A stretch of DNA of 64,000 nucleotides from Psychroflexus tropicus DSM 15496 (lineage in GTDB: Bacteria; Bacteroidota; Bacteroidia; Flavobacteriales; Flavobacteriaceae), in the NCBI RefSeq assembly GCF_000378765.1, contig NZ_KB905342.1:372001-436000 (forward strand). The letters are read 5' to 3'. The notes beneath the pieces are model-generated. The model was given only the letters and a program-made list of their open reading frames with translations. It searched no databases and had not been told where the DNA came from. Position numbers and translations under genes: made by a program. Shown piece after piece: positions 1 through 64,000 of the stretch. How positions within the stretch are numbered: the first letter of the stretch is position 1; the number at the start of each line of letters is the position of its first letter.

Positions 1-910
1 TGTGAGACAATATATGAACAACAGGCTCTTGGTTGTAAAGATTAATCGTTTCAATAAGTTTCTTATCAACCTTAAGCTTTGTTTCTATGTGCTCTGCTAA
101 AGGGGCAGTCTGCTGCTGCTCATGTTCGAATAATGGAAACTCATAGAGACCTCTCCAGATGCCTTTCCCTCTTCGTTTATACACCAAAGTCTCTTCTGCT
201 GAATCTGTGAGGACTAAATAATCAAAATAGCGTTGCTTTACTTTAGTTTTTTTAAGTTTAACTGGTAACTCTTCCTGTTCTCCCTGTTGAAAGGCAGCAC
301 AGTCATTCTGAAAAACGCAAAACATGCACTTTGGTGATTTGGGCCTGCAATGTAAGGCTCCAAATTCCATAATCGCCTGGTTATACAATGCAGGCTGTGA
401 TGTATCCAGCAATTCCTGAGCTTTTAATTTAAATTCCTTTTGCCCCTCTGTTGAGTTGATTGGCGTGTGTATCCCTAGAAAACGAGACAGCACGCGCTGT
501 ACATTTCCATCGACTACGGCCACAGGCTCATCATAGGCGAATGAAGCAATAGCTGCCGCGGTATAGTCGCCCACGCCTTTTAAGGTTTTCAAGTCTTTAT
601 AATTATCTGGAAAAACACCTTTTAAGGTTTTGCTAACATACTGAGCGGTATAATGAAGATTTCTTGCTCTGGAATAATAGCCTAAACCCTGCCAAAGTTT
701 TAAAACTTCATCTTCACTGGCTTTAGCAAGGTCATGGACCGTAGGGAATCTTGAAACAAATTTCTCAAAGTAAGGTAGGCCTTGTTTTACCTGGGTTTGC
801 TGAAGTATAATTTCACTCAACCAAATCTCATAAGGATCTTTGGTTTTTCTCCAAGGCAGATCTCTGTGTTCTGTTCTGTACCAATCCAAGAGCGATTTTG
901 AGAAATTCAT
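1..910 (-). CDS. mutY: A/G-specific adenine DNA glycosylase MutY (3' end outside window)
   Basis: Removes adenine mispaired with 8-oxoguanine in base excision repair. Reading from the ATG at 910 on the minus strand gives 303 codons before the window edge; the family is about 350 residues, so only the C-terminal end is missing. Visible: the helix-hairpin-helix glycosylase core with WLSEIILQQTQV (catalytic Glu33 by family comparison), the LKGVGDYTAAAIASFA hairpin, the VVDGNV Asp, and the [4Fe-4S] ligand pattern C-x6-C-x2-C-x5-C (CRPKSPKCMFCVFQNDC). The C-terminal NUDIX-like 8-oxoG recognition part (residues about 230 on) is largely present. Divergent from the HU gene, an arrangement familiar from flavobacterial genomes. 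Confidence 0.96.
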   Translation of the reverse strand, partial: MNFSKSLLDWYRTEHRDLPWRKTKDPYEIWLSEIILQQTQVKQGLPYFEKFVSRFPTVHDLAKASEDEVLKLWQGLGYYSRARNLHYTAQYVSKTLKGVFPDNYKDLKTLKGVGDYTAAAIASFAYDEPVAVVDGNVQRVLSRFLGIHTPINSTEGQKEFKLKAQELLDTSQPALYNQAIMEFGALHCRPKSPKCMFCVFQNDCAAFQQGEQEELPVKLKKTKVKQRYFDYLVLTDSAEETLVYKRRGKGIWRGLYEFPLFEHEQQQTAPLAEHIETKLKVDKKLIETINLYNQEPVVHILSH

Positions 911-963
911 AATTGACTTTTTGCAAGTATAATTCATATCCGCCTACTATTTAGCGCATTGTG

Positions 964-995
964 TTTAATTATTGCGGATTAATTACTTATATTTG
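964..995 (+). promoter_or_regulatory. Promoter of the HU gene
   Basis: A perfect Bacteroidetes -7 element TATATTTG lies at 988-995, with a weak TTTA -33 element at 964-967 (20-base spacer). It sits 49 bases before the HU ATG, giving a leader of about 40 bases. Confidence 0.55.
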
Positions 996-1044
996 CAAGC
1001 TCAAAAAAAAATCTAGATTAATCCTGAATAAATATTTTTGAATT

Positions 1045-1335
1045 ATGACGAAAGCAGATATCGTAGCCAACATTTCAGACAAACTCGGTCTCGAGAAAAA
1101 TGAAGTTCAAGCTACTGTAGAAACCTTTATGGATGAAGTAAAGAATTCTTTAGAAGGTGGAGATAATGTGTATTTAAGAGGTTTTGGAAGCTTTATTGTT
1201 AAGACCAGAGCAGAAAAAACAGGTAGAAATATCTCTAAGAACACCACCATCAAAATTCCAGCACACAACATACCAGCATTCAAACCTGCTAAAGTATTTG
1301 TAGAAGGAGTCAAGCAAAACGTTGAAGTAAAATAA
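1045..1335 (+). CDS. HU/IHF-family nucleoid DNA-binding protein
   Basis: A 96-residue histone-like protein that bends and compacts DNA as a dimer. It shows the HU fold from MTKADIVANISDKLG onward, the GFGSF turn (residues about 48-52), the DNA-binding beta arm with RxxRNxxxxTTIKIPA, and the terminal FKPAKxF motif. Length is normal for HU. The arm has GRNISKNTTIKIPA, closer to IHF/HimA-like members than to classical HU. Followed 28 bases later by a tiny basic-peptide gene, probably co-transcribed. Confidence 0.95.
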   Translation: MTKADIVANISDKLGLEKNEVQATVETFMDEVKNSLEGGDNVYLRGFGSFIVKTRAEKTGRNISKNTTIKIPAHNIPAFKPAKVFVEGVKQNVEVK

Positions 1336-1363
1336 ATTTTAATAATCTATAAAATACAAGCCT

Positions 1364-1453
1364 ATGCCAAGCGGTAAAAAAAGAAAGAGACATAAGGTAG
1401 CTACTCACAAGAGAAAAAAGAGAAGTAGAGCTAACCGTCACAAGAAAAAGTAG
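1364..1453 (+). CDS. 29-residue highly basic peptide, probably ribosome-associated
   Basis: A 29-codon frame starting MPSGKKRKRHKV and ending NRHKKK. About two thirds of its residues are Lys, Arg or His, and none are acidic. I recall near-identical tiny proteins between the HU and RNase G genes of other Bacteroidetes, which argues for a real conserved gene. The composition suits an rRNA-binding peptide. A small Bacteroidetes-specific ribosomal protein (bL38) has been reported from Flavobacterium ribosomes and this could be it, but I cannot confirm that from the sequence. The last codons lie inside a perfect hairpin. Confidence 0.75.
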   Translation: MPSGKKRKRHKVATHKRKKRSRANRHKKK

Positions 1454-1471
1454 TGTATCACTACTTTTTCT
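1443..1471 (+). terminator. Hairpin overlapping the stop codon of the basic peptide gene
   Basis: A perfect 13-bp stem (AGAAAAAGTAGTG / CACTACTTTTTCT) with a 3-base loop TAT. The stop codon TAG at 1451-1453 is within the left arm, and the right arm carries the T run. It probably ends the HU-peptide transcript. Confidence 0.65.
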
Positions 1472-1612
1472 CATTACATACGTTCATTGACATTGAAATT
1501 TTAATTTTAAAATTTCTTCATTAATTAATTGTAATTTTATTCACTGTAATAGAATTACTTATGTATAATTTAAGTCTGTTTTTTTATAACAGACTATCTA
1601 AATCTAAAAAGC

Positions 1613-3154
1613 GTGAACAAGGAATTAATAGTACGATCTAGTTCCGACGCTGTAGATTTTGCCTTATTAAAAGATGGAAGACTCATAGAGCTCCATAAAG
1701 AAACAGAAGGTTTCGATTTTTCTGTAGGTGATATATTTTTAGCTAAAATCAGAAAAGCTTTGCCAGGTCTCAACGCTGCATTTGTCAATGTAGGCTATGA
1801 GAAAGATGGTTTTTTACATTACCACGACCTGGGACCGAATGTGAAAACCATGTTGAAGTTCGTTAAAAAAGCAACCTCCAATCAACTTAAGAATTTCTCT
1901 CTAAGAGATTTTCCTTTTGAACAGGAAATCGATAAAAATGGATCCATAGCTGATACGCTACATTCCAATCAATCTGTTTTAGTACAAGTAGTAAAAGAAC
2001 CTATCTCAACCAAGGGCCCCAGATTAAGCAGTGAGCTTTCTCTTGCCGGTCGCTATATTGTTTTGGTTCCTTTTTCGGATCGCGTTTCAGTTTCTCAGAA
2101 AATTGAAAGCAAGGAAGAAAAAAGCAGACTCAAGCGATTAGTAAAAAGTATTAAACCCAAAGGATTTAGTGTCATTATCAGAACTGTTGCCGAAGGCAAA
2201 AAAGTGGCAGATATAGACAAAGACCTTCAAAATTTGATGAAACGATGGGAAAATATGTGTAAGAAACTCCACAAAGCACATCAACCCTCAAAAGTTTTGG
2301 GTGAGCTTAATAAAGCTTCATCAATATTGAGAGATATGTTTAATGACTCCTTCACCTCCATTTGTGTGGACGATGAAGTGACCTACAACCAAATCAGTAA
2401 CTATGTCGGGAAGATATCTCCAGACAAAGAATCTATTGTTTCACACTATAACTCAAAGGTTCCCATATTCGAGAAGTACGGTATTGAAAGACAAATCAAA
2501 ACGTCTTTTGGAAAAACTGTAACCATGAAGAAAGGAGCTTATCTGGTTATTGAGCATACAGAAGCGATGCATGTAATCGATGTGAATAGTGGAAACAGAA
2601 GTAATAAGGCAAAAAATCAAGAAGATACAGCACTCGAAGTCAACATGATCAGTGCAACAGAAATTGCACGACAGTTGAGATTAAGAGACATGGGAGGTAT
2701 CATTGTCGTCGATTTTATAGACATGAATAACCCAGACAACAGAAAAAAACTTTACGATCATCTTCGTGATGAAATGAATGATGATAGAGCTAAACATAAA
2801 ATTCTTCCTCCAAGTAAATTTGGTTTGATCCAGATCACAAGACAACGAGTTCGTCCAGAGATGAACATCAAAACCCGTGAAAAGGATCCCAATGGAGATG
2901 GAGAAATTGAAGCTCCAATCGTAATTGTAAATAAAATCAACGCCGATCTTCAAAAAATCCTTAAAAAAGGGGATAAAAAGATAACGCTTACCGCGCATCC
3001 TTTTATAGCCGCCTATCTTATGAAAGGGTTTCCTTCCCCAAGAAGTAAGTGGTTTTTTGATTTCAAAAAGTGGGTGAAAATTCAGCCACGTGATGCTTAC
3101 AATTACCTTGAATATCATTTTTATGATCAAAATGGGTCGATCATCAAAGTATAA
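1613..3154 (+). CDS. rng: Ribonuclease E/G family endoribonuclease (RNase G type)
   Basis: Single-strand-specific endoribonuclease for rRNA and mRNA processing, 513 residues, about the size of RNase G rather than RNase E. It begins with GTG at 1613; no upstream ATG fits. The N-terminal S1-like RNA-binding region (residues about 35-120, KIRKALPGLNAAFVNVG and EKDGFLHYHDL) is followed by the catalytic part with VIDVNSGN and GGIIVVDFIDM, the two Asp-bearing Mg2+ motifs. After RQRVRP the family usually has a CPxC zinc-link; here that stretch (KTREKDPNGDGEIEAP) has no cysteine. The strong terminator after it marks the end of the transcript. Confidence 0.94.
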   Translation: MNKELIVRSSSDAVDFALLKDGRLIELHKETEGFDFSVGDIFLAKIRKALPGLNAAFVNVGYEKDGFLHYHDLGPNVKTMLKFVKKATSNQLKNFSLRDFPFEQEIDKNGSIADTLHSNQSVLVQVVKEPISTKGPRLSSELSLAGRYIVLVPFSDRVSVSQKIESKEEKSRLKRLVKSIKPKGFSVIIRTVAEGKKVADIDKDLQNLMKRWENMCKKLHKAHQPSKVLGELNKASSILRDMFNDSFTSICVDDEVTYNQISNYVGKISPDKESIVSHYNSKVPIFEKYGIERQIKTSFGKTVTMKKGAYLVIEHTEAMHVIDVNSGNRSNKAKNQEDTALEVNMISATEIARQLRLRDMGGIIVVDFIDMNNPDNRKKLYDHLRDEMNDDRAKHKILPPSKFGLIQITRQRVRPEMNIKTREKDPNGDGEIEAPIVIVNKINADLQKILKKGDKKITLTAHPFIAAYLMKGFPSPRSKWFFDFKKWVKIQPRDAYNYLEYHFYDQNGSIIKV

Positions 3155-3176
3155 CAAGAGGATTGTTATTTTATAA

Positions 3177-3210
3177 CCCCTGCATTCCACTGTGAATGCA
3201 GGGGTTTTTT
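3177..3210 (+). terminator. Rho-independent terminator after rng
   Basis: An 11-bp perfect stem (CCCCTGCATTC / GAATGCAGGGG), 6-base loop, then TTTTTT, 22 bases after the rng stop codon. Confidence 0.92.
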
Positions 3211-3246
3211 GTTTTTGTACCTTTGTAAATATCTTATTGAATTAAC

Positions 3247-3738
3247 ATGCAAAGTCAAAATTTCAAGTCCAAAAAATCTCTCACTGTAGATGAAGCACTG
3301 CTTAAGGTAATGAACTATTGCGTGTATCAGGATCGTTGCCATCAGGAGGTTGAAAAAAAATTGAATGACTTAGATATGTATGAAGATGCCAAAGCGTATA
3401 TCATTTCTAAACTCATCGAAGAAGATTTTCTGAATGAAGAACGTTTTGCACGTAGTTATGCCCGGGGTAAATTCAGAATTAAAAAATACGGGCGCTTAAG
3501 AATACTAAGAGAACTTAAGAAAAAGAATATATCAGCCTATAATCGGCAAGCTGCCTTATCTGAAATTAATGAAGATGACTATCTGCAGACGCTTAGTGGT
3601 TTAGCGGAACTAAAACTTAAAAGTCTAAATGAAACAGATTCATTTAAAAAGAAACAAAAATTGTATCAGCACTTGGCCTATAAGGGGTATGAAACTGAGT
3701 TAATATACGATGTCATTAACGAAATACTTGAATATTGA
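3247..3738 (+). CDS. recX: Regulatory protein RecX
   Basis: RecX family, a modulator that inhibits RecA filaments. 163 residues, a usual length. It is a run of three-helix repeats: the first with LLKVMNYCVYQDRCHQEVEKKL (residues about 18-39), the second with ISKLIEEDFLNEERFARSYARGKFRIKKYG (residues about 54-83), then the third around ISAYNRQAALSEINEDDYLQ. The FxNExRFARSxxxGK signature of the family is well preserved. Transcribed separately from rng, since a terminator lies between them. Confidence 0.92.
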   Translation: MQSQNFKSKKSLTVDEALLKVMNYCVYQDRCHQEVEKKLNDLDMYEDAKAYIISKLIEEDFLNEERFARSYARGKFRIKKYGRLRILRELKKKNISAYNRQAALSEINEDDYLQTLSGLAELKLKSLNETDSFKKKQKLYQHLAYKGYETELIYDVINEILEY

Positions 3739-3784
3739 CGCAACCCATTTGGTGTAGACCATCTATTCAATAAATTGAAGCTTT

Positions 3785-4216
3785 ATGAAAATACAGATAT
3801 TATGTTTAATGATTATTGGTTTTCTTGGATCTTGTTCCAGCGATGATAGCAAAAGTGATTTCGAACCTGATCTTGTTGGAAGCTGGAAACTTATACAAAT
3901 GTCTGGGAGTGTCCCAAATTCTGAAACTTCAGGCGCAGAAATGGAATGGCAGGAAACCTATCGATTTGAATCTGACGGAAACTTTCAAAAATCAAGATTC
4001 AGAGAAGGAGAAACGATTGAAGCTTCCGGGACATACCGCTGGAGTGATACGGATGAAGAGCGATTCCTGATATTGGAGTATGATAACGAAAGTGAAATTA
4101 TTGGGTCTTGTACTCAAAACGCATCAGAGACGATATCATTTCGATCAGAATCGGTTTTTATTAGCACTTGGCTTGCCTGCGATGGTCCTGGACTTACCTA
4201 TGAAAAAATGAAATAG
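3785..4216 (+). CDS. Lipocalin-like outer-membrane lipoprotein
   Basis: 143 residues with a lipoprotein signal peptide and lipobox (LGSC, Cys17). The residues after Cys are SSDDSKSD; a Ser-Asp-Asp cluster behind the lipidated Cys resembles the export signal that sends lipoproteins to the cell surface in flavobacteria. The rest (LVGSWKLIQM, then YRFESDGNF, GTYRWSDTDEERFLIL) has the look of the small lipocalin-like families common in this phylum, which have no assigned function. Ends 30 bases from a convergent gene. Confidence 0.75.
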   Translation: MKIQILCLMIIGFLGSCSSDDSKSDFEPDLVGSWKLIQMSGSVPNSETSGAEMEWQETYRFESDGNFQKSRFREGETIEASGTYRWSDTDEERFLILEYDNESEIIGSCTQNASETISFRSESVFISTWLACDGPGLTYEKMK

Positions 4217-4246
4217 AAAGGTCATTAACCATTTTTACTTTCAATT

Positions 4247-5140
4247 TTATAATTCCAAATCCTCTTTTTTAAGGCGATTCTGCTGTCGCTTGTAAGCAAC
4301 TCGGTTTTTATACTGTATCCACTCATCTCCTCTTAGTTTTCTCATCATATTTTCAACTCCTCTCATGATGGTTAAATTATAGGCTGCCTTAGAGATGTTT
4401 TTAAGGCTTCTTGGCAAGGCTCTAAGACTCATTGAAAATCCAGGAGTCAAATAGGTCATATTATGCCAGTACCCTTCTGGCATATACAGGGCTTCACCGT
4501 GTTCCAAATAGGCTTCGTAGCCTTTAGCTAAAGTCAAGGCGGGATACTTTTCTAAATCTGGTTGGTTAAAGTCAATCGCATTGAGGCTTATCAAAGCATT
4601 GGGGACTTTGTAGAGGTATTTGGTTTCTGTCGGTGGATAGATAATACAGCGCTTTTTCCCCTCGAAATGAATATGAAGTATATTGGCAAAATCAATATCA
4701 TAATGCATAAACACTGAAGAATTTTCTGCACCAAAGAATAGAAAAGGCAATTTTTTTAAAAATTTGATTCCAAGGTCTGGCATGTTGAAATGCGACTGCA
4801 ACTCAGGAACTTCTTTCATCAAATTAAACAGGAAGATCCTATACTCGGTTGGCCCTTGCTTAAGCAAGTGTACGTAATCTTTAAGTTTCATCTTAGCGTG
4901 GGGCTCATTGAATTTATCCTTTGCCGACACAGGCCGGTTATCGTATAAGGGGACTTCGACTTCTCCAGCAAGATCTTTCAGATATGCAAGGGACCACTTC
5001 TCATAAGCTGGCCAATCTTTGGTAAGCTGTTCTATAACAACTGGTTTCTGTGGCTTGACGTAATTCTCTACAAATGATTCAGGAGATATAGTCTTAACCC
5101 TTTCCACCTGTTGCAGATTGAGTTTTTGGTTAGTATCCAT
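4247..5140 (-). CDS. Cupin-like (JmjC-type) Fe(II)/2-oxoglutarate oxygenase
   Basis: 297 residues from the ATG at 5140. Family: cupin_8/JmjC-like oxygenases, relatives of protein and tRNA hydroxylases. The sequence shows an N-terminal PVVIEQLTKDWPA motif, then the iron site HxD at about His146/Asp148 (FMHYDID) and the distal His at about 226 (MPEGYWHNM). A 2-oxoglutarate-anchoring residue is not obvious by eye. The substrate is unknown. A longer TTG-initiated reading (from 5149) overlaps the promoter -7 box and is rejected. The promoter is so close to the ATG that a leaderless transcript is likely. Confidence 0.85.
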   Translation of the reverse strand: MDTNQKLNLQQVERVKTISPESFVENYVKPQKPVVIEQLTKDWPAYEKWSLAYLKDLAGEVEVPLYDNRPVSAKDKFNEPHAKMKLKDYVHLLKQGPTEYRIFLFNLMKEVPELQSHFNMPDLGIKFLKKLPFLFFGAENSSVFMHYDIDFANILHIHFEGKKRCIIYPPTETKYLYKVPNALISLNAIDFNQPDLEKYPALTLAKGYEAYLEHGEALYMPEGYWHNMTYLTPGFSMSLRALPRSLKNISKAAYNLTIMRGVENMMRKLRGDEWIQYKNRVAYKRQQNRLKKEDLEL

Positions 5141-5146
5141 AACATA

Positions 5147-5176
5147 CAAAAGTAAGCTTCATTTTGAAAGTTACAA
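5147..5176 (-). promoter_or_regulatory. Promoter of the cupin gene (leaderless spacing)
   Basis: On the minus strand: TTG (5176-5174), 19 bases, then a perfect TACTTTTG -7 element (5154-5147). Only 6 bases separate the -7 element from the ATG at 5140, so transcription should start at or next to the ATG. The element is embedded in the hairpin at 5152-5188. Confidence 0.75.
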
Positions 5177-5188
5177 AATGAAGCTTAC
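5152..5188 (-). terminator. 15-bp hairpin after bioB
   Basis: Perfect stem GTAAGCTTCATTTTG / CAAAATGAAGCTTAC with a 7-base loop, followed on the minus strand by TTTTG. It lies 22 bases past the bioB stop codon and probably terminates bioB. Its right side also supplies the -33/-7 elements of the next gene. Confidence 0.7.
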
Positions 5189-5210
5189 GTAAATGACTGA
5201 GTACTTAGAA

Positions 5211-6299
5211 TTAAGCCTTTACTTTGGGTTTTTGTTTAGCCTCTTCGTTTCGTTCAATTTTATGTCCAGGTCTAGACCATTTTGGTTTCTCACCTAGCGG
5301 TTGATATTGAGAATCTTCTTTTGAAACCGTTTCTGGTTGAGCTTTCTTTTCAAATGGTTTTTGAGGTTCTAAGCCCAATAGTTTGAACATTTCCATATCC
5401 TCATTCACATCTGGATTTGGTGTGGTTAATAACTTGTCTCCAGCAAAAATGGAGTTAGCACCAGCAAAAAAGCACATCGCTTGTCCTTCTCTACTCATAT
5501 CGGTTCTCCCGGCAGAAAGTCTAACCTGCGTTTCTGGCATCACAATTCTAGTCGTAGCTACCATACGTACCATTTCCCAGATAGAAACCTTTTGTTGTTC
5601 TTCCAGTGGAGTTCCTTCAACGGGCACCAAAGCATTAATAGGCGTAGATTCAGGTTGTGGATTCAGAGTAGCTAAGGCGACCAGCATCCCTGCTCTATCT
5701 TCCTGAGATTCTCCCATACCAATGATTCCTCCACTACATACCGTGACATTACTCTTTCTTACATTGTCGATCGTATCTAATCGGTCTTGATACCCTCGTG
5801 TTGAAATCACTTCCTTATAATATTCTTCTGAAGAATCCAGGTTATGGTTGTAGGCATAAAGTCCAGCTTCCGCCAAACGCTTAGCTTGGTTTTCCGTCAC
5901 CATACCTAACGTACAGCAAACTTCCATGTCCAGCTTGTTGATGGTTCTTACCATTTCCAGAACATTATCGAATTCTTCACCATCTTTTACATTTCTCCAG
6001 GCTGCTCCCATACACACTCTTGAGCTTCCTGCAGACTTTGCACGAAGTGCCTGAGCTTTTACCTGAGAGACGCTCATCAAATCGTTTCCTTCGATATCGG
6101 TATGGTATCTAGCCGCCTGCGGACAGTAACCACAATCTTCTGGACACCCTCCAGTTTTGATAGACAATAAAGTAGACACCTGCACCTTGTTAGGGTCGTG
6201 ATGTTTTCTGTGAACGGTAGCGGCTTCATAAAGCAACTCCATTATAGGTTTATTGTATATCTCTAAAATTTCTTCTTTGGTCCAGTCGAATCTTGTCAT
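5211..6299 (-). CDS. bioB: Biotin synthase BioB
   Basis: Radical-SAM enzyme that inserts sulfur into dethiobiotin, the last step of biotin synthesis. 362 residues. The SAM-cluster motif C-x3-C-x2-C is at Cys52/56/59 (GGCPEDCGYC). The other cluster ligands are visible as SSRVCMGAAWR and MEVCCTLG, and the conserved Arg in RLSAGR. The core ends near residue 320. The remaining 40 or so residues are a charged, Lys/Pro-rich tail not present in the E. coli enzyme. A ketoacyl synthase gene lies just upstream on the same strand. Confidence 0.97.
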   Translation of the reverse strand: MTRFDWTKEEILEIYNKPIMELLYEAATVHRKHHDPNKVQVSTLLSIKTGGCPEDCGYCPQAARYHTDIEGNDLMSVSQVKAQALRAKSAGSSRVCMGAAWRNVKDGEEFDNVLEMVRTINKLDMEVCCTLGMVTENQAKRLAEAGLYAYNHNLDSSEEYYKEVISTRGYQDRLDTIDNVRKSNVTVCSGGIIGMGESQEDRAGMLVALATLNPQPESTPINALVPVEGTPLEEQQKVSIWEMVRMVATTRIVMPETQVRLSAGRTDMSREGQAMCFFAGANSIFAGDKLLTTPNPDVNEDMEMFKLLGLEPQKPFEKKAQPETVSKEDSQYQPLGEKPKWSRPGHKIERNEEAKQKPKVKA

Positions 6300-6318
6300 G
6301 GTATTTTATTTAATAATT

Positions 6319-6326
6319 CAAAAATA
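6319..6326 (-). promoter_or_regulatory. -7 promoter element before bioB
   Basis: The minus strand reads TATTTTTG, a match to TAnnTTTG, 19 bases before the bioB ATG. No convincing -33 TTG is placed upstream, so this is a weaker call. Confidence 0.35.
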
Positions 6327-6378
6327 GAAAAAAGTAGGTGTATTAGCTATTCTGAGAAATATTTGAGTCAAATTAATT

Positions 6379-7533
6379 TTAAGGCTCTGGCTTTTCCAGA
6401 AGAATACTTACCGCATTGCCTCCAAATCCTACTGCGTTTATCATTACTGAAGTAATCTCCGACGTCTGCTTAGCGTAGGGATAAAATGGATTTTCGAAGA
6501 ACTCACCTGTCTTCAGCATCAGCAAAGCCATTTCTATACTCAGCATTCCCGAAGCACCAAACGTATGACCAAGCTTCCATTTATTCGTTGTGAGCCTCGG
6601 TAGATTTTTAAATGTTTTTTCAATGGCTTTCATTTCTGCAAGATCTCCTTTTTTGGTGCCAGGGGCATGGAGTACGATGGCATCAACCTCCGCTTTTCCT
6701 GCTTCGTCTAGTGCCATTTTCATCGATTTCTGAAAACATTTGGCATCTGAAGAAATGGATATATTATGAGTGATTTGCTCTGTGGCATAGCCGAAACCTG
6801 TGATTTGAGCGAGCGCATTTTTAGATGACCTGGACATAGCTGCTATTGCTGCTCCTTCCCCTAAAACCAATGAATTTTTATTCTTGTCAAGTTTAAGGCT
6901 TTCACAGGGGTAATCGGTGTCTAAAGTAGAATAAAGTTTTAAAGACTGCATCTGTGCCAGCGTAAATTCTGTAAGAGGAGCTTCAGAGCCACCAACCAGG
7001 AACATATCGCACATTCCAGCCTGAAGCCAGGCCTTGGCGTTGAGCATCGCATGTAGTGCGGTAGAACAGGTAATAGAGTGTTCTATATTAGGACCTTCTA
7101 CTCCGATATCCTGAGCCACCCAGGAAGAAAGATTCCCTAAAGTAGTCGTTGGTGAAGTTAAAGGGGATAGAGTTTTATTTTCAATAAAATCTTTATGGTG
7201 CTTTTCAAACAAAGCAGTAGCCCCTCTGGAGGATCCTAAATTGATACCTGTAGCCTCTGGATTAAATTTCAAATTAGACACTGCTTTTCTCGCAGCGTAC
7301 ATTGCCATTAATACTGACTTATCCAAAGCTTTGTAACGCTGATTTTCTTCAGCAATATCCTGAATGACTTTTGAAGACGAAGCAGAAAGGCTAGCCCCAA
7401 AAACCGAAGACTCATTGAGTTTCAGTTTTGAAAAATGAGTTGAATCAGACTGATATTGCTTAAGTATACTATCCTCTTCATGCCCTAAAGCCGACATGGA
7501 ACCAAAGCTATTTATGTATATAGGGTGTTTCAA
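6379..7533 (-). CDS. Beta-ketoacyl-ACP synthase (FabF-like), next to bioB
   Basis: 384-residue thiolase-fold condensing enzyme that extends acyl-ACP by decarboxylative Claisen condensation. The Cys-His-His triad is complete: Cys156 (SITCSTALHAM), His289 (LHAPGTKKGD) and His323 (KLGHTFGASG). C-terminal GFGGNAVSILL is typical. At 384 residues it is shorter than housekeeping FabF (about 410). Its position 79 bases upstream of bioB on the same strand suggests a role in making the pimeloyl chain of biotin, but that is inference from context; other secondary acyl pathways are possible. Confidence 0.88.
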   Translation of the reverse strand: MKHPIYINSFGSMSALGHEEDSILKQYQSDSTHFSKLKLNESSVFGASLSASSSKVIQDIAEENQRYKALDKSVLMAMYAARKAVSNLKFNPEATGINLGSSRGATALFEKHHKDFIENKTLSPLTSPTTTLGNLSSWVAQDIGVEGPNIEHSITCSTALHAMLNAKAWLQAGMCDMFLVGGSEAPLTEFTLAQMQSLKLYSTLDTDYPCESLKLDKNKNSLVLGEGAAIAAMSRSSKNALAQITGFGYATEQITHNISISSDAKCFQKSMKMALDEAGKAEVDAIVLHAPGTKKGDLAEMKAIEKTFKNLPRLTTNKWKLGHTFGASGMLSIEMALLMLKTGEFFENPFYPYAKQTSEITSVMINAVGFGGNAVSILLEKPEP

Positions 7534-7847
7534 ACGATCTCTATTTTGAGCTGCAAAGATCGAAAAATCTAAAGCGACTCGCTATCATCCCCTCTTAATT
7601 TTAAAATGATATCCAGAAAAGAAAATAAGTTTCGACCTAAAGATCTCTAAAATAAAAAGTATAAAACCTATGCAAAACAGTGAGCCTTATCGAACACTTC
7701 ATCATACGATTAAATCGACATCAAAATCAGAAGAAGTCCGAAAACACAAACAAATTTCTCTAGTAATAATTTGGTATCTTTGGTTTTTGAAATAAGAAAT
7801 ACTAATCTTCAGCGTTTTATTGATTAACGCTTCAATATATAGAATTT
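7534..7847. other. Divergent intergenic region, 314 bp
   Basis: No coding frame seen. It separates the minus-strand ketoacyl synthase from the plus-strand ricT-like gene and should hold both promoters. Only the rightward -7 element is clear. Confidence 0.5.
7775..7782 (+). promoter_or_regulatory. -7 element of the ricT-gldH-PBP promoter
   Basis: TATCTTTG matches TAnnTTTG, 65 bases before the ricT-like ATG. The -33 side is poor (TTTC at 7755-7758). Confidence 0.45.
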
Positions 7848-9011
7848 ATGGGATGTAGCAGTTGCTCAACCGGCAAAGACGGGCAGCCTAAAGGCTGTAA
7901 AAATAACGGCACGTGTGGAACAGATGGGTGTAATAAACTCACCGTATTTGATTGGTTATCGGATGTAGAACTTCCAGGAGGACAAAGTGCTTTTGACTGC
8001 GTAGAAGTGCGTTTTAAGAATAGTCGTAAAGAATTTTTCAGAAATACAGAGAATTTAACCCTCTCCATTGGAGATATTGTAGCAACGGAGTCTTCTCCAG
8101 GTCATGATATTGGTATCGTCACCTTAACCGGTGAATTGGTAAGAGTACAGATGAAGAAAAAGAAGACCGATCCACACTCCAAAGATATTCCTAAGATATA
8201 TCGAAAAGCCTCACAAAAAGACATCGATGTTTGGCAGACTGCCAGAGAGCGTGAAGACAATATGAAAGTAAAAGCACGGCAAATCGCTATCCGCTTAAAT
8301 CTTAAAATGAAAATTAGCGATATCGAGTTTCAGGGCGATGGATCTAAGGCTGTCTTTTATTATACGGCAGAAGAACGTGTTGACTTTAGACAACTAATAA
8401 AAGAATTCGCTTATGAATTCAAAACCAGGATCGAAATGCGTCAGATTGGCTTTAGACAGGAAGCCGCCAGACTCGGAGGTATTGGTTCCTGTGGTCGTGA
8501 GCTATGTTGTTCTACCTGGCTCACTGACTTTAGAACCGTAAAAACCTCTGCAGCAAGATATCAACAATTATCGTTGAACCCCTTGAAGTTAGCTGGGCAA
8601 TGTGGAAAATTGAAATGCTGCCTCAATTACGAGCTGGACACTTATCTGGAGGCCTTAAAAGACTTCCCAAGACAAGACAAAAAGCTGATAACTCAGAAAG
8701 GAGAAGCTGTTTGCCAGAAAATAGATATTTTTAAAGGTAAGTTATGGTATGCTTATGAAAAAGAATACAATAATTGGATTGAACTGGATACCGATGCTGT
8801 AAAAGTAATTTTAAAGGCTCAAAGAGAGAAGAACCCAGTGGCCAGTCTAGAAGAATTCACCTCGGAGACGGTACCTGAGAAAACTGAATTTTCTAACGAT
8901 TTTGGTCAGGATAGTTTAACCCGTTTTGATAAGCCAAAACGTAAGAAGCATAAAAACAAAAGGAAGTTTAATAAGAACAAGAGGTCCAAAAAGAACAATG
9001 CAAAATCTTAA
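7848..9011 (+). CDS. PSP1/RicT (YaaT) family protein
   Basis: 387 residues. The PSP1 C-terminal domain of RicT-like proteins is recognisable: KVKARQIAIRLNLKMKISDIEFQGDGSKAVFYYTA, ending in the Cys motifs GSCGRELCCSTWL and GQCGKLKCCLNYE. In Bacillus, RicT acts with RicA and RicF as an Fe-S-binding partner of RNase Y; the function in Bacteroidetes is not established. The first 30 residues add seven cysteines, suggesting extra metal or cluster binding. The C-terminus is a long basic Lys/Arg tail suited to nucleic-acid contact. Its last 14 bases overlap the start of gldH. Confidence 0.9.
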   Translation: MGCSSCSTGKDGQPKGCKNNGTCGTDGCNKLTVFDWLSDVELPGGQSAFDCVEVRFKNSRKEFFRNTENLTLSIGDIVATESSPGHDIGIVTLTGELVRVQMKKKKTDPHSKDIPKIYRKASQKDIDVWQTAREREDNMKVKARQIAIRLNLKMKISDIEFQGDGSKAVFYYTAEERVDFRQLIKEFAYEFKTRIEMRQIGFRQEAARLGGIGSCGRELCCSTWLTDFRTVKTSAARYQQLSLNPLKLAGQCGKLKCCLNYELDTYLEALKDFPRQDKKLITQKGEAVCQKIDIFKGKLWYAYEKEYNNWIELDTDAVKVILKAQREKNPVASLEEFTSETVPEKTEFSNDFGQDSLTRFDKPKRKKHKNKRKFNKNKRSKKNNAKS

Positions 9012-9495
9012 GATAGCTATATTCTTAATCTCATCTTTCTGTGTTTTAGGTTGCCAGGACAACGTGGTGTTTACTGAATTTGAGGCGTTACCTCAAGGCT
9101 GGAGTAAAACAGATACATTAGTGTTTAATTTTGAAGCTCCGGATACGATAAGGCCTTTTAATTTGTTTTTTAATACGCGATTAAATCAAGACTACGAGTT
9201 CAATAACCTCTATCTCATTTCAACTATTCATTTTCCTAATGGAAAGCAGATTGGAGATACGCTTGAATATGAAATGGCCTTTCCTGATGGAGAATTGATG
9301 GGAAGTGGATTTGGTAGTGTAAAAGAAAGCAAACTCTGGTATAAATCTAATGTGGTTTTTAAGGAACAGGGAGAATATAAAATTGAAGTGAAACAGGCCA
9401 TGCGAAAATTTGGTGAGATTAAAGCTTTAGACACTTTAGGTGGCTTAATGGATTTTGGCATACAATTGGAGACGGTAGAGTCGTCTAAACCATAG
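8998..9495 (+). CDS. gldH: Gliding motility lipoprotein GldH
   Basis: 165-residue lipoprotein required for flavobacterial gliding in the species studied. The ATG at 8998 overlaps the end of the ricT-like gene and gives a proper signal peptide with lipobox (VLGC, Cys18 counted from this start), followed by QDNVVFTEFEALPQGWSKTD, a start typical of GldH. An upstream extension to 8926 would put 24 basic residues before the signal and is rejected. The ricT-gldH-PBP1a order is familiar from flavobacterial genomes. Its exact biochemical role is not known. Confidence 0.93.
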   Translation: MQNLKIAIFLISSFCVLGCQDNVVFTEFEALPQGWSKTDTLVFNFEAPDTIRPFNLFFNTRLNQDYEFNNLYLISTIHFPNGKQIGDTLEYEMAFPDGELMGSGFGSVKESKLWYKSNVVFKEQGEYKIEVKQAMRKFGEIKALDTLGGLMDFGIQLETVESSKP

Positions 9496-9511
9496 ACTTT
9501 TTTAAAAAATT

Positions 9512-11824
9512 ATGAGTAAAACAGAATCATCAAAAAAAAGCTACAAGAAATACATTCTTGGCTTTTGGATCTTATTTTTAGCTGGAATTATAGCTGTAGT
9601 ATTCACTTTCCTTCTCGCCAGCTGGGGAGCTTTAGGAACAATGCCAACGTTTGAGGAACTAGAAAACCCTGAGACCAACCTCGCCACCGAAGTCATTTCT
9701 GCAGACGGAAAAACCCTTGGTAAATACTTTAAAGAAAACAGAACGCCAGTCAATTATGAAGATCTTCCCGATCATTTGATCAACGCTTTAGTCTCCACGG
9801 AAGACGAACGTTTTTACAGCCACTCGGGTATAGACGCTAGAGGAACCTTAAGGGCTGCTGTATTTCTTGGGCAACGCGGTGGTGCCAGTACCATTACACA
9901 GCAGCTATCAAAATTATTGTTTACTGATCCTAACAAGAGAGGGACGTTCAATCGTATCATACAGAAGGTAAAAGAATGGGTGATCGCTGTAAGGCTTGAG
10001 GAACAGTACGCCAAAAATGAAATTATCACCATGTACCTCAACAAGTTCGATTTTCTTTATCAGGCTGTAGGAATTCGTTCAGCTGCCAGAATCTATTTTT
10101 CTAAGGAACCTAATGAACTGACGATTGAAGAATCTGCTACGCTTGTAGCCATGTTAAAAAACCCTATTCTTTATAATCCAGAAAAAGAACAATTTAAAGC
10201 CAATTCTCTACAAAGAAGAAATCAGGTGTTGAAACAAATGGAGAAAAATGGATTTTTGACCACTAAAGTTAAAGATTCACTTCAGAATTTACCCCTAACC
10301 ACTTACTTTTCTCCAGAAGAACATGATGACGGCATAGCCACCTATTTTAGGGCTTATGTCCAGGAATTTATGAAAGACTGGATTGAAGACAACCCAAAAC
10401 CTGATGGGAGCTCTTACAGCATGTACAGCGATGGTCTTAAAATCTATACGACGGTAGACTCCAAAATGCAAACCTATGCGGAGACTGCAGTAGAAAAGCA
10501 CCTAAGAAATCTTCAAAAAGAATTTGATGCTCAGAACATCGGAAATAAAACGGCTCCTTTTAGAGGAATTACGGCTTCAGAAATAGAAAAGATCATTCAA
10601 AGAGGCATCAAAAACTCAGACCGTTACAGAAAAATGACTCGCCAGGGCATAGATGAAGATTCCATCATGGCTAGCTTCAACAGAAAACGCGAAATGCGTT
10701 TATTCTCCTGGGATGGGCCAATTGACACCTTGATGACGCCTCGAGACTCAATTCGTTATTACAAATCCTTTTTAAATACCGGGATGATGTCCATGACGCC
10801 TCAAACCGGAGAAGTGAAAGCCTGGGTAGGTGGTGTGAATTACAAGTTTTTTAAATATGAACACGTGAAACAAGCCAGAAGGCAGGTAGGGTCTACGTTT
10901 AAACCTTTTGTCTATGCGACAGCAATCGATCAGTTGCATTACTCACCATGTTATGAATTACCAAATAATCCCTTCACCATACCAAAAGGAAAGCACGGCG
11001 TCACCGAAGATTGGACTCCTGCCAACAGTGGTGATGAATACGGAGGATTAGTGTCCTTGAAAAAGGCTCTGGCAAAATCCATAAATACCATTACCGCGAG
11101 AGTGATCGACAAAACAGGTCCAGAAAGCGTGATTAGCCTGGCCGATAAACTTGGGGTAGACACGTCCAATATTCTTCCTGTAGCGGCTATCGCTTTGGGA
11201 ACTCCAGACATAAGCGTTTACGAAATGGTTTCGGCTTACAGTACGTTTGCCAACAAAGGCGTTTACGTAAAACCATATACCATTCAACGTATTGAAGATA
11301 AAAACGGCACTATTCTTTATCAGCACACCCCAGAAAGCCGGGATGTCTTAAGTGAAGAATCCGCCTATGTTACCATCAATTTACTGGAAGGGGTAACCAA
11401 GTTTGGTTCTGGTGTACGTTTAAGAACTAATAGCGATTACATAAAAAATAGAGAGGATTACAAAAAAGCGGTAACGGGTTATCCTTATGCGTTTGATAAT
11501 GCTATTGCTGGAAAGACGGGAACGACTCAAAATCAAAGTGATGGCTGGTTCATCGGGATGGTACCTAACCTGGCTACTGGAGTTTGGGTTGGTGGTGAAG
11601 ACCGAAGTGTTAGATTCCCAACGATCACTTACGGACAAGGAGCAACCTTAGCCTTACCGATCTGGGGGATGTATATGAAAGACGTTTATGCAGACGAAAG
11701 CCTGGATATTTCGAAAGATGAATTTGAAAAACCAGATAATCTAAGTATTCAAATCGATTGTGATGAAAATGATGAAGAAGAAACTGAAGAAGAAGCTGTC
11801 CCTGAGTTTGAAATCGATTTTTAA
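9512..11824 (+). CDS. Class A penicillin-binding protein (PBP1a-type)
   Basis: Bifunctional peptidoglycan glycosyltransferase/transpeptidase, 770 residues. One N-terminal membrane anchor (residues about 14-37). The glycosyltransferase domain has STEDERFYSHSG (catalytic Glu97) and GGASTITQQLSKLL. The transpeptidase domain has Ser461-x-x-Lys464 (GSTFKPF), Ser523-Ile-Asn525 and Lys668-Thr-Gly. It ends with an acidic Glu-rich tail (residues about 750-770). It follows gldH by 16 bases in the same operon. Its stop codon interlocks with that of convergent queD. Confidence 0.96.
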   Translation: MSKTESSKKSYKKYILGFWILFLAGIIAVVFTFLLASWGALGTMPTFEELENPETNLATEVISADGKTLGKYFKENRTPVNYEDLPDHLINALVSTEDERFYSHSGIDARGTLRAAVFLGQRGGASTITQQLSKLLFTDPNKRGTFNRIIQKVKEWVIAVRLEEQYAKNEIITMYLNKFDFLYQAVGIRSAARIYFSKEPNELTIEESATLVAMLKNPILYNPEKEQFKANSLQRRNQVLKQMEKNGFLTTKVKDSLQNLPLTTYFSPEEHDDGIATYFRAYVQEFMKDWIEDNPKPDGSSYSMYSDGLKIYTTVDSKMQTYAETAVEKHLRNLQKEFDAQNIGNKTAPFRGITASEIEKIIQRGIKNSDRYRKMTRQGIDEDSIMASFNRKREMRLFSWDGPIDTLMTPRDSIRYYKSFLNTGMMSMTPQTGEVKAWVGGVNYKFFKYEHVKQARRQVGSTFKPFVYATAIDQLHYSPCYELPNNPFTIPKGKHGVTEDWTPANSGDEYGGLVSLKKALAKSINTITARVIDKTGPESVISLADKLGVDTSNILPVAAIALGTPDISVYEMVSAYSTFANKGVYVKPYTIQRIEDKNGTILYQHTPESRDVLSEESAYVTINLLEGVTKFGSGVRLRTNSDYIKNREDYKKAVTGYPYAFDNAIAGKTGTTQNQSDGWFIGMVPNLATGVWVGGEDRSVRFPTITYGQGATLALPIWGMYMKDVYADESLDISKDEFEKPDNLSIQIDCDENDEEETEEEAVPEFEIDF

Positions 11825-12273
11825 GAATTATCGCTAGCAAACCATTCAGCAAAAGCCGTTTCGGTTTCTCTAAGTTTAAGAGAGTGTAATTTAAGGCTGG
11901 AATCCAGGCGTTTTGAAATTCGCTGAGCAAAATCAGCTACCATATTCTCACTTGTTGGCTGGTAATCGACCAACACTACATCATGACCAGAAGCCATAAG
12001 GTCTTTTGCTAAACTTAAGTGAGGGGTTTCTTTATTGAGCAAAATAGCGTGGTCCATGGTATCCACCACTTCAGATTTTACAATTTTCTTAAGATCACCA
12101 AAGTCGATGACCATTCCACATTTGACGTTGTTCATATCAGTAATCGGCTCCCCGATGACTGTCACATCCAACTTGTAACTATGCCCGTGAATATTCTTGC
12201 ATTTCCCATCGTATCCATAGAGAGCATGGGCAGTTTCAAAAGTAAATTGTTTGGTAATTCTAATTTTTGCCAT
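11821..12273 (-). CDS. queD: 6-carboxytetrahydropterin synthase QueD
   Basis: Second step of queuosine/7-deazaguanine synthesis: converts dihydroneopterin triphosphate to 6-carboxy-tetrahydropterin. 150 residues with the zinc ligands His16 (ETAHALYG), His29 and His31 (NIHGHSY), and catalytic Cys25 (GKCKN). The C-terminal RETETAFAEW motif carries the pterin-anchoring Glu. The related PTPS (6-pyruvoyl) activity cannot be excluded by sequence, but QueD is the usual role in this phylum. Its 3' end overlaps the PBP gene by 4 bases. Confidence 0.93.
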   Translation of the reverse strand: MAKIRITKQFTFETAHALYGYDGKCKNIHGHSYKLDVTVIGEPITDMNNVKCGMVIDFGDLKKIVKSEVVDTMDHAILLNKETPHLSLAKDLMASGHDVVLVDYQPTSENMVADFAQRISKRLDSSLKLHSLKLRETETAFAEWFASDNS

Positions 12274-12469
12274 GGCTTCAAATCTTGGGGCAAAGATACT
12301 GGATTTGAAAAATTAAAGCGAGCAGCAAGACTGCTCTTTTATATCGGACATGATTTATTTATCATTTTTTTGAATATGACTGGTCTAAAAATCAAACATA
12401 ATTGTCTTTATAACCAGGCCCAACCTATTGAAATATCACCTAAATTTGAAGGCTAAATCTTTCTAAAAT

Positions 12470-13111
12470 ATGGATACATCATTGCTAACAGAAGCGATTC
12501 CCTTTGAGGAAAATCTTCAATTCGAATCGATTATTTCAGACCTTTTGAAGCAGAAGTATTCGATTTGCGATACTTTTTTTGAAGATCAATTAGTCCATCA
12601 GCTCAGAGAGAAGCTGATATTAATGTATCATCAAAGCGATCTCAAAAAAGCAGCTATCGGGAATAAAGTGAATGAGTCTATTGAAAAAAGCATTCGAGGA
12701 GACTACATTCAATGGATAGATGAACAAGGCGCCGACTCGGTAGAAAAAGCTTTTTTTGAGCGGATAAATGCTTTAAAAAACTATCTGAATAAAACCTGTT
12801 TTATGGGGCTGCTTCACAAAGAGTTTCATTATGCAGTATACCCAAAAGGGACGTTCTACAAGCGACATATCGATACGTTCCAGAATGACGACAGGCGTAA
12901 ACTGTCTATGGTTTGCTATCTCAATGATGAATCCTGGAGTCCAAGCAATGGTGGTGATTTGGTACTTTACCCTGAAGGCCTGGAACAAATTCACATTCAT
13001 CCTTTACCAGGTAGAGTAGTCATTTTTGAAAGTCAGATTCTGGAACACGAGGTGAAAAAAGTAATCAATGATGAACGACTAAGTATTACAGGTTGGTTAA
13101 AAACAAGATAA
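12470..13111 (+). CDS. 2-oxoglutarate/Fe(II)-dependent oxygenase (prolyl-4-hydroxylase-like)
   Basis: 213 residues. The double-stranded beta-helix core has the iron triad His133/Asp135 (KRHIDTF) and His193 (EHEV), plus Arg203 (DERLSITGW) for 2-oxoglutarate. This matches the prolyl-hydroxylase-like 2OG-Fe(II) superfamily, which hydroxylates proteins or small molecules. The substrate is unknown. The N-terminal 100 residues are helical and less conserved. Leads a possible two-gene unit with the large membrane protein 50 bases downstream. Confidence 0.88.
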   Translation: MDTSLLTEAIPFEENLQFESIISDLLKQKYSICDTFFEDQLVHQLREKLILMYHQSDLKKAAIGNKVNESIEKSIRGDYIQWIDEQGADSVEKAFFERINALKNYLNKTCFMGLLHKEFHYAVYPKGTFYKRHIDTFQNDDRRKLSMVCYLNDESWSPSNGGDLVLYPEGLEQIHIHPLPGRVVIFESQILEHEVKKVINDERLSITGWLKTR

Positions 13112-13161
13112 ATTGAGTTCAATAAAGTAAAAAGACTCTAATTTTGAGATTTTATGAGCAT

Positions 13162-15210
13162 ATGGCTAAGCAACAACAGGATTTATACGCATTTTTCAAA
13201 ACCTATTTTAAGGATAAGTCCTGGAAGAATGTTTCGGCACAGGTAGACCTGCTGATCAAACTGGTAGACCTACTCAGACCAGAATCTATAGAGGAGAAAA
13301 AACCTGTTACTCTAAATCCTCTCATTTATCTTTTAAAGGACAATAACGAGTATCGATCTCAATTAGCAGATTACCTCAACACCTTGCTTAAAGGAAAGGT
13401 TTTCCATTCATTAATTTCTGATGCAGGCATCCCAGAAGAGTCGGATTTTTTCTTCGAGATAAAAGAGAAATTATTTGCTAAATTTCTTCCTAAACAACCA
13501 GAGGAGTGCGATCTGGAATTTATACTCAATCAGGTATTTTATAAGACCGACGATACGGAGTGGATAGAAAAAATTGATCCGGGTGAATTTAGGATTTTAT
13601 TCACCTTGCTTGAGTTCAAGCCCATAAATACCTCTGTTGAAGTAGAATCACCCTTGTCTGAAGTTCTGTTTGCTTTCGAAATCATGACCCTAAGAATATG
13701 TGGCAATGCTTTGGAGACTAAAGTGATGAAAATGGTTCCGGAATACAACAACCTGGATAGTCCATTTGTCGCCTTTCAAAATGACCTGAGTCTGATAGAA
13801 AAACGAATTTTAAATGATGAATCCCATTGTATTTCACCAGATGATGAAGATTTCAAACAGCTTTTTGTCTTGCTTCAACAGTGTAAAGACTATGTAAATC
13901 AGGCTTATAAAAACAGTAAAAAGTACGGTATTTCTTTAAGAGTAAATCAAGATCTATTACGCATTAAAAGACAACTTTTACGGATGGAAGTGACGCTGCC
14001 GTTCCTTTCAGCAGAAGATGATGACGATTTAAGAGAGAACACCATCAACTTAGGAAAGAGGCTTATCAAACATCATTGTTATAAAAACAATTTGAGTAAA
14101 TTTTTCGACGAAGGCACACGCGTTTTATCCTACGAAATCACAGAGCAAACGGCCAAAACCGGTGAGCATTACATCACCAAAACCAGAAAAGGCTATTTCA
14201 GAATGCTTTTAACCTCTATTGGTGGAGGATTAATTGTAGGCTTGATGTGTGTCTCTAAAATTTTACTCTATAAGCTTGAACTCAGCAGTTTTGGCGAAGC
14301 GTTTTTATATAGTATGAATTATTCTATCGGGTTTATGATACTTTATCTTTTAGGGTTTACCTTAGCCACCAAACAACCGGCTATGACAGCTTCTACCCTG
14401 ATTTCTGCTGTTGAAACCGGGATGAAAACCAAAGGCTCCAGGCGAATTAAACATAAAGCCTTTGCAAAACTCTTCTCTGAAGTTTTCCGCTCTCAATTTG
14501 TAGCTTTCATAGGAAACATTATTATGGCCTTTCCGGTGGCCATGCTTGTGGTTTACTTGGTAGATCTCAACATAGATTATAATATCGCTGAAGCAAAATG
14601 GGAGAAATTGATCAAAAAACTGAATCCCATTGGTTCATTAGCAATTCTTCATGCAGGTATAGCAGGTATCTATCTGTTTCTTGCCGGAATTATTGCCGGG
14701 GGCATAGCCAACCGAAACAAATTCAATGATGTGTATAGCCGTATCGGCCAGCATCCCTATCTCAAGCGAAATTTTGGTAAAAAATTTGCGGTTAAACTCG
14801 CTAAATTCATCGAGAATAAATGGGCAGGACTTATGTCCAATTTTTGGTTTGGAGTGTTTATGGGCAGTACCGCTTCCGTGGGTGTTTTTTTAGGGTTGAA
14901 TTTAGACATTCGTCACATTGCCTTTTCAGCTGGAAATTTCGCTCTGGGAATGTATGGCTCTGAGTTTACGCTCACTTCTGAAATGATTATCTGGTCACTG
15001 GCAGGTATTTTCTTTATAGGGATGATGAACTTCTGGGTCAGTTTTGGGCTTTCTATGCTGGTGGCCTTTCGGTCCAGAAGAATTCCTTTATCAGAATTTA
15101 AAGCTATTGTTCTTTCAGTTCTGAATTATTTAACTAACAGACCTATTGTCTTTTTTTGGCCGCCCAAAGAACAGGCAACAGAAAACGTAGAGACCGATCA
15201 AAATCATTAA
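13162..15210 (+). CDS. Large membrane protein of the Gcr/'site-specific recombinase' family (PF10136 type)
   Basis: 682 residues from the ATG at 13162; a TTG six codons upstream adds nothing recognisable. The N-terminal 340 residues are soluble and mostly helical; the remaining half has about six or seven membrane spans (for example LTSIGGGLIVGLMCVSKILL, FVAFIGNIIMAFPVAMLVVY, WSLAGIFFIGMMNFWVSFGL). It resembles the family labelled 'site-specific recombinase', a name with no enzymatic support: there is no Tyr or Ser recombinase core here. I regard the function as unknown, likely an inner-membrane protein. Its stop interlocks with that of serA. Confidence 0.75.
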   Translation: MAKQQQDLYAFFKTYFKDKSWKNVSAQVDLLIKLVDLLRPESIEEKKPVTLNPLIYLLKDNNEYRSQLADYLNTLLKGKVFHSLISDAGIPEESDFFFEIKEKLFAKFLPKQPEECDLEFILNQVFYKTDDTEWIEKIDPGEFRILFTLLEFKPINTSVEVESPLSEVLFAFEIMTLRICGNALETKVMKMVPEYNNLDSPFVAFQNDLSLIEKRILNDESHCISPDDEDFKQLFVLLQQCKDYVNQAYKNSKKYGISLRVNQDLLRIKRQLLRMEVTLPFLSAEDDDDLRENTINLGKRLIKHHCYKNNLSKFFDEGTRVLSYEITEQTAKTGEHYITKTRKGYFRMLLTSIGGGLIVGLMCVSKILLYKLELSSFGEAFLYSMNYSIGFMILYLLGFTLATKQPAMTASTLISAVETGMKTKGSRRIKHKAFAKLFSEVFRSQFVAFIGNIIMAFPVAMLVVYLVDLNIDYNIAEAKWEKLIKKLNPIGSLAILHAGIAGIYLFLAGIIAGGIANRNKFNDVYSRIGQHPYLKRNFGKKFAVKLAKFIENKWAGLMSNFWFGVFMGSTASVGVFLGLNLDIRHIAFSAGNFALGMYGSEFTLTSEMIIWSLAGIFFIGMMNFWVSFGLSMLVAFRSRRIPLSEFKAIVLSVLNYLTNRPIVFFWPPKEQATENVETDQNH

Positions 15211-16442
15211 TAAAGTATCCTTACTTTAATGGTGTGATCAATACGTTTTAGCTCTTTCAAAGTGTACAGAGAGTCGTTTTTTGCAATATCTAATACAACA
15301 TAACCCACATCAAAATTAGTACTTAAATACTGGCCAAGTATATTCACATTTAGTTTTGAGATTTTGGAATTGATTTCAGAAAGCACTCCAGATACATTTT
15401 TGTGAATATGTAAAATTCGATGTGTGTCTTCCATTTTTGGAAGCGATAACTCAGGTATAGAATGGCTGCCAATGCTGGTACCACTTTCGATATACTTTAT
15501 CAATTTTGAAGACACATCCAGACCAATATTCCACTGGGCTTCTTCGGTTGAGCCTCCGATATGAGGAGTCAATATCACATTAGAAACATTCTGTAGTGAA
15601 GAGCTGAATTTCTCCTCCTTATTTTTTGGTTCTTCTGGAAAAACATCAACAGCAGCACCGCTAATTCTCTTTTCCTCCAAAGCAATTTTTAAAGCATCTA
15701 TATCAACGACATCTCCACGGCTCATGTTAATTAACAACTGCCCTTTGGTGAACCATGATAACACCTTTTTATCCAATAAGTTTTGAGTTCCTGAATTCCC
15801 AGGAACATGTAGTGTTAGGATGTCGCTTTCTTCAATTAAAGTCTTCAGACTATCTACTTTCTCTGCGTTGCCTAAAGGTAATTTATTATCTACATCGTAA
15901 TAAGATACTTTAAGTCCCATGGCCTCAGCCAAGATCGAAACCTGAGATCCTATGTGGCCGTAGCCAATCACCCCAAGTCGTTTCCCTCTGATCTCATGAG
16001 AATTTACAGAACTTTTATCCCATTCTCCCGCATGAGCTGCTTTATCTTTATCTGGAATTCTTCGTATCAACATGATAGCAGTAGCAATAACCAGCTCCGC
16101 TACAGAACGCGTATTGCTGAAAGGAGCATTAAAGACACAAACGCCTGCTTTGTTTGCCGCATCCAAATCCACCTGATTGGTGCCAATACAAAAGCAACCA
16201 ATAGCTACTAGCTTCTTAGCCTTTTTAATCACCGCTTCGGTCATTTGGGTTTTAGACCGTATACAAACCACTTTAGCATCTTTCAACACCTCATCCAATT
16301 CCTCTCCAGACAGTGCTCCAGCATGTTGCTCGATGTGGGTATAACCCATTTTTTTGAAGGTATCTACTGCCGAAACGCTAATGCTTTCGAGCAGTACAAT
16401 TTTTATTTTATCTTTAGGGAAAGAGGTTTTAAGAGGAGCCAT
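15207..16442 (-). CDS. serA: D-3-phosphoglycerate dehydrogenase
   Basis: First committed step of serine synthesis, 3-phosphoglycerate to 3-phosphohydroxypyruvate. 411 residues, the length of the E. coli-type enzyme. Substrate-binding domain split around the NAD fold (GVIGYGHIGSQVSILAEAMG, residues about 157-176), catalytic Arg in INMSRGDVVD, the Glu in VDVFPEEP, and the His in LTPHIGGSTEEAQ. A C-terminal ACT domain (residues about 338-411) is the site of serine feedback in the E. coli enzyme, so end-product inhibition is expected. Transcribed alone. Confidence 0.96.
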   Translation of the reverse strand: MAPLKTSFPKDKIKIVLLESISVSAVDTFKKMGYTHIEQHAGALSGEELDEVLKDAKVVCIRSKTQMTEAVIKKAKKLVAIGCFCIGTNQVDLDAANKAGVCVFNAPFSNTRSVAELVIATAIMLIRRIPDKDKAAHAGEWDKSSVNSHEIRGKRLGVIGYGHIGSQVSILAEAMGLKVSYYDVDNKLPLGNAEKVDSLKTLIEESDILTLHVPGNSGTQNLLDKKVLSWFTKGQLLINMSRGDVVDIDALKIALEEKRISGAAVDVFPEEPKNKEEKFSSSLQNVSNVILTPHIGGSTEEAQWNIGLDVSSKLIKYIESGTSIGSHSIPELSLPKMEDTHRILHIHKNVSGVLSEINSKISKLNVNILGQYLSTNFDVGYVVLDIAKNDSLYTLKELKRIDHTIKVRILY

Positions 16443-16593
16443 AATTCTTAGTATAAGCCATTAGAAGCCTCTAAAGTATTAAATTAGATGAAAGCAATTT
16501 GAATAATTGAAATGTTTTTATCCACAAAAACTCAATACTATATTACGCAATCGATACAGTAATCCTCTCTTTATTTTTAGCAAGTTGATTATT

Positions 16594-18372
16594 CTAATTT
16601 AGCTCCATCTGCAATTGAATTAGCTTATGGTAAAGACCGTTTTCACGTTCAATTAGATCCGAGTGAGTGCCTTTCTCAACAATTTCTCCATCTTCTAAAA
16701 CCAAAATCTGATCGGCATTTTTAATGGTCGACAGGCGGTGGGCAATCACAAAAGATGTCCTGCCTATCATCAACTTTTCTAAAGCTTCTTGGACTAAATG
16801 TTCAGATTCTGAATCCAAAGAACTGGTCGCTTCGTCCAGAATTAAAATTACTGGATTTTTTAGCACTGCACGCGCTATAGCTACACGCTGACGTTGCCCT
16901 CCAGACAATTGCACACCTCGTTCCCCCACAACAGTCTCGTATTGGTCTGGGAAGGACATGATAAAGTCGTGAGCGTTCGCTTTTTTGGCCGCTTCCACAA
17001 TTTCTTGGTCCGTGGCTTCTGGTTTACCGTAAGCTATATTTTCTTTGATGGTTCCCCCAAAAAGTAAAATATCCTGAGGCACAATGGCCATCTGACTTCT
17101 TAAATCGTGTAAGGTAAATTCTGAAGCAGGATTGTCATCGAGTAACATCTCCCCGTCTTGTGGTTCGTAAAATCTTAAAATTAAAGAAGCAATAGTAGAT
17201 TTACCAGCCCCACTGGGGCCCACAATGGCAATCGATTCTCCGGCTTCAGCTTCAAAATTAATATTTTCTAACACCGTAAGTTCCGGTCGGGTAGGATATG
17301 CAAATTTTAAGTCTTTAAAGCTTAGCTTACCATGAATAGGTTGTGGAGTAGATTTTTCTTCGATCACTTCCGGCTCTTCATCAATCAGATCGAACACCCG
17401 CTCTGTAGCACCAATCGCCTTTTGAATTTGAGCGTATTGAATAGGCAATCCTCCAATAGAAGCGCCTACAAAAATGGTATATAAAATAAAAGTGATGAGT
17501 TGCGACTGACTCAACTCACCTACATTTTGAAGCTTAACCGCATACCAAACTAACAGCACGATAGCGCCAAAAATGCAGAAGATGATAAAGGATGAAAAAG
17601 CACCTCTAGCCAAGCCTCCTTTGATGGCAATCTTCTTGATGTCATCGACTGCTAACTTATACCTCAGCATTTCAAAGGCTTCGTTGGTAAATGCTTTCAC
17701 GTTGGCAATTCCCTGAAGGCTTTCGCCAACAATGGTATTTGAATCTGCTACTTTGTCCTGAGCTTGTTTTGATAATTTTTTGATGAATCGTCCAAAAAAT
17801 ACAGCGACGATTGCAAATACAGGAATGGTGGCCAGCATCAATAGTGAAAGCTTGACCGAAGTAAAAAACAGAGCTGTAATACCTCCGATAACAATGATCA
17901 TCTGCCTTAAAAATTCAGCAATCCCAGTGGTAAACGTATCCTGAATCTGAGAAATATCAGCCGCTACTCGACTGTTGAGTTCGCTAACTCGTCGAGAAGA
18001 AAAGAACTGCATAGGCATCTTTACCAAAGTATTGTAGGTATCCTGCCTTATAGAAGACAACATATTCTCGGTTACGTTGACAAACAGAACCACTCTAAAA
18101 AAGGAAAACACCGCCTGGGCAGTAAATAAGGCAAGAAGAATCAACCCCATTCTATTGATATCATCTGAAGAAAAATCAGCCGTCTCAATCAGATCACCCA
18201 TCAACTTAGGAAAGAGTAAAGCAGTAAGACCTGTAAACCCTAAAAAAATCATCCCTAGGATTAGCTTCCACTTATGTGGACCGATGTATTTAAATAAGCG
18301 TAAAGATTTTTTTAGATTCTGCTTATTCAGTTTTACTTTAGGAAGATCAGATTCTTTTTTTCGTTTAGCCAT
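16594..18372 (-). CDS. ABC exporter, fused permease/ATPase
   Basis: 592 residues from the ATG at 18372. N-terminal ABC-transporter type 1 membrane domain with six spans (residues about 35-300), then an ATPase domain with Walker A (GPSGAGKST), signature LSGGQRQR, Walker B (VILILDEATS) and the H-loop His (VIAHRLST). A half-transporter of the MsbA/BmrA kind, working as a dimer to export lipids, drugs or peptides; the substrate cannot be told. A longer TTG-initiated reading to 18420 runs across the promoter -7 box at 18402-18409 and is rejected. Confidence 0.93.
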   Translation of the reverse strand: MAKRKKESDLPKVKLNKQNLKKSLRLFKYIGPHKWKLILGMIFLGFTGLTALLFPKLMGDLIETADFSSDDINRMGLILLALFTAQAVFSFFRVVLFVNVTENMLSSIRQDTYNTLVKMPMQFFSSRRVSELNSRVAADISQIQDTFTTGIAEFLRQMIIVIGGITALFFTSVKLSLLMLATIPVFAIVAVFFGRFIKKLSKQAQDKVADSNTIVGESLQGIANVKAFTNEAFEMLRYKLAVDDIKKIAIKGGLARGAFSSFIIFCIFGAIVLLVWYAVKLQNVGELSQSQLITFILYTIFVGASIGGLPIQYAQIQKAIGATERVFDLIDEEPEVIEEKSTPQPIHGKLSFKDLKFAYPTRPELTVLENINFEAEAGESIAIVGPSGAGKSTIASLILRFYEPQDGEMLLDDNPASEFTLHDLRSQMAIVPQDILLFGGTIKENIAYGKPEATDQEIVEAAKKANAHDFIMSFPDQYETVVGERGVQLSGGQRQRVAIARAVLKNPVILILDEATSSLDSESEHLVQEALEKLMIGRTSFVIAHRLSTIKNADQILVLEDGEIVEKGTHSDLIERENGLYHKLIQLQMELN

Positions 18373-18401
18373 TCTGGTCGTTGAATTCTTACTTGACCCT
18401 G

Positions 18402-18409
18402 CAAAGTTA
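18402..18409 (-). promoter_or_regulatory. -7 promoter element of the ABC exporter
   Basis: The minus strand reads TAACTTTG, a perfect TAnnTTTG, 29 bases before the ATG at 18372. The -33 side is weak. Its position decides the start codon of the exporter. Confidence 0.5.
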
Positions 18410-18531
18410 ACCTTAAGCAAGAACGAAACCCTAAAACTAAACTTAAATGTCTTAAAAAATATCTAGAGGCCAGAGGTTTAGCAGTATCAAATTCGGCAGT
18501 ATAATCTGAGCAAGCTCTTTGCTAAAAATGG

Positions 18532-18559
18532 TTGTAGTAGATAAACTTTCATACCTTTA
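18532..18559 (+). promoter_or_regulatory. Promoter of the amidohydrolase gene
   Basis: TTG at 18532-18534, a 17-base spacer, then TACCTTTA at 18552-18559, which misses the consensus only at the last base. It lies 20 bases before the ATG. Confidence 0.45.
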
Positions 18560-18579
18560 TTTTTTTAGAAACATATATC

Positions 18580-20160
18580 ATGAGAACGCTACTATTACCC
18601 TTACTTATTTTGTTTGTTCAATTATCCTCCTGGGCACAAATTCAAAGTGCACCAGATCGCGCTGAAGGGGAAGGCCCCTGGCCACAACTTATCATTAGAG
18701 GAGCTACGCTTATTAACGGGAATGGAGCTCCACCTACAGGACCTGTGGACATAGTAGTGGAAAACAATATGATTACCGACATCCAAACTGTGGGCTATCC
18801 AGGGGTAGAGATCGACGATACAAAAAGACCTCAGCTCAAATCCGGAGGCAAAGAACTAGACGCCTCGGGGATGTACTTAATGCCTGGATTTGTGGATATG
18901 CACGGTCATATTGGCGGCGAAGCCCAGGGCACTCCTGCAGAATATGTGTTTAAGTTGTGGATGGGACACGGTGTGACTACCATTCGAGACCCCTCAGCGG
19001 GTAACGGGCTGGACTGGGTACTAGAACACAAGAAAAAGTCGGCCAACAACGAAATAACAGCTCCAAGAATTTTGGCCTATACCGCATTTGGGCAAGGGAG
19101 TGAACAGAAAATAAGTTCGCCAGAAATGGCCAGGGATTGGGTTAAGACCAATGCTAAAAATGGAGCGGATGGTATCAAGTTTTTTGGAGCCCGCCCTGAG
19201 ATCATGAAAGCTGCACTGGAAGAAAATAAACGACTGGGCTTACGTTCTGCTATGCACCATGCTCAGATGGATGTGGCCGGATGGAACGTTTTAAACTCAG
19301 CAAGAGCCGGACTGACCAGCATGGAGCATTGGTATGGCTTGCCGGAAGCTATGTTTACCGACCGAACTGTGCAACATTATAAGCTAGACTATAACTATAA
19401 TAATGAACAAGATCGCTTTGCCGGAGCTGGTGAATTGTGGAAACAGGCAGCCCAGCCTTACTCTGAAAAGTGGAATGAGGTGATGAATGAACTACTGGAA
19501 CTCGATTTTACCATCGATCCCACCTTCAACATTTATGAAGCTAATCGCGATTTGATGAGAACCAGCCGAGCCGAATGGCACGAAGAGTATACTCTGCCTT
19601 CGCTTTGGGAGTTTTACCAGCCCAGTAAAATATCTCATGGCTCGCACTGGCATTACTGGGGAACCGAAGAGGAGACCAGCTGGAGAAAAAACTATGAGTT
19701 GTGGATGACGTTTGTGAACGAGTATAAAAACCGAGGCGGACGAGTGACCACAGGATCAGACTCTGGATTTATCTTTCAATTGTATGGATTTGCTTATGTA
19801 CGCGAATTGGAGCTCCTTCGTGAAGCTGGATTTCACCCCTTGGAAATTATGATGTCTGCAACTCTCAAAGGAGCAGAAGCTCTGGGGATGGAAGATCAAA
19901 TTGGGAGCGTAGAAATCGGTAAACTTGCTGATTTTGTGATTGTAGAAGAAAATCCATTAGAAAACTTGAAGGTGCTTTATGGAACCGGAGCTATCAAATT
20001 AACAGAAGATAACGAGGTGACTCGAGTTGGCGGAGTGAAATACACCATCAAGGATGGAATTATTTATGATGCTCAACAGCTTTTGAAGGACGTAAAACAA
20101 ATGGTGAAAGAAGATAAGGCTAAGTCGGGCTATGAAATAAAACCGCCAGGAAAGCAATAA
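18580..20160 (+). CDS. Secreted amidohydrolase-family metallohydrolase
   Basis: 526 residues with a Sec signal peptide ending SSWAQ (about residue 20). The metal-dependent hydrolase signatures are HxH (VDMHGHIGG, near residue 108), Lys in GIKFFGARPE (a candidate carbamylated metal bridge), His in MHHAQMD, His in MEHWYG and Asp in TGSDSGF. The subfamily of periplasmic imidazolonepropionase/prolidase-like amidohydrolases acts on cyclic amides or dipeptides; the substrate is not predictable. The C-terminal ADFVIVEENPLENLKVLYG strand is typical. Monocistronic. Confidence 0.9.
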   Translation: MRTLLLPLLILFVQLSSWAQIQSAPDRAEGEGPWPQLIIRGATLINGNGAPPTGPVDIVVENNMITDIQTVGYPGVEIDDTKRPQLKSGGKELDASGMYLMPGFVDMHGHIGGEAQGTPAEYVFKLWMGHGVTTIRDPSAGNGLDWVLEHKKKSANNEITAPRILAYTAFGQGSEQKISSPEMARDWVKTNAKNGADGIKFFGARPEIMKAALEENKRLGLRSAMHHAQMDVAGWNVLNSARAGLTSMEHWYGLPEAMFTDRTVQHYKLDYNYNNEQDRFAGAGELWKQAAQPYSEKWNEVMNELLELDFTIDPTFNIYEANRDLMRTSRAEWHEEYTLPSLWEFYQPSKISHGSHWHYWGTEEETSWRKNYELWMTFVNEYKNRGGRVTTGSDSGFIFQLYGFAYVRELELLREAGFHPLEIMMSATLKGAEALGMEDQIGSVEIGKLADFVIVEENPLENLKVLYGTGAIKLTEDNEVTRVGGVKYTIKDGIIYDAQQLLKDVKQMVKEDKAKSGYEIKPPGKQ

Positions 20161-20311
20161 AGTATGTTTTCTAGATAAGACCTTTTCGGTTACTTGCTTT
20201 GAAGTAAAATTCACACCTCCTTGCTCTAATAATTGATATAAAGTCAATTTTTAACTATTAAAATTGTGTATTTATTATTTTAATACTTAATTTAATGTCA
20301 AATTATAAGTT

Positions 20312-20782
20312 ATGGGTATTAAAAGTTTTCAAGGAAAGCAAGTTGGTGATGCCAACGTACAGGCAGAAAAAATCACGGTAAGGGATTGCATGTCTCAAAG
20401 CATGATTCTTTTTAATAAAGACCAAAGTATTATAGAGGTTGTTGATATGCTGATTAAATTCAGAGTGTCTGGAGGTCCTGTGGTGGATGAGCATAAACGT
20501 GTCATTGGTATCATTTCTGAGGGCGACTGTGTCAAACAAATTTCTGAAAGCCGATACTATAACATGCCCATGGAAGACACCAGCGTAGAGCGCTATATGT
20601 CCCGTGAAGTGGAGACCATTTCTCCAGATGTAAATCTCTTTGATGTGGCGAATTTATTTTTAAAATCTAAGCGCCGACGCTTTCCCGTGGTGGAAGATGA
20701 TAAAATCATAGGTATTGTGAGTCAAAAAGATGTCTTGAGAACTGCTCTTATGCTCAAAGGTTTTAGCTGGAAGCATAAGTAG
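20312..20782 (+). CDS. CBS-domain pair protein
   Basis: 156 residues, almost all taken up by two CBS motifs (residues about 22-80 and 88-150). Such pairs bind adenine nucleotides or SAM and act as energy or redox sensors for a partner. The pattern VRDCMSQSMILFNKDQSIIEVV ... GGPVVDEHKRVIGIISEGD, and VERYMSREVETISPDVNLFDVA ... RFPVVEDDKIIGIVSQKD, is clear. No fused effector domain. Its TAG stop codon overlaps the first unit of a 15-copy 7-bp tandem repeat. Confidence 0.85.
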   Translation: MGIKSFQGKQVGDANVQAEKITVRDCMSQSMILFNKDQSIIEVVDMLIKFRVSGGPVVDEHKRVIGIISEGDCVKQISESRYYNMPMEDTSVERYMSREVETISPDVNLFDVANLFLKSKRRRFPVVEDDKIIGIVSQKDVLRTALMLKGFSWKHK

Positions 20783-20885
20783 TGAATAGTGAATAGTGAA
20801 TAGTGAATAGTGAATAGTGAATAGTGAATAGTGAATAGTGAATAGTGAATAGTGAATAGTGAATAGTGAATAGTGAATAGTGAAT
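20781..20885. repeat. Perfect tandem repeat, 15 copies of AGTGAAT
   Basis: Exactly 105 bases made of 15 identical 7-base units, starting inside the stop codon of the CBS gene. The 7-base period puts TAG or TGA in every frame, so the tract cannot extend the protein. A copy-number-variable tract is expected. Confidence 0.97.
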
Positions 20886-20945
20886 TTATTAACTATCAGG
20901 TTAAAAACTATCGAATTGTGAATTTTATTTCCTCAAAAACTCACT

Positions 20946-21090
20946 GACTCAAAAACTAAAAATAAAGAACACTCAATACCGAATATCGAAGCCTTCTCTA
21001 ATCATCTAAGTGGTATTTTTTCAAATTTTTTCCTAATCCCTAAAACCTACCCACTATTTCAAAATTCAAAATTGGTATTTCAAATTTTTT
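20946..21090. repeat. Noncoding direct repeat, copy 1
   Basis: About 145 bases starting gactcaaaaactaaaaataa and containing ctaatcatctaa and aaaacctacccactatttc. It recurs with modest divergence at 21117-21266. AT-rich, with no coding frame. Confidence 0.85.
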
Positions 21091-21116
21091 AAAAAATTAA
21101 AGACTCAAAACTCACG

Positions 21117-21266
21117 GACTCAAAACTAAAAATAACGAATACTCCAACACCGAATATTAAAGTCTTATCTAATCATCTAAATGGGATTTTTTCAGATCTT
21201 TTCCTAATCCTTAAAACCTACCCACTATTTCCTATTTCAAAATTCAAAATTGGTATTCAAATTTTT
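21117..21266. repeat. Noncoding direct repeat, copy 2 (and a stub of a third)
   Basis: About 150 bases, clearly alignable to 20946-21090 over its whole length. A further start of the unit (gactcaaaaactaaagaac) is at 21301-21319, just before the next gene's end. The whole 20886-21324 stretch is otherwise empty of genes. Confidence 0.85.
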
Positions 21267-21324
21267 AAAACTCATCGACTAAAAAACTCACGACCTCGTT
21301 GACTCAAAAACTAAAGAACCACTG

Positions 21325-22233
21325 TCAAAAGAACATCAGCTGAGCTGTGCGGTACGTATTAGCATGAGCGTTGATAATGGTTTTGATGTCTTTGGAGTAT
21401 CCTCCTCCCATACTCACTTCTACAGGGATGTCATACTTCAGGCATTGTTCAAACACAAATTCGTCTCGTTGTTTACATCCGGCAACCGTGCAACCGAGTT
21501 TACCGAGTTTATCGGTGCTTAGAATATCCACTCCAGAGAGGAAGAAGATAAAGTCCGGTTTTACCTTTTCTATTAATCCAGGCAAAGTGTTTCTTAGAGC
21601 CGTGAGGTAGTGTTCATCATCGCAGTCATTTTCCATCGGTAAATCGAGATCGGAGATTTCTTTCTTAAAGGGGTAATTGCTCTTACCATGCATAGAGAAG
21701 GTAAACACTCTATCGTCCTGTTGAAAAATTTCTGCTGTGCCATTGCCCTGATGCACATCCAGGTCTACAACTAGGATTTGTTTGGCCAGTTTATTTTGAA
21801 GTAAATACTGCGCCCCAACGGCTTGATCGTTGAGCATACAAAAGGCTTCACCGTGATCGGAATAAGCATGGTGAGTTCCTCCGGCAATGTTCATAGCTAC
21901 ACCATGTTCCAGAGCATAATGGCAAGCTTTTATAGTGCCGTCGGTGATGATGCGCTCGCGTTCGACCAATTCAGCTGAAAGTGGAAAACCAATTTTTCTG
22001 GCTTTTCTGGGTTCTATAGTGAGGCTGTACAATTCCTTAAGATACTCAGGTGTATGTACAGACCGGATGTACTTTTCGTTCTCTTCTCTCACCTCGGGCT
22101 GAAAAAAATTCTCCTGCTCACAAGTGCCTTCATGCAACAACTGCTTGGGCAGCAAGTCGTATTTCTCCATCGGAAAACGATGGCCTTCTGGTAGAGGGTG
22201 TTTATAAATGGGGTGAAAAGCGACTTTGAGCAT
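21325..22233 (-). CDS. Histone-deacetylase-family deacetylase (AcuC/HDAC-like)
   Basis: 302 residues of the arginase/deacetylase fold. Zinc ligands are visible in VDLDVHQGNGTAEIF (Asp and His), with the tandem-like His in GGTHHAYSDHGEAFCMLNDQAVGA and the Asp in LSGVDILSTDKLGKL. C-terminal VSMGGGYS is the usual Gly-rich active-site loop. Bacterial members deacetylate small molecules, polyamines or proteins such as acetyl-CoA synthetase; the substrate here is unknown. Start at 22233 gives MLKVAFHPIYKHPLPEGHRFP, a normal N-terminus for this family. No operon partner. Confidence 0.9.
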   Translation of the reverse strand: MLKVAFHPIYKHPLPEGHRFPMEKYDLLPKQLLHEGTCEQENFFQPEVREENEKYIRSVHTPEYLKELYSLTIEPRKARKIGFPLSAELVERERIITDGTIKACHYALEHGVAMNIAGGTHHAYSDHGEAFCMLNDQAVGAQYLLQNKLAKQILVVDLDVHQGNGTAEIFQQDDRVFTFSMHGKSNYPFKKEISDLDLPMENDCDDEHYLTALRNTLPGLIEKVKPDFIFFLSGVDILSTDKLGKLGCTVAGCKQRDEFVFEQCLKYDIPVEVSMGGGYSKDIKTIINAHANTYRTAQLMFF

Positions 22234-22552
22234 ATATACCTAATAAAGAACCACAAAATAAATACAATTAACAATGGGCTTTGCTCTAAAGGATTTTAAA
22301 TGTTTGGTAAAATTAACCTTAAGTAGTGACCTTCAGGTCTACTAATTCAAAATACCGCAAAGGCGCAGAGAATGCAGAGACTCAAATTAAAATTTTAAAC
22401 CTCCTGCTTCTGTCTTCTTGGATAAATAAAACCACAACAAAGCATTAAGAGATGTATTTTTTGACTTTTAGATCAACGCTGGCAAATTCAGCATAAAAAA
22501 CCTGTCCCCTACAAAAGCAAGGAGACAGGGTTATTATTTTAGTTAAATTACT
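22234..22552. other. Intergenic region, 319 bp
   Basis: Contains the terminator of the downstream-reading PLP-enzyme gene at 22495-22529 and otherwise AT-rich sequence with no coding frame that I can support. Confidence 0.5.
22495..22529 (-). terminator. Rho-independent terminator of the PLP-enzyme gene
   Basis: On the minus strand CCTGTCTCC pairs with GGGGACAGG (9 bp, one G-T pair) around an 11-base loop and is followed by TTTTTT. It lies 23 bases past the stop codon at 22553. Confidence 0.85.
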
Positions 22553-24394
22553 CTAGAGCTGGTTCACAAACTCTTTAAACACCTGCATGTGTTTATCCAG
22601 ATCCAAATCTGGTGAAACCGATACCCGAGCGATGTAGTCTTTGTCTTCTTCTTTGGTGGTACCCTGGGTGGAAGTGGCAGGAATGGTCCAGTAACAGCCT
22701 TTTAATTGACCGTAACTCACGCAGTGCTTGCTTTCTGGAATCTGAGTAATCATCATCGTAATCAACTTATGGTTAAGTTCCCGTTTATAAGTTTCCCGTT
22801 CTTCTGGAGTACCTCCTTTGGTTGGCAGGTCCAGCGAAAATACTGAAGGCGTGAAGCCCTGCTCAACCACCTCATCGGGGACAAAATTGATTTTGGCTTC
22901 AGGTAGTTCAGCTTTGATAAAATCAACAAACTCACGAGTATTCTTATAAGCGTCTTTTATCCTTTTATTCATCGATGGTAATTGCTCGGCTAATATTTCA
23001 ACCTGCAAATCTGTGGCTTCATTATCGCACAGCTGAAAATGCTTCTGAATACTTGTCATCAGATGATCTGCCTTTTCATTGGCTACACAATAGCCGGCCG
23101 TACACCTTCCTCCGCTTGGGAATTTGGAACCACTCACGTAAGAGATGGTCATAATGTCTGAAAACAATCCATCTTTACTCAAAAAGTGTGCATTTGGACA
23201 GAAGGTCTGGTCTAAAATAAATACAGGCGCTATGGCTTGTTCTCCCGATGGAGTTTGACGTTCTTTTTTTAAGACATTGGTTAAGGCTTCAATATCAGGA
23301 ACTTCCACTCTTGGATTGGTTGGAATTTCTGCAATGATGTAAGGCACAGCATCATCCTTGGCGGTTTGATCCAAAACCTGATTTGAACTTTGAACCATAT
23401 CATTATCCTGATCTACAGGCAAGTCCATAATATCAACGCCGTCTATCGCATCCACCACGCGTCTGGCCTGATCGTTGGTTCCTCCATAGCAGTTGGGAGG
23501 GACAATAATTTTGATGCGTTTTCCAGGGTGTTTGGTTTTTGCATCATCGATAAGACCCATCATAATGGCATATTGTACCGACAGACCGCAGGAGCCTAAT
23601 AATACATCAGAAGTCGCTAAGGTGATGCCTTGTACTGAATTAATAACCTGAGCCAGATTAGTCGCTCGGTCCTGGTTTCTAACTATTGTGGGAGTGATGC
23701 CCACAAAACGCTGCAAAGCTTCAAAGGAATCGTCTGGTGTCATCGCCACCGTTTCTCTTCGTCTGACGTGCTGTATATCGGAAACATAGCTTTGATTCTT
23801 GTCTCCATTTACGATCAAGATACTTCCTAATTTAGGATAGAGATTGATATAAAAATCGATGGCTGGATTCAATTCTACCTGTCCCACTTCGTGGTCCTGA
23901 GAAATAAAAATAGTACTTCCTTCAGATGCAGGAATATCCTTAATGCTGTTCACTTTTTTCAAATCAAAACTATAACCATAAACACGCTTTAAAGTGTCTG
24001 CATCAAAGAAGTCTGGTAAATCTTGGGCATAACAGATTTGAGTGTGTTTGCCGTGAAGCTTGTTCGTTCGTAATACCGCAAAGGTGGACATGGTCTGGGA
24101 AGAAAAACTGATGACTCGTTCAGAGTCCATTTCATATTTATGAGCAATTCCCCATTCTAAAACTGAAGATAAAGGATGCCCTAATCGAATATAATCGTAG
24201 GCTGTTGGAAGCTTGGCAAGCTTAGATGTATCCACAGCATGGTTTTGATATAATACTTCCAGCTGATCCAAAAACTCAGTTTTGGCTTTACTTTCGTTAT
24301 AGATATCTAATCTGTGCGTTGTGAGTTTTAGCCAGTCGGTTGGGACATGGTCTAAAATAGATTTTATAAATGACTGAACGTTATGATCTTGCAT
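22553..24394 (-). CDS. Oversized Cys/Met-metabolism PLP-dependent enzyme
   Basis: 613 residues. The central and C-terminal part matches the cystathionine synthase/lyase fold: EIPTNPRVEVPD (the family's E-x-P-x-NP motif), DQTFCPNA, and the PLP lysine region SYVSGSKFPSGGRCTAGY. Family members are about 400 residues; the extra 200 are an N-terminal extension (residues about 1-220) without a motif that I recognise. Reaction unknown: gamma-synthase, beta- or gamma-lyase are all possible. It is monocistronic and ended by a strong terminator. Confidence 0.8.
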   Translation of the reverse strand: MQDHNVQSFIKSILDHVPTDWLKLTTHRLDIYNESKAKTEFLDQLEVLYQNHAVDTSKLAKLPTAYDYIRLGHPLSSVLEWGIAHKYEMDSERVISFSSQTMSTFAVLRTNKLHGKHTQICYAQDLPDFFDADTLKRVYGYSFDLKKVNSIKDIPASEGSTIFISQDHEVGQVELNPAIDFYINLYPKLGSILIVNGDKNQSYVSDIQHVRRRETVAMTPDDSFEALQRFVGITPTIVRNQDRATNLAQVINSVQGITLATSDVLLGSCGLSVQYAIMMGLIDDAKTKHPGKRIKIIVPPNCYGGTNDQARRVVDAIDGVDIMDLPVDQDNDMVQSSNQVLDQTAKDDAVPYIIAEIPTNPRVEVPDIEALTNVLKKERQTPSGEQAIAPVFILDQTFCPNAHFLSKDGLFSDIMTISYVSGSKFPSGGRCTAGYCVANEKADHLMTSIQKHFQLCDNEATDLQVEILAEQLPSMNKRIKDAYKNTREFVDFIKAELPEAKINFVPDEVVEQGFTPSVFSLDLPTKGGTPEERETYKRELNHKLITMMITQIPESKHCVSYGQLKGCYWTIPATSTQGTTKEEDKDYIARVSVSPDLDLDKHMQVFKEFVNQL

Positions 24395-24413
24395 AGCTTA
24401 GAAATTTTGAACA

Positions 24414-24421
24414 CAAAACTA
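24414..24421 (-). promoter_or_regulatory. -7 promoter element of the PLP-enzyme gene
   Basis: The minus strand reads TAGTTTTG, a perfect TAnnTTTG, 19 bases before the ATG at 24394. No good -33 TTG is visible. Confidence 0.35.
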
Positions 24422-24543
24422 AAGATTTCAAAGGGCCAGACCAGTTAAGTTAACAAGATGTTTTGTTTAGTCCTAAGGAAGGGATGCTTACTTGTATTAC
24501 TGGAGTTTCAAAACACTATTTTTTAACTAAAAGTGTATAAACT

Positions 24544-24572
24544 AAAAAAAGGCATGCGTTTGCATGCCTTTT
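24544..24572 (-). terminator. Terminator of the His/Met-rich lipoprotein gene 1
   Basis: Perfect 11-bp stem AAAAGGCATGC / GCATGCCTTTT with a 4-base loop, 28 bases past the stop codon. It can act in both directions. It is related to the terminator of the paralogue (44538-44559). Confidence 0.88.
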
Positions 24573-24600
24573 GATTGAAATATTTTGGAAGCGTCTTCGC

Positions 24601-25131
24601 TTACATTTCTTCGTTAGTTGCTTCAGTTGAAGCATGGTCCTCCATCATTTGATCATGCTCCTCTTTCATGGTTTCATAATCCTTCATCATTTGGTCATGC
24701 TCTTCTTTCATTGTTTCATGCTCGCTTTTCATACTTTCATGTTCTTCTTTCATAGTTTCCATATCTACTTCGCCGCTGGCATGTTTTGCTACTAACTCAT
24801 CATGAGTTTCAAGTAATTCTTTATGTTGACTTAGCATTTCATTATGAGCTTTCAGCATCTTATCATGCTTGTCTCGTATAGCCGAATGAATACTATCCAT
24901 TTCTGGAATTTCTTCTAATTGAGCGTGAGCTTTCATCATTTCATCATGAGTAGCTTCCATGTCGGCGTGCTCTTTTTCCATATTGTCATGAACTTCTTCC
25001 ATTTGATCATTGGTTTCTACCATGGCTTTGTGTTCTTCACTCTCAGCTGGATTGGAATTGCATCCTATCAGGATAAAAGCAACTAGACAACAGCTAAGCA
25101 GCATTTTGTGGTTAAATTGTAAAGTTTTCAT
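24601..25131 (-). CDS. His/Met-rich coiled-coil lipoprotein, paralogue 1
   Basis: 176 residues. Lipoprotein signal with lipobox (LIGC, Cys24), then an almost unbroken charged coiled coil to the C-terminus. The helix is built on a seven-residue beat of the kind MKEEHDQM and MKSEHET, placing about 16 His and close to 20 Met in the mature protein at regular positions, with many Glu/Asp. This is what a periplasm-facing metal (Cu, Ag, Zn or Ni) sponge could look like, but no known family fits, and a purely structural coiled-coil role is possible. Paralogue at 44589-45110. Confidence 0.8.
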   Translation of the reverse strand: MKTLQFNHKMLLSCCLVAFILIGCNSNPAESEEHKAMVETNDQMEEVHDNMEKEHADMEATHDEMMKAHAQLEEIPEMDSIHSAIRDKHDKMLKAHNEMLSQHKELLETHDELVAKHASGEVDMETMKEEHESMKSEHETMKEEHDQMMKDYETMKEEHDQMMEDHASTEATNEEM

Positions 25132-25215
25132 AGGTTGATTATTAAGTGAAAAGTAAATGTAATAATTATTTTTTAATAGCTTGATCTCCTTTAGGATACT
25201 CCATATATCTCCGTA

Positions 25216-25244
25216 TTGAATACCTGAATAAATGTTTAAATTTG
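25216..25244 (+). promoter_or_regulatory. Promoter of the methyltransferase gene
   Basis: TTG at 25216-25218, an 18-base spacer, and a perfect TAAATTTG at 25237-25244. This is among the best consensus matches in the window and lies 15 bases before the ATG at 25260. Confidence 0.75.
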
Positions 25245-25259
25245 AATCTTTATATAGTG

Positions 25260-25934
25260 ATGAATAATCATATTATGAAGAAGCCCTTGAAAAAAGCCTG
25301 GCCTACCAAAGCGGCGATGAGCCAGATTTATGAGCAGCATTTATGGGGTGGCAAGCACACTGATTTTTATTCTGGGGAAGGCTCTCATCGTCCGGAACTA
25401 GTAGAGCCTTACGTAAAAGTCGTTTCTACTTTCCTAAGTAATTTTGAAACCACTCCAGTAATTTGTGATTTGGGTTGCGGCGACTTTAATGTGGGCTCTC
25501 AGTTGGTAGAATTCACTCAAAAATACATCGCTGTAGATATTGTTGACGACTTGATAAGGCACAACCAACAGCACTTTAAAGAGGAAAAGCTGGAGTTCCA
25601 TCAACTCGATCTGGCGAAAGACACTCTTCCTGAAGGTGATATCGCCTTGCTAAGGCAAGTTCTTCAGCATTTGTCAAACAAAGAAATTAAAAAAGTCAGC
25701 AAAAAACTGACCAGCTATACCTATGTCATCTTAACCGAGCATCTTCCACTTGGGACTTTCGTCCCTAATATTGATATTATTTCAGGTCAGGGCACCCGCT
25801 TAAAAAAACAAAGCGGTGTCGATCTTCTCGCACCGCCTTTCGATATGAAGGTTAAATCATCTACTCCACTGCTATCACTTTTTTCCAGTGATGCTAAAAG
25901 TAAGATCCTCACCTCTCTTTATACCATGTTTTAA
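25260..25934 (+). CDS. Class I SAM-dependent methyltransferase
   Basis: 224 residues from the ATG at 25260 (a second ATG at 25275, giving MKKPLKKAWPTK, is equally plausible). An upstream TTG at 25242 overlaps the -7 promoter box and is rejected. Rossmann SAM motif I is VICDLGCGDFNVGSQLV (residues about 66-82), motif II YIAVDIVDDLI, and LRQVLQHLS marks the post-motif strand. The substrate is not evident. Divergent from the His/Met-rich lipoprotein gene and transcribed alone. Confidence 0.83.
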   Translation: MNNHIMKKPLKKAWPTKAAMSQIYEQHLWGGKHTDFYSGEGSHRPELVEPYVKVVSTFLSNFETTPVICDLGCGDFNVGSQLVEFTQKYIAVDIVDDLIRHNQQHFKEEKLEFHQLDLAKDTLPEGDIALLRQVLQHLSNKEIKKVSKKLTSYTYVILTEHLPLGTFVPNIDIISGQGTRLKKQSGVDLLAPPFDMKVKSSTPLLSLFSSDAKSKILTSLYTMF

Positions 25935-25957
25935 ACAGATGGAGGTTTTAGATTCCA

Positions 25958-26590
25958 TTAATTTTCGCAATCTTCTTCTAAAATCTGTTGTGCTCGTTTC
26001 TTTCCCCAGCTCGGATAAAATCTAATATCAGATTTCTCTTCGGTTTCAAAAAGACTAAGGGCCTTTTGAACATCTTCACAATAAGGCTGAATAGACTGAC
26101 CAAAGAATTTAGCTGAACCCATATCCCATTCGGCCTTGGCGAGAATGACTCTTGGATTATCCGGAGCAAGCTGCATGGCCTTTTGATAGATCATCTGGTT
26201 TTTACCGGATAAATTCATACCGTATTTTTGCCCATCAAAACTTATGTAAGCCGTATTTCCAAGCGCTTTAGCAAGCATAATTTCGGGATTGTTGGGAGAT
26301 AAACTAGAAGCCTGATTTAAAAGCTCTTCAGCTTTATCCAGTTTCAGTTTTAAGGTAGCTTCATCCTTTACTTCGAAAGCTGAAAGCACTAAGGTATAAC
26401 CAGCATAATAGGGTGGCAGCCAATTATCGCTTTCTGCCCTAGCAATGCGTTCAAAGAGATTGGAGGCTTCTACGATCTGATTTTGATCCCAAAGATCAAA
26501 AGCTTTTTTCATGCCCTTTTCATAAGAAAGTTGGGCCGAAGCAGAAAAGCTTAAAAATAGGGTGACGATTAAAATAGCTAGAGTTTTCAT
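25958..26590 (-). CDS. Periplasmic TPR-like protein
   Basis: 210 residues with a Sec signal peptide ending SASAQ (about residue 19). The mature part contains helical repeats of the TPR type (ALDLWD-type, ASNLFERIARAESDNW, AEELLNQASSLSPNNPEIMLAKA, YQKAMQLAPDNPRVILAKAEW), the last two being the clearest. No catalytic motif. It begins 6 bases after the DUF2141 gene, so they form an operon. Likely a scaffold for protein contact in the periplasm; no further function can be assigned. Confidence 0.75.
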   Translation of the reverse strand: MKTLAILIVTLFLSFSASAQLSYEKGMKKAFDLWDQNQIVEASNLFERIARAESDNWLPPYYAGYTLVLSAFEVKDEATLKLKLDKAEELLNQASSLSPNNPEIMLAKALGNTAYISFDGQKYGMNLSGKNQMIYQKAMQLAPDNPRVILAKAEWDMGSAKFFGQSIQPYCEDVQKALSLFETEEKSDIRFYPSWGKKRAQQILEEDCEN

Positions 26591-26596
26591 AAGTTT

Positions 26597-27019
26597 TTAG
26601 TTTATGTTGATTTGTATAAGTGTATCGGTTTCGATTTCAATTTTGCAATTCTGGTATGCAGGAGGACCATAGAAGCCCTTTTCGTCGTTTGAAAATCCAT
26701 AAGGTTCTTCAGGGATTTCCATCATATTTCTGTCTAACTTATTATTGTTATCGAGATCATGGTAATAGGCAAAGCAGTATTCGCCCTTGGGTATATTGTC
26801 AATAACCAACTTTGCTGTCTTGTTTTCAATAGAAGAGAAAGTGGATTTGAAAGGCGTCTTCAGGTAATTTTCAGCAGAATCATACAAGGCAAGTCTGGTA
26901 GATCCCTCTTCAACTTCTTTAACATCAAATTCAACAGTTAAAGTCACCGTTGAATCACTTTGAGCCTGAGCGGTAAAGCCCATGAGGCTAAAAAGTAATA
27001 CATAGTAGATTGTTTTCAT
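26597..27019 (-). CDS. DUF2141-family periplasmic protein
   Basis: 140 residues with a signal peptide ending TAQAQ. The pattern ALYDSAENYLKTPF ... IDNIPKGEYCFAYYHDLDNNNKLDRNMMEIPEEPYGFSND is that of DUF2141, an Ig-like beta domain common in Bacteroidetes. The DLDNNNKLD stretch resembles a calcium-binding loop. Function unknown. It leads the operon with the TPR-like protein; a TonB receptor is 550 bp upstream on the same strand, which is often the company these proteins keep. Confidence 0.85.
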   Translation of the reverse strand: MKTIYYVLLFSLMGFTAQAQSDSTVTLTVEFDVKEVEEGSTRLALYDSAENYLKTPFKSTFSSIENKTAKLVIDNIPKGEYCFAYYHDLDNNNKLDRNMMEIPEEPYGFSNDEKGFYGPPAYQNCKIEIETDTLIQININ

Positions 27020-27566
27020 AGTATAACTGTTTTATGATATAAAAGTAAGGGGAGAATGTTCTTTGGGATAAAGGTTAATGACGAGCGGTTATATTTTAAT
27101 GATGAATCGCTTTAAAAAATAGCTTTATTGTTCTTAGCCTTTTTTTGAGCTATTAGACTTCAAGCAATAATCACACTCTTTTCTTTTTTAATTCACTCCC
27201 GCTGTTATTAATTAAGTGTTCATGAATCTCGTTCCTCGATTTACATTGCCCAAAAAAGAAATCAACCTGCCTGCTATACCGCAGGTAGGCAGGAAAAGTC
27301 TAGGCTTACGAAAACTTATCTAAATAAATCGCTCAATGCCTAAATTTTAGGAACTCGCGATAAATACTTATCTAAAATTGAAGATTCTCTATGCTCGAAC
27401 AGCCTAAAATTTGACGGCATCTTTACTTCAAATTTTACGATAAGGTTTCGGTAGGCCGTTTTAATAATTCTGAATTTTAATCCCTATTCATTTAATGTAC
27501 TTTTAGCTTACAAGAATTTTACTATTTGAAAAATAAATTTAAAACGTCTAAAACTCTGCTAGTGAA
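27020..27566. other. Intergenic region, 547 bp, with a REP-like palindrome
   Basis: No coding frame found. From about 27230 to 27490 the sequence has a composition unlike a spacer (stretches such as tctaggcttacg, aactcgcgataaatac, ggtttcggtaggccg) and may be the remains of a dispersed repeat. The palindrome CCTGCC ... GGCAGG sits at 27266-27293. Confidence 0.4.
27266..27293. repeat. REP-like palindrome, copy 1
   Basis: CCTGCC (27266-27271) and GGCAGG (27288-27293) flank a 16-base loop. A comparable palindrome, GCCTGCC / GGCAGGC, is at 46796-46823. Confidence 0.5.
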
Positions 27567-29723
27567 TTACAAGTTATCCAATTGATTGGAGGTTTTATCG
27601 TCGCTGATAGTCCAGAAAAAGCCTACAAATAAGAACTGATCGTCGTTCGGTACAATCGCCTGTCTTTGGAAAACTCCATTGGCATCAGCCTGGTTAGCGT
27701 AGTTGTAGCCAAAAACATTTCTGGTGTTGAGGACGTTGCTCACTGAAAAATAAAGGATTTTCTGTTGATCAATCAAATACGCCCAATTGAAGCTCAGGTT
27801 ATGGAAGGTTTTAGTCTTTTGGTTTAAAAATCCAGGCTGATTAGGATTGGTGTAATTCCTTCCCGAGGCGAAGACGTAACTAAGGCCGACTTGACTATTC
27901 CAGTCTTCTATCCAATACTTGGTCACTAAAGAAGCGTTATGAGTGGAGGCAAAACCAGGTTGGGCCGCTTCTGGAAAATTTCTATAGTCCCGTTCGGTAT
28001 CCAGGAATGAGTAAGACGCCCAGTACTCCAAGTTTTTAAAGCTTCTGTTGTCTCTCCAAAAGACATCCACTCCACTGGCCTCTCCAAAACCAAGATTGCT
28101 GAAGTTACTGCCGAAGATTGGAAGCTCAGTATCAAATTTTACTAAATTATCGTAAGACTTGTGGTAAGCTTCAACTCTAAAAATTTGATTCTTGCGTACA
28201 TACTGAAAGTTAGCTATGAAGTGGGTTGCATGTTCTGGTTGTAAGGCAGAATTAAATTTCAACACCTCCGCATTAGGATGCTGAAAAAACCTTCCGTAAG
28301 CCAGTGAGAACTGAGAGTGTTTTCCAGATTTATAGGCCATTGAGGCACGAGGAGAAAACTCTGTTTGATTCAGAAGTTCATAATGACCTACTCTAGCTCC
28401 AACGTTAAGAGCTAACTGCTTAGAAAAGAACACATCAACTTCAGCAAAACCAGCAGAAATATTATTCTGAAATCCATAGTCGAAAGCTGGAGTTTCCAGA
28501 GCTTGAAAACGCTCATCAAAATCGGTGATAAAATATTCTCCTCCTACATTGAACTTCAAGCGATTATTAAGACGCTTGTTAAGTTTAATTTTAAGGTGGG
28601 CGGAGTGATCAGAATTAGAAATCAAATCCTCACCAACTTGAAACTGGTTATTATCATGAGATAAAGATAAACCTGTATTCAGTGTCCATTTCTGGCCCAG
28701 CAGACTTTTGTATGATCCATTAACGTAAAGGTTACGATTTTCATTAGCAAACCTAAATCCCTCTTCAAAATTGATATTCTCCTGAATCACATCCAAATCC
28801 GTATAGCTAAAGGCTCCGTAAAGTTTTAGCAAATCGGTGTCGTTAGTCTTGTAGCGATAAACCAGTTCGCCATTGGCAGACTGGATTGGGCTCAGCCACT
28901 GATTCCGATCGGGTAGAGCTTCTAGATAAGGCGTTAAATTGATATATGAGGTATTGATACTCAATGAACTTTTCTCCCATTTTTGAGTGTTTCCCACTCC
29001 AACGCCTACCGTCATTAACGAGACTTCTGTTTTTTCCTGGTCGGGCTCATCGATAGAATTAAGCTTTAGCACTGCCGATAAGGCTTGTCCGTATTCTGCG
29101 GAATAACCGCCTGTAGAAAACGAAATGCCTTTAAACAGGAAGGGCGAAAAGCGTCCGCGGGTAGGAATATTGTTGGTCGTAGGCGTATAAGGCGCGAACA
29201 CTCGCATACCGTCGATAAAGATTTGGGTTTCCTCGGCTCTACCACCTCTTACAAAAAGTCTTCCATCCTCAGCTACTGTTGAAGTCCCGGGTAAGGTTTG
29301 TAAGGCCCCTAAAAAATCCCCTAAGGCGTTGGCCGTGGTGACCACATCCAAAGGTTTTAGGGCAGTCACTCTGGAAGCCTCTCCTGCCTCAAAAGTACCG
29401 GCAGTGAGCATCACAGCATCTAGGGTATTGACATCTTCCCTTAAGCGGATGTCAATCTCTTTAAGCTTAGTAACATCAGTGGTTAATGAGTAATCTTCAA
29501 AAGATAAAAATGAAACATATAGGGTTTGTTCTCCGGTTTCTGAAGTGCTAAATGAAAACTTCCCCTTTGCATCTGTTGTGGCTCCATCATAAGTACCAAC
29601 CAGGTACACATTGGCTCCAATAATAGGAAGACCCTGACGGTCGGTGACTTGACCAGAAATAGATTGTTGCGCTAAGACCTGAACGCTTAGAAATAGTAAA
29701 ATCAGAAACAAAGGAGCTTTCAT
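27567..29723 (-). CDS. TonB-dependent outer-membrane receptor
   Basis: 718 residues from the ATG at 29723, which gives a standard signal peptide (MKAPLFLILLFLSVQVLAQ). A TTG ten codons upstream adds only Lys/Arg residues and is rejected. Order: CarboxypepD-reg-like beta-sandwich (residues about 20-105, ISGQVTDRQGLPIIGANVYL), plug domain (about 115-225, LGDFLGALQTLPGTSTVAEDGRLFVRGG), then a 22-strand barrel. No SusD partner next to it, so it imports a small ligand (siderophore, vitamin, metal chelate) rather than clearly a glycan. The substrate cannot be told. Confidence 0.92.
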   Translation of the reverse strand: MKAPLFLILLFLSVQVLAQQSISGQVTDRQGLPIIGANVYLVGTYDGATTDAKGKFSFSTSETGEQTLYVSFLSFEDYSLTTDVTKLKEIDIRLREDVNTLDAVMLTAGTFEAGEASRVTALKPLDVVTTANALGDFLGALQTLPGTSTVAEDGRLFVRGGRAEETQIFIDGMRVFAPYTPTTNNIPTRGRFSPFLFKGISFSTGGYSAEYGQALSAVLKLNSIDEPDQEKTEVSLMTVGVGVGNTQKWEKSSLSINTSYINLTPYLEALPDRNQWLSPIQSANGELVYRYKTNDTDLLKLYGAFSYTDLDVIQENINFEEGFRFANENRNLYVNGSYKSLLGQKWTLNTGLSLSHDNNQFQVGEDLISNSDHSAHLKIKLNKRLNNRLKFNVGGEYFITDFDERFQALETPAFDYGFQNNISAGFAEVDVFFSKQLALNVGARVGHYELLNQTEFSPRASMAYKSGKHSQFSLAYGRFFQHPNAEVLKFNSALQPEHATHFIANFQYVRKNQIFRVEAYHKSYDNLVKFDTELPIFGSNFSNLGFGEASGVDVFWRDNRSFKNLEYWASYSFLDTERDYRNFPEAAQPGFASTHNASLVTKYWIEDWNSQVGLSYVFASGRNYTNPNQPGFLNQKTKTFHNLSFNWAYLIDQQKILYFSVSNVLNTRNVFGYNYANQADANGVFQRQAIVPNDDQFLFVGFFWTISDDKTSNQLDNL

Positions 29724-29859
29724 CTGGCGTGTTTTTTTCTTTTGATAACACAAAAGTTGAAAAACACTTCTATTGAAACCTCTTAAACTTTATGAACGGT
29801 CAAATGGCATAGATGAACCGTTGATTTTAATGTATTTCTCTTGATTGAAAGCTTCAAAC

Positions 29860-30240
29860 TTAGCCTAAAACATGCTGAGCTAATACTTTTTGCACATCAT
29901 AAACGTTCACACTTTTATTGAATTTTTTCTGAATACTAGGATTTTGTTCACTAGAAATCCAGATCTTCAATTCCGCCTCCAGATCAAACGATCCTGCGGT
30001 TTCCACACTGAAGCGGCTGATGCTTTTATAGCCCACCGAAAAATACTCGACTTTTCGACCGGTAAGGCCTTGTTTATCGACTAAAATCAAGCGTTTGTTG
30101 GTGAAAATAAAGGTATCTCTGACCAGCTTAAAGCCAATTTCGATGCTTTCATTATCGGTGAGTAACTGACTGTAGTCCTTTTCTAAATCTTGCTGACTTA
30201 CCGCTCCGGCGTTGCCGAGTAGTGATGAAAATAGCCCCAT
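29860..30240 (-). CDS. Bacterial PH-domain protein (bPH, YvbH-like)
   Basis: 126 residues. The fold is that of the bacterial pleckstrin-homology-like family: IEIGFKLVRDTFIFTNKRLILVDKQGLTGRKVEYFSVGYKSISRFSVETAG, with the TNKRLILVDKQGLTGRKVE strand-turn-strand especially typical. No signal or membrane segment. Role unknown (family members are cytosolic and often stress-related). It closes a three-gene minus-strand operon with two small membrane proteins. Confidence 0.82.
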   Translation of the reverse strand: MGLFSSLLGNAGAVSQQDLEKDYSQLLTDNESIEIGFKLVRDTFIFTNKRLILVDKQGLTGRKVEYFSVGYKSISRFSVETAGSFDLEAELKIWISSEQNPSIQKKFNKSVNVYDVQKVLAQHVLG

Positions 30241-30256
30241 GGATTGTGTTTTAAAA

Positions 30257-30433
30257 TTAGTTATTTAGTTTTTCTTTCTTAGCTTTATAGCTTAACGACG
30301 CCGAAACGATAAATGCAGGAGTGATAAAAACTGCCACCAGGGTTTTTATCTCTACGAGTTCATAGTGACCTATAACTAAAGATAGAAGTAACATAAGATT
30401 TAAAGCATACCATGCTTTTTTATTGATGTTCAT
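30257..30433 (-). CDS. 58-residue small membrane protein
   Basis: Starts MNINKKAWYALNLMLLLSLV and ends SYKAKKEKLNN. Two hydrophobic segments (residues about 8-22 and 29-47) suggest a hairpin in the inner membrane. The gene lies 10 bases after the 150-residue membrane protein and 16 before the PH-domain gene, which supports it being real. No family recognised. Confidence 0.65.
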   Translation of the reverse strand: MNINKKAWYALNLMLLLSLVIGHYELVEIKTLVAVFITPAFIVSASLSYKAKKEKLNN

Positions 30434-30443
30434 AATAAATGGA

Positions 30444-30896
30444 TTATAGATTGGTATGTGTTTTGGCCTGTTGGAGGTCCTTGAATTTAGCTTTCACCTG
30501 TTTTAGAGCTTCGTCTTGCATCGTATTGAGGTCCAATGTAAAATTGCGGTCTTCGAGCTGAAGCTCAATTTCGAATAACCTGACCTCGATGGTTTGTATA
30601 TCCTCGATGTTGATAACTTCAAGTTGTTTGGTTTGAGGAAGAAAGAATCTTACCTGCTGCTCATCCCACTCGATATAATACTTTTCGTTTCTTAAGTTGT
30701 AGATCCCTAAGCTAATAAAAATAATACCCTGAAATCCCTGAAATAAGGGTGTCCAATCGAAATCTGAATCTACAAATATTATTTTTCCAACAGCAAAGAT
30801 GCCGATCGCTAGCAACAATACTCCAAAACCAATCATGATTTTGGACAGTATTTTCTGGGTTCTAAAGGCCTTGACTCGAGTCATTTTCACTTTCAC
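30444..30896 (-). CDS. Membrane protein with a PH-like C-terminal half
   Basis: 150 residues. Two spans near the N-terminus (about 18-40 and 50-66), then a strand-rich domain (YYIEWDEQQVRFFLPQTKQLEVINIEDIQTIEVR) that looks like the bPH2-type beta domain but is not one I can name. First gene of the operon with the 58-residue protein and the PH-domain gene. Function unknown. Confidence 0.65.
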   Translation of the reverse strand: MKVKMTRVKAFRTQKILSKIMIGFGVLLLAIGIFAVGKIIFVDSDFDWTPLFQGFQGIIFISLGIYNLRNEKYYIEWDEQQVRFFLPQTKQLEVINIEDIQTIEVRLFEIELQLEDRNFTLDLNTMQDEALKQVKAKFKDLQQAKTHTNL

Positions 30897-30949
30897 TAAT
30901 GAAATTGAGATATAAATTTAATTAATGAATTTTTAATAAAAATGAAAAC

Positions 30950-30978
30950 TTGTTTAAACTTCTTTAAACATAGTTTTG
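30950..30978 (+). promoter_or_regulatory. Promoter of the acetyltransferase-ovoA operon (leaderless spacing)
   Basis: TTG at 30950-30952, an 18-base spacer and a perfect TAGTTTTG at 30971-30978. The ATG at 30985 follows after 6 bases, so the transcript should begin at or beside the start codon. Confidence 0.78.
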
Positions 30979-30984
30979 CAATAC

Positions 30985-31518
30985 ATGATTACTTATAAGA
31001 AAGTTACTAAATCCACGTATAAAGATCAAAGTCTACAGCTTAGAGAACTATATCTGGATGCTTTTACCAAAGGCCTCTCAGCTCAGCATATTGAAGTTGA
31101 AAACGCTGAAGCGTATCTCAAAACGCTTTTTGAAAAGGGATATGGCATCCTGGGCTTTTCAAACGAACAGCTGGTGGCCGCATTAATTGTGACGCCCCCT
31201 AGTTTAGACGAGGAACGCCCTTCTGATATCAAAGAGAAATACCCAGATGCTGAAAGTTTGTACATCGCTGAAGTGCTGGTCGATGAAAACTTTCGGGGAA
31301 TGGGACTTGGAAAAGGTTTGTTTGAAAAATTTGAAGCTACACTTAACGCAGACATCACTCACGTTTTGCTGAGGGTGTGGAGCAAAAATGAAATCGCCTA
31401 CAATTTGTATAAGTCTTCAGGCTTTGAAGACTGTGGAAGTATCATCCAACAAAAATTTAAACCGGTGACCAAAGCGCCATTCGAAATGGAAAAACGCTAT
31501 ATGGTGAAGGATTATTAA
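30985..31518 (+). CDS. GNAT acetyltransferase, co-transcribed with ovoA
   Basis: 177 residues. The acetyl-CoA-binding motif V(L/V)xxxFRGMGLGKGLFEKFE (residues about 92-111, with RGMGLG) and the C-terminal NEIAYNLYKSSGFEDCG helix-strand are typical of GNAT. The start is the ATG at 30985; a TTG at 30976 lies inside the -7 promoter box. It precedes ovoA by 8 bases, so it is in the same operon. It may act on an ovothiol intermediate, on histidine-derived thiols or on something unrelated; the substrate is unknown. Confidence 0.83.
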   Translation: MITYKKVTKSTYKDQSLQLRELYLDAFTKGLSAQHIEVENAEAYLKTLFEKGYGILGFSNEQLVAALIVTPPSLDEERPSDIKEKYPDAESLYIAEVLVDENFRGMGLGKGLFEKFEATLNADITHVLLRVWSKNEIAYNLYKSSGFEDCGSIIQQKFKPVTKAPFEMEKRYMVKDY

Positions 31519-31526
31519 TACAGACT

Positions 31527-33635
31527 ATGAAAGAATTCAATATAAAAACCCCTCATCTCGCTCAAGGAACGCCAGAAGAAAAACGTCAGGAAATTCTTGA
31601 CTATTTCAACAGGACCTTCGAGCTGGATACCCAACTTTACAACACCTTAAAAGATGAAGACGCCTTTTATATGCGGGCAGACCCACTGAGGCATCCTATC
31701 ATCTTTTACTATGGGCATACCAGTGTATTTTTTGTGAACAAGCTGGTCCTGGCCGGACTATTGCCTGAGCATATCAATCCGCATTTTGAATCCATTTTTG
31801 CTATTGGTGTGGATGAAATGTCCTGGGACGACCTCAACGAAGAAAATTACGACTGGCCTTCAGTAGCCGAAGTTCGGGAGTATCGAAAAACCGTTAAAGC
31901 TGAGATTACCAAACTCATCCAAACATTGCCACTGGAGTTGCCTATCACCTGGGAAAACGCTTTCTGGCCAATCATCATGGGAATTGAACACCAAAACATT
32001 CATATCGAAACCTCATCGGTACTCATCCGTCAACTCCCAGTTGAGAAGTTACAAACCGGAATCTTTACCAACATCTGCGAAGACGACCATGGAGTGGTTG
32101 CCAATGAATTGATTTCAGTTGATGGGTCTACAATTGAATTAGGAAAAAAACAAAACCATCCGCTTTACGGTTGGGATTTGGAATACGGTAATTTTGAAGA
32201 GCGCATACAAGACTTTAAGGCCTCAAAATACCTGGTTTCTAATGCTGAATTTTTAGAATTTATCGAAGCTGGAGGCTATCAGGACAAACAGTGGTGGACC
32301 GAAGAAGGCTGGTCCTGGTGTACTTATAAAAAAGCCGAACATCCTCAATTTTGGATCAAGGAAAACGATAACTACAAATTGAGATTAATGACCCAGGTGG
32401 TTCCCATGAAATGGAGCTTCCCCGCAGAAATCAATTATCTGGAAGCCAAGGCCTTTTGCAACTGGAAATCCAATAAGACCGGCAAAAAACTCCGTCTGCC
32501 TACAGAAGCCGAATGGTATAAGTTAATCGAGGTGAGCCAGGTAAAAGACGCTATCGAGTGGGAGGTTGCACCGGGTAACATCAATTTGGAACATTACAGT
32601 TCTTCCTGTCCGGTCGATCGTTTTACCTTTGGAGATTTCTACGATCTTATGGGGAACGTCTGGCAGTGGACCGAAACCCCAATTACAGGTTATCCAGGAT
32701 TTAAAGTACACCCCTTATACGACGATTTTTCGACGCCGACTTTTGATGGAAAGCACAACATCATCAAGGGAGGTTCTTGGATTTCTACCGGAAATGAAGC
32801 AACGCTAAACGCTCGTTATGCCTTTAGACGACATTTCTACCAGCATGCTGGCTTTCGATACGTCGAATCTGAGTTTGAGCCAGACATTCGAGTGGATAGT
32901 TACGAAACCGATGAAGAAGTTGCGATCTCCTGCGAACAGAATTATGGAGATGATTATTTGGGCATGACCAAATTACCACTTCAGGTTTTGGAAGTGCTGA
33001 AACAACAGGTAGAGAAGCCAGAAGATAAAAGCCTTCTGGACCTTAACTGCGACACTGGTCGTCTGGCGTTTGAAGCTACGCGTCATTTTAAAGAAGTGAC
33101 GGCCATAGATGCTTCGGCCCGTTTTATTCGTCCGGCCATCGAATTGCAAAAGAATGGTCTGCTGAGGTATGTGATTAAGGATGAAGGCGAATTATCTGTG
33201 TTTAAAGATGTTGTGCTCAAAGATTTGAAACTAGACAAGACTCTGGATCATCTTCAATTTATGCAGGATGATGTGATGAAACTCAAGGAGCGCTACAGCG
33301 GTTATGATGTTATCGTCGCGATGAATCTGCTGGAAGAGATTCGACAGCCCAAAGCAGTGTTGAGCAGGATCCACGAACGCTTAAACGCTGGCGGAATGTT
33401 GATTTTAGGATCAACCTACGATTGGGAATCCAGCACTAGCGAGGTGGAACACTGGCCTGGAGGCTTTAAGAAGGATGGAGAGCCGGTAAAGTCGATTGAC
33501 GGTATCTCTGCTATTCTTGAGGAACACTTTAGCTTAGAAGCCGAACCTGTACAACTGACCTATCCGATCCGACAGTCGAGCAGACGCTTTGAGGTGAAAA
33601 CGTCTGAGGTAAGTGTCTGGAGGAAGACGTCTTAA
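31527..33635 (+). CDS. ovoA: 5-histidylcysteine sulfoxide synthase / mercaptohistidine methyltransferase (OvoA)
   Basis: Iron enzyme that joins cysteine to histidine with O2 and, in its C-terminal half, N-methylates the mercaptohistidine: the ovothiol pathway. 702 residues, the usual fusion length. Order: DinB-like four-helix region with the iron-binding H-x3-H-x-E (His155, His159, Glu161 in IEHQNIHIET) and a further His64 (YYGHTS); a formylglycine-generating-enzyme-like sulfatase-modifying domain (about 225-460, NVWQWTETP, GGSWIS, FRRHFYQHAGFRY); then a SAM methyltransferase domain (about 495-700, LLDLNCDTGRLAFEA). The PLP lyase OvoB is not in the operon. Its stop codon interlocks with the next gene's. 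Confidence 0.93.
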   Translation: MKEFNIKTPHLAQGTPEEKRQEILDYFNRTFELDTQLYNTLKDEDAFYMRADPLRHPIIFYYGHTSVFFVNKLVLAGLLPEHINPHFESIFAIGVDEMSWDDLNEENYDWPSVAEVREYRKTVKAEITKLIQTLPLELPITWENAFWPIIMGIEHQNIHIETSSVLIRQLPVEKLQTGIFTNICEDDHGVVANELISVDGSTIELGKKQNHPLYGWDLEYGNFEERIQDFKASKYLVSNAEFLEFIEAGGYQDKQWWTEEGWSWCTYKKAEHPQFWIKENDNYKLRLMTQVVPMKWSFPAEINYLEAKAFCNWKSNKTGKKLRLPTEAEWYKLIEVSQVKDAIEWEVAPGNINLEHYSSSCPVDRFTFGDFYDLMGNVWQWTETPITGYPGFKVHPLYDDFSTPTFDGKHNIIKGGSWISTGNEATLNARYAFRRHFYQHAGFRYVESEFEPDIRVDSYETDEEVAISCEQNYGDDYLGMTKLPLQVLEVLKQQVEKPEDKSLLDLNCDTGRLAFEATRHFKEVTAIDASARFIRPAIELQKNGLLRYVIKDEGELSVFKDVVLKDLKLDKTLDHLQFMQDDVMKLKERYSGYDVIVAMNLLEEIRQPKAVLSRIHERLNAGGMLILGSTYDWESSTSEVEHWPGGFKKDGEPVKSIDGISAILEEHFSLEAEPVQLTYPIRQSSRRFEVKTSEVSVWRKTS

Positions 33636-33928
33636 TTAAGAAGCAGGTAGAGGGCTATAAACACAAGGACGGTAAAGACTAAGCTGACTGCATAAAAGAC
33701 CTGTAGCTTCTTGCGCTGGGCTAATGCCTTTTTTCTAACTTGCAGTTTTGACATTTCAATTTCTTGAGCTGTAAAGGTTTTTAGGGATGTTGCCTTTGAA
33801 GCCTTTTCTTTAGAATGAATGCCTTCCCGATTGTTTTCTTTGAATTTTTTTCGCTGAGAAGGGCGCTGCGCCCGGTTTTGTTTCAACCGATTGTTCATGT
33901 CTTGCATGTGCCCTGCTCCAAAACTCAT
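33632..33928 (-). CDS. 98-residue basic protein with C-terminal membrane anchor
   Basis: The N-terminal 65 residues are rich in Lys, Arg, Gln and Asn (MSFGAGHMQDMNNRLKQNRAQ); residues about 76-97 form a single hydrophobic span (FYAVSLVFTVLVFIALYLLL). Likely a tail-anchored protein with a cytosolic basic domain. Similar short proteins occur in other flavobacteria but I know of no function. Its ATG overlaps the stop codon of the preceding 55-codon gene (ATGA), so translation is probably coupled. Confidence 0.7.
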   Translation of the reverse strand: MSFGAGHMQDMNNRLKQNRAQRPSQRKKFKENNREGIHSKEKASKATSLKTFTAQEIEMSKLQVRKKALAQRKKLQVFYAVSLVFTVLVFIALYLLLN

Positions 33929-34092
33929 GGCTGTTTGTTCTTAAAGAGGAATTTCGATAAAAAAATAACAGATATACCAAAACCAATAATAGCACCACTG
34001 AGAAAATTAGATTCTACGATTTCATAAGTTCTTATGAGTAGTCCTAATGCTGTGATACAAACTCCTAAAATTACATTTTGTAGCGTATTCAT
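33925..34092 (-). CDS. 55-residue small membrane protein
   Basis: Begins MNTLQNVILGVCITALGLLI and ends SKFLFKNKQP; two hydrophobic segments (residues about 5-20 and 32-48). Its ATG follows the TAA of the upstream S41 protease gene with no gap, and its own stop overlaps the next ATG. This tight packing argues that it is real. No family recognised. Confidence 0.65.
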   Translation of the reverse strand: MNTLQNVILGVCITALGLLIRTYEIVESNFLSGAIIGFGISVIFLSKFLFKNKQP

Positions 34093-35310
34093 TTAGTTAA
34101 GTTTATTAATTAGTTGGAGTGCATGATTTAAAACTTCATCCTCTCGGACTTCAGTTTGTTTGACATATTCTTCAGGAACAAACTCATCACGTGGACTTCC
34201 ATCAATGCGTAACGTTTTTTCAAAAGAGATGTCGAATCCATAATCATAATACTTGAAATCTATGGTTTTCATGCCTCCTGCAAGCCTCTCCTTCTCAGTT
34301 CCAACTATTGTCGCTCTTTGCATACCATCCAACCCAATAGCCATACCCTCACCCATGCTGCCAGTCCATCTGTTGACTAATACATAAAGAGGTTTTGTAT
34401 AAATTGGCTTTTTAGGTTCTACGTATCCAAAATAACTCTCTTCCTGATCTTCATACTGTTGATAGGGTCGTTTTTCAGTTATAAATCTCCCCATAGGATT
34501 TGCGATGTGTGATGCTCCTCCGTCTACCGTATTACGCAGATCTAAAATCATAGCTTTTGTGTCGAAAAGATCTTTCATCACTCGGTCGATTTCATCCACA
34601 AGCATGCACTGCCCCAGGGTATTGTTTATTCGTATGTAGCCAATATTGTCCTGAATTATTTTTGGAATCAGAATAAATTTATCTGTTCTTAATTTTAATT
34701 TATCCAGATCAAAATCAACGGTATCTTCCGATTTAAGATGTAAGCTTAAAACTCGTGGTTCATTTCGTTTACCAGCTATAATCTTATTTGAAATCCATTT
34801 CCTTATCTCTGGATCGTTTTTGTTATGACAACGGGTGGGAAAATTGTCAATTTTAGATTTAAAGTCCTCTCCGTTAAACCTGAGGATATCCGCTCCTATA
34901 ATATTAATGTTCAAAGTGTCTTCTAGCTGGGTTTGCCAAACATTGGATATTATTGTTTTGTCCTTGTCTGTTTTGACATAAATAGGAGCACTAAGCCGAT
35001 AAGATTCCTGAGTATTAGTGTTCAAATGAACATGACTATCGTAAAATTCATTCAATAGATATTCATAAAACTTAACGTGATCTCCAATAGTAGAAATACT
35101 TTTCGCCTGTTCTCTGTAACTGGTCTTTATGCAGTCAAAAATGTCACGTTTATCTTCCAGATAGATATAGTCCTCTTCTATAGCTGATATAAACTGATCA
35201 AACTCTTTAAGATTTTTCTTTTCTTCGTTTTCTCCAATGGTCTGGAAAGCATAACAACTCGTACTTAAAACAAATGAATAGAAGAGTATTAATAAAGTTT
35301 GGGAATTCAT
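34093..35310 (-). CDS. S41-family peptidase, periplasmic
   Basis: 405 residues from the ATG at 35310, which gives a signal peptide (MNSQTLLILFYSFVLSTSC). An 18-codon upstream extension to 35364 lacks sense and is rejected. Fold: N-terminal helical region, then the tail-specific protease domain with IGYIRINNTLG, MILDLRNTVDGG, LVNRWTGSMGEGMAIGLDG (nucleophile Ser in GSMGE) and GGMKTIDF. No PDZ domain seen. Lead gene of an operon with two small membrane proteins. Substrate unknown. Confidence 0.83.
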   Translation of the reverse strand: MNSQTLLILFYSFVLSTSCYAFQTIGENEEKKNLKEFDQFISAIEEDYIYLEDKRDIFDCIKTSYREQAKSISTIGDHVKFYEYLLNEFYDSHVHLNTNTQESYRLSAPIYVKTDKDKTIISNVWQTQLEDTLNINIIGADILRFNGEDFKSKIDNFPTRCHNKNDPEIRKWISNKIIAGKRNEPRVLSLHLKSEDTVDFDLDKLKLRTDKFILIPKIIQDNIGYIRINNTLGQCMLVDEIDRVMKDLFDTKAMILDLRNTVDGGASHIANPMGRFITEKRPYQQYEDQEESYFGYVEPKKPIYTKPLYVLVNRWTGSMGEGMAIGLDGMQRATIVGTEKERLAGGMKTIDFKYYDYGFDISFEKTLRIDGSPRDEFVPEEYVKQTEVREDEVLNHALQLINKLN

Positions 35311-35400
35311 AAAATGAAATTGGAGTGATAAATATACACGTTTATCCTTAACCGACATATCCAAATCTCCTGCTAGTTTTCATCAATTTCTGTGTTTTAG

Positions 35401-36267
35401 TTAGGCTAAGGAGTTTTTATGTCTTGCTATAAAATCATTGAACGTATTTGGAGTTTTACCTGTGATTTCCTTCACCCAATTGGTAGTTGGAGGGGTCTTT
35501 TGAAATCTAGGTAAATAATGTAACATGATTAAAACAAGAATATAGCCTACAGATAGACCTTCTTTCTTTTTAGTGATGAAAAAGGAGAGGAGGGTAGGGG
35601 ACTTGAAACAAATATTTTTACCTAAACCTTTACTTAATTGTTCGGCCATGTCACCAAAGGTCAAAAGCTCATTGTTGGTTATGTCGTAAGCCTTACCGAT
35701 ATGCTGTTGTGGTGCTGCAAGAATATGAGCGGCTACAGCTCCCAGGTCTTTAACGTCTATCAAGGTAAATTTAGCCTTTCCTGCCGGTAAATAAATGCGC
35801 TGATGCTGAACTAAATCTGAATGTAGTGTAGTTAAAAAATTCTGCATAAAATAGGCTGGACGAAGAAAGGTATAATCCACACCACTGTTCTTAATCAATG
35901 TTTCGATTTGATGATGCGGAATCCATTTACTTTTTTCAACTCCTTGTACTGATAGAAAAACGATATGACTGATTTTTGCTTGTTTAACAGCTTGAAGCAA
36001 TGGTGCAAAATACTGCTCAACATCAGAAATTTGAGGTGGACGAAGTAAGAATAAATAGTCCATCTTTTCTAGAGCAGGCATAAATGTCTTGCTATCGGTA
36101 AAATCAAATTGGACAGGCTTAGCTCTAAAGGTCTTCAATAATTCTGAAGACTTCTTCTTATTCCTTACTCCTGCAAAAATCTCCAGCTCGTGTTCTCTCT
36201 CTGATAAGTTTTCAAGAACAGATTTTCCGACAGTGCCTGCAGGCCCTGTAATTAAAGCTTTTGTCAT
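35401..36267 (-). CDS. NmrA-type NAD(P)-binding protein (quinone oxidoreductase-like)
   Basis: 288 residues from the ATG at 36267, placing the dinucleotide motif TGPAGTVGKSVL at residues about 7-18. An upstream extension runs through the HxlR gene in another frame and is rejected. Atypical short-chain dehydrogenase of the NmrA kind, with FLSVQGVEKSKWIPHHQIE and FTLIDVKDLGAVAAHIL; no catalytic YxxxK. Similar proteins reduce quinones. It starts 10 bases downstream of the HxlR regulator gene, so it is probably its target. Confidence 0.83.
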   Translation of the reverse strand: MTKALITGPAGTVGKSVLENLSEREHELEIFAGVRNKKKSSELLKTFRAKPVQFDFTDSKTFMPALEKMDYLFLLRPPQISDVEQYFAPLLQAVKQAKISHIVFLSVQGVEKSKWIPHHQIETLIKNSGVDYTFLRPAYFMQNFLTTLHSDLVQHQRIYLPAGKAKFTLIDVKDLGAVAAHILAAPQQHIGKAYDITNNELLTFGDMAEQLSKGLGKNICFKSPTLLSFFITKKKEGLSVGYILVLIMLHYLPRFQKTPPTTNWVKEITGKTPNTFNDFIARHKNSLA

Positions 36268-36277
36268 TACTGAAGAA

Positions 36278-36616
36278 TCAATTGGTTTTGATTTCCTCTT
36301 CATAAGCCATCGCAAACGACTGCATTTCAGCAATGATTGGCATGGTTTTATACCCAATGGCAGATAACTCGTAGTGAACTTTAGGCGGAACTTCACCATA
36401 ATTATAACGAACAACCAAACCTGAGTCGCAAAGCGTTTTGAGTTCCTGGTTCAACATTTTTTCGCTGATGTCGGGTATCAATCGTTTTAATTGTGAAGGC
36501 CTTAGAGCTTTAGGAGCGAGTTGATACAGAATCAGAAGCTTCCATTTTCCACTTAGTAGATCTGAGGTGGTCCGAATAGGACACCTAGCGGTGACTTTAA
36601 GTTCTTTGTTTTCCAT
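36278..36616 (-). CDS. HxlR-family transcriptional regulator
   Basis: 112 residues from the ATG at 36616; a TTG-initiated longer form is rejected. Winged helix-turn-helix of the HxlR/DUF24 family (ARCPIRTTSDLLSGKWKLLILYQLA ... LRPSQLKRLIPDISEKMLNQELKTL). The conserved N-terminal Cys12 (ARCPIR) is the thiol that senses quinones, diamide or hypochlorite in relatives such as YodB. Heads an operon with the NmrA-type gene and faces a divergent DsbA-like gene; a repeated GTACTATA sequence in the shared intergenic region is a candidate operator. Confidence 0.9.
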   Translation of the reverse strand: MENKELKVTARCPIRTTSDLLSGKWKLLILYQLAPKALRPSQLKRLIPDISEKMLNQELKTLCDSGLVVRYNYGEVPPKVHYELSAIGYKTMPIIAEMQSFAMAYEEEIKTN

Positions 36617-36630
36617 ACTTACAAAAAGGT

Positions 36631-36675
36631 TAGTACTATATTTCAATTTAGGTACTATAAAAGTAAATATATTTG
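36631..36675 (+). promoter_or_regulatory. DsbA-like gene promoter overlapped by a candidate HxlR operator
   Basis: GTACTATA occurs twice, at 36633-36640 and 36652-36659, 19 bases apart (the first lies in the palindrome TAGTACTA, 36631-36638). Promoter: TTTA at 36647-36650, 17-base spacer, TATATTTG at 36668-36675. The second copy lies between the -33 and -7 elements, where bound repressor would block RNA polymerase. Confidence 0.55.
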
Positions 36676-36715
36676 ATTCGATACCGTTTAAAAATATTGA
36701 TTTTAATTGAAAGTG

Positions 36716-37351
36716 ATGACTATAGTTTACGTCTATGATGCCTTATGTGGTTGGTGTTACGGGTTTTCACCTGTCATCATGAAACTTCAGGAAGAATACA
36801 AACCAGCTCTAACCATTGAGGTGATTTCTGGTGGGATGATTACTGGTTCCAGAATAGGGCCTATAGGCGAAGTCACCTCTTATATCAAATCGGCTTATAA
36901 AACCGTGGAAGCCAGATGTGATGTGAAGTTTGGTGAGGGTTTTTTGAATCATACTCTAGCTGATGGGAAAGCCGTATTTACATCGGTACCTCCTGCCATC
37001 GCCCTATCGATTATAAAGCATCTTAAGCCAGACCATAGCCTATCCTTCGCGACAGCACTTCAGAAGGCAATTTACCATACAGGAATTTCGCCAGATGACC
37101 TAGAAGCTTACGCTGCCTTAGCTTCAGATTATGGTATAGATGCTCAATTCTTTATTGAAAAAATGCAAGATCCTGTTTACAATCAAATGGCTAAGGAAGA
37201 TTTCAAAAGATCTGTAGATCTAGGGGTTAAGGGGTTTCCAACGGTGTTTGTAAAGCAAGATGAAGATTATTCAGAAGTATGTAGAGGTTATCTTTCATAT
37301 AAAGATCTCAGAAACAATTTATTAACTCTTAAAAAGAATGGATATGGTTAA
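36716..37351 (+). CDS. DsbA-family (FrnE-like) oxidoreductase
   Basis: 211 residues from the ATG at 36716. Thioredoxin fold with the active-site pair C-x-x-C at Cys11-Gly-Trp-Cys14 (VYDALCGWCYGF), a helical insertion, and the cis-Pro loop VKGFPTVFV (near residue 180). No signal peptide, so it acts in the cytoplasm like FrnE. Its promoter is overlapped by the HxlR operator candidate. The following NAD(P)-binding gene overlaps it by 14 bases, so the two are co-expressed in a thiol or quinone stress response. Confidence 0.87.
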   Translation: MTIVYVYDALCGWCYGFSPVIMKLQEEYKPALTIEVISGGMITGSRIGPIGEVTSYIKSAYKTVEARCDVKFGEGFLNHTLADGKAVFTSVPPAIALSIIKHLKPDHSLSFATALQKAIYHTGISPDDLEAYAALASDYGIDAQFFIEKMQDPVYNQMAKEDFKRSVDLGVKGFPTVFVKQDEDYSEVCRGYLSYKDLRNNLLTLKKNGYG

Positions 37352-37982
37352 AACTATAGCTTTGTTTGGCGCAACAGGGCGAACAGGCCAACATTTTTTG
37401 AATATTGCTTTAGAAGCAGGCTTCAGTGTGAAAGCCCTAGTTAGAAATCCAGCTAAATTGAACGTATCTCACTCTCAACTTTCAGTTTTGAAAGGCGATG
37501 TCTTAAACCGACGTGATGTGGAGGAGACCGTTTCTGGAACAGATCTTGTTGTGAGTTTATTTGGTCACGTAAAAGGCTCTCCCAAATGGCTTCAAACCGA
37601 CGGAACACGCCATATCGTAGAGGCGATGAAAACCTGCAAGGTGAAAAGAATTATCTCTTTATCGGGCGGAGGTCTTCCTTATCCTGAAAAGGACCAGCCT
37701 AAACTGGCAGATAAGTTGATTCGCAGTATCATGAAGCTTTTGGTGCCTCACATATTGGAAGATGCAAAACACCATCATGAAGTCCTGGCCGAGAGCAATA
37801 CCATTTGGACCATCGTAAGAGCTCCCCGGCTTACCAACGCCAAGAGGCAGGGCTTTTATCGTGTAGGATGGGTTGGGGAGAACGCCAGCACAAAGATCTC
37901 CAGAGCAGATTTAGCAGACTTTATTTTGAATCAAATCAAAGACGAAACTTATAGCTACCAGATGCCTTTTGTGAGTGGTTAA
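37338..37982 (+). CDS. NAD(P)-binding atypical short-chain dehydrogenase
   Basis: 214 residues. The Rossmann motif is GATGRTGQHFLNIALEAGFSVKALVRNP (residues about 9-36, GATGRTG), followed by LSVLKGDV and VVSLFGHVKGS. Member of the NAD(P)H-binding/NmrA-like group (biliverdin reductase B-like), lacking a classical SDR catalytic Tyr-Lys pair. Overlaps the DsbA-like gene and so belongs to the same redox operon. Start at 37338 (MDMVKTIALFG) or 37344; the choice is immaterial to the domain. Ends before a bidirectional terminator. Confidence 0.85.
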   Translation: MDMVKTIALFGATGRTGQHFLNIALEAGFSVKALVRNPAKLNVSHSQLSVLKGDVLNRRDVEETVSGTDLVVSLFGHVKGSPKWLQTDGTRHIVEAMKTCKVKRIISLSGGGLPYPEKDQPKLADKLIRSIMKLLVPHILEDAKHHHEVLAESNTIWTIVRAPRLTNAKRQGFYRVGWVGENASTKISRADLADFILNQIKDETYSYQMPFVSG

Positions 37983-38328
37983 GCGTATATAAGATGAGTT
38001 GACTATTTTTCAATACCACACCAGACAAGACTTTTAGATACAGGAGCCAAGATAATAGAGCTTAAAAAGGTGAGTTTATAGTCTTTGATGGCTTATTGTG
38101 TGGACTACTGCTTTTGGGACAATAAATAAAAGTTTAGCCTTATTCTATAGATTAAGATATATTCTAAGCTTAAACTTATTAACCATAGATGCTATCCAGA
38201 GCAATTGTAGTAAAATTATGGTGGGGTAAAAAGGAGAATCAATCCATAAAAAAACCTACATCAGTAAATTAGACATTACTGATGTAGGCTATTTTTTACA
38301 TGGTGACTCTAAAATACAGTAGACAGGA
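37983..38328. other. Intergenic region, 346 bp
   Basis: Lies between the end of the redox operon and the 3' end of a pseudogene. Apart from the bidirectional terminator at 38247-38294 I see no gene or repeat. Confidence 0.5.
38247..38294. terminator. Bidirectional terminator
   Basis: Perfect 13-bp stem CCTACATCAGTAA / TTACTGATGTAGG (38255-38267 and 38276-38288) with an 8-base loop, flanked by A7 on the left and T6 on the right. It can end the plus-strand redox operon and the minus-strand pseudogene. Confidence 0.9.
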
Positions 38329-39692
38329 TTATTTTGTGAAATATTTTAGTACTTCATCTTTAGTAATAGCCCAAACCACTCCTTCTCCATAAGAAATGTT
38401 ACTTATATCACTATCAGAAGTATAATCTACCGACCAAGAAATTCCTCCATCTGTAGTTTTATAAATAGTATTGCCACTACAGTACCACCCTGTCGTTTCA
38501 TCCATAAAAGCAAAGGAAGTGATGGCTTCGTCTCCCGCATCAAAAATAAGTTCCCAGTTGTAACCACCGTCCGTCGATTTATAGACTTGATTTATGAGTG
38601 TAGCGCTATTTTTTCTATTAATTAATGCGTATCCCGTATGTTCGGTTATGAATTGTAGCTGTTTTACTTGAAGGATGTTTCAATTCCTTCAATTGTGACT
38701 TCTACCCAATTACCGTTATCTACGAATAGTATAAGTGGTGCAAAAGAATAATTGGTAATAGTGTGACCCAGGTTTGGATCAATATCAATGTAGCCTCCTG
38801 CCCAAATGTGATTTTCATCAAATTCTGAAAATGCATCCACAGCACTATAGGTTCCGTAATTGTCCTCACTTCTTGGAAGATTATTGTTGTAAACCTCATT
38901 GAAAGTGATTCCATCTGTGGTTTGATACACATATTTCCATTGACTTATCAAAAACCCATTATTTAAATCATCACTCACGTATAAGCCTATTAAATTAGAA
39001 TCTGGGTGGACGTCATCATTTAAGCCAATACTTCCGCCAATTGGAACTTTGTTAACCGCAAATGAAGTTTGAGTCCAGCCTTCATCATTAACAGTGACGT
39101 AAAAAGAACCATCGAATCCACTTCTCCCCTAATTTTTCCATTTGATACCACCGTCTATTGTTCTGTATACGCCATTACCAAAAGAATCATCGTGTGAAAA
39201 GTAGAACTTATCTTTTCCTATAGATTGGGATTTATGAACATAACTAAAAGGTCGATTAGAATTTATAATCCCATTATAATCCATACTATGCCATTGGTTT
39301 AAAGCGCTGGCTAAAACTCCTATATTACCTCTATAGTCATTTTCTACAGTGTTTGTAATTATCCTGTTTGCAACAGCAACCTTTAGTTCTGGAATGTTTG
39401 ACTCTGTTTCTGGTAATATCAAACTGATCTCCTGCTCATTTACAGAATTGATTTCAGCTATCACATTGTCGAATGAAACTTCAACGTCGTTAACATCGGT
39501 TGTGAAATTAGTCCTAGAAATGACGATAGTGTCTCCACTGTAGCCGAAATTTTTGAAGTAGGAGTCAATTGTGGCGGCTTCTGGAGTGATTGGTGGATTT
39601 TGACCAGTGATATCCTCAGTATCGTCTGATGCACAAGACCCACAAAAAATTACGAGTATTACCAATGAAAATGGTTTAAGGATTTTTTTCAT
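38329..39692 (-). pseudogene. Decayed IPT/TIG-domain plus beta-propeller (YCF48/BNR-like) lipoprotein gene
   Basis: Three in-order pieces of one gene. Piece 1 (39692-39132) has a lipoprotein signal (FCGSCASDD), an IPT/TIG-like domain (IDSYFKNFGYSGDTIVISRTNF) and the first propeller motif (GVYRTIDGGIKWKN), then an in-frame TAG at 39131-39129. Reading on in the same frame gives SGFDGSFYVTVNDEGWTQTSF and continues to a TAA at 38664. A frame change there restores GYALINRKNS, YKSTDGGYNWELIF, YKTTDGGISWSVDY and a normal end at 38329. With one nonsense and one frameshift it is probably non-functional. The ancestor was likely a surface-exposed adhesin-like lipoprotein. Confidence 0.8.
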
Positions 39693-39719
39693 AATAGAAG
39701 TTTAAGAAGAGAGTGAAAT

Positions 39720-40466
39720 TTAGTTTTTTACAAATTTTGAAACGGCTCCTTGTTCAGTTTTAATAACATATACATCTGAATTTAGAGTACTTACATCAAT
39801 ATCGGTATTTGGAGTGGCTTTCCCCTGACTAACTTCCCTTCCGTTCATATCGTAGATGCTGTACAGCTGAGTCGTTTCTAAACCAACCACCTGGATATTG
39901 GCATTGGAAGGATTGGGGTAAACACTAAGCCTGTTTTCTTTTCTAGAGAAATTTTGAGTTGAAAGTGTAGATTCATCAAAAATGGAAACATTATCTATCA
40001 ACATTTGAGAACCTGGCTCACCGTAAATCCAAATCCAAGCTTGAATGGTTTGTGTTGTATTTGCGGTAAATTCAAATTCACCTTTTATCCATGTTTCATT
40101 AGATAATTCAGTAAATTCATTAACTGATATATCCTCAGGAAAATCAGTTGAAGCATCTCTAATATTAAATTCTATTTTCGAAAAAACTCCTGACAATATC
40201 TTAAAATAAAAAGTGCAAATGTAAGTAGTTCCTTCTATGAATTGAAAATTCGGTGAGCTAATAAAATTGCTGGCTCCACCATTTGAGAGCAAGCCTAGCT
40301 GAAGACTTGAGAAACCATTTTGTGCATCCGAGTTTTTTTGCCATGATGGAATAATAAAACCAGACCAATCATTAGGTGTAGTATTAGCTTCATTCCAATT
40401 TTCCATGTCTCCATTAGGAACTAAATTGTCTTGTGCAAAAAGATTAAACGTTGCGAAGCATACCAA
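39720..40466 (-). CDS. T9SS-sorted protein with a carbohydrate-binding-like domain; start codon apparently lost
   Basis: 248 residues if read from a TTG at 40466. The mature part has a CBM-like beta domain (LVPNGDMENWNEANTTPNDWSG ... IDNVSIFD, residues about 14-165) and a type IX secretion type A sorting domain (LSVYPNPSNANIQVVGLETTQLYSIYDMNGREV ... VKTEQGAVSKFVKN). Reading upstream in frame extends the signal peptide to KNTSYKKQLLILLVCFATFNLFAQ; the codon just before it, at 40505-40503, is CTT where ATG is expected, and no ATG lies before the next stop. The TTG gives a truncated, uncharged signal. Either a rare start is used or the gene is decaying like its neighbour. Confidence 0.7.
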   Translation of the reverse strand: MVCFATFNLFAQDNLVPNGDMENWNEANTTPNDWSGFIIPSWQKNSDAQNGFSSLQLGLLSNGGASNFISSPNFQFIEGTTYICTFYFKILSGVFSKIEFNIRDASTDFPEDISVNEFTELSNETWIKGEFEFTANTTQTIQAWIWIYGEPGSQMLIDNVSIFDESTLSTQNFSRKENRLSVYPNPSNANIQVVGLETTQLYSIYDMNGREVSQGKATPNTDIDVSTLNSDVYVIKTEQGAVSKFVKN

Positions 40467-40505
40467 TAGAATAAGTAATTGTTTTTTATAAGAAGTGTTT
40501 TTAAG

Positions 40506-40811
40506 GATTAATTATTTTGATTAGTTTCTGTCTTTCTTAGACAAGATTGAGTCAAAAGTAATCTAAAAAACAATTAACTTATATATTTTAAATTGATTAA
40601 AATCAATTTTTTTTGCTACTTAAGTCTATCTGATTAAAAATCAATTAAATACTAACGCCTTTGATAAAAATTCAATTGCTTTACGACTTGGTTTTTTGAT
40701 ATAACGACGTCTTATCATATTAAAAGAAGAAAGAGTACCAATTATAATTCAATTTTTTTCAAATCTATGTATTGGTTTTAGTTTATCGAGAAGCAGATTT
40801 CGCCATCTACA
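40506..40811. other. Intergenic region, 306 bp
   Basis: Very AT-rich, with a short palindrome AAATTGATT/AATCAATTT around 40590-40609. No gene found. It sits between two minus-strand genes. Confidence 0.45.
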
Positions 40812-41984
40812 TTATGATTTTGTTTTTAAGCATAACGCCAAGAGGCCTAATAGTGGACCTGTCGCTAAAATTATAAATAAATTTCTGAGGTCTATTTCAA
40901 CACTTAACCAGCTTATAAGTTGAATACTCAAAATGGTGATCGCAAAACCAACACAGTTGACAATGGTAAGAGCCGTCCCTTTTTGAGAAGCAGGGGCGTG
41001 TTGAGCCACCAGGGAAGACAGCAAGGGTGAATCGGCAATCACCGCCAGTCCCCAGACCAGTAGAAAGCCAATAAATAGGTATTCATTTTGTAGACCAAAC
41101 ATCCAGGGAGAGATCAGGCAACAGCTTCCGGAGATCGCCAGAGCTAAAGCAGCAATGCGTGGTGCGCCAAAACGCTGAGAAAGGTAGCCGGCAGCCACGC
41201 AGGATAAACTTCCCACGGCGATAATCAAAAACGACAGCAAAGCCACATTAAAGTCAGTATCGGGATGGAACTGCTGATAGGTCGTAAAAATCACCGGAAC
41301 AAAAGCCCAAAAGACGTACAATTCCCACATATGACCGAAATATCCAAAAGCAGCTTTACGGAAGGATTTGACTTTGAACACCGTCCAAAACCCCGATAGA
41401 TCCAATTGAAAGCTGGCTTTACGGTAGGGACCATCGGGCACAAAGCTCAAAATGAGTATCCCGCCGATGACCGCCAGGGCAGAGGTCAGCATCAATACCG
41501 TTTCCCAGGCCAGGCTGGTAGTCAGATCGCTGAGTAAATGTGGGAAGGCGGTGCCAAGCACCAGGGCGCCTACTAAAAACCCAAGGGATTTTCCCAGTCC
41601 TTTCTGGTAATAATCGGCAGCGATTTTCAAGCCTACCGGATAAATTCCAGCTAGAAAAACGCCGGTGAGTACGCGGCATCCAACTAAGCTTAAGAGCGTA
41701 TGTTCCCCCCAGATTATAGCTAGATTAAAAGCACCTCCCAGCAGAGCCGAAATAAAAAACACTTTGGAAGGTGAATACCGGTCGGCAAAACTCAGAATGG
41801 CAAAGATTAAAGTGCCTAGAATAAAGCCTAATTGCACTGCTGAGGTTAAATGCCCTAAAGCTCCCGGCAACAGATCAAATTGGTGGACCAGTTGCGGCAT
41901 CACCGCATTACCGGCAAACCACAACGAAGTGCAGCAAAACTGTGCTATTACAATTAGTGGTAAAATAGAATTGGAGATCTTCAC
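40812..41984 (-). CDS. Major facilitator superfamily transporter
   Basis: 390 residues with 12 predicted spans, the usual MFS count (for example LTSAVQLGFILGTLIFAILSF, CRVLTGVFLAGIYPVGLKIAADYY). The conserved loop between spans 2 and 3 reads ILSFADRYSPSKVFFIS, a D-R-x-x-x-K/R form. Resembles the YNFM/YCAR-like and cyanate-type permease groups; the substrate (sugar, drug, organic acid) cannot be told. The stretch is visibly richer in G and C than the AT-rich spacer beside it. Monocistronic. Confidence 0.87.
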   Translation of the reverse strand: MKISNSILPLIVIAQFCCTSLWFAGNAVMPQLVHQFDLLPGALGHLTSAVQLGFILGTLIFAILSFADRYSPSKVFFISALLGGAFNLAIIWGEHTLLSLVGCRVLTGVFLAGIYPVGLKIAADYYQKGLGKSLGFLVGALVLGTAFPHLLSDLTTSLAWETVLMLTSALAVIGGILILSFVPDGPYRKASFQLDLSGFWTVFKVKSFRKAAFGYFGHMWELYVFWAFVPVIFTTYQQFHPDTDFNVALLSFLIIAVGSLSCVAAGYLSQRFGAPRIAALALAISGSCCLISPWMFGLQNEYLFIGFLLVWGLAVIADSPLLSSLVAQHAPASQKGTALTIVNCVGFAITILSIQLISWLSVEIDLRNLFIILATGPLLGLLALCLKTKS

Positions 41985-42139
41985 GGGGTGAAGATATTTA
42001 AATGCAATTAAAGCCCTTTAGTTTCAGCACAAAAAAAGAAGAGAGTTATAAATTATCGTGAAGTTGAAAGTCTCCGCTCCTTATCTTTAGGAGAGAAACT
42101 TATCTTTACAGCAGAATCTTTCAAAAACACCTGTACTCA

Positions 42140-42589
42140 ATGTCTCTCAAACAGAATTTATACAGCCAGTGTCAACAGCTGGTCGATAGCCGGTATCAGG
42201 TGATTCAAAAGCAGATTGCTGATTTACAGCAGAGTCTCAGCTCCGAGACCAAAAGCAGTGCGGGCGATAAGCATGAAACCGGCAGAGCCATGGTGCAGTT
42301 GGAACGCGAAAAAGCCGGACATCAGCTGGCAGAAATCAATAAGGTTAGGCTTGTGTTATCCAAAATCGATCCAAAAACGGCCCACACTCACGTTGGCTTA
42401 GGAAGCCTGGTGTTTACTTCCAGGGCCAATTATTATATCGCCGCCAGCCTGGGGCCTTTAGAGCTTGATGGTAAAACCTACTATGCAATTTCCCCTGAAA
42501 CACCTATAGGTCAGCTTCTGATGGGAAAAATTGAAAAAGATGAAGTAACCTTTAACGGAGAATCGTTTGTCATTGAAGCTATTCTCTAA
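42140..42589 (+). CDS. GreA/GreB-like C-terminal domain protein
   Basis: 149 residues. N-terminal 70 residues are a coiled coil (QQLVDSRYQVIQKQIADLQQSLSSETKSSAGDKHETGRAMVQLE), then a beta domain ending in AISPETPIGQLLMGKIEKDEVTFNG, which resembles the FKBP-like domain of Gre transcript-cleavage factors. Gre catalytic acidic residues at the coiled-coil tip (DE motif) are not clear, so it may be a Gre-fold anti-activator (Gfh/Rnk-like) rather than a cleavage factor. Alone on the plus strand in a minus-strand region. Confidence 0.7.
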   Translation: MSLKQNLYSQCQQLVDSRYQVIQKQIADLQQSLSSETKSSAGDKHETGRAMVQLEREKAGHQLAEINKVRLVLSKIDPKTAHTHVGLGSLVFTSRANYYIAASLGPLELDGKTYYAISPETPIGQLLMGKIEKDEVTFNGESFVIEAIL

Positions 42590-42634
42590 ACCTCTGATTT
42601 TCTGATTTTTTTAGAATATAAATCTTCCAGACCA

Positions 42635-43834
42635 TCAGAGCAAATTAAGTGGCGCTAGAATACCGATTCTTAATTCATTTTTATTGAAGCTTTCCACGCC
42701 AAGATTCTGCTTGGCATAGTTGGAGTAGTCGTAATAACGACCGATGTAGGCCATAAAGAAGCGTATGTCAATCTTTTTAAAGGGATTATAATACAAAGTA
42801 GGGATGGCTCCATAACTCGTTCGAATTAGCTCTCTGGAGGTTGAGAAATTATCGTAAGCCGTACTGGTCATCAAGGTGATCAAGCCTTGAAATTTACGGC
42901 TAAACCGATATTCTGCCCTCAACCAGTTTTCTACATAGAGAACATCTTCTGCCAATTCATCGTCTAAAAGTGTACTCACGATGCCTTTGGTATCGATATC
43001 TTCTTTGCTATACTGAAAATCATACATAATACTTAAATCCTTGGACTTGTACTTATGGCCTAAGGTAATAAAATAAGTGCCTCGATCTCTAACCTCGTTA
43101 CTATAGCTGGCACTGTAATTGGTCTCAAATTGACCATCGAAAAACTGGCCACGCCAATTTCCTACAAAGTTGACTGGCCAGATAGGCTCCTGAATGTTTT
43201 CCGAAACCACATCCCCGTAGAGGTCTTCGTAGCGCAAAGTTCTGGAGTTAAGCACCTGAAATCTAAACTGATGCTGATCAAAGGCCTGATAAGACAAGCC
43301 TGCCCCAGTGACAAATGCAAGAGCATTGGAATAGATATCGTTGAACTCCAAAATGTATAAGGGACTGTATTCATACTCATAGCCACCGTAAAAGGCAAAC
43401 ATTTTTCCGATATACAGGTCCAGTCGTTCTGAGGCCTTAATCTTAAGATAGGCAAACTCGATATCGCTGCTGAGGTTGTCCAAAGACTGAACGGCTGTAG
43501 TACGGTTAAAGCGGTTTCTAAAGGTAAAATCGACTCGCTCGTGCAGTCGGCCAGATATTCTCAGGGCCGTAAAACCATTTTCGAACAGCATGCCTCTGGG
43601 AAATTCATCTCCGCCGCTAAAGCGATAGGCCTGAAACTCGGTTCGCATGTCAAAACCTATGTTTAGATCTTTAAAAAATTTGCCTTTATTAATCTTAATA
43701 AGCGGCTCGGCCAGGCTGTCGTTGGCCTGTGAAAATCCTTTGGGAATGACAATAAACCATGCTATTAACAGCATGAAGTGATATTTATTGAAGTTAATGG
43801 CTGTTGACGACCAATTGAAAACGCTGGAAGGCAT
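42635..43834 (-). CDS. Outer-membrane porin (phosphate-selective porin O/P type)
   Basis: 399 residues; signal peptide ends about residue 36 (FMLLIAWFIVIPKGFSQ). Start at 43834; a later ATG at Met21 is also compatible with a signal peptide. The mature sequence has the alternating aromatic/hydrophobic strands of a 16-strand barrel (LRISGRLHERVDFTFRNRFNRT, IEFAYLKIKASERLDLYIGKMFAFYGG), and matches the OprP/OprO pattern. Substrate unknown: phosphate-selective porins of Bacteroidetes often have none demonstrated. Monocistronic. Confidence 0.78.
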   Translation of the reverse strand: MPSSVFNWSSTAINFNKYHFMLLIAWFIVIPKGFSQANDSLAEPLIKINKGKFFKDLNIGFDMRTEFQAYRFSGGDEFPRGMLFENGFTALRISGRLHERVDFTFRNRFNRTTAVQSLDNLSSDIEFAYLKIKASERLDLYIGKMFAFYGGYEYEYSPLYILEFNDIYSNALAFVTGAGLSYQAFDQHQFRFQVLNSRTLRYEDLYGDVVSENIQEPIWPVNFVGNWRGQFFDGQFETNYSASYSNEVRDRGTYFITLGHKYKSKDLSIMYDFQYSKEDIDTKGIVSTLLDDELAEDVLYVENWLRAEYRFSRKFQGLITLMTSTAYDNFSTSRELIRTSYGAIPTLYYNPFKKIDIRFFMAYIGRYYDYSNYAKQNLGVESFNKNELRIGILAPLNLL

Positions 43835-43942
43835 AAATAGTTAGAGTATTGATTGGTTTTACCACATCAAGTTAAAAAAAATTAATGACGGAAAACTCGT
43901 CTGGAATAATTTTCAGCGATCCCGTAGGCAATAGTCAACTTG

Positions 43943-44443
43943 TTACACCTCTTTTTGATAGAGGTTATAGGTTGAAATCCGCTGTTTAGTGCTGCCCACC
44001 TGTTTAAAGCCCATATTTTCGTAGTACTGGCATAGCTTTGGGTTTTTGGAGTCGGCGTCCAGCCGCAAATAGCGACACTGGTCTTGTCTGGCCAGCTCGG
44101 CGACCTGCTCTAAAATCTGTTGACCCAAACCCTGGCCGTTATAAGCTTCTTTCACCACCAGTGAATGCACGTATTTGGCCTTTTCATCCTGTTCACCCCA
44201 ATACATCAAGTCCTGGTCTAAGATACGTAGCATGCCGATGGTAACGCCTTCTTTATTTTTGACGTAATTATACTCAGCATTAGCGAGACCTTCTTTGACC
44301 CATTGGATTTTATCTTCAGGCGGATCGTTCCAGTACTGCCAGTGGTCGACTTGCAGACGATTGATTTTTTTGGCCGCGGCCTGAAACATGTTGATGACCT
44401 GATCTAAATCTGTAGGAGGAATTGGAGAGAAGTTAAGTTGCAT
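43943..44443 (-). CDS. GNAT-family N-acetyltransferase
   Basis: 166 residues. Motif A is LVVKEAYNGQGLGQQILEQVAELARQDQ (residues about 90-117), with the Q-x-x-G-x-G/A pyrophosphate loop (NGQGLG) and the terminal NPKLCQYYENMGFKQVG. No operon partner. A short divergent copy of its first 12 codons, ending in a stop, is at 45289-45327. Confidence 0.85.
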   Translation of the reverse strand: MQLNFSPIPPTDLDQVINMFQAAAKKINRLQVDHWQYWNDPPEDKIQWVKEGLANAEYNYVKNKEGVTIGMLRILDQDLMYWGEQDEKAKYVHSLVVKEAYNGQGLGQQILEQVAELARQDQCRYLRLDADSKNPKLCQYYENMGFKQVGSTKQRISTYNLYQKEV

Positions 44444-44537
44444 TTCTATAGGTAAGCCTTTTAAGTCTTTAAAATTAAAGTCAAAATTTCATATAAAGAC
44501 AAATTTGTAAACAAATATAACCTTAACGTAAATGAAA

Positions 44538-44559
44538 AAGGCATGCTTGCACATGCCTT
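44538..44559 (-). terminator. Terminator of the His/Met-rich lipoprotein gene 2
   Basis: Stem AAGGCATG / CATGCCTT (44538-44545 and 44552-44559), 6-base loop, 29 bases past the stop codon at 44589. It shares GGCATG/CATGCC with the terminator of the paralogue at 24544-24572. Confidence 0.8.
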
Positions 44560-44588
44560 AATTTAATAATGTTAAAAGGATCCACTAC

Positions 44589-45110
44589 TTACATTTCATT
44601 CTGGGCGGAAGCATGTGCTTTCATCATCTGTTCATGCTCACTCCTTAGCATTTTATGGTCGTCGATCAATTGTTGATGCTCTTTTTTCATAGTTTCATGT
44701 TCCTCTTTCATAGTGTTCAATTCATATTCCAGAGTTTTAGGATCTACATTCTCTTCAGCATGTTTATCGATCATGTTTTGATGCTTCTGCAATAAATTCT
44801 CGTGCATCTGAATGGTTTTATAATGCTCTTCTTGAATGTTTTTATGTTTTTCTCTAAATTCTGAATGTAAGCTGTCCATCTCTGATGTTTCTGAAAACTG
44901 ACTTGATTCCTGTTTGAGTTCTTCACGCATTTCATCCATTTTTTCATAGGTTTCCTGCATGAACTCATGGTTGTCCACGATTTCCTTATGTTCAGCTAGC
45001 ATGGCTTTATACTCATCAGTTTCAACCGCGCTATTGTTACAACCGATCAAAACAAGAGCGAATAAGCTCACTGCACACAGCATTATGTTTTTAGTTAATT
45101 GATTTTTCAT
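44589..45110 (-). CDS. His/Met-rich coiled-coil lipoprotein, paralogue 2
   Basis: 173 residues; signal peptide and lipobox (LIGC, Cys24), then MAETDEYKAML-type start of a long charged coiled coil. The beat MKEEHETMKKEHQQLIDDHKM is the same as in paralogue 1 at 24601, with EEH, KEH and DDH at regular spacing; His and Met are still frequent, though somewhat fewer than in paralogue 1. Both have a 'EMDSxHSxxRxKHxxx' segment near the middle. Role unknown; metal binding or spacer functions in the periplasm are possible. Confidence 0.78.
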   Translation of the reverse strand: MKNQLTKNIMLCAVSLFALVLIGCNNSAVETDEYKAMLAEHKEIVDNHEFMQETYEKMDEMREELKQESSQFSETSEMDSLHSEFREKHKNIQEEHYKTIQMHENLLQKHQNMIDKHAEENVDPKTLEYELNTMKEEHETMKKEHQQLIDDHKMLRSEHEQMMKAHASAQNEM

Positions 45111-45524
45111 GGTTTTTCTATTTATCGTTTAATCATAATCTAATTATATTTTTATAAAATATGATATAATGTTAAAGGGTTGATAAGAGGTTTTTAATAG
45201 AAAAAACACTGATTTTATATTCTATTTAATAGTTGAAGTGAATTTTGAGTGGGTTCGGGTAATTCCCTTTAACGAATTGTAATTTGTCTCATTCGGTCGT
45301 TGGAATGGGAGATAAGTTAAGGTGCATTTTTATAATTAAAGAATAAATATACATTTAAGGAACTTACTTTTATTGAAAATCATTCAAACGATTTGAGTCA
45401 TGCTCCTTCTTTACTCAGGTTTCAACATTTGTCTATGAATCCATCATGATTTGGTAATGGCGTTAAGCAGTAAAGAGTCATCCAAAAAGAGATGATTCCT
45501 TGAATTATTTCAATAGAATGAGAT
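45111..45524. other. Intergenic region, 414 bp, holding a GNAT gene remnant
   Basis: AT-rich, no intact gene. The only recognisable content is the 12-codon copy of the GNAT start at 45289-45327, described separately. Confidence 0.5.
45289..45327 (-). pseudogene. Remnant of a GNAT gene start
   Basis: Reads MHLNLSPIPTTE then TGA, against MQLNFSPIPPTD at the true gene (start 44443). About 31 bases (ggaat-ggaga-aagttaag-tgcattt-tata) are shared with only 4 mismatches. It marks the edge of an old duplication or insertion that now encloses the lipoprotein gene. Confidence 0.6.
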
Positions 45525-46646
45525 CTACTGCTCTTTAACAGCCTCTGGCATGTCTTTGACATCGTATTGAATGTCTCTTATTTTCAACTTTAGCCAGGTC
45601 CATTCGCCGTTTTCCAACTTCCAGCTGGCTTCACATTCAACAGGAATTAGTATTCCATTTCTGATTTCAGTTTTGGTAGCCTTAACCGTCCATTGGGTGG
45701 GTTTGCTATCACTGGAATTTTGAAAACGCATAGCGACAAACTTTTCAAAACCTCCGTCTTTATTAAAGTGAAATACGCCAGATCCTTTAGTCCCTTTATA
45801 ATCCATGACTGCTCTGGCAGAATGGTCATCGATGCGCTCCCATGTTAGATAAGGACTTAAAGCCGCCGTCGGGAACCAAACTATTTCAGCTAAAAAGCGC
45901 TGTAAGGTAGCTTGATTGACTTTCTCCTCATGTTTTGCATCAGCAACAGGAATAAGGGACCATAATTTAATCAGCATCTCACCTTTACCTTCTTTAAATT
46001 GGTCTCTCCCCACCACACTCAGGATTGAATTCATTTCGGTATTGATAGCCCAATGAAATGCCGGTGGATGGATTGTAAAATACTGTTTTGCTGTACCCGG
46101 ATTCCAGGTCGACTGTTCAGGTTTCATTTTAAGCTGTACTTCCTGAGTTAGATGCACATTCGTTATTACTTCTTTTCCTAATATTCCATTAGCCCTCATC
46201 CATTTTTGAACAATTGCCGGTAAGTCTCTCAGCGCTTGCTCAGTAACCACCTCTCGGTTTTGAGTTAGTGTATTGGCAAACATATGGATTCGCTCTTCTT
46301 GAATTTTTTGCCTAAAGCTAAAGCTCGAATATCCAATGAGCACTGCCATCAGAATTATAAGGTTGACCAAAGTACCAAATTTGGCATTAGACCAGTAATT
46401 AATTATTAAGAGTTGAGATAAAATCACCGCTAAAAAACCACTTAACCACCAATAGTCGGATTGAATCAGGTTTAAAATAACAGTGAGTCCAAAAAGAAAA
46501 AATACCAGCAACCAAACTACGCCGTAGGATTTTGAAATCGAGTGTGTAATCGCATTAAATTCACTTATACCAAAGGCTTTAAAAAATCCAAACAGATGAA
46601 TTATTCCGTGAATTACTATTAAAATAAGTAAAGCTATTCGCATCAT
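45525..46646 (-). CDS. DUF6544-type membrane-anchored protein
   Basis: 373 residues. Four N-terminal spans (residues about 1-115), then a soluble domain (FTIHPPAFHWAINTEMNSILSVVGRDQFKEGKGEMLIKLWSLIPVADA) that I associate with the DUF6544/DUF6920 family of uncharacterised beta-rich proteins. The pattern LPAIVQKWMRANGILGKE and VWFPTAALSPYLTW is typical. The function is unknown. Confidence 0.65.
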   Translation of the reverse strand: MMRIALLILIVIHGIIHLFGFFKAFGISEFNAITHSISKSYGVVWLLVFFLFGLTVILNLIQSDYWWLSGFLAVILSQLLIINYWSNAKFGTLVNLIILMAVLIGYSSFSFRQKIQEERIHMFANTLTQNREVVTEQALRDLPAIVQKWMRANGILGKEVITNVHLTQEVQLKMKPEQSTWNPGTAKQYFTIHPPAFHWAINTEMNSILSVVGRDQFKEGKGEMLIKLWSLIPVADAKHEEKVNQATLQRFLAEIVWFPTAALSPYLTWERIDDHSARAVMDYKGTKGSGVFHFNKDGGFEKFVAMRFQNSSDSKPTQWTVKATKTEIRNGILIPVECEASWKLENGEWTWLKLKIRDIQYDVKDMPEAVKEQ

Positions 46647-46795
46647 TATATAAATTTAAGGTTAATGAAGCTATCGATATAGAATTGCAATCTCTCCTTA
46701 ATTTTCTTATTCCAATTGACAATAGTTAATCCTAGCTTAGCATTATAAATTTTTCATTTCTGGAAGGTTATTTTATTCTCCTCCTTATTTACTTT

Positions 46796-46823
46796 GCCTG
46801 CCTTCCAAGGATCGCAGGCAGGC
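46796..46823. repeat. REP-like palindrome, copy 2
   Basis: Perfect 7-bp arms GCCTGCC (46796-46802) and GGCAGGC (46817-46823) around a 14-base loop. Comparable to 27266-27293. Confidence 0.5.
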
Positions 46824-46862
46824 TAGCCCAAAGCAAACGAAACAAGAGAAAAGCCTCCTTAA

Positions 46863-47345
46863 TTAAGGCTTCTTGGTCCAGATCTGATCGGCAGTTTTCA
46901 AATAGACTGGCAGCGCCGCTGAACCATACCAGTCGTAAAGGTCGTAGTCCAGCAGGTCATTCTTAATCGCTAAATCGGTTTGTAATAAGTCTTCGGCTTC
47001 AGCCTTATTTTCTAAGCCCTGCAAGATAAAAATACCCCGGTAGTTGTTGTCGTTTTTGCCAATTGGACCAGCAACGATGAGTTTTTTATTTTCCATCAGC
47101 TGATTCATATTCTCCATATGCCCTTTAAAACTTTTGCTGATGAGCTCCTGGTCCTGAGTGGTATTAGGTCCCGTTTTCAAAATGACAAGAAAATAGCTTT
47201 TCATACCGTAGGCATCGGCACCCAGTTCTTGAGCAAGGGTCGGGTTGTAATTGGGATTTGAATTCACCGAATCTTTGGCAGGAGTCGACTGGCCATATAC
47301 CCAGCTCAACGCCATAAAGAGAAAAAGACTTAAACTTAGTTTCAT
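46863..47345 (-). CDS. Secreted YciI-like protein
   Basis: 160 residues with a signal peptide ending SWVYGQ. The mature part has the YciI dimeric alpha/beta-barrel pattern (SYFLVILKTGPNTTQDQELISKSFKGHMENMNQLMENKKLIVAGPIGK, about residues 50-100), best known from soluble YciI (muconolactone-isomerase-like, no clear activity). The fusion to an export signal is a recurring feature of this phylum. Function unknown. Separate from its neighbours. Confidence 0.75.
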   Translation of the reverse strand: MKLSLSLFLFMALSWVYGQSTPAKDSVNSNPNYNPTLAQELGADAYGMKSYFLVILKTGPNTTQDQELISKSFKGHMENMNQLMENKKLIVAGPIGKNDNNYRGIFILQGLENKAEAEDLLQTDLAIKNDLLDYDLYDWYGSAALPVYLKTADQIWTKKP

Positions 47346-47443
47346 ACCTATAAAATTTAGGGTATAGCCGTTGAACTGACTATACCCATGAATGTAATTC
47401 CTAGAAGAGAGAATTTTCTAAAATCTGTTATTAGCGAAATAGA

Positions 47444-47857
47444 TTAATTCCCTGTCATGTACTTTTGCATTACCGGCATCAATTCCATTTGAAGTTCCTG
47501 CGCCATCGTTCCCACGCTGATCTTGGTTAATTTCTCCTGCGCTTCCAAATGCTTTTGACCGATATCGCTGTTGTAAAACTTTAAAATTTCTTTTACTTGC
47601 TCATGAGTATAAAATTCCATGCTTTTTTCACCTAATTTTCTATAAAAGTTCTGCATGATCGGTTCAAGTTCTTTTTTAAAAGCCCCTACTTTATCTTCGG
47701 GAATCATTTTGTAAACCTGATCTAAAGAAGCTTCAGCTGCTTTGGAGCCCATCTTGGCCAGCTGGATCGCATCTTGTTTAAAGGCCTCGTTGTTCTGAGC
47801 CTGAAGAGTAAACGTTGAGCCTATAAGTAAGGCTATGATTAAGATTGATTTTTTCAT
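47444..47857 (-). CDS. DUF2059-domain secreted protein
   Basis: 137 residues; signal peptide ends TLQAQ (about residue 20). The helical DUF2059 pattern is visible (FYTHEQVKEILKFYNSDIGQKHLEAQEKLT, about residues 80-110). Function unknown. Monocistronic as far as spacing tells. Confidence 0.8.
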   Translation of the reverse strand: MKKSILIIALLIGSTFTLQAQNNEAFKQDAIQLAKMGSKAAEASLDQVYKMIPEDKVGAFKKELEPIMQNFYRKLGEKSMEFYTHEQVKEILKFYNSDIGQKHLEAQEKLTKISVGTMAQELQMELMPVMQKYMTGN

Positions 47858-47954
47858 CGGATTACGGTTTTAAATTATCCTATAATATTACGCTATTTTG
47901 AGATGTTTTCAAATAGAAATGTTTTGGAAGCTGAATGCTAAGATTTCCGACGGA

Positions 47955-48635
47955 TCAATGTCCATTGAAATAGCCGTATAGTTGATATATGAACAAATAC
48001 AGTCCTGCTAGGACCAAATACCAGTTGACTGCTTTATAAAACGCTGTAAATTGCTTGTGTTTCCGCGAAAACTTGATGATGAAAACAATAGGAATGAGTG
48101 CCAACACCTGTCCTAATTCCACTCCCAGATTAAAGCTTAATATTTTTGCGAGAAGCTGTTGGTCTCCCATGTCGAAAGACTGTAATCGGGTAGACAATCC
48201 AAAGCCATGAATCAACCCAAAAAGACCGACCATCCACAGCAAATCTGGTGATTTTACCTTCAGCTTTTCAAACCCATTTAAATTCTCAAAGCCTTTGTAT
48301 AAAACGCTAAGTGCTATCACTGCATCAACCAAATGTTCATTGGCGGTGATCCCAGTATAAGTCGCTCCTATTAAAGTTATACAATGACCTATGGTAAACA
48401 CAGTAATAAACTTTAAGATGTCTTTAAAGCTCCTTAAATAGAAAATTACACCAGCTAAAAAAAGTAAATGATCGTAGCCTGTCAGCATATGTGTTGCTCC
48501 TACCTGAATGTAAGTCCACAAACTACCAGTACGTAAAAGTTCCTGGTCCGCATTGGTCACTTCATGAGCAAATCCTAGAAGTGGCATAAAAAACAAGAAC
48601 AGGAAGCCTGCTTGTTTTAGATTTATGAATTTCAT
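47955..48635 (-). CDS. HupE/UreJ_2-family membrane protein
   Basis: 226 residues; signal peptide (FMPLLGFAHE) then about six spans. The motif MLTGYDHLLFLAGVIFYLRSF (residues about 52-72) is the signature HxLTGxDHLLF of the HupE/UreJ_2 group, with GLIHGFGLSTRL as the second conserved stretch. Relatives import nickel or cobalt, or serve in copper delivery. It shares a base with the stop codon of the preceding His-rich DUF4198 gene, so the two proteins almost surely work as a pair. Confidence 0.85.
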   Translation of the reverse strand: MKFINLKQAGFLFLFFMPLLGFAHEVTNADQELLRTGSLWTYIQVGATHMLTGYDHLLFLAGVIFYLRSFKDILKFITVFTIGHCITLIGATYTGITANEHLVDAVIALSVLYKGFENLNGFEKLKVKSPDLLWMVGLFGLIHGFGLSTRLQSFDMGDQQLLAKILSFNLGVELGQVLALIPIVFIIKFSRKHKQFTAFYKAVNWYLVLAGLYLFIYQLYGYFNGH

Positions 48636-49681
48636 TACTTCTTTTTTCTGAAGATCAGGTACAGCAACCCTATAAAAAATAAGCTTCCTATTATAAATAC
48701 CCAGGAAGGAAGACTTCCTTCATGATCTGTATCATCGTGGGTATGTGTGCTTTCATCGTGTTTGTGGCTCACTTCAAAAGTAAGTGTAGCCCATTTGGAT
48801 TGATGGGTTAAGTCGCTGTCATCCATTACTTTTACCATGTGAATGGTTCTTAAGTAGTAAATTCCATCTTCGGGGAGGTCGACAAAAACAATTCCCTCCT
48901 CGTCGGTTCTTAATTCTTGTCCGCTGGTATGGGTATGCTCTTCATCTGAGTCTGATTCATGCGGATGTGAGTGCTCTTTCGCCCCCTGATCATGACTGTG
49001 TTCTTTAGTACCATGAGAATGAGCACTTTGAATAGAATTAGCATAAACCAGTTGATTGGGGAGCGGTTTTCCATCTAGCAATAGTTTTACCGCTAAGGTG
49101 TCTCCGCTATATTTTTGATAGGGGTTGGCTAGTGGAACAAATTCAATAGGATAACCAAGTACAGTTTTCCAATCCTCTGTTTTAACACCACCTACCTGGT
49201 AAATAGCTTTGACATGTTTTTGATAACTCTCGACGGCGTCCTGATTTAATTCCCCATTTTGAGTCCGTTGCTCAAGCATATCCAAAACTCCGTCGTGTTT
49301 GAGGTAGCTATTGAATTTATCACTGGTGAGTTTTATGTTTCTGGCTTTGGTAGAAACCCCCGCCAAATACGTTCCTGGATCTTCTGCAGTGAAGTTAAAA
49401 TGGGTGATGGTACTATCCTGGTCTTTCCATTGATCGGGTTGAATAGCCGCTCTTTGGCCTAGAGCAACAACTGAAGCATCCAAAATACGATCTCTTGAGA
49501 TTGTATTTTCGCTTTTTTCAAACGTACCGTTGTAAAGGCTTAGGGTCGCTTTCTGATTAGGCTGCAAGATATAAGTATCCATTTTTAAATACAGATCATG
49601 GCTGCATAAAAGTATAACAGCTAATAAGAAAAGTAAAGGTTTCAATGTTTGAAGTGAAAGGGTTTTGTTAGCTAATCTCAT
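48635..49681 (-). CDS. DUF4198-family protein with two His-rich stretches
   Basis: 348 residues. Signal peptide, then a mature N-terminus beginning HDLYLK (the DUF4198 start often carries an N-terminal metal-binding His). Beta-rich DUF4198 domain to about residue 290, interrupted by a His/Asp/Glu cluster (about residues 216-252, HSHGTKEHSHDQ, HSHPHESDSDEEHTHTS). A second cluster follows (SHKHDESTHTHDDTDHE, near 308-324), then a C-terminal span and RKKK. Reads as a periplasmic metal-binding protein delivering Ni, Co, Cu or Zn to the HupE-like partner. Confidence 0.85.
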   Translation of the reverse strand: MRLANKTLSLQTLKPLLFLLAVILLCSHDLYLKMDTYILQPNQKATLSLYNGTFEKSENTISRDRILDASVVALGQRAAIQPDQWKDQDSTITHFNFTAEDPGTYLAGVSTKARNIKLTSDKFNSYLKHDGVLDMLEQRTQNGELNQDAVESYQKHVKAIYQVGGVKTEDWKTVLGYPIEFVPLANPYQKYSGDTLAVKLLLDGKPLPNQLVYANSIQSAHSHGTKEHSHDQGAKEHSHPHESDSDEEHTHTSGQELRTDEEGIVFVDLPEDGIYYLRTIHMVKVMDDSDLTHQSKWATLTFEVSHKHDESTHTHDDTDHEGSLPSWVFIIGSLFFIGLLYLIFRKKK

Positions 49682-49903
49682 TTTTAAGTCTTATTGAGTA
49701 GGGTTTGGATTTAACTTGATCATGCTCATGGCCCCTTATTGCAAATAAGGAACTAAAACTTAAGAACACTTATCAAAAACTATTTGGGCGGTAAAAATAC
49801 ATTTTCACAGTTAAGTGTCTAAGACAAATTGAATTTTTTCAGTTATATATTTTCAGCTTTGTAAGCTAAATGCTAAAGCTTTATTATAAGTTTTAAGAGG
49901 GCT

Positions 49904-50260
49904 TTACTCATCATCTAGCCTGGATTTCAGTTGCCGCTCTGTCTTGTAGATACTAAAAAAGGCCCAGGACAGCGTACTTCCTAAAACAATGCCTAAACTT
50001 AACAGGATCTGCTTTTCTTCGATGATGAACCCTAATAAAGCGCTTAGTAATGGGATGCTGGAATAGGTAATCATATTCATAGCCACAAGTTGCTGAGCTA
50101 GATCCCAGTGTTTCTGATTTTTCATAGAGCGCCGGGTCCTGTAGCCATAAAAACAATTGATGTGTTTAGGCGGGTATTTTTTTAAATAATATCCAGCGAT
50201 TAAACCCAATAGTCCCGTGACCACACAAGAAAGGAAAATTAAAACATTAAAGGTGAGCAT
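49904..50260 (-). CDS. SdpI-family membrane protein
   Basis: 118 residues, three spans. The motif GYRTRRSMKNQKHWDLAQQL (residues about 39-58) is the hallmark of the SdpI/YhfL family. SdpI of Bacillus confers immunity to a toxin and signals to its repressor; most family members have no known role. No SdpC-like toxin or regulator neighbours it, so an immunity function is unsupported. Confidence 0.85.
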   Translation of the reverse strand: MLTFNVLIFLSCVVTGLLGLIAGYYLKKYPPKHINCFYGYRTRRSMKNQKHWDLAQQLVAMNMITYSSIPLLSALLGFIIEEKQILLSLGIVLGSTLSWAFFSIYKTERQLKSRLDDE

Positions 50261-50333
50261 TGGTGATGATCTGCGGTTTGTTGATCAACAACACGGTTTT
50301 ATCTGTTGAGTAGATGAGTTTCAGGGTTTATGC

Positions 50334-50945
50334 TTAAGTTTTGCCATCCTTTTCAAAATCAGATTTCAGTAAGGAATAAATTTCACTATCCAGATACTCG
50401 CCATTATAAAAATAATTCTCTCGAAAATAAGCTTCTTTTTGAAATCCCATCCTCAACAAGAGTCCGCGGGAATTCTCATTGGCAGGGTTGATGTTGGCCT
50501 CTAAACTATGCAGATAAAGATCTTTAAACCCAAAATTGAACACAGACCGCATCGCTTCTTTCATCAAGCCCTGTTTCCAAAACTCTGGCTTCAAGGTATA
50601 GCCAATCTCTGCTCTGTCGTTTTTGTGGTCGAGGTTGAAAAATGCAAAATCACCGATAAAGGTCCCGGTGGATTTCTCTATAAGAGCCCAGAGGATACCC
50701 GTCTTCTCCTGATACTTTTTTAATTTTTCTGAAATAAATGCTTCCGACTGTTGAACCCTTTGGTGCCGTTCCTGGTCCATATACAGCATCACCCGTTCGT
50801 CAGAACGAATGCTCTGGACGTCTTGGGCGTCTGATAACTTTAACTGTCTTAAAAGCAATCTCTGACTTTCTAATGCTGGGGATTCATCAAAGTAGTGGTT
50901 ATTGAGTCTCTGGTTTTCACAATGGGTCAGTTTTTTCTTTTGCAT
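50334..50945 (-). CDS. RimJ/RimL-type GNAT acetyltransferase
   Basis: 203 residues. Starts with the family's SQRLLLRQLKLSDAQDVQSIRSDERVM; acetyl-CoA site AEIGYTLKPEFWKQGLMKEAMRSVFNFGFKDLYLHSLEANINPANENSRGLLLRMGF (residues about 110-170). Likely acetylates a protein N-terminus or an amine; the target is unknown. Adjacent to the SdpI-family gene in the same direction but separated from it by 73 bases. Confidence 0.85.
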   Translation of the reverse strand: MQKKKLTHCENQRLNNHYFDESPALESQRLLLRQLKLSDAQDVQSIRSDERVMLYMDQERHQRVQQSEAFISEKLKKYQEKTGILWALIEKSTGTFIGDFAFFNLDHKNDRAEIGYTLKPEFWKQGLMKEAMRSVFNFGFKDLYLHSLEANINPANENSRGLLLRMGFQKEAYFRENYFYNGEYLDSEIYSLLKSDFEKDGKT

Positions 50946-51055
50946 TTCCTCTTTTTAAAAAAAGTTCAAAGCATCCATTAGAGAAATCTGTGAGCCTAGA
51001 ATAATAATGTCTAAAATTAATGAAGAAAAGAGTTGTTTTTTACCTCAGTTCTTTG

Positions 51056-51805
51056 TTAGCTGTTGTTTTTTATTTCATCAAAGAGTCTTTTTACCTGTAA
51101 ATCACCAAAACCATAAATACTTTCACGTTTGTTGAATTCTTTAAATACAGCTCCAAACGAATCTGTTCCTAAAACATTCATTATGTCTAATAAAGTTGCT
51201 GTAGGTCGTCCTGGACTATTTTCATTGGGAATTCTATCAATGTGAGCCTCAACAGCGTTCTGAATGAAAGGATATTTTAGCCCTAACTTTTTAGCTACCT
51301 CGACCATTTCCTCAATATCATTATTCTGATATAAATTCCACAGACTTGCTATTCCATCCAATTCATTAATTTGAGCCTTTTGCTTATAAGCGTTGATTAA
51401 CTCCAATTCGTTTAGTCCACCAAACCCATATTGCGTATGGATTACTGGTCTTATTAGGAAAACTTTATTAGGTTTTAAATAATTAACTATCAGCTTAACG
51501 GTAAACCAAAAATTCACTTGGCAAAATAGGTCATCTTCGAACCACAGGTTAATTTCCGCTTTATTAGGTAAATTTTGAATCTTCTCAAATTCAGAAACAG
51601 AATCCGCATAATAATCCTCTATTGAATAGTCTCCATAAACTTTGGAAATAAACGTTGCACGTTTCTTAAATAAATCTTCTAAAGTATCACTACTTACATC
51701 TCCATCAACCAAGCATTCACGGGCAACAATTATCTCTCCGTCAATTTCATTAGGAAAACTCTCTTTCAGGGAATCTCCATTTAGAATGTGATATACATTT
51801 TTCAT
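51056..51805 (-). CDS. DUF1835-domain protein
   Basis: 249 residues from the ATG at 51805, giving MKNVYHILNGDSLKESF; an ATG three codons upstream (51814) is possible. The family's start (HILNGDSL) and LWFEDDLFCQVNFWFTVKLI are recognisable. Function unknown; the domain occurs in scattered, mobile-looking contexts, which fits the element at 51828-51955 directly upstream. Confidence 0.75.
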   Translation of the reverse strand: MKNVYHILNGDSLKESFPNEIDGEIIVARECLVDGDVSSDTLEDLFKKRATFISKVYGDYSIEDYYADSVSEFEKIQNLPNKAEINLWFEDDLFCQVNFWFTVKLIVNYLKPNKVFLIRPVIHTQYGFGGLNELELINAYKQKAQINELDGIASLWNLYQNNDIEEMVEVAKKLGLKYPFIQNAVEAHIDRIPNENSPGRPTATLLDIMNVLGTDSFGAVFKEFNKRESIYGFGDLQVKRLFDEIKNNS

Positions 51806-51827
51806 TGGTCTCATTTTTAATAACCGC

Positions 51828-51955
51828 TAACGGTTCTCTAGTATGGCCAGTAGCGAGCAAATACTAGCTTAATTTTCAGTTTATCTTTTAACTTTCTAAA
51901 TTTACCAAAACTTTGGGTTTAGCACATAAAAGCTATTGGCTATAATAGATGTTGT
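51828..51955. mobile_element. Small inverted-repeat-bounded element (MITE- or attC-like)
   Basis: 18-base arms TCTAGTATGGCCAGTAGC (51837-51854) and, inverted, GCTATTGGCTATAATAGA (51932-51949) agree at 15 of 18 positions; AAC (51829-51831) and GTT (51951-51953) extend the symmetry. About 78 AT-rich bases lie between. Fits a small non-autonomous element or an attC-like site but has neither a transposase nor a canonical attC core. Confidence 0.5.
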
Positions 51956-51964
51956 GTGGAGTTT

Positions 51965-53311
51965 TTATTTATCATAATAGATATGAGTGCTATAAAAATG
52001 GTTAAAGTCTCGTATTGAGTCTTTTTCCTTTGGAATATAACCTATTTGAATATGATTTGAACCCTTTTTTAATTTAGAAAGCTCTATTGGAATCATTTGA
52101 TAGAGTGAATCAATTTCATTACTAATTTTAATTTCCCCATTTACAATGGCTAAGATTTGCATTATGTCTTCTTTTTCGTGTCTCAAAGGCTTAAAGGGAA
52201 TTAATAATTTTTTATCATATTCAAATGCCTTTGAATAGATTACAGCGTAATCTGACTCTGTATTCTTAGTAAAATGCAATATTTCATTTTTATTATTGCT
52301 ATTATCTGGATTCGCTATCCAAGGATCTTTATTAATTTCACTTTCATAATAATTTATCCAGAATTTTAAGTCTGAATCAATTTTGAATGATTTAATGAAG
52401 TTTTCAGAAATCTTTCTGTAAACATCATTTTTAGGATATGATGTTATAATTTGATATGTACGATCATTGTTAGGAATAAATACATCAACACTTTCTTTTG
52501 ATTCTGTACTGTCTATTGAAGTAATTTTTAAAGCTTTAAGACCATCAATCAATAATGAATCAATTTTAATTACATTAATATTTGATTCATTATTAGGGTT
52601 TTCATAGTCATTAGCATTTGTACTGTACACATAGTCATAAATTGTAATGATTTCAAGTCGAATGTTATTTTGAGAAGTATACAAAGAGGAATTGATCATG
52701 TCTGGATATAAATGAAATTCATGAGTTGGCAACGATGAAAAAAATACTTCAGCACCATCAAAACTCAATTCTTCATTTTGATTTCTTTTTGCAACTTGAT
52801 TTAAAGAATCAATTTTATATTCCCAATAAATTTGACTTTCTCTATCTAAGTTATGTTTAGTTTCTTTATCGTAATTTGATTGAAGTAGATTTACAACAGA
52901 TAGTAAAGAGTCTCTTGCATATTTAGCTTCTGAAAATGAAAGACCTTTTTTAAGTATTAAATTATTCAAAGCATTCGTTCCATAATCTGTAATATGAGCG
53001 TGATAATGTTCATGAACTAACAAATCATCAGATTCAAGGATTCCAAAATCAACCCATGATTGATATCTATCAAAAATGGTTTCTGCGTAGATTGAGTCTT
53101 TTATTTTCTTGATTTTAATTGTTGTTGCTATTGATGCATTATAATCACTTAAAAGATCAGGTACTCCAAAAAAATCTTTGAAAGTAAGAGATCCAACATC
53201 ATTTAATACGATATATCGCTCAGCGTGTTCAGATTCATTCTTGGTTATTATTGTTATTACTACTAATACTGTCAAAAGTATTGAAGATAAAACAACTTTT
53301 GGTTTGATCAT
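51965..53311 (-). CDS. Putative zinc metallopeptidase-like protein with HExxH
   Basis: 448 residues. An N-terminal segment (residues about 7-23) may be a signal or anchor. The motif DDLLVHEHYHAHITDYGTNALNNLI (residues about 100-125) contains HExxH and resembles the zinc site of DUF922-like secreted proteases. The remaining 300 residues are mixed and carry no other motif that I recognise. Its start codon overlaps the stop of the upstream four-span membrane gene (ATGA), so translation is coupled and the two may form a unit. Confidence 0.6.
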   Translation of the reverse strand: MIKPKVVLSSILLTVLVVITIITKNESEHAERYIVLNDVGSLTFKDFFGVPDLLSDYNASIATTIKIKKIKDSIYAETIFDRYQSWVDFGILESDDLLVHEHYHAHITDYGTNALNNLILKKGLSFSEAKYARDSLLSVVNLLQSNYDKETKHNLDRESQIYWEYKIDSLNQVAKRNQNEELSFDGAEVFFSSLPTHEFHLYPDMINSSLYTSQNNIRLEIITIYDYVYSTNANDYENPNNESNINVIKIDSLLIDGLKALKITSIDSTESKESVDVFIPNNDRTYQIITSYPKNDVYRKISENFIKSFKIDSDLKFWINYYESEINKDPWIANPDNSNNKNEILHFTKNTESDYAVIYSKAFEYDKKLLIPFKPLRHEKEDIMQILAIVNGEIKISNEIDSLYQMIPIELSKLKKGSNHIQIGYIPKEKDSIRDFNHFYSTHIYYDK

Positions 53312-53718
53312 ACGGACTTTGATTTTGATAGTAATCTTAATGAATAATGAAAAATTGTACCAAGGACAAATACGAATATGATATTAATTAAAATCAAATG
53401 AGTAAAGTCCGCTAAAAACCAATATCCTGTATAGTTTAGAACTAAAAATTGAAATAAAGTGGTTAATAGAACAAGAAGAATGTTTGTTAAAAATCTATTT
53501 TTGAAAGACATTTTTTTCGCAGACATTAAAGAATTTCTCGACGTATAGATTCCTAAAACATAAATTAAACTTATTATTAAGTAGTTAATTAAGGGCTTAA
53601 TTTTCACGCCAATACCGTAAGCTAAAATTCCAAATAGTAAAATTGACAGTGTGATTATAAAGCTACCATTAATTACATCTATAAAAGCACCAACTTTTTT
53701 TATTTTTTTTAGGTTCAT
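53308..53718 (-). CDS. Four-span membrane protein, coupled to the HExxH gene
   Basis: About 136 residues from the ATG at 53718; an ATG at 53727 and a TTG at 53742 are alternatives. Four hydrophobic segments (SFIITLSILLFGILAYGIGV, LINYLIISLIYVLGIY, TNILLVLLTTLFQFLVLNY, LTHLILINIIFVFVLGTIF) and a basic C-terminal end. No family recognised. The overlap with the HExxH gene suggests a joint role. Confidence 0.6.
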   Translation of the reverse strand: MNLKKIKKVGAFIDVINGSFIITLSILLFGILAYGIGVKIKPLINYLIISLIYVLGIYTSRNSLMSAKKMSFKNRFLTNILLVLLTTLFQFLVLNYTGYWFLADFTHLILINIIFVFVLGTIFHYSLRLLSKSKSV

Positions 53719-53836
53719 AAAAACCATTATATAATCTTTCAATTTTTTGTCAATTATTCAAGATGCCAATGTTTTTTATAAAATTACACACAACTAGTTA
53801 TATGTTTATAAAAATACACCTTTATTGGAAACAGTT

Positions 53837-53873
53837 ACGGGATAAACGCATGTTTTTATAAAGTTTATCCCGT
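53837..53873. repeat. Inverted repeat, 11-bp arms
   Basis: ACGGGATAAAC (53837-53847) and GTTTATCCCGT (53863-53873) are perfect complements around a 15-base loop. Its role is unknown. Confidence 0.7.
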
Positions 53874-54002
53874 GAATACGATATACTTAAAGTTATTTCA
53901 TCCCCTTCAGACCTCATCTTCACTCAGATGGATCTTAAAGATAACGAAGGCCTTAAGCAATGTATCGCTCATGATAAAAGCTAACTAAGGCAGATTCAAA
54001 CT

Positions 54003-54032
54003 AAAAAAAGCCATCTATAAAAGTGGTGGCTT
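54003..54032 (-). terminator. Possible rnr terminator
   Basis: On the minus strand AAGCCACC / GATGGCTT pairs over 8 bp (one G-T) with a 9-base loop, followed by TTTTTTT. It lies about 180 bases past the rnr stop codon, so it is uncertain. Confidence 0.4.
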
Positions 54033-54140
54033 CAATACATGGCTTTGTAGTTCATATTTAGATATAGTTTAGAAACTCGACCTTAGAAGGAATAGCATAT
54101 GAAGTCCATTCAAAATCACTTATAAGTCAATAGCCTAGAT

Positions 54141-54186
54141 TTCTCGACTGCGCCTGTGTTTGTCATCAGGCTGGCTCGAAATGACA
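54141..54186. repeat. TGTCA/TCGAG dispersed repeat, single copy
   Basis: Begins TTCTCGAC (54141-54148) and ends CTCGAAATGACA (54175-54186), the same ends as the arms of the larger element at 57137-57307. Confidence 0.6.
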
Positions 54187-54213
54187 AAGCTGAAGGTTAT
54201 GAACTAATTTGAT

Positions 54214-56439
54214 TTACTCCTTATCGATCTCCACCTCATCTACGGCGCCCAGCAATTCAAAATCGATGGTACGTTTCACTAAGTCGGCTTTCTTCACCCG
54301 AACGTACACCTCGTCGCCGAGCTGATACATTTTCTTGGTGCGACGACCGATGACGGCATAATGCTCCTCGTTAAAGTCGTAGTGGTCGTCTGGGATGTCT
54401 TTGAGGCGGGTCATACCTTCGCACTTGTTCTCGATGATCTCGATAAAAATACCAAAGTCGGTCACCCCGGAAATAACGCCTTTAAATTCGGTTTCGGAAT
54501 GCTCTTGGATGTACTTCACTTGCATGTACTTGATGGAATCCCGCTCGGCATTGGTGGCCAGTTTTTCCATCTCGCTAGAATGCTTGCATTTGTCTTCGTA
54601 TTCGGTTTCGCTAGCACTGGGTTTGTTATCCAGATAGCGCTGTAATAGGCGGTGAGCCATCACATCGGGATAACGTCGTATCGGCGAGGTAAAGTGGGAA
54701 TAATAATCGAACGCCAGTCCATAGTGCCCAATGTTTTCGGTAGAATAGTAGGCCTTACTCATGGTACGTATGGTGAGGGTATCGACCAGGTTTTGTTCCT
54801 TTTTGCCCGACACATCTTCCAACAAATTGTTAAGGGCGTTGGCCAGGTTTTTTCGGTTTTGGATGTTGATGTTATAGCCAAATTTAGAAATAACAGTATT
54901 CAAAGCTTCCAGTCGGTCGTCTTTAGGTTCGTCGTGACAACGGTACACAAAGGTTTTGGGTGGCTTGCGTTTACCGATAAACTCAGAGACTTTTCTATTG
55001 GCCAGCAGCATAAATTCTTCGATGAGTTTATTGGCATCCTTGCTGGACTTCACGTAAACGCCCTGCGGATTGTTATCTTCATCCAAGTGGAATTTTACTT
55101 CCACCTTATCAAAAGAAATAGCCCCTTTTTGCATCCGCTTTTTACGCATGGTTTTGGCCAGGGTATTCAAAGTGGTCACCGCTTCCAGAATCTCTGGCTG
55201 GACGTCGTAAGCTTTTTTGGTCAAAGAGAGCTCTGCAGGAATGTGTTTATCTTCAGAATCGATGAGGTACTGTGCTTCTTCGTAAGCAAATCTTGCATCA
55301 GAATAGGTCACGGTACGTCCAAACCATTCACTTTTGACCTTACCGTCTTTAGTAATTTCGAACAAGGCCGAAAAGGTATATTTTTCTTCATTCGGACGCA
55401 GGGAACAGGCGCCGTTGGATAAAATTTCTGGCAACATCGGTACCACACGGTCTACCAGGTAGATGGAAGTGGCTCGGTTGTAGGCCTCGTCATCCAGAAC
55501 AGTACCTGGTTGCAGATAGTGAGACACATCGGCAATGTGAATACCTATTTCGTAATTGCCATTGTCCATTGTTTTGAAGCTCAAGGCATCGTCAAAATCT
55601 TTGGCGTCGGCAGGATCTATGGTAAAAGTTAGCGTATCTCTTAGATCACGTCGTTTCTTGATTTCAGAGGGATGAATTTTAGTATCTATATTATTGGCAA
55701 ATTCTTCCACCTCGGGTGGGAACTGCTCTGGCAGACCGTAGCCAGCCAGAATCGCATGCATCTCGGTATTGTGTTCGCCAGGAACGCCAAGCACCTCAGT
55801 AATTTCTCCTTTAGGCGAATCGTCCTTGTCTTTCCACTGTAAAATTCGAACTTTTACCAACAAGCCATCTTCGGCATCGTGCATTTTGTCGTTTGGCACA
55901 AAAATATCGGTGTACATCTTGGAATTGGCAACTACCACAAAGCCAAACTTTTCCTGCTTGTGTAAAACCCCAACAAAGTCGGTTTTATTTCGGGTTAAAA
56001 TCGATACGACTTCACCTTCAGATTTTGCTTTCTCGCGCTTTTTGAAAACGTAAATTTTCACTTCGTCGCCATCTAAAGCGTGGTTGAGGTTTTTATTGGA
56101 AATATAAATGTCATTCTCCAGATCTTCCACGATCACATAGGCATCACCTCTGGAGGTCATGTCGATGATCCCGGTATGGAAATCCTCTAAAGCGTCAAAT
56201 TGAAATTTCTTATCGTCCACTTGTTTTAATTGGCCTTTGGCTGTGAGCTGACCCAAAAGACGAATTACCTTATTTCTGGTTTTGGTGTCTTCAATCTTCA
56301 GCTTATCTAAAATAACTTTAAAGTCGAAGCTCTTTTCTGGCTGACTTTTAAAAATGTTTAATATTTTTTTTGATAATCCTCCATCCTGACCAGGCGAAGA
56401 GTGGAAAGGCTTTTTACCTTTTTTCTTTTTCTTACTCAT
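54214..56439 (-). CDS. rnr: Ribonuclease R
   Basis: 3'-5' exoribonuclease that degrades structured RNA. 741 residues. N-terminal winged-helix/cold-shock region (residues about 20-230), the RNB catalytic domain with DTLTFTIDPADAKDFDDALSF (Asp ligands near residue 275), and a C-terminal S1 domain (about 650-730, FKGVISGVTDFGIFIEI). Length is normal for RNase R. Transcribed leftward, away from the origin candidate. Confidence 0.96.
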   Translation of the reverse strand: MSKKKKKGKKPFHSSPGQDGGLSKKILNIFKSQPEKSFDFKVILDKLKIEDTKTRNKVIRLLGQLTAKGQLKQVDDKKFQFDALEDFHTGIIDMTSRGDAYVIVEDLENDIYISNKNLNHALDGDEVKIYVFKKREKAKSEGEVVSILTRNKTDFVGVLHKQEKFGFVVVANSKMYTDIFVPNDKMHDAEDGLLVKVRILQWKDKDDSPKGEITEVLGVPGEHNTEMHAILAGYGLPEQFPPEVEEFANNIDTKIHPSEIKKRRDLRDTLTFTIDPADAKDFDDALSFKTMDNGNYEIGIHIADVSHYLQPGTVLDDEAYNRATSIYLVDRVVPMLPEILSNGACSLRPNEEKYTFSALFEITKDGKVKSEWFGRTVTYSDARFAYEEAQYLIDSEDKHIPAELSLTKKAYDVQPEILEAVTTLNTLAKTMRKKRMQKGAISFDKVEVKFHLDEDNNPQGVYVKSSKDANKLIEEFMLLANRKVSEFIGKRKPPKTFVYRCHDEPKDDRLEALNTVISKFGYNINIQNRKNLANALNNLLEDVSGKKEQNLVDTLTIRTMSKAYYSTENIGHYGLAFDYYSHFTSPIRRYPDVMAHRLLQRYLDNKPSASETEYEDKCKHSSEMEKLATNAERDSIKYMQVKYIQEHSETEFKGVISGVTDFGIFIEIIENKCEGMTRLKDIPDDHYDFNEEHYAVIGRRTKKMYQLGDEVYVRVKKADLVKRTIDFELLGAVDEVEIDKE

Positions 56440-56600
56440 ACATATGTAAATAACATTTGCTAATGTAGTACAATAAAGACGGATAAAAAGATTCTTAAAC
56501 TAAATCTTTGTTAAGTCTAGAACTGTGACAGTTAACCATTTAATGATGTTAAAGTTTCAATTTCTTTGCTTTAAATATTTACATATTGTTAAATAATACC

Positions 56601-56608
56601 TAAATTTG
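56601..56608 (+). promoter_or_regulatory. -7 element before the 52-residue gene
   Basis: TAAATTTG is a perfect match; the ATG at 56626 follows after 17 bases. No clear -33. Confidence 0.4.
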
Positions 56609-56625
56609 ATTCCTAACTAATCTTA

Positions 56626-56784
56626 ATGTCAAAAACAACCAAAATATACATCATCTTCCTTCTCATTTTTTTGGTTGGATTTGCAGGGATTTATCTCTAC
56701 ATTAAATTATTTTTGAATCAACAACTCACTACTACCAGCCAGGAGTTGAAAGAGCCTGTAGGGGCTTTGCTCGGTTTCCTTTAA
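56626..56784 (+). CDS. 52-residue single-span membrane protein
   Basis: Begins MSKTTKIYIIFLLIFLVGF; one hydrophobic span (residues about 7-30) and a polar tail ending EPVGALLGFL. A good promoter element and position 66 bases before the DUF2007 gene support it. No family recognised. Confidence 0.55.
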   Translation: MSKTTKIYIIFLLIFLVGFAGIYLYIKLFLNQQLTTTSQELKEPVGALLGFL

Positions 56785-56849
56785 TTAAAACATAAACTAT
56801 TTCCTCAGCTTAAGGTGTTTAAAATTAATTACTTAATTTTAAAATAAAA

Positions 56850-57089
56850 ATGAACGATTTTATTAAGCTTGCTGTATTTACCTATCCTCACGAATACACC
56901 GTGCTTAAATTGCTTTTGGAAAAAGAAGATATTCGTTTTTTCTTTCAAAATGAAACCGTCATTGGGGTGATTCCCTTTTATTCTAATGCTTTGGGTGGAA
57001 TTTTCTTAAAAGTACATCCTGAGGATTTCGAAGCGGCTAAAAGCATCCTGGAAGATTATAATTTTGAAAATCACCTGAGGATCGTTTAA
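56850..57089 (+). CDS. DUF2007-family putative signal-transducing protein
   Basis: 79 residues filling one DUF2007 domain (LAVFTYPHEYTVLKLLLEKEDIRFFFQNETVIG ... GIFLKVHPEDFEAAKSIL). A small ferredoxin-like fold usually seen as a stand-alone or fused sensor with unknown ligand. Last gene before the origin candidate. Confidence 0.85.
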   Translation: MNDFIKLAVFTYPHEYTVLKLLLEKEDIRFFFQNETVIGVIPFYSNALGGIFLKVHPEDFEAAKSILEDYNFENHLRIV

Positions 57090-57136
57090 AGACAGTTCTT
57101 TTATTTTTTCTACCCATTGCGCTTTTTGAAAAATTC

Positions 57137-57307
57137 TGTCAATTCGAGTGAATTTCACAATTGAAATGAGGGAAATTTGTATCGAGAATAAGAATTTTTA
57201 GATGTGAATGGGTTCTCGACCTGTCGGATGGCTGGTACAATTTTGTATCAAAAAATCACCCGCCTGAATGACTTCGTTGGGCAGTCTCGAACTGACATTA
57301 TGATATC
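57137..57307. repeat. Inverted pair of TGTCA/TCGAG repeats
   Basis: TGTCAATTCGAG (57137-57148) and CTCGAACTGACA (57296-57307) are inverted complements with one mismatch. Nested inside are TCGAGAA (57182-57188) and TTCTCGA (from 57212). The pattern is two head-to-head copies of one module, the right one longer (about 98 against 52 bases). Confidence 0.65.
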
Positions 57308-57380
57308 TATTTCAATTCAAAATGCACATGGGAATTTTCAATTCTTTTTGATAGATATTTTAGATCTGAAATTAGTTTCG

Positions 57381-57850
57381 TTTTCCACTTATCCACAATC
57401 TATAATACTATTCTTCTTTTTTTTTAAAATTTAAAATTAATAATGATGATGATTATTGTGCGTTAATAACTGGAAAACTTTTACCTCATCTATTTTGATT
57501 TTTCAAATTTTGACTTTATCCACATTTTTTAAGCTTTTAAAATTTCCCCAACGTTCTTATTTTCAAATGTATTTCTAAAAGTTATCCACAATTGGACATC
57601 TGCTTTTCACATGTTTTGTTGAATAAGTATTTTTGAATTTGCTGTGGAAAACTTTTAAAAGGACTTGCAAAACTTTTTTGAAATTTGCTTCCTAAAAATT
57701 TTGTTAAATAAAATCTTTACTTATCTAGTTTTTAAATTTGATAATCCAAATTTTTAGTTCCTTTTTTCTATACGAGTTTTCCACATGTTTTAAAAAGTTG
57801 AAGTCCCTAAAAGCTGATTTACTTTTGAGTTTTCCACAATTGTGGACAGC
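57381..57850. other. Probable chromosomal replication origin (oriC)
   Basis: Three perfect DnaA boxes TTATCCACA (57389-57397, 57516-57524, 57582-57590) and three TTTTCCACA boxes (57777-57785, 57830-57838, and inverted at 57643-57651), plus degenerate ones such as TTTTCCACT at 57381 and CTGTCCACA inverted at 57841. An AT-only stretch, 57411-57455 (ttcttttttttttaaaattt...), could be the unwinding element. All are in gene-free DNA, between leftward rnr and rightward rpiB. Confidence 0.72.
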
Positions 57851-57933
57851 GCTTAGGTATACATGATACTATAATGAAAATCAAGGATTTACATACCATC
57901 AGTTTAGCAGTACTAGGTTCCTAATTTTAATAC

Positions 57934-57941
57934 TAACTTTG
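57934..57941 (+). promoter_or_regulatory. -7 promoter element of rpiB
   Basis: TAACTTTG, a perfect TAnnTTTG, 99 bases before the rpiB ATG. No good -33. Confidence 0.4.
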
Positions 57942-58040
57942 TCTCAGTCTTTTTGTTATAGACTTAACTTTAGAAACAGAAATTCAGTCACTAATGTTCA
58001 ACTTGCAAGTCTAATTTAAACCTATATAAATCCAATACCC

Positions 58041-58472
58041 ATGACTATATCTTTAGGAAACGATCACGCAGGCCCGGCTTACAAAAACGCTATCACCGAA
58101 TACCTGACCTCACAATCTTTAAAAGTGATTAACCACGGCACCGACTCTGAAGATTCTGTAGATTATCCAGATTTTGTACATCCAGTGGCAGAGGATGTTG
58201 AAAAAGGGACTTCAGACTTTGGTATCATTATATGTGGTAGTGGAAACGGAGCTAATATGACTGCTAATAAGCATCAGGGCGTGAGATCGGCCCTATGCTG
58301 GAACACAGAACTCGTGGCTTTAGCCAGACAGCATAATGATGCTAACGTATTGAGTATTCCCGCTCGATTTGTCTCTCAGGAGGAAGCTTTAGATTTTGTA
58401 AAGGTCTTTCTAGACACTGATTTTGAAGGCGGACGTCATCAAAATCGCGTGGCTAAAATCGCCTGCCAATAA
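58041..58472 (+). CDS. rpiB: Ribose-5-phosphate isomerase B
   Basis: Interconverts ribose-5-phosphate and ribulose-5-phosphate in the pentose phosphate pathway. 143 residues, the normal RpiB length. MTISLGNDHAG carries the substrate-binding Asp8-His9, IIICGSGNGANM contains the catalytic Cys65, and the C-terminal FEGGRHQNRV is typical. It lies next to the origin candidate, transcribed away from it. LacA/B-type sugar isomerases share the fold but RpiB is the usual role here. Confidence 0.95.
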   Translation: MTISLGNDHAGPAYKNAITEYLTSQSLKVINHGTDSEDSVDYPDFVHPVAEDVEKGTSDFGIIICGSGNGANMTANKHQGVRSALCWNTELVALARQHNDANVLSIPARFVSQEEALDFVKVFLDTDFEGGRHQNRVAKIACQ

Positions 58473-58487
58473 TTTGCTTTAAGTTTT

Positions 58488-59375
58488 ATGCACTCACACC
58501 AAAGGTCTGAAAAGAATCTTTTTCTATCCATTATTCTTAATGTAGGCATTACCCTTGCTCAAATTATTGGTGGTTTGCTGAGTGGGAGTTTAGCTTTACT
58601 TTCCGATGCGCTTCATAACTTTACCGATGTGGTGTCTTTGGTGATCAGTTATGTGGCTTCTAAATTTGCCCATAAAAGTGCAACCTACAACAAGACGTTT
58701 GGCTACAAACGGGCAGAAATCATTGCTGCTTTTGTCAATTCTGCCAGTCTAATCATCATTGCAGTGATTCTCATCGTTGAAGCTGTGGAGCGCTTTCTGG
58801 ATCCACAGGCTATCAATTCTACCTTAGTGATTTGGCTTTCTGCTTTAGCTATTGTTTTTAACGGGGCCAGTGTCCTCCTACTGCTGAAGGATAGAAAACA
58901 GAATCTCAATATTGCTTCCGCTTATTTCCACCTGCTCACCGATATGCTGGCATCTGTCGCCGTCCTTGTGGGTGGTATTCTCATGAAGTACTATGGCATC
59001 TATTGGCTGGATAGTGTATTGACTTTTGCTATTGCTCTGTATTTGATTTATGTCGGTATCCAGCTATTTAAAGGTTCATTCACCATACTGATGCAGTTTA
59101 CTCCTAAGCATATTAATGTAGATGACGTTATTTCAAGAGTTAATCAAATCGATCTCGTCAAAAATATTCATCACCTCCACATCTGGCAATTGAACGAAAA
59201 TGAATTGCACCTGGAAGCAGAAATTGATTTTAAGGAAGATATTTCTTTATCTACCTTTGAAGCTGTTCTGGAAGAGATTGAAGAGTTACTTCTCAACGAA
59301 TTTGGAATCAACCACATTACCATTCAGCCAGAATTTAAAAAATCAGATAATAAAAACATAATTGTTCAGGACTAA
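58488..59375 (+). CDS. Cation diffusion facilitator (Zn/Cd-type)
   Basis: 295 residues; six spans. The transport-site motif is H-x-x-x-D at His43/Asp47 (SDALHNFTD) and its partner in FHLLTDMLAS (near residue 147). N-terminal MHSHQRSEKN and the C-terminal beta domain (HHLHIWQLNENELHLEAEIDF, after residue 215) fit a ZitB/CzcD-like exporter. Expected to remove zinc (and cadmium, cobalt) from the cytoplasm. It follows rpiB by 15 bases and overlaps the next gene by one base, so the three form an operon. Confidence 0.93.
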   Translation: MHSHQRSEKNLFLSIILNVGITLAQIIGGLLSGSLALLSDALHNFTDVVSLVISYVASKFAHKSATYNKTFGYKRAEIIAAFVNSASLIIIAVILIVEAVERFLDPQAINSTLVIWLSALAIVFNGASVLLLLKDRKQNLNIASAYFHLLTDMLASVAVLVGGILMKYYGIYWLDSVLTFAIALYLIYVGIQLFKGSFTILMQFTPKHINVDDVISRVNQIDLVKNIHHLHIWQLNENELHLEAEIDFKEDISLSTFEAVLEEIEELLLNEFGINHITIQPEFKKSDNKNIIVQD

Positions 59376-59824
59376 TGACTACACATTTCCTTTCTTTTTC
59401 AGAGCTTACACCACATCAAATTTACGATATGCTCCAACTCAGATCTGAAGTCTTTGTGGTGGAACAGGATTGTGTGTATCAGGATATCGATGGTCATGAT
59501 GATAAAGCCTATCATGTGATGTTTTACGAAGAAGATCTCTTGATTGCCTACACACGTATTTTACCACCCGGGGCTTATTTTGATGAGCTGAGCATTGGGA
59601 GAGTTATCGTGAAACAAAGTCACCGTCGAAAACAATTAGGACTACAATTGATGAAATCCACCATCGATTACGCTTTAGAATTGCACCCCAATTCAGTCAT
59701 CAAGATATCAGCCCAGCAGTATTTAATCAACTTTTACGAAAGCTTAGGTTTTATCATCTTCGGTGAAGGCTACCTCGAAGATGGGATTCCTCACATCGGG
59801 ATGAAACTTCATACTTTAGCTTAG
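59375..59824 (+). CDS. ElaA-type GNAT acetyltransferase
   Basis: 149 residues. The ElaA N-terminus ELTPHQIYDMLQLRSEVFVVEQDCVYQDIDGHDDKAYH is clear, and the acetyl-CoA motif is VIVKQSHRRKQLGLQLMKSTIDYALE. Substrate unknown. Its ATG overlaps the CDF stop (TAATG), and its own stop interlocks with that of the convergent S41 protease. Confidence 0.9.
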   Translation: MTTHFLSFSELTPHQIYDMLQLRSEVFVVEQDCVYQDIDGHDDKAYHVMFYEEDLLIAYTRILPPGAYFDELSIGRVIVKQSHRRKQLGLQLMKSTIDYALELHPNSVIKISAQQYLINFYESLGFIIFGEGYLEDGIPHIGMKLHTLA

Positions 59825-61443
59825 TTATAGCCTAAAATTCCAGTGTATTCTTTGGTATTGGATAGTACTTCTATTGCTTTTTCAATTACTTCATCTTCCA
59901 TCGTATAGTAAGTGTAAACCGCTTCATCATAGCCCAGTTTTCTGATGATAGATTCGGTTATGAGCTTTTGGATAGTCTCTTTTTCCTTATTAAAAGCTTT
60001 AATTTTTTCCTGCTGAAGCTGTTCTTGCAGCTCCTGAAGTGTAGACTTTATGGATTCTAAATAATCTTCAGTATCGGCTACTTTTCTCAGCTCTGCAAGC
60101 TGCTGATCTGTAGCAGTTTCATATTTAAATCCACTTTTATTGATGTAAGCTCTAAACTCTTCCAGGATATCTTTCTTAAAATTGAAATTAGATAAATTCA
60201 GTTCAGGGTGTTGATTGACGTAATTCACACTGAAATCGAAGATGAGATTTTCCGCTTTTAATGCCTTCACATACTGATTTTCCTTTTCGATGGCTAGTTC
60301 AATGTCTGGTCTTACGCCTCCTCCATCATATACACTTCTGCCGTTTTTGGTCTTAAATTCACTGTATTCTGTCTTGTCTTTTCTGATGCTTTTACCATCC
60401 TTATAATCCAGGGCTTGGATACATCTTCCACTTGGGGTGTAATACCTGGATATGGTGATTTTAGCCTGAGTACCATAATTCAACTTCTTTGGTCGTTGAA
60501 CTAAGCCTTTGCCAAAGCTTCTGCTTCCAATCACGACTCCACGATCTAAATCCTGTAAACTTCCTGACACAATTTCACTAGCAGAGGCTGAATTTTCATT
60601 GATCAATACTGCTACCGGGATTTCGGTATCGATGGCTTTATTTTGAGTGGCGTAGGTCTGGTTATATTTATCGATGGCCGATTTAGTAAAGGTAATGGTC
60701 GTTCCTTTTTCGATAAATACATTACTTACATTCACCGCTTCTGAGAGCAATCCTCCTGGATTATTTCTAAGATCTAAAATCAATTGAGTAGCTCCTTTAT
60801 TTTTAAGCTCCTGTACCGCTTCAATAACTTCTGAAGATGCTGTTCTGGAAAATTGAGATAGTACAATATAACCTGTATTGTCGTCTAAAAGCCTTTGAAA
60901 AGGCACTGCTTTTTCTTTTACCACTCCTCTTTTTAGCTTTAAAGTTTCCAAGCCAGAGTTTCGCTTAAGAGTTAAGTCTATTTCTGTATTTGGCGCTCCT
61001 TTCAGTAATTCTCCAGCATCTTTATTATAATCTTTAACTTGAATATCTCCAATTTTGATGATCTCATCACCAATTTGGAGTCCCGCTTTATCTGCTGGTG
61101 AGCCTTTCACCAGGTTCTTAATGATGATAGATTCTGGTGTGGTGATGATATTTGCTCCAATTCCCGTATAAGATCCAGAATTACGGATTCTTGCATTTTG
61201 TATCTGTTGTTCATCCCAATAGACCGTATAAGGATCTAAATCCTCTAGCATGGCTTCTATGGCGGTGTTCATCAATGCAGAGGGATTCACTTCATCTACA
61301 TAATTCATATTCACCTCTTTATAAAGGTTAGTAAAAATTTCAATCTGCTTGGCAATTTCAAAAAAATCATTTTTGTAGGACGTAAATCCAAAAGTCACAA
61401 ACGCGACAACAACAGTTAGCAGCAATACCTTCAATCTTTTCAT
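59821..61443 (-). CDS. S41 C-terminal processing peptidase with PDZ domain
   Basis: 540 residues. Signal or anchor at residues about 4-22; then a PDZ domain (IGANIITTPESIIIKNLVKGSPADKAGLQIGDEIIKI, about 95-135) and the S41 core with GYIVLSQFSRTASSEV, LDLRNNPGGLLSEAV, NENSASASEIVSGSLQDLDRG (nucleophile Ser in SASASE) and RSFGKGLVQ (catalytic Lys). A long coiled C-terminal tail follows. Probably a periplasmic processing protease of the CtpA type. It overlaps rnpA by 4 bases, so the two are co-transcribed. Confidence 0.93.
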   Translation of the reverse strand: MKRLKVLLLTVVVAFVTFGFTSYKNDFFEIAKQIEIFTNLYKEVNMNYVDEVNPSALMNTAIEAMLEDLDPYTVYWDEQQIQNARIRNSGSYTGIGANIITTPESIIIKNLVKGSPADKAGLQIGDEIIKIGDIQVKDYNKDAGELLKGAPNTEIDLTLKRNSGLETLKLKRGVVKEKAVPFQRLLDDNTGYIVLSQFSRTASSEVIEAVQELKNKGATQLILDLRNNPGGLLSEAVNVSNVFIEKGTTITFTKSAIDKYNQTYATQNKAIDTEIPVAVLINENSASASEIVSGSLQDLDRGVVIGSRSFGKGLVQRPKKLNYGTQAKITISRYYTPSGRCIQALDYKDGKSIRKDKTEYSEFKTKNGRSVYDGGGVRPDIELAIEKENQYVKALKAENLIFDFSVNYVNQHPELNLSNFNFKKDILEEFRAYINKSGFKYETATDQQLAELRKVADTEDYLESIKSTLQELQEQLQQEKIKAFNKEKETIQKLITESIIRKLGYDEAVYTYYTMEDEVIEKAIEVLSNTKEYTGILGYN

Positions 61444-61796
61444 TTCATCTGTTTTAAAAGTGATTTTACCTTTTCATGAATCCTCGCAGAAGTCTCCTGA
61501 GTTTTCCCTATAAATATAAGCATAACCGCAAAAGTAGTCGATGAATCGTCTATTTCATGCTTGTGTAAGCGATAAGCTTCTCTCAACTGCCTTTTAATCC
61601 GAATGCGATCTACAGCCTTTCTGAAATTTCGCTTAGAAACACTTACGCCTACTTTATTATCCTCTTCCTCAATCCTGACGTAACGGATAAGCAGTGGATA
61701 AGATTTTATTGAGGACCCTTCTTCAAAAACTCGTTTAATCTGTTTTTTAGATTTGAGTTTCTCTCGTTCCGGATACGTAAATGACTTCAATTTCAT
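61440..61796 (-). CDS. rnpA: Ribonuclease P protein component
   Basis: 118 residues, RNase P protein subunit that assists the catalytic RNA in 5'-tRNA maturation. Signature RNFRKAVDRIRIKRQLREAYR (R-N-x(R/K)-R-x-x-R-x-x-x-R) near residues 58-78, with the N-terminal YPEREKLKSKKQIKRVFEEGSS. Basic and of normal length. rpmH is not next to it, as in several Bacteroidetes. Confidence 0.94.
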   Translation of the reverse strand: MKLKSFTYPEREKLKSKKQIKRVFEEGSSIKSYPLLIRYVRIEEEDNKVGVSVSKRNFRKAVDRIRIKRQLREAYRLHKHEIDDSSTTFAVMLIFIGKTQETSARIHEKVKSLLKQMK

Positions 61797-61804
61797 GCTT
61801 GTTA

Positions 61805-61840
61805 ACTAAAAAGCAATACCTGTAATGAAGGTATTGCTTT
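61805..61840 (-). terminator. pgk terminator
   Basis: On the minus strand AAAGCAATACC pairs with GGTATTGCTTT (11 bp, 61810-61820 and 61830-61840), 9-base loop, followed by TTAGTT. It lies 20 bases past the pgk stop. Confidence 0.8.
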
Positions 61841-61860
61841 ATCATATATAGGAGGTGTTA

Positions 61861-63042
61861 CTACTTTAAAGCATCAATACCAGGTAGACTTTTGCCTTCT
61901 AACATTTCCAGCATGGCACCGCCACCGGTAGACACGTAGCTCACTTTGCTATCGAATCCAAATTGTTTAGCGGCAGAGACACTATCACCTCCACCCACTA
62001 ATGAAAAAGCTCCCTGTTCTGTGGCCTTAGTGATCTCTTCACCCAGGGCGACCGTCCCTTTAGAAAAGGTATCCATTTCGAATACCCCAAGCGGTCCGTT
62101 CCACAGGATAATTTTTGAGCCGCCGATGACTTTGGCGAAATTCTCTCTGGATTGTGGACCAGCATCTAAGCCCATCCAACCGTCGGAGATAGCGTTGATC
62201 GGTTCAATTTTAGTCTCAGCCTCATTATCAAATTGTTGAGTCACTACACTATCTACTGGTAGATGTACTTTCACATTCTGAGCTTCAGCCTTTTTCAAAA
62301 TATCCAGTGCGAGATTTTGTAGATCATCTTCCACTAAAGATTCTCCAATTTTACCCCCCTGAGCTTTAATAAACGTAAAGGCCATTCCCCCACCAATGAT
62401 CAGATGATCTACTTTGGGTAGAATGTTTTCTATCACGGTAATTTTTGAGGATACTTTGGCACCCCCCAAAACTGCTGTCACAGGCTTTTCGGTAGAATTA
62501 AGAACTTTATCCAGACTTTCTATTTCTTTTTGAAGTAAGAGTCCCATGGCTTTATCCTCAAAATATTTAGCAACTACAGTAGTTGAGGCATGTGCTCTAT
62601 GGGCTGTACCAAACGCATCATTCACGTAGATGTCTCCTAGTTTAGAAAGTTTTTCAGCAAAAGCATCGTCCCCTTTTTTCTCTTCAGAATAATAGCGTAG
62701 GTTTTCTAAAAGAAGAATCTCTCCGGGATGTATTTCAGAAGCCGCTGCCTCGGCATCTTTACCCACACAATCTTCAACAAATTTCACCTTGACTCCCAAC
62801 ACATCAGACACCGCATTGACGATGTGATTTAAAGAGTATTTTTCTTCTTTTCCTTCTGGTCTACCGAGGTGTGACATTAATACTGCACTTCCACCATCTT
62901 CCAGCACTTTAATAATGCTTGGCTTTGCACCTTCTATTCTGCTTCTATCAGCAACCTCAAAGTCCTTAGTAAGGGGGACATTAAAATCTACCCTTATCAG
63001 CGCTCTTTTATCTTTGAAGTTGTAATCGTTAATGGTTTTCAT
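61861..63042 (-). CDS. pgk: Phosphoglycerate kinase
   Basis: Glycolysis, ATP formation from 1,3-bisphosphoglycerate. 393 residues, the standard bacterial length. N-terminal signature RALIRVDFNVPL, substrate-binding HLGRPEGK, the GGAKVSSKI and GGGMAF motifs of the hinge, and the C-terminal nucleotide loop VGGGDSVSAAKQFG. Divergent from holB. Followed by its own terminator. Confidence 0.98.
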   Translation of the reverse strand: MKTINDYNFKDKRALIRVDFNVPLTKDFEVADRSRIEGAKPSIIKVLEDGGSAVLMSHLGRPEGKEEKYSLNHIVNAVSDVLGVKVKFVEDCVGKDAEAAASEIHPGEILLLENLRYYSEEKKGDDAFAEKLSKLGDIYVNDAFGTAHRAHASTTVVAKYFEDKAMGLLLQKEIESLDKVLNSTEKPVTAVLGGAKVSSKITVIENILPKVDHLIIGGGMAFTFIKAQGGKIGESLVEDDLQNLALDILKKAEAQNVKVHLPVDSVVTQQFDNEAETKIEPINAISDGWMGLDAGPQSRENFAKVIGGSKIILWNGPLGVFEMDTFSKGTVALGEEITKATEQGAFSLVGGGDSVSAAKQFGFDSKVSYVSTGGGAMLEMLEGKSLPGIDALK

Positions 63043-63068
63043 GCAATTTTCATTTTGTGAATGAATTT

Positions 63069-63076
63069 CAAATTTA
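63069..63076 (-). promoter_or_regulatory. -7 promoter element of pgk
   Basis: The minus strand reads TAAATTTG, a perfect TAnnTTTG, 26 bases before the pgk ATG. Confidence 0.45.
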
Positions 63077-63101
63077 CTGAAATATTTTTTCTAGAGGGGT
63101 A

Positions 63102-63109
63102 TAGCTTTG
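63102..63109 (+). promoter_or_regulatory. -7 promoter element of holB
   Basis: TAGCTTTG, a perfect TAnnTTTG, 13 bases before the holB ATG. No clear -33. Confidence 0.45.
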
Positions 63110-63122
63110 TTATTTTAGCCGC

Positions 63123-64000
63123 ATGACATTTGATGATATCCTAGGCTTAGACCATCTTAAAAAGCATTTGATAACCAGTATTGAGAATCAACGTGTGCCA
63201 CATGCGCAAATATTTGTAGGTTCAACTGGCTCTGGCACTTTACCTATGGCTATTGCTTTTGCCAGATTATTAATGCTTGAGCGCTCGCAATCAGAACGAC
63301 ACAGTAGTCTTGTTAGTTTTATGGATCAATTGACACATCCCGATTTACATTTTGTCTATCCGATTAATAAAACAGCCTCTTCCCCCAAAAAACCTGTGTC
63401 TAAAGACTTCATTAAGGACTGGAGGCGATTCGTATTGTCTAACCCTTACCAGACCCTTTACGATTGGTATATGCACATTGGTATCGAAAAGAAACAAGGC
63501 TCTATCAATGTAGATGAAGCTGCTGATGTGGTCAAATCACTTTCTTTAAAATCTTACGAAGGCGGTCCAAAGATCATGATTATGTGGTGCGCCGATAAAC
63601 TCAATACATCAGCCTCTAATAAGCTTCTTAAACTCATAGAGGAGCCTCCGCAGAACACCTATTTTATACTCATTACCGATTCACCAGAGGATATTTTGCA
63701 AACCATACGTTCTCGATGTCAGCGTTTAGATTTTCCGCCCCTTGGAGAGGCCGATTTGGTTAAGGGTTTATTGGCTAAGTTCGATATGACAAAAAATGAG
63801 GCCATAAAAATCGCTCAGCAAGCCGATGGGAGTTTTTCTAAAGCCTTACATCTTGCTGAACATAATTCTGATGACGAGAAATTTGAACAATGGTTCATCA
63901 CCTGGGTGCGTAGTGCCTTTAAAGCCAAAGGAAATAAACACGTGGTATCCGATTTACTAAACTGGTCTGAGGCACTGGCTTCTGAAACACGGGAAACGCA
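63123..64000 (+). CDS. holB: DNA polymerase III delta-prime subunit (3' end outside window)
   Basis: Clamp-loader subunit. The ATG at 63123 opens a frame that runs to the window end (292 codons). Visible: MTFDDILGLDHLKKHLITSIENQRVPHAQIF, a degenerate P-loop GSTGSGTLPMA without the Lys (usual for delta-prime, which does not bind ATP), KIMIMWCADKLNTSASNKLLKLIEEPP (the SRC-family NKLLKxLEEPP motif) and IRSRCQRLDF. The Cys cluster of some delta-prime zinc modules is absent from this part. Confidence 0.9.
   Translation, partial: MTFDDILGLDHLKKHLITSIENQRVPHAQIFVGSTGSGTLPMAIAFARLLMLERSQSERHSSLVSFMDQLTHPDLHFVYPINKTASSPKKPVSKDFIKDWRRFVLSNPYQTLYDWYMHIGIEKKQGSINVDEAADVVKSLSLKSYEGGPKIMIMWCADKLNTSASNKLLKLIEEPPQNTYFILITDSPEDILQTIRSRCQRLDFPPLGEADLVKGLLAKFDMTKNEAIKIAQQADGSFSKALHLAEHNSDDEKFEQWFITWVRSAFKAKGNKHVVSDLLNWSEALASETRET

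Follow-up and report, generated by a model that had tools for sequence, protein, structure and literature searches.

A probable DnaA-type replication origin upstream of rpiB in Psychroflexus tropicus and a possible joint change of its boxes and initiator within the genus

In the window analysed here, a 64,000-nucleotide stretch of Psychroflexus tropicus DSM 15496 (C1:372001-436000 of the draft assembly G000), positions 57381-57850 very probably constitute a chromosomal origin of replication (oriC) of the DnaA type. The preliminary description of this DNA had proposed such an origin, and its interpretation is supported by the comparisons presented below. As a place of initiation the site is well supported and ordinary in kind; the case becomes more interesting than first noted through an apparent switch in its DnaA boxes and in the initiator protein, which, judging from sequence comparison, may have changed specificity together within the genus.

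The DnaA-box cluster and its surroundings

Six exact DnaA boxes span 57389-57838 upstream of rpiB, with successive spacings of 127-66-61-134-53 bp. B1 (57389-57397), B2 (57516-57524) and B3 (57582-57590) have the sequence TTATCCACA, while B4 (57643-57651), B5 (57777-57785) and B6 (57830-57838) have the sequence TTTTCCACA; all lie on the forward strand except for B4, the sole inverted strict box. They had previously been counted as six near-consensus boxes in about 450 bases, and each one proves to be an exact match. Moreover, a near-consensus box TTTTCCACT (57381-57389, forward strand), detected by the mismatch scan and conserved in part, abuts B1, a degenerate box TTTTCCAGT (57469-57477, reverse strand) is located within the most conserved stretch outside the boxes; in all, ten sites with one or two mismatches accompany the six exact boxes in 57370-57870. 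The AACTGGA motif at the 57469-57477 box is invariant in all 12 aligned rows, 11 of which are distinct, as the P. gondwanensis row repeats G004.

The window holds eight TTWTCCACA sequences versus 1.75 expected, a number reached by none of 100 shuffles, and six of the eight fall in the cluster. Throughout the assembly (3.0 Mb, 16-contig draft) there are 97 strict boxes in total (51 + 46), and the six strict boxes per 450 bp of the cluster compare with two in the next densest 500 bp (Poisson P for at least six per 460 bp about 1.5e-14). A similar box density in other intergenic regions had been named in advance as an observation that would speak against an origin, and nowhere else in the 3.0 Mb assembly do 500 bp contain more than two strict boxes. 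The cluster is located in intergenic DNA and is unique in the genome, as is expected of an oriC of the DnaA type. Two strict boxes within 500 bp occur elsewhere only at C1:486926-486946, C3:235968-236066, C3:114227-114270 and C2:753745-753780, and these four places are candidates for datA/DARS-like or gene-regulatory sites. A plasmid search using the origin DNA gave no match, and no parS-like site was found in the window at up to two mismatches.

An AT-only run of 28 bp, a candidate DNA unwinding element (DUE), is present at 57417-57444. It had been described as lying beside the boxes; the run does exist, but its position is between B1 and B2. According to a review, DUEs sit beside box clusters and never within them (PMC4285127), and the placement of the run therefore counts against the oriC reading. 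No DnaA-trio (3'-[G/A]A[T/A] repeats beside a box) was recognised by eye, the repeat at 57443-57453 having its letters in another order. The alignment of relatives also revealed a conserved element, ATGATGATTATT..CGT..A.AACTGGAAAACTTTT, at 57440-57482. Two 9-mers of a related element, ATAACCATC and AACACGCTA, are enriched upstream of rpiB in other Flavobacteriaceae; they represent the reverse strand of ATGATGGTTAT...AGCGTGTT, which resembles the conserved stretch 57440-57482.

On the left, the cluster is flanked by rnr, encoding ribonuclease R (54214-56439, reverse strand), and by a gene for a small protein weakly similar to DUF2007, below the Pfam cut-off (56850-57089, forward strand), and on the right by rpiB (58041-58472, forward strand). 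The last gene, whose product is 82% identical to RpiB of Psychroflexus aurantiacus, served as the anchor for comparisons. The cluster, earlier considered gene-free, is so but for a 76-codon GTG ORF (57204-57434) that is apparently spurious. Gene directions had also been put forward as a sign of a divergent origin, and they agree with it in part: in the sample directly to the left of the site (C1 412,001-429,400) every ORF of at least 600 nt points left, and rightward transcription is seen for rpiB and for the cation-efflux and GNAT genes. The exceptions are the small gene at 56850-57089, which points right although it is on the left side, and the S41 peptidase gene, rnpA and pgk on the right side (59.8-63.0 kb), which point left. 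Taken alone, gene direction is a weak argument. The dnaA gene was expected outside the window and is indeed found at C2:137419, on a contig other than C1, so that the cluster does not have the common, though not defining, location next to dnaA. Among relatives, dnaA is positioned at 0.61 Mb in G026 and at the start of the record in G019. Further to the left in the window, 52001-54000 has a GC content of 27%, compared to 36% and 44% in the 2-kb segments on either side, and contains ORFs at 51965-53311 and 53308-53742; this low-GC stretch is possibly acquired DNA.

Strand skew and orientation of rRNA genes

Raw GC skew was abandoned as an indicator, since it is dominated by gene strand and is negative to the right of the site (2-kb windows within the window), which is the wrong sign for an origin; the wrong sign disappears only once the gene-strand effect is removed. 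Fits of GC3 and TA3 at third codon positions were used instead, with gene strand fitted out and 200 gene bootstraps, on sampled stretches rather than whole genomes. In C1 of P. tropicus, the skew switch is placed at 390-462 kb (5-95% of the 200 gene bootstraps), an interval that contains the cluster at 429.6 kb. The sign change in replication-strand skew is therefore present at the site in the strand-corrected fit and absent in raw skew, and the skew check suggested in the preliminary description comes out in favour of an origin, with a resolution in the tens of kb. The optimum of the fit is at 390 kb, a distance of 40 kb from the cluster, whose own position scores 4.5 log units less; the profile is uneven between 380 and 460 kb, and outside 380-470 kb nothing lies within 8.3 log units of the optimum.

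Likewise, in the closed genome G019 the switch falls at 1.02-1.22 Mb and the site at 1.133 Mb, 1.4 log units below the optimum, with the worst point 54 below; a first fit without gene-level resampling (0.94-1.02 Mb) was superseded by this denser sampling. In the closed genome G026, the switch falls at 1.30-2.20 Mb (median 2.06) and the site at 2.013 Mb, 0.1 below the optimum, with the worst point 13 below. In closed F. covae, the switch based on GC3 only is at 0.96-1.02 Mb and rpiB at 0.990 Mb; the joint GC3+TA3 fit spreads over 0.52-2.22 Mb, with TA3 of opposite sign, and this genome is not used as proof.

The 16S genes are oriented consistently with respect to the same site. With the terminus assumed opposite, all seven 16S genes of three closed genomes read away from the rpiB-linked site, that is, 676046(-), 2718737(+) and 3839788(+) in G026, 445750(-) and 1706612(+) in G019, and 2014504(-) and 268114(+) in G020, where the site is at about 2.394 Mb. 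The G000 draft of P. tropicus itself shows no 16S gene.

Skew and rRNA orientation also bear on the possibility that the cluster serves to titrate or reactivate DnaA, as datA or DARS do, with the origin lying elsewhere. Clusters of DnaA boxes at set spacing are found in datA and DARS as well (PMC5742627), and the presence of dnaA on another contig and the 40 kb between the cluster and the skew optimum in C1 would be compatible with such a site. However, a cluster of that kind would be expected away from the skew switch, whereas the switch interval contains the site in C1 and in the two closed relatives, the rRNA genes diverge from it in seven of seven cases, and a second cluster of at least three strict boxes was not found anywhere in the assembly. 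We consider a titration or reactivation site very unlikely.

Conservation of the layout within the genus

A DNA search with 57340-57890 produced matches in 15 of the 27 genus genomes, P. tropicus included. The ten other Ser-type genomes, named after DnaA residue 435 (see below), are 65-76% identical to the window over the matched region, and the six-box layout with inverted B4 is present in all 11 Ser-type genomes of the genus, in six with the exact 127-66-61-134-53 spacing and in five within 1-2 bp. The layout of B3, B5 and B6 is conserved in relatives, as are the inversion of B4 and its 61 and 134 bp spacings, and the place of B1 is kept in 11 of 11 Ser-type genomes, being occupied by TTCTCCACA in G001 and by TTTTCCACA in G026. 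In Ala-type genomes of the genus, the layout scan found no full box at the B2 position. The layout near rpiB was not found in five of the 13 Ala-type genomes scanned, G009, G011, G013, G015 and G021 (L243, L244, L246-L248), in which the origin or rpiB may have moved, and G024 passes narrowly (8.2 versus 7.0); G017 (contig end), G018 (not in the RpiB search) and G023 (no RpiB match) were left out of the scan.

The position of the cluster directly upstream of rpiB could also suggest that the boxes regulate rpiB or other flanking genes and have no part in replication. Yet in P. aurantiacus/P. gondwanensis (L002/L027) the boxes keep their spacing but their distance to rpiB departs by 71 bp from that in the window, so that the box geometry itself seems constrained, and six boxes in 450 bp together with a coinciding skew switch would be unexpected of a promoter. 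A purely regulatory cluster can hardly be correct.

Sites upstream of rpiB in other Flavobacteriaceae

Beyond the genus, a scan for strict TTWTCCACA, reaching up to 1.5 kb in front of rpiB, gave no box in 73 of 80 named loci, some of which have little upstream DNA, and a strict spaced box pattern searched over 299 family genomes (two of them from the genus) matched only G000. Such strict-pattern searching is misleading because relatives use other boxes, their rpiB-upstream regions holding TTWTCAACA and TTWTTAACA instead. The wider set comprised 69 rpiB-upstream regions (71 with at least 500 bp, minus two of the Ser type), including three from Ala-type members of the genus. There, TTWTCAACA occurs 75 times versus 5.9 in shuffles and TTWTTAACA 79 times versus 16.9, compared to 5 versus 1.8 for TTWTCCACA. 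Weak enrichment was observed for TTWTAAACA (42 versus 18.0), TTWTGAACA (14 versus 4.9) and TTWTTCACA (12 versus 4.9).

The six positions were also rated with a layout score that ignores positions 5 and 6 of each box, according to which 47 of the 69 regions beat all 20 shuffles and 22 fail. Once genus members are removed (66 regions), the summed score of the true layout exceeds those of all 300 random layouts, with p<=0.05 reached individually in 36 of the 66. From these patterns, the rpiB-upstream site seems to serve as origin across much of the family Flavobacteriaceae, with boxes that would be mostly TTATCAACA or TTATTAACA (position 6 = A). An origin site common to much of the family but equipped with different boxes is new relative to the preliminary description, and it indicates, by extension, where to look for flavobacterial origins and which box consensus to use; searches with E. 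coli boxes would largely miss them.

DnaA residue 435 and box position 6

Helix 5 of DnaA has the sequence RDHSTVLHSCK in 11 genomes of the genus and RDHATVLHACK in the remaining 16 of the 27; Ser in the clade of P. tropicus, or Ala elsewhere, occupies the position that corresponds to E. coli Thr435. This residue is listed among those contacting bases (PMC5043019, PMC7561715), and according to another study helix 434-451 reads TnCACA and the T435M mutant is defective in box binding (PMC5742627). A sequence search also found 1J1V, a structure of DnaA domain IV in complex with DNA. When eight base-contact positions were compared, 435 was the sole fixed difference. Of the 80 loci in the rpiB set, 50 were covered by a search of the named genomes with a DNA pattern for the helix motif, which gave 48 Ala and 2 Ser; the DnaA protein was checked in 12 of the 50, and the gene is nearly whole in 11 of these 12. 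Ser was found in P. aurantiacus and P. gondwanensis, and both have TTWTCCACA boxes. By coordinates, the named and genus sets overlap (G324=G002, G345=G004, G325=G005, G326=G025, G339=G022), and 45 of the 50 are additional, all with Ala. The residue counts exclude the second DnaA-like hit of G022 (C230, a divergent MAG fragment) as well as weak second hits in G025 and G001.

Second Ser-bearing DnaA-like matches occur in metagenome bins at G022:C230:244-450 (L174, RDHSTVIYSCK) and at G349:C45:9092-9112 (DHSTVIH), the latter in addition to the Ala match of G349 and likewise left out of the counts; they possibly belong to other organisms. An order-wide survey of the DnaA motif gave matches in 239 of 395 genomes. 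G384, a distant member of the order from another family, carries the motif NHTTVVH (G384:C1:1318-1338), with Thr at the 435 position. No box cluster was found there upstream of rpiB nor in the first 20 kb, which hold dnaA, and for this reason Thr435 as a test of convergence decides nothing.

Among full boxes at the layout positions, position 6 is C in 65 of 65 in the Ser clade. The Ala-type genomes of the genus have 28 full boxes, 20 with A6 and 8 with C6, seven of the latter being TTATTCACA (six in the sister clade and one in G022). For the wider set (n=109), the counts are A6 89, C6 12, T6 5 and G6 3, with two genomes counted in both sets (L003 = G005, L018 = G022).

A tree of DnaA domains I-III (387 columns, rooted on Chryseobacterium) was built from 38 of 39 sequences, with the outgroup DnaA FlavJAD, a 116-residue fragment, left out. 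The Ser clade forms one group (support 88), sister to the Ala genomes G005, G012, G019 and G023, and all 15 together have a support of 100. This 15-genome group is nested in an all-Ala background, and the change from Ala to Ser is one event on the tree, which means that the association between box and residue does not amount to causation. Domain IV, the DNA-binding domain, recovers the same 15 genomes when taken alone (100), arguing against domain swapping by gene transfer. In G005, G012 and G019 the boxes are mixed, TTATTCACA being found with TTATCAACA or TTATTAACA, as would be expected of an intermediate; the positions of the C6 boxes differ within this sister clade (B5-B6 in G005, B1 and B3 in G012 and G019).

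The stem leading to the Ser clade measures 0.43 in domain IV versus 0.11 in domains I-III. Columns private to the Ser clade amount to 14 of 95 in domain IV and 8 of 388 elsewhere (Fisher 4.5e-6), the former consisting of Ala435 to Ser and 13 others, while nine other clade splits gave p >= 0.19, with small counts. Compared with the sister clade alone, the differing columns are 24 of 95 in domain IV and 31 of 388 elsewhere.

Considering all this, we lean towards a joint switch of specificity of initiator and origin within one genus, from Ala435/TTATYAACA to Ser435/TTATCCACA; the path would have led by way of an intermediate that tolerated a mixture of TTATTCACA and TTATCAACA/TTATTAACA boxes, such as is still seen in the sister clade. 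It is also conceivable, if somewhat short of probable, that the origin is placed correctly and that box sequence and DnaA residue differ by drift without being coupled: Ala changed to Ser only once, 8 of 28 boxes in Ala-type genomes are already C6, and the E. coli consensus allows any base at position 5 (PMC5043019). Drift fits less well with C6 in 65 of 65 boxes with Ser versus A6 in 20 of 28 with Ala, with acceleration of domain IV on the Ser branch only, among the splits tested, or with a fixed difference at 435 alone of the eight named base-contacting positions, and TnCACA, the sequence reportedly read by the recognition helix, has a fixed C at position 6. Within the joint switch, residue 435 and base 6 would be the coupled pair, as we infer from one event, and changes elsewhere in domain IV may be just as important as residue 435.

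A model of the origin and its possible change

In regard to the mechanism, DnaA, supplied from another contig, would bind the six strong boxes B1-B6 and several weak ones. After oligomerising, the bound protein would open the AT-rich DNA that separates B1 from B2, and a pair of forks would leave the predicted origin in opposite directions. In the clade of P. tropicus, the model supposes that domain IV changed (Ala435 to Ser and 13 private columns) and that the six boxes took C6 with spacing and orientation kept; the kept spacing suggests that the higher-order complex was conserved while the contact between protein and base was retuned.

If such a switch took place, close relatives would hold partly orthogonal initiator-origin pairs, and, provided that boxes and DnaA changed together as appears, the genus would represent a natural experiment in initiator-origin co-evolution. 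The question posed is how an essential initiator and all of its sites can change specificity without loss of replication. As two end states and an apparent intermediate survive at constant geometry among environmental bacteria that are close relatives, the path could be tested for each residue and each box in turn.

Comparison with known systems

Co-evolution of DnaA and its boxes has already been stated as a general idea (PMC4285127). Among the matches listed in the open-licence literature, there was no paper on a Psychroflexus origin, whose location may be catalogued in DoriC or in subscription journals, and nothing on TTATYAACA boxes with Ala435 in flavobacteria.

The site resembles oriC of E. 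coli, with its TTATnCACA boxes and AT-rich DUE (PMC5742627), in having consensus boxes and an AT-rich run, in being intergenic, and in its fixed order and orientation of boxes. On the other hand, it is longer (450 versus 245 bp for the minimal E. coli origin), has five strict boxes pointing one way and one inverted, and carries its AT run between B1 and B2; a DnaA-trio was not recognised in it. Another parallel is the predicted oriC of Elizabethkingia meningoseptica, which is also flavobacterial, far from dnaA and provided with AT-rich DUEs, thus giving a flavobacterial precedent for an origin distant from dnaA (PMC8994065). It has three boxes within one mismatch of TTATCCACA, and is a prediction only, presented in the available portion of that paper without layout or analysis of DnaA residues.

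The origins of epsilonproteobacteria, with their TTCAC-core boxes, are similar in that a lineage-specific box core has been tentatively tied to DnaA residues 435 and 438-439; their boxes have T at position 5, and the species do not share a box pattern (PMC5043019). In Psychroflexus, unlike in epsilonproteobacteria, it is position 6 that changes, the layout is kept, and the apparent switch falls inside one genus.
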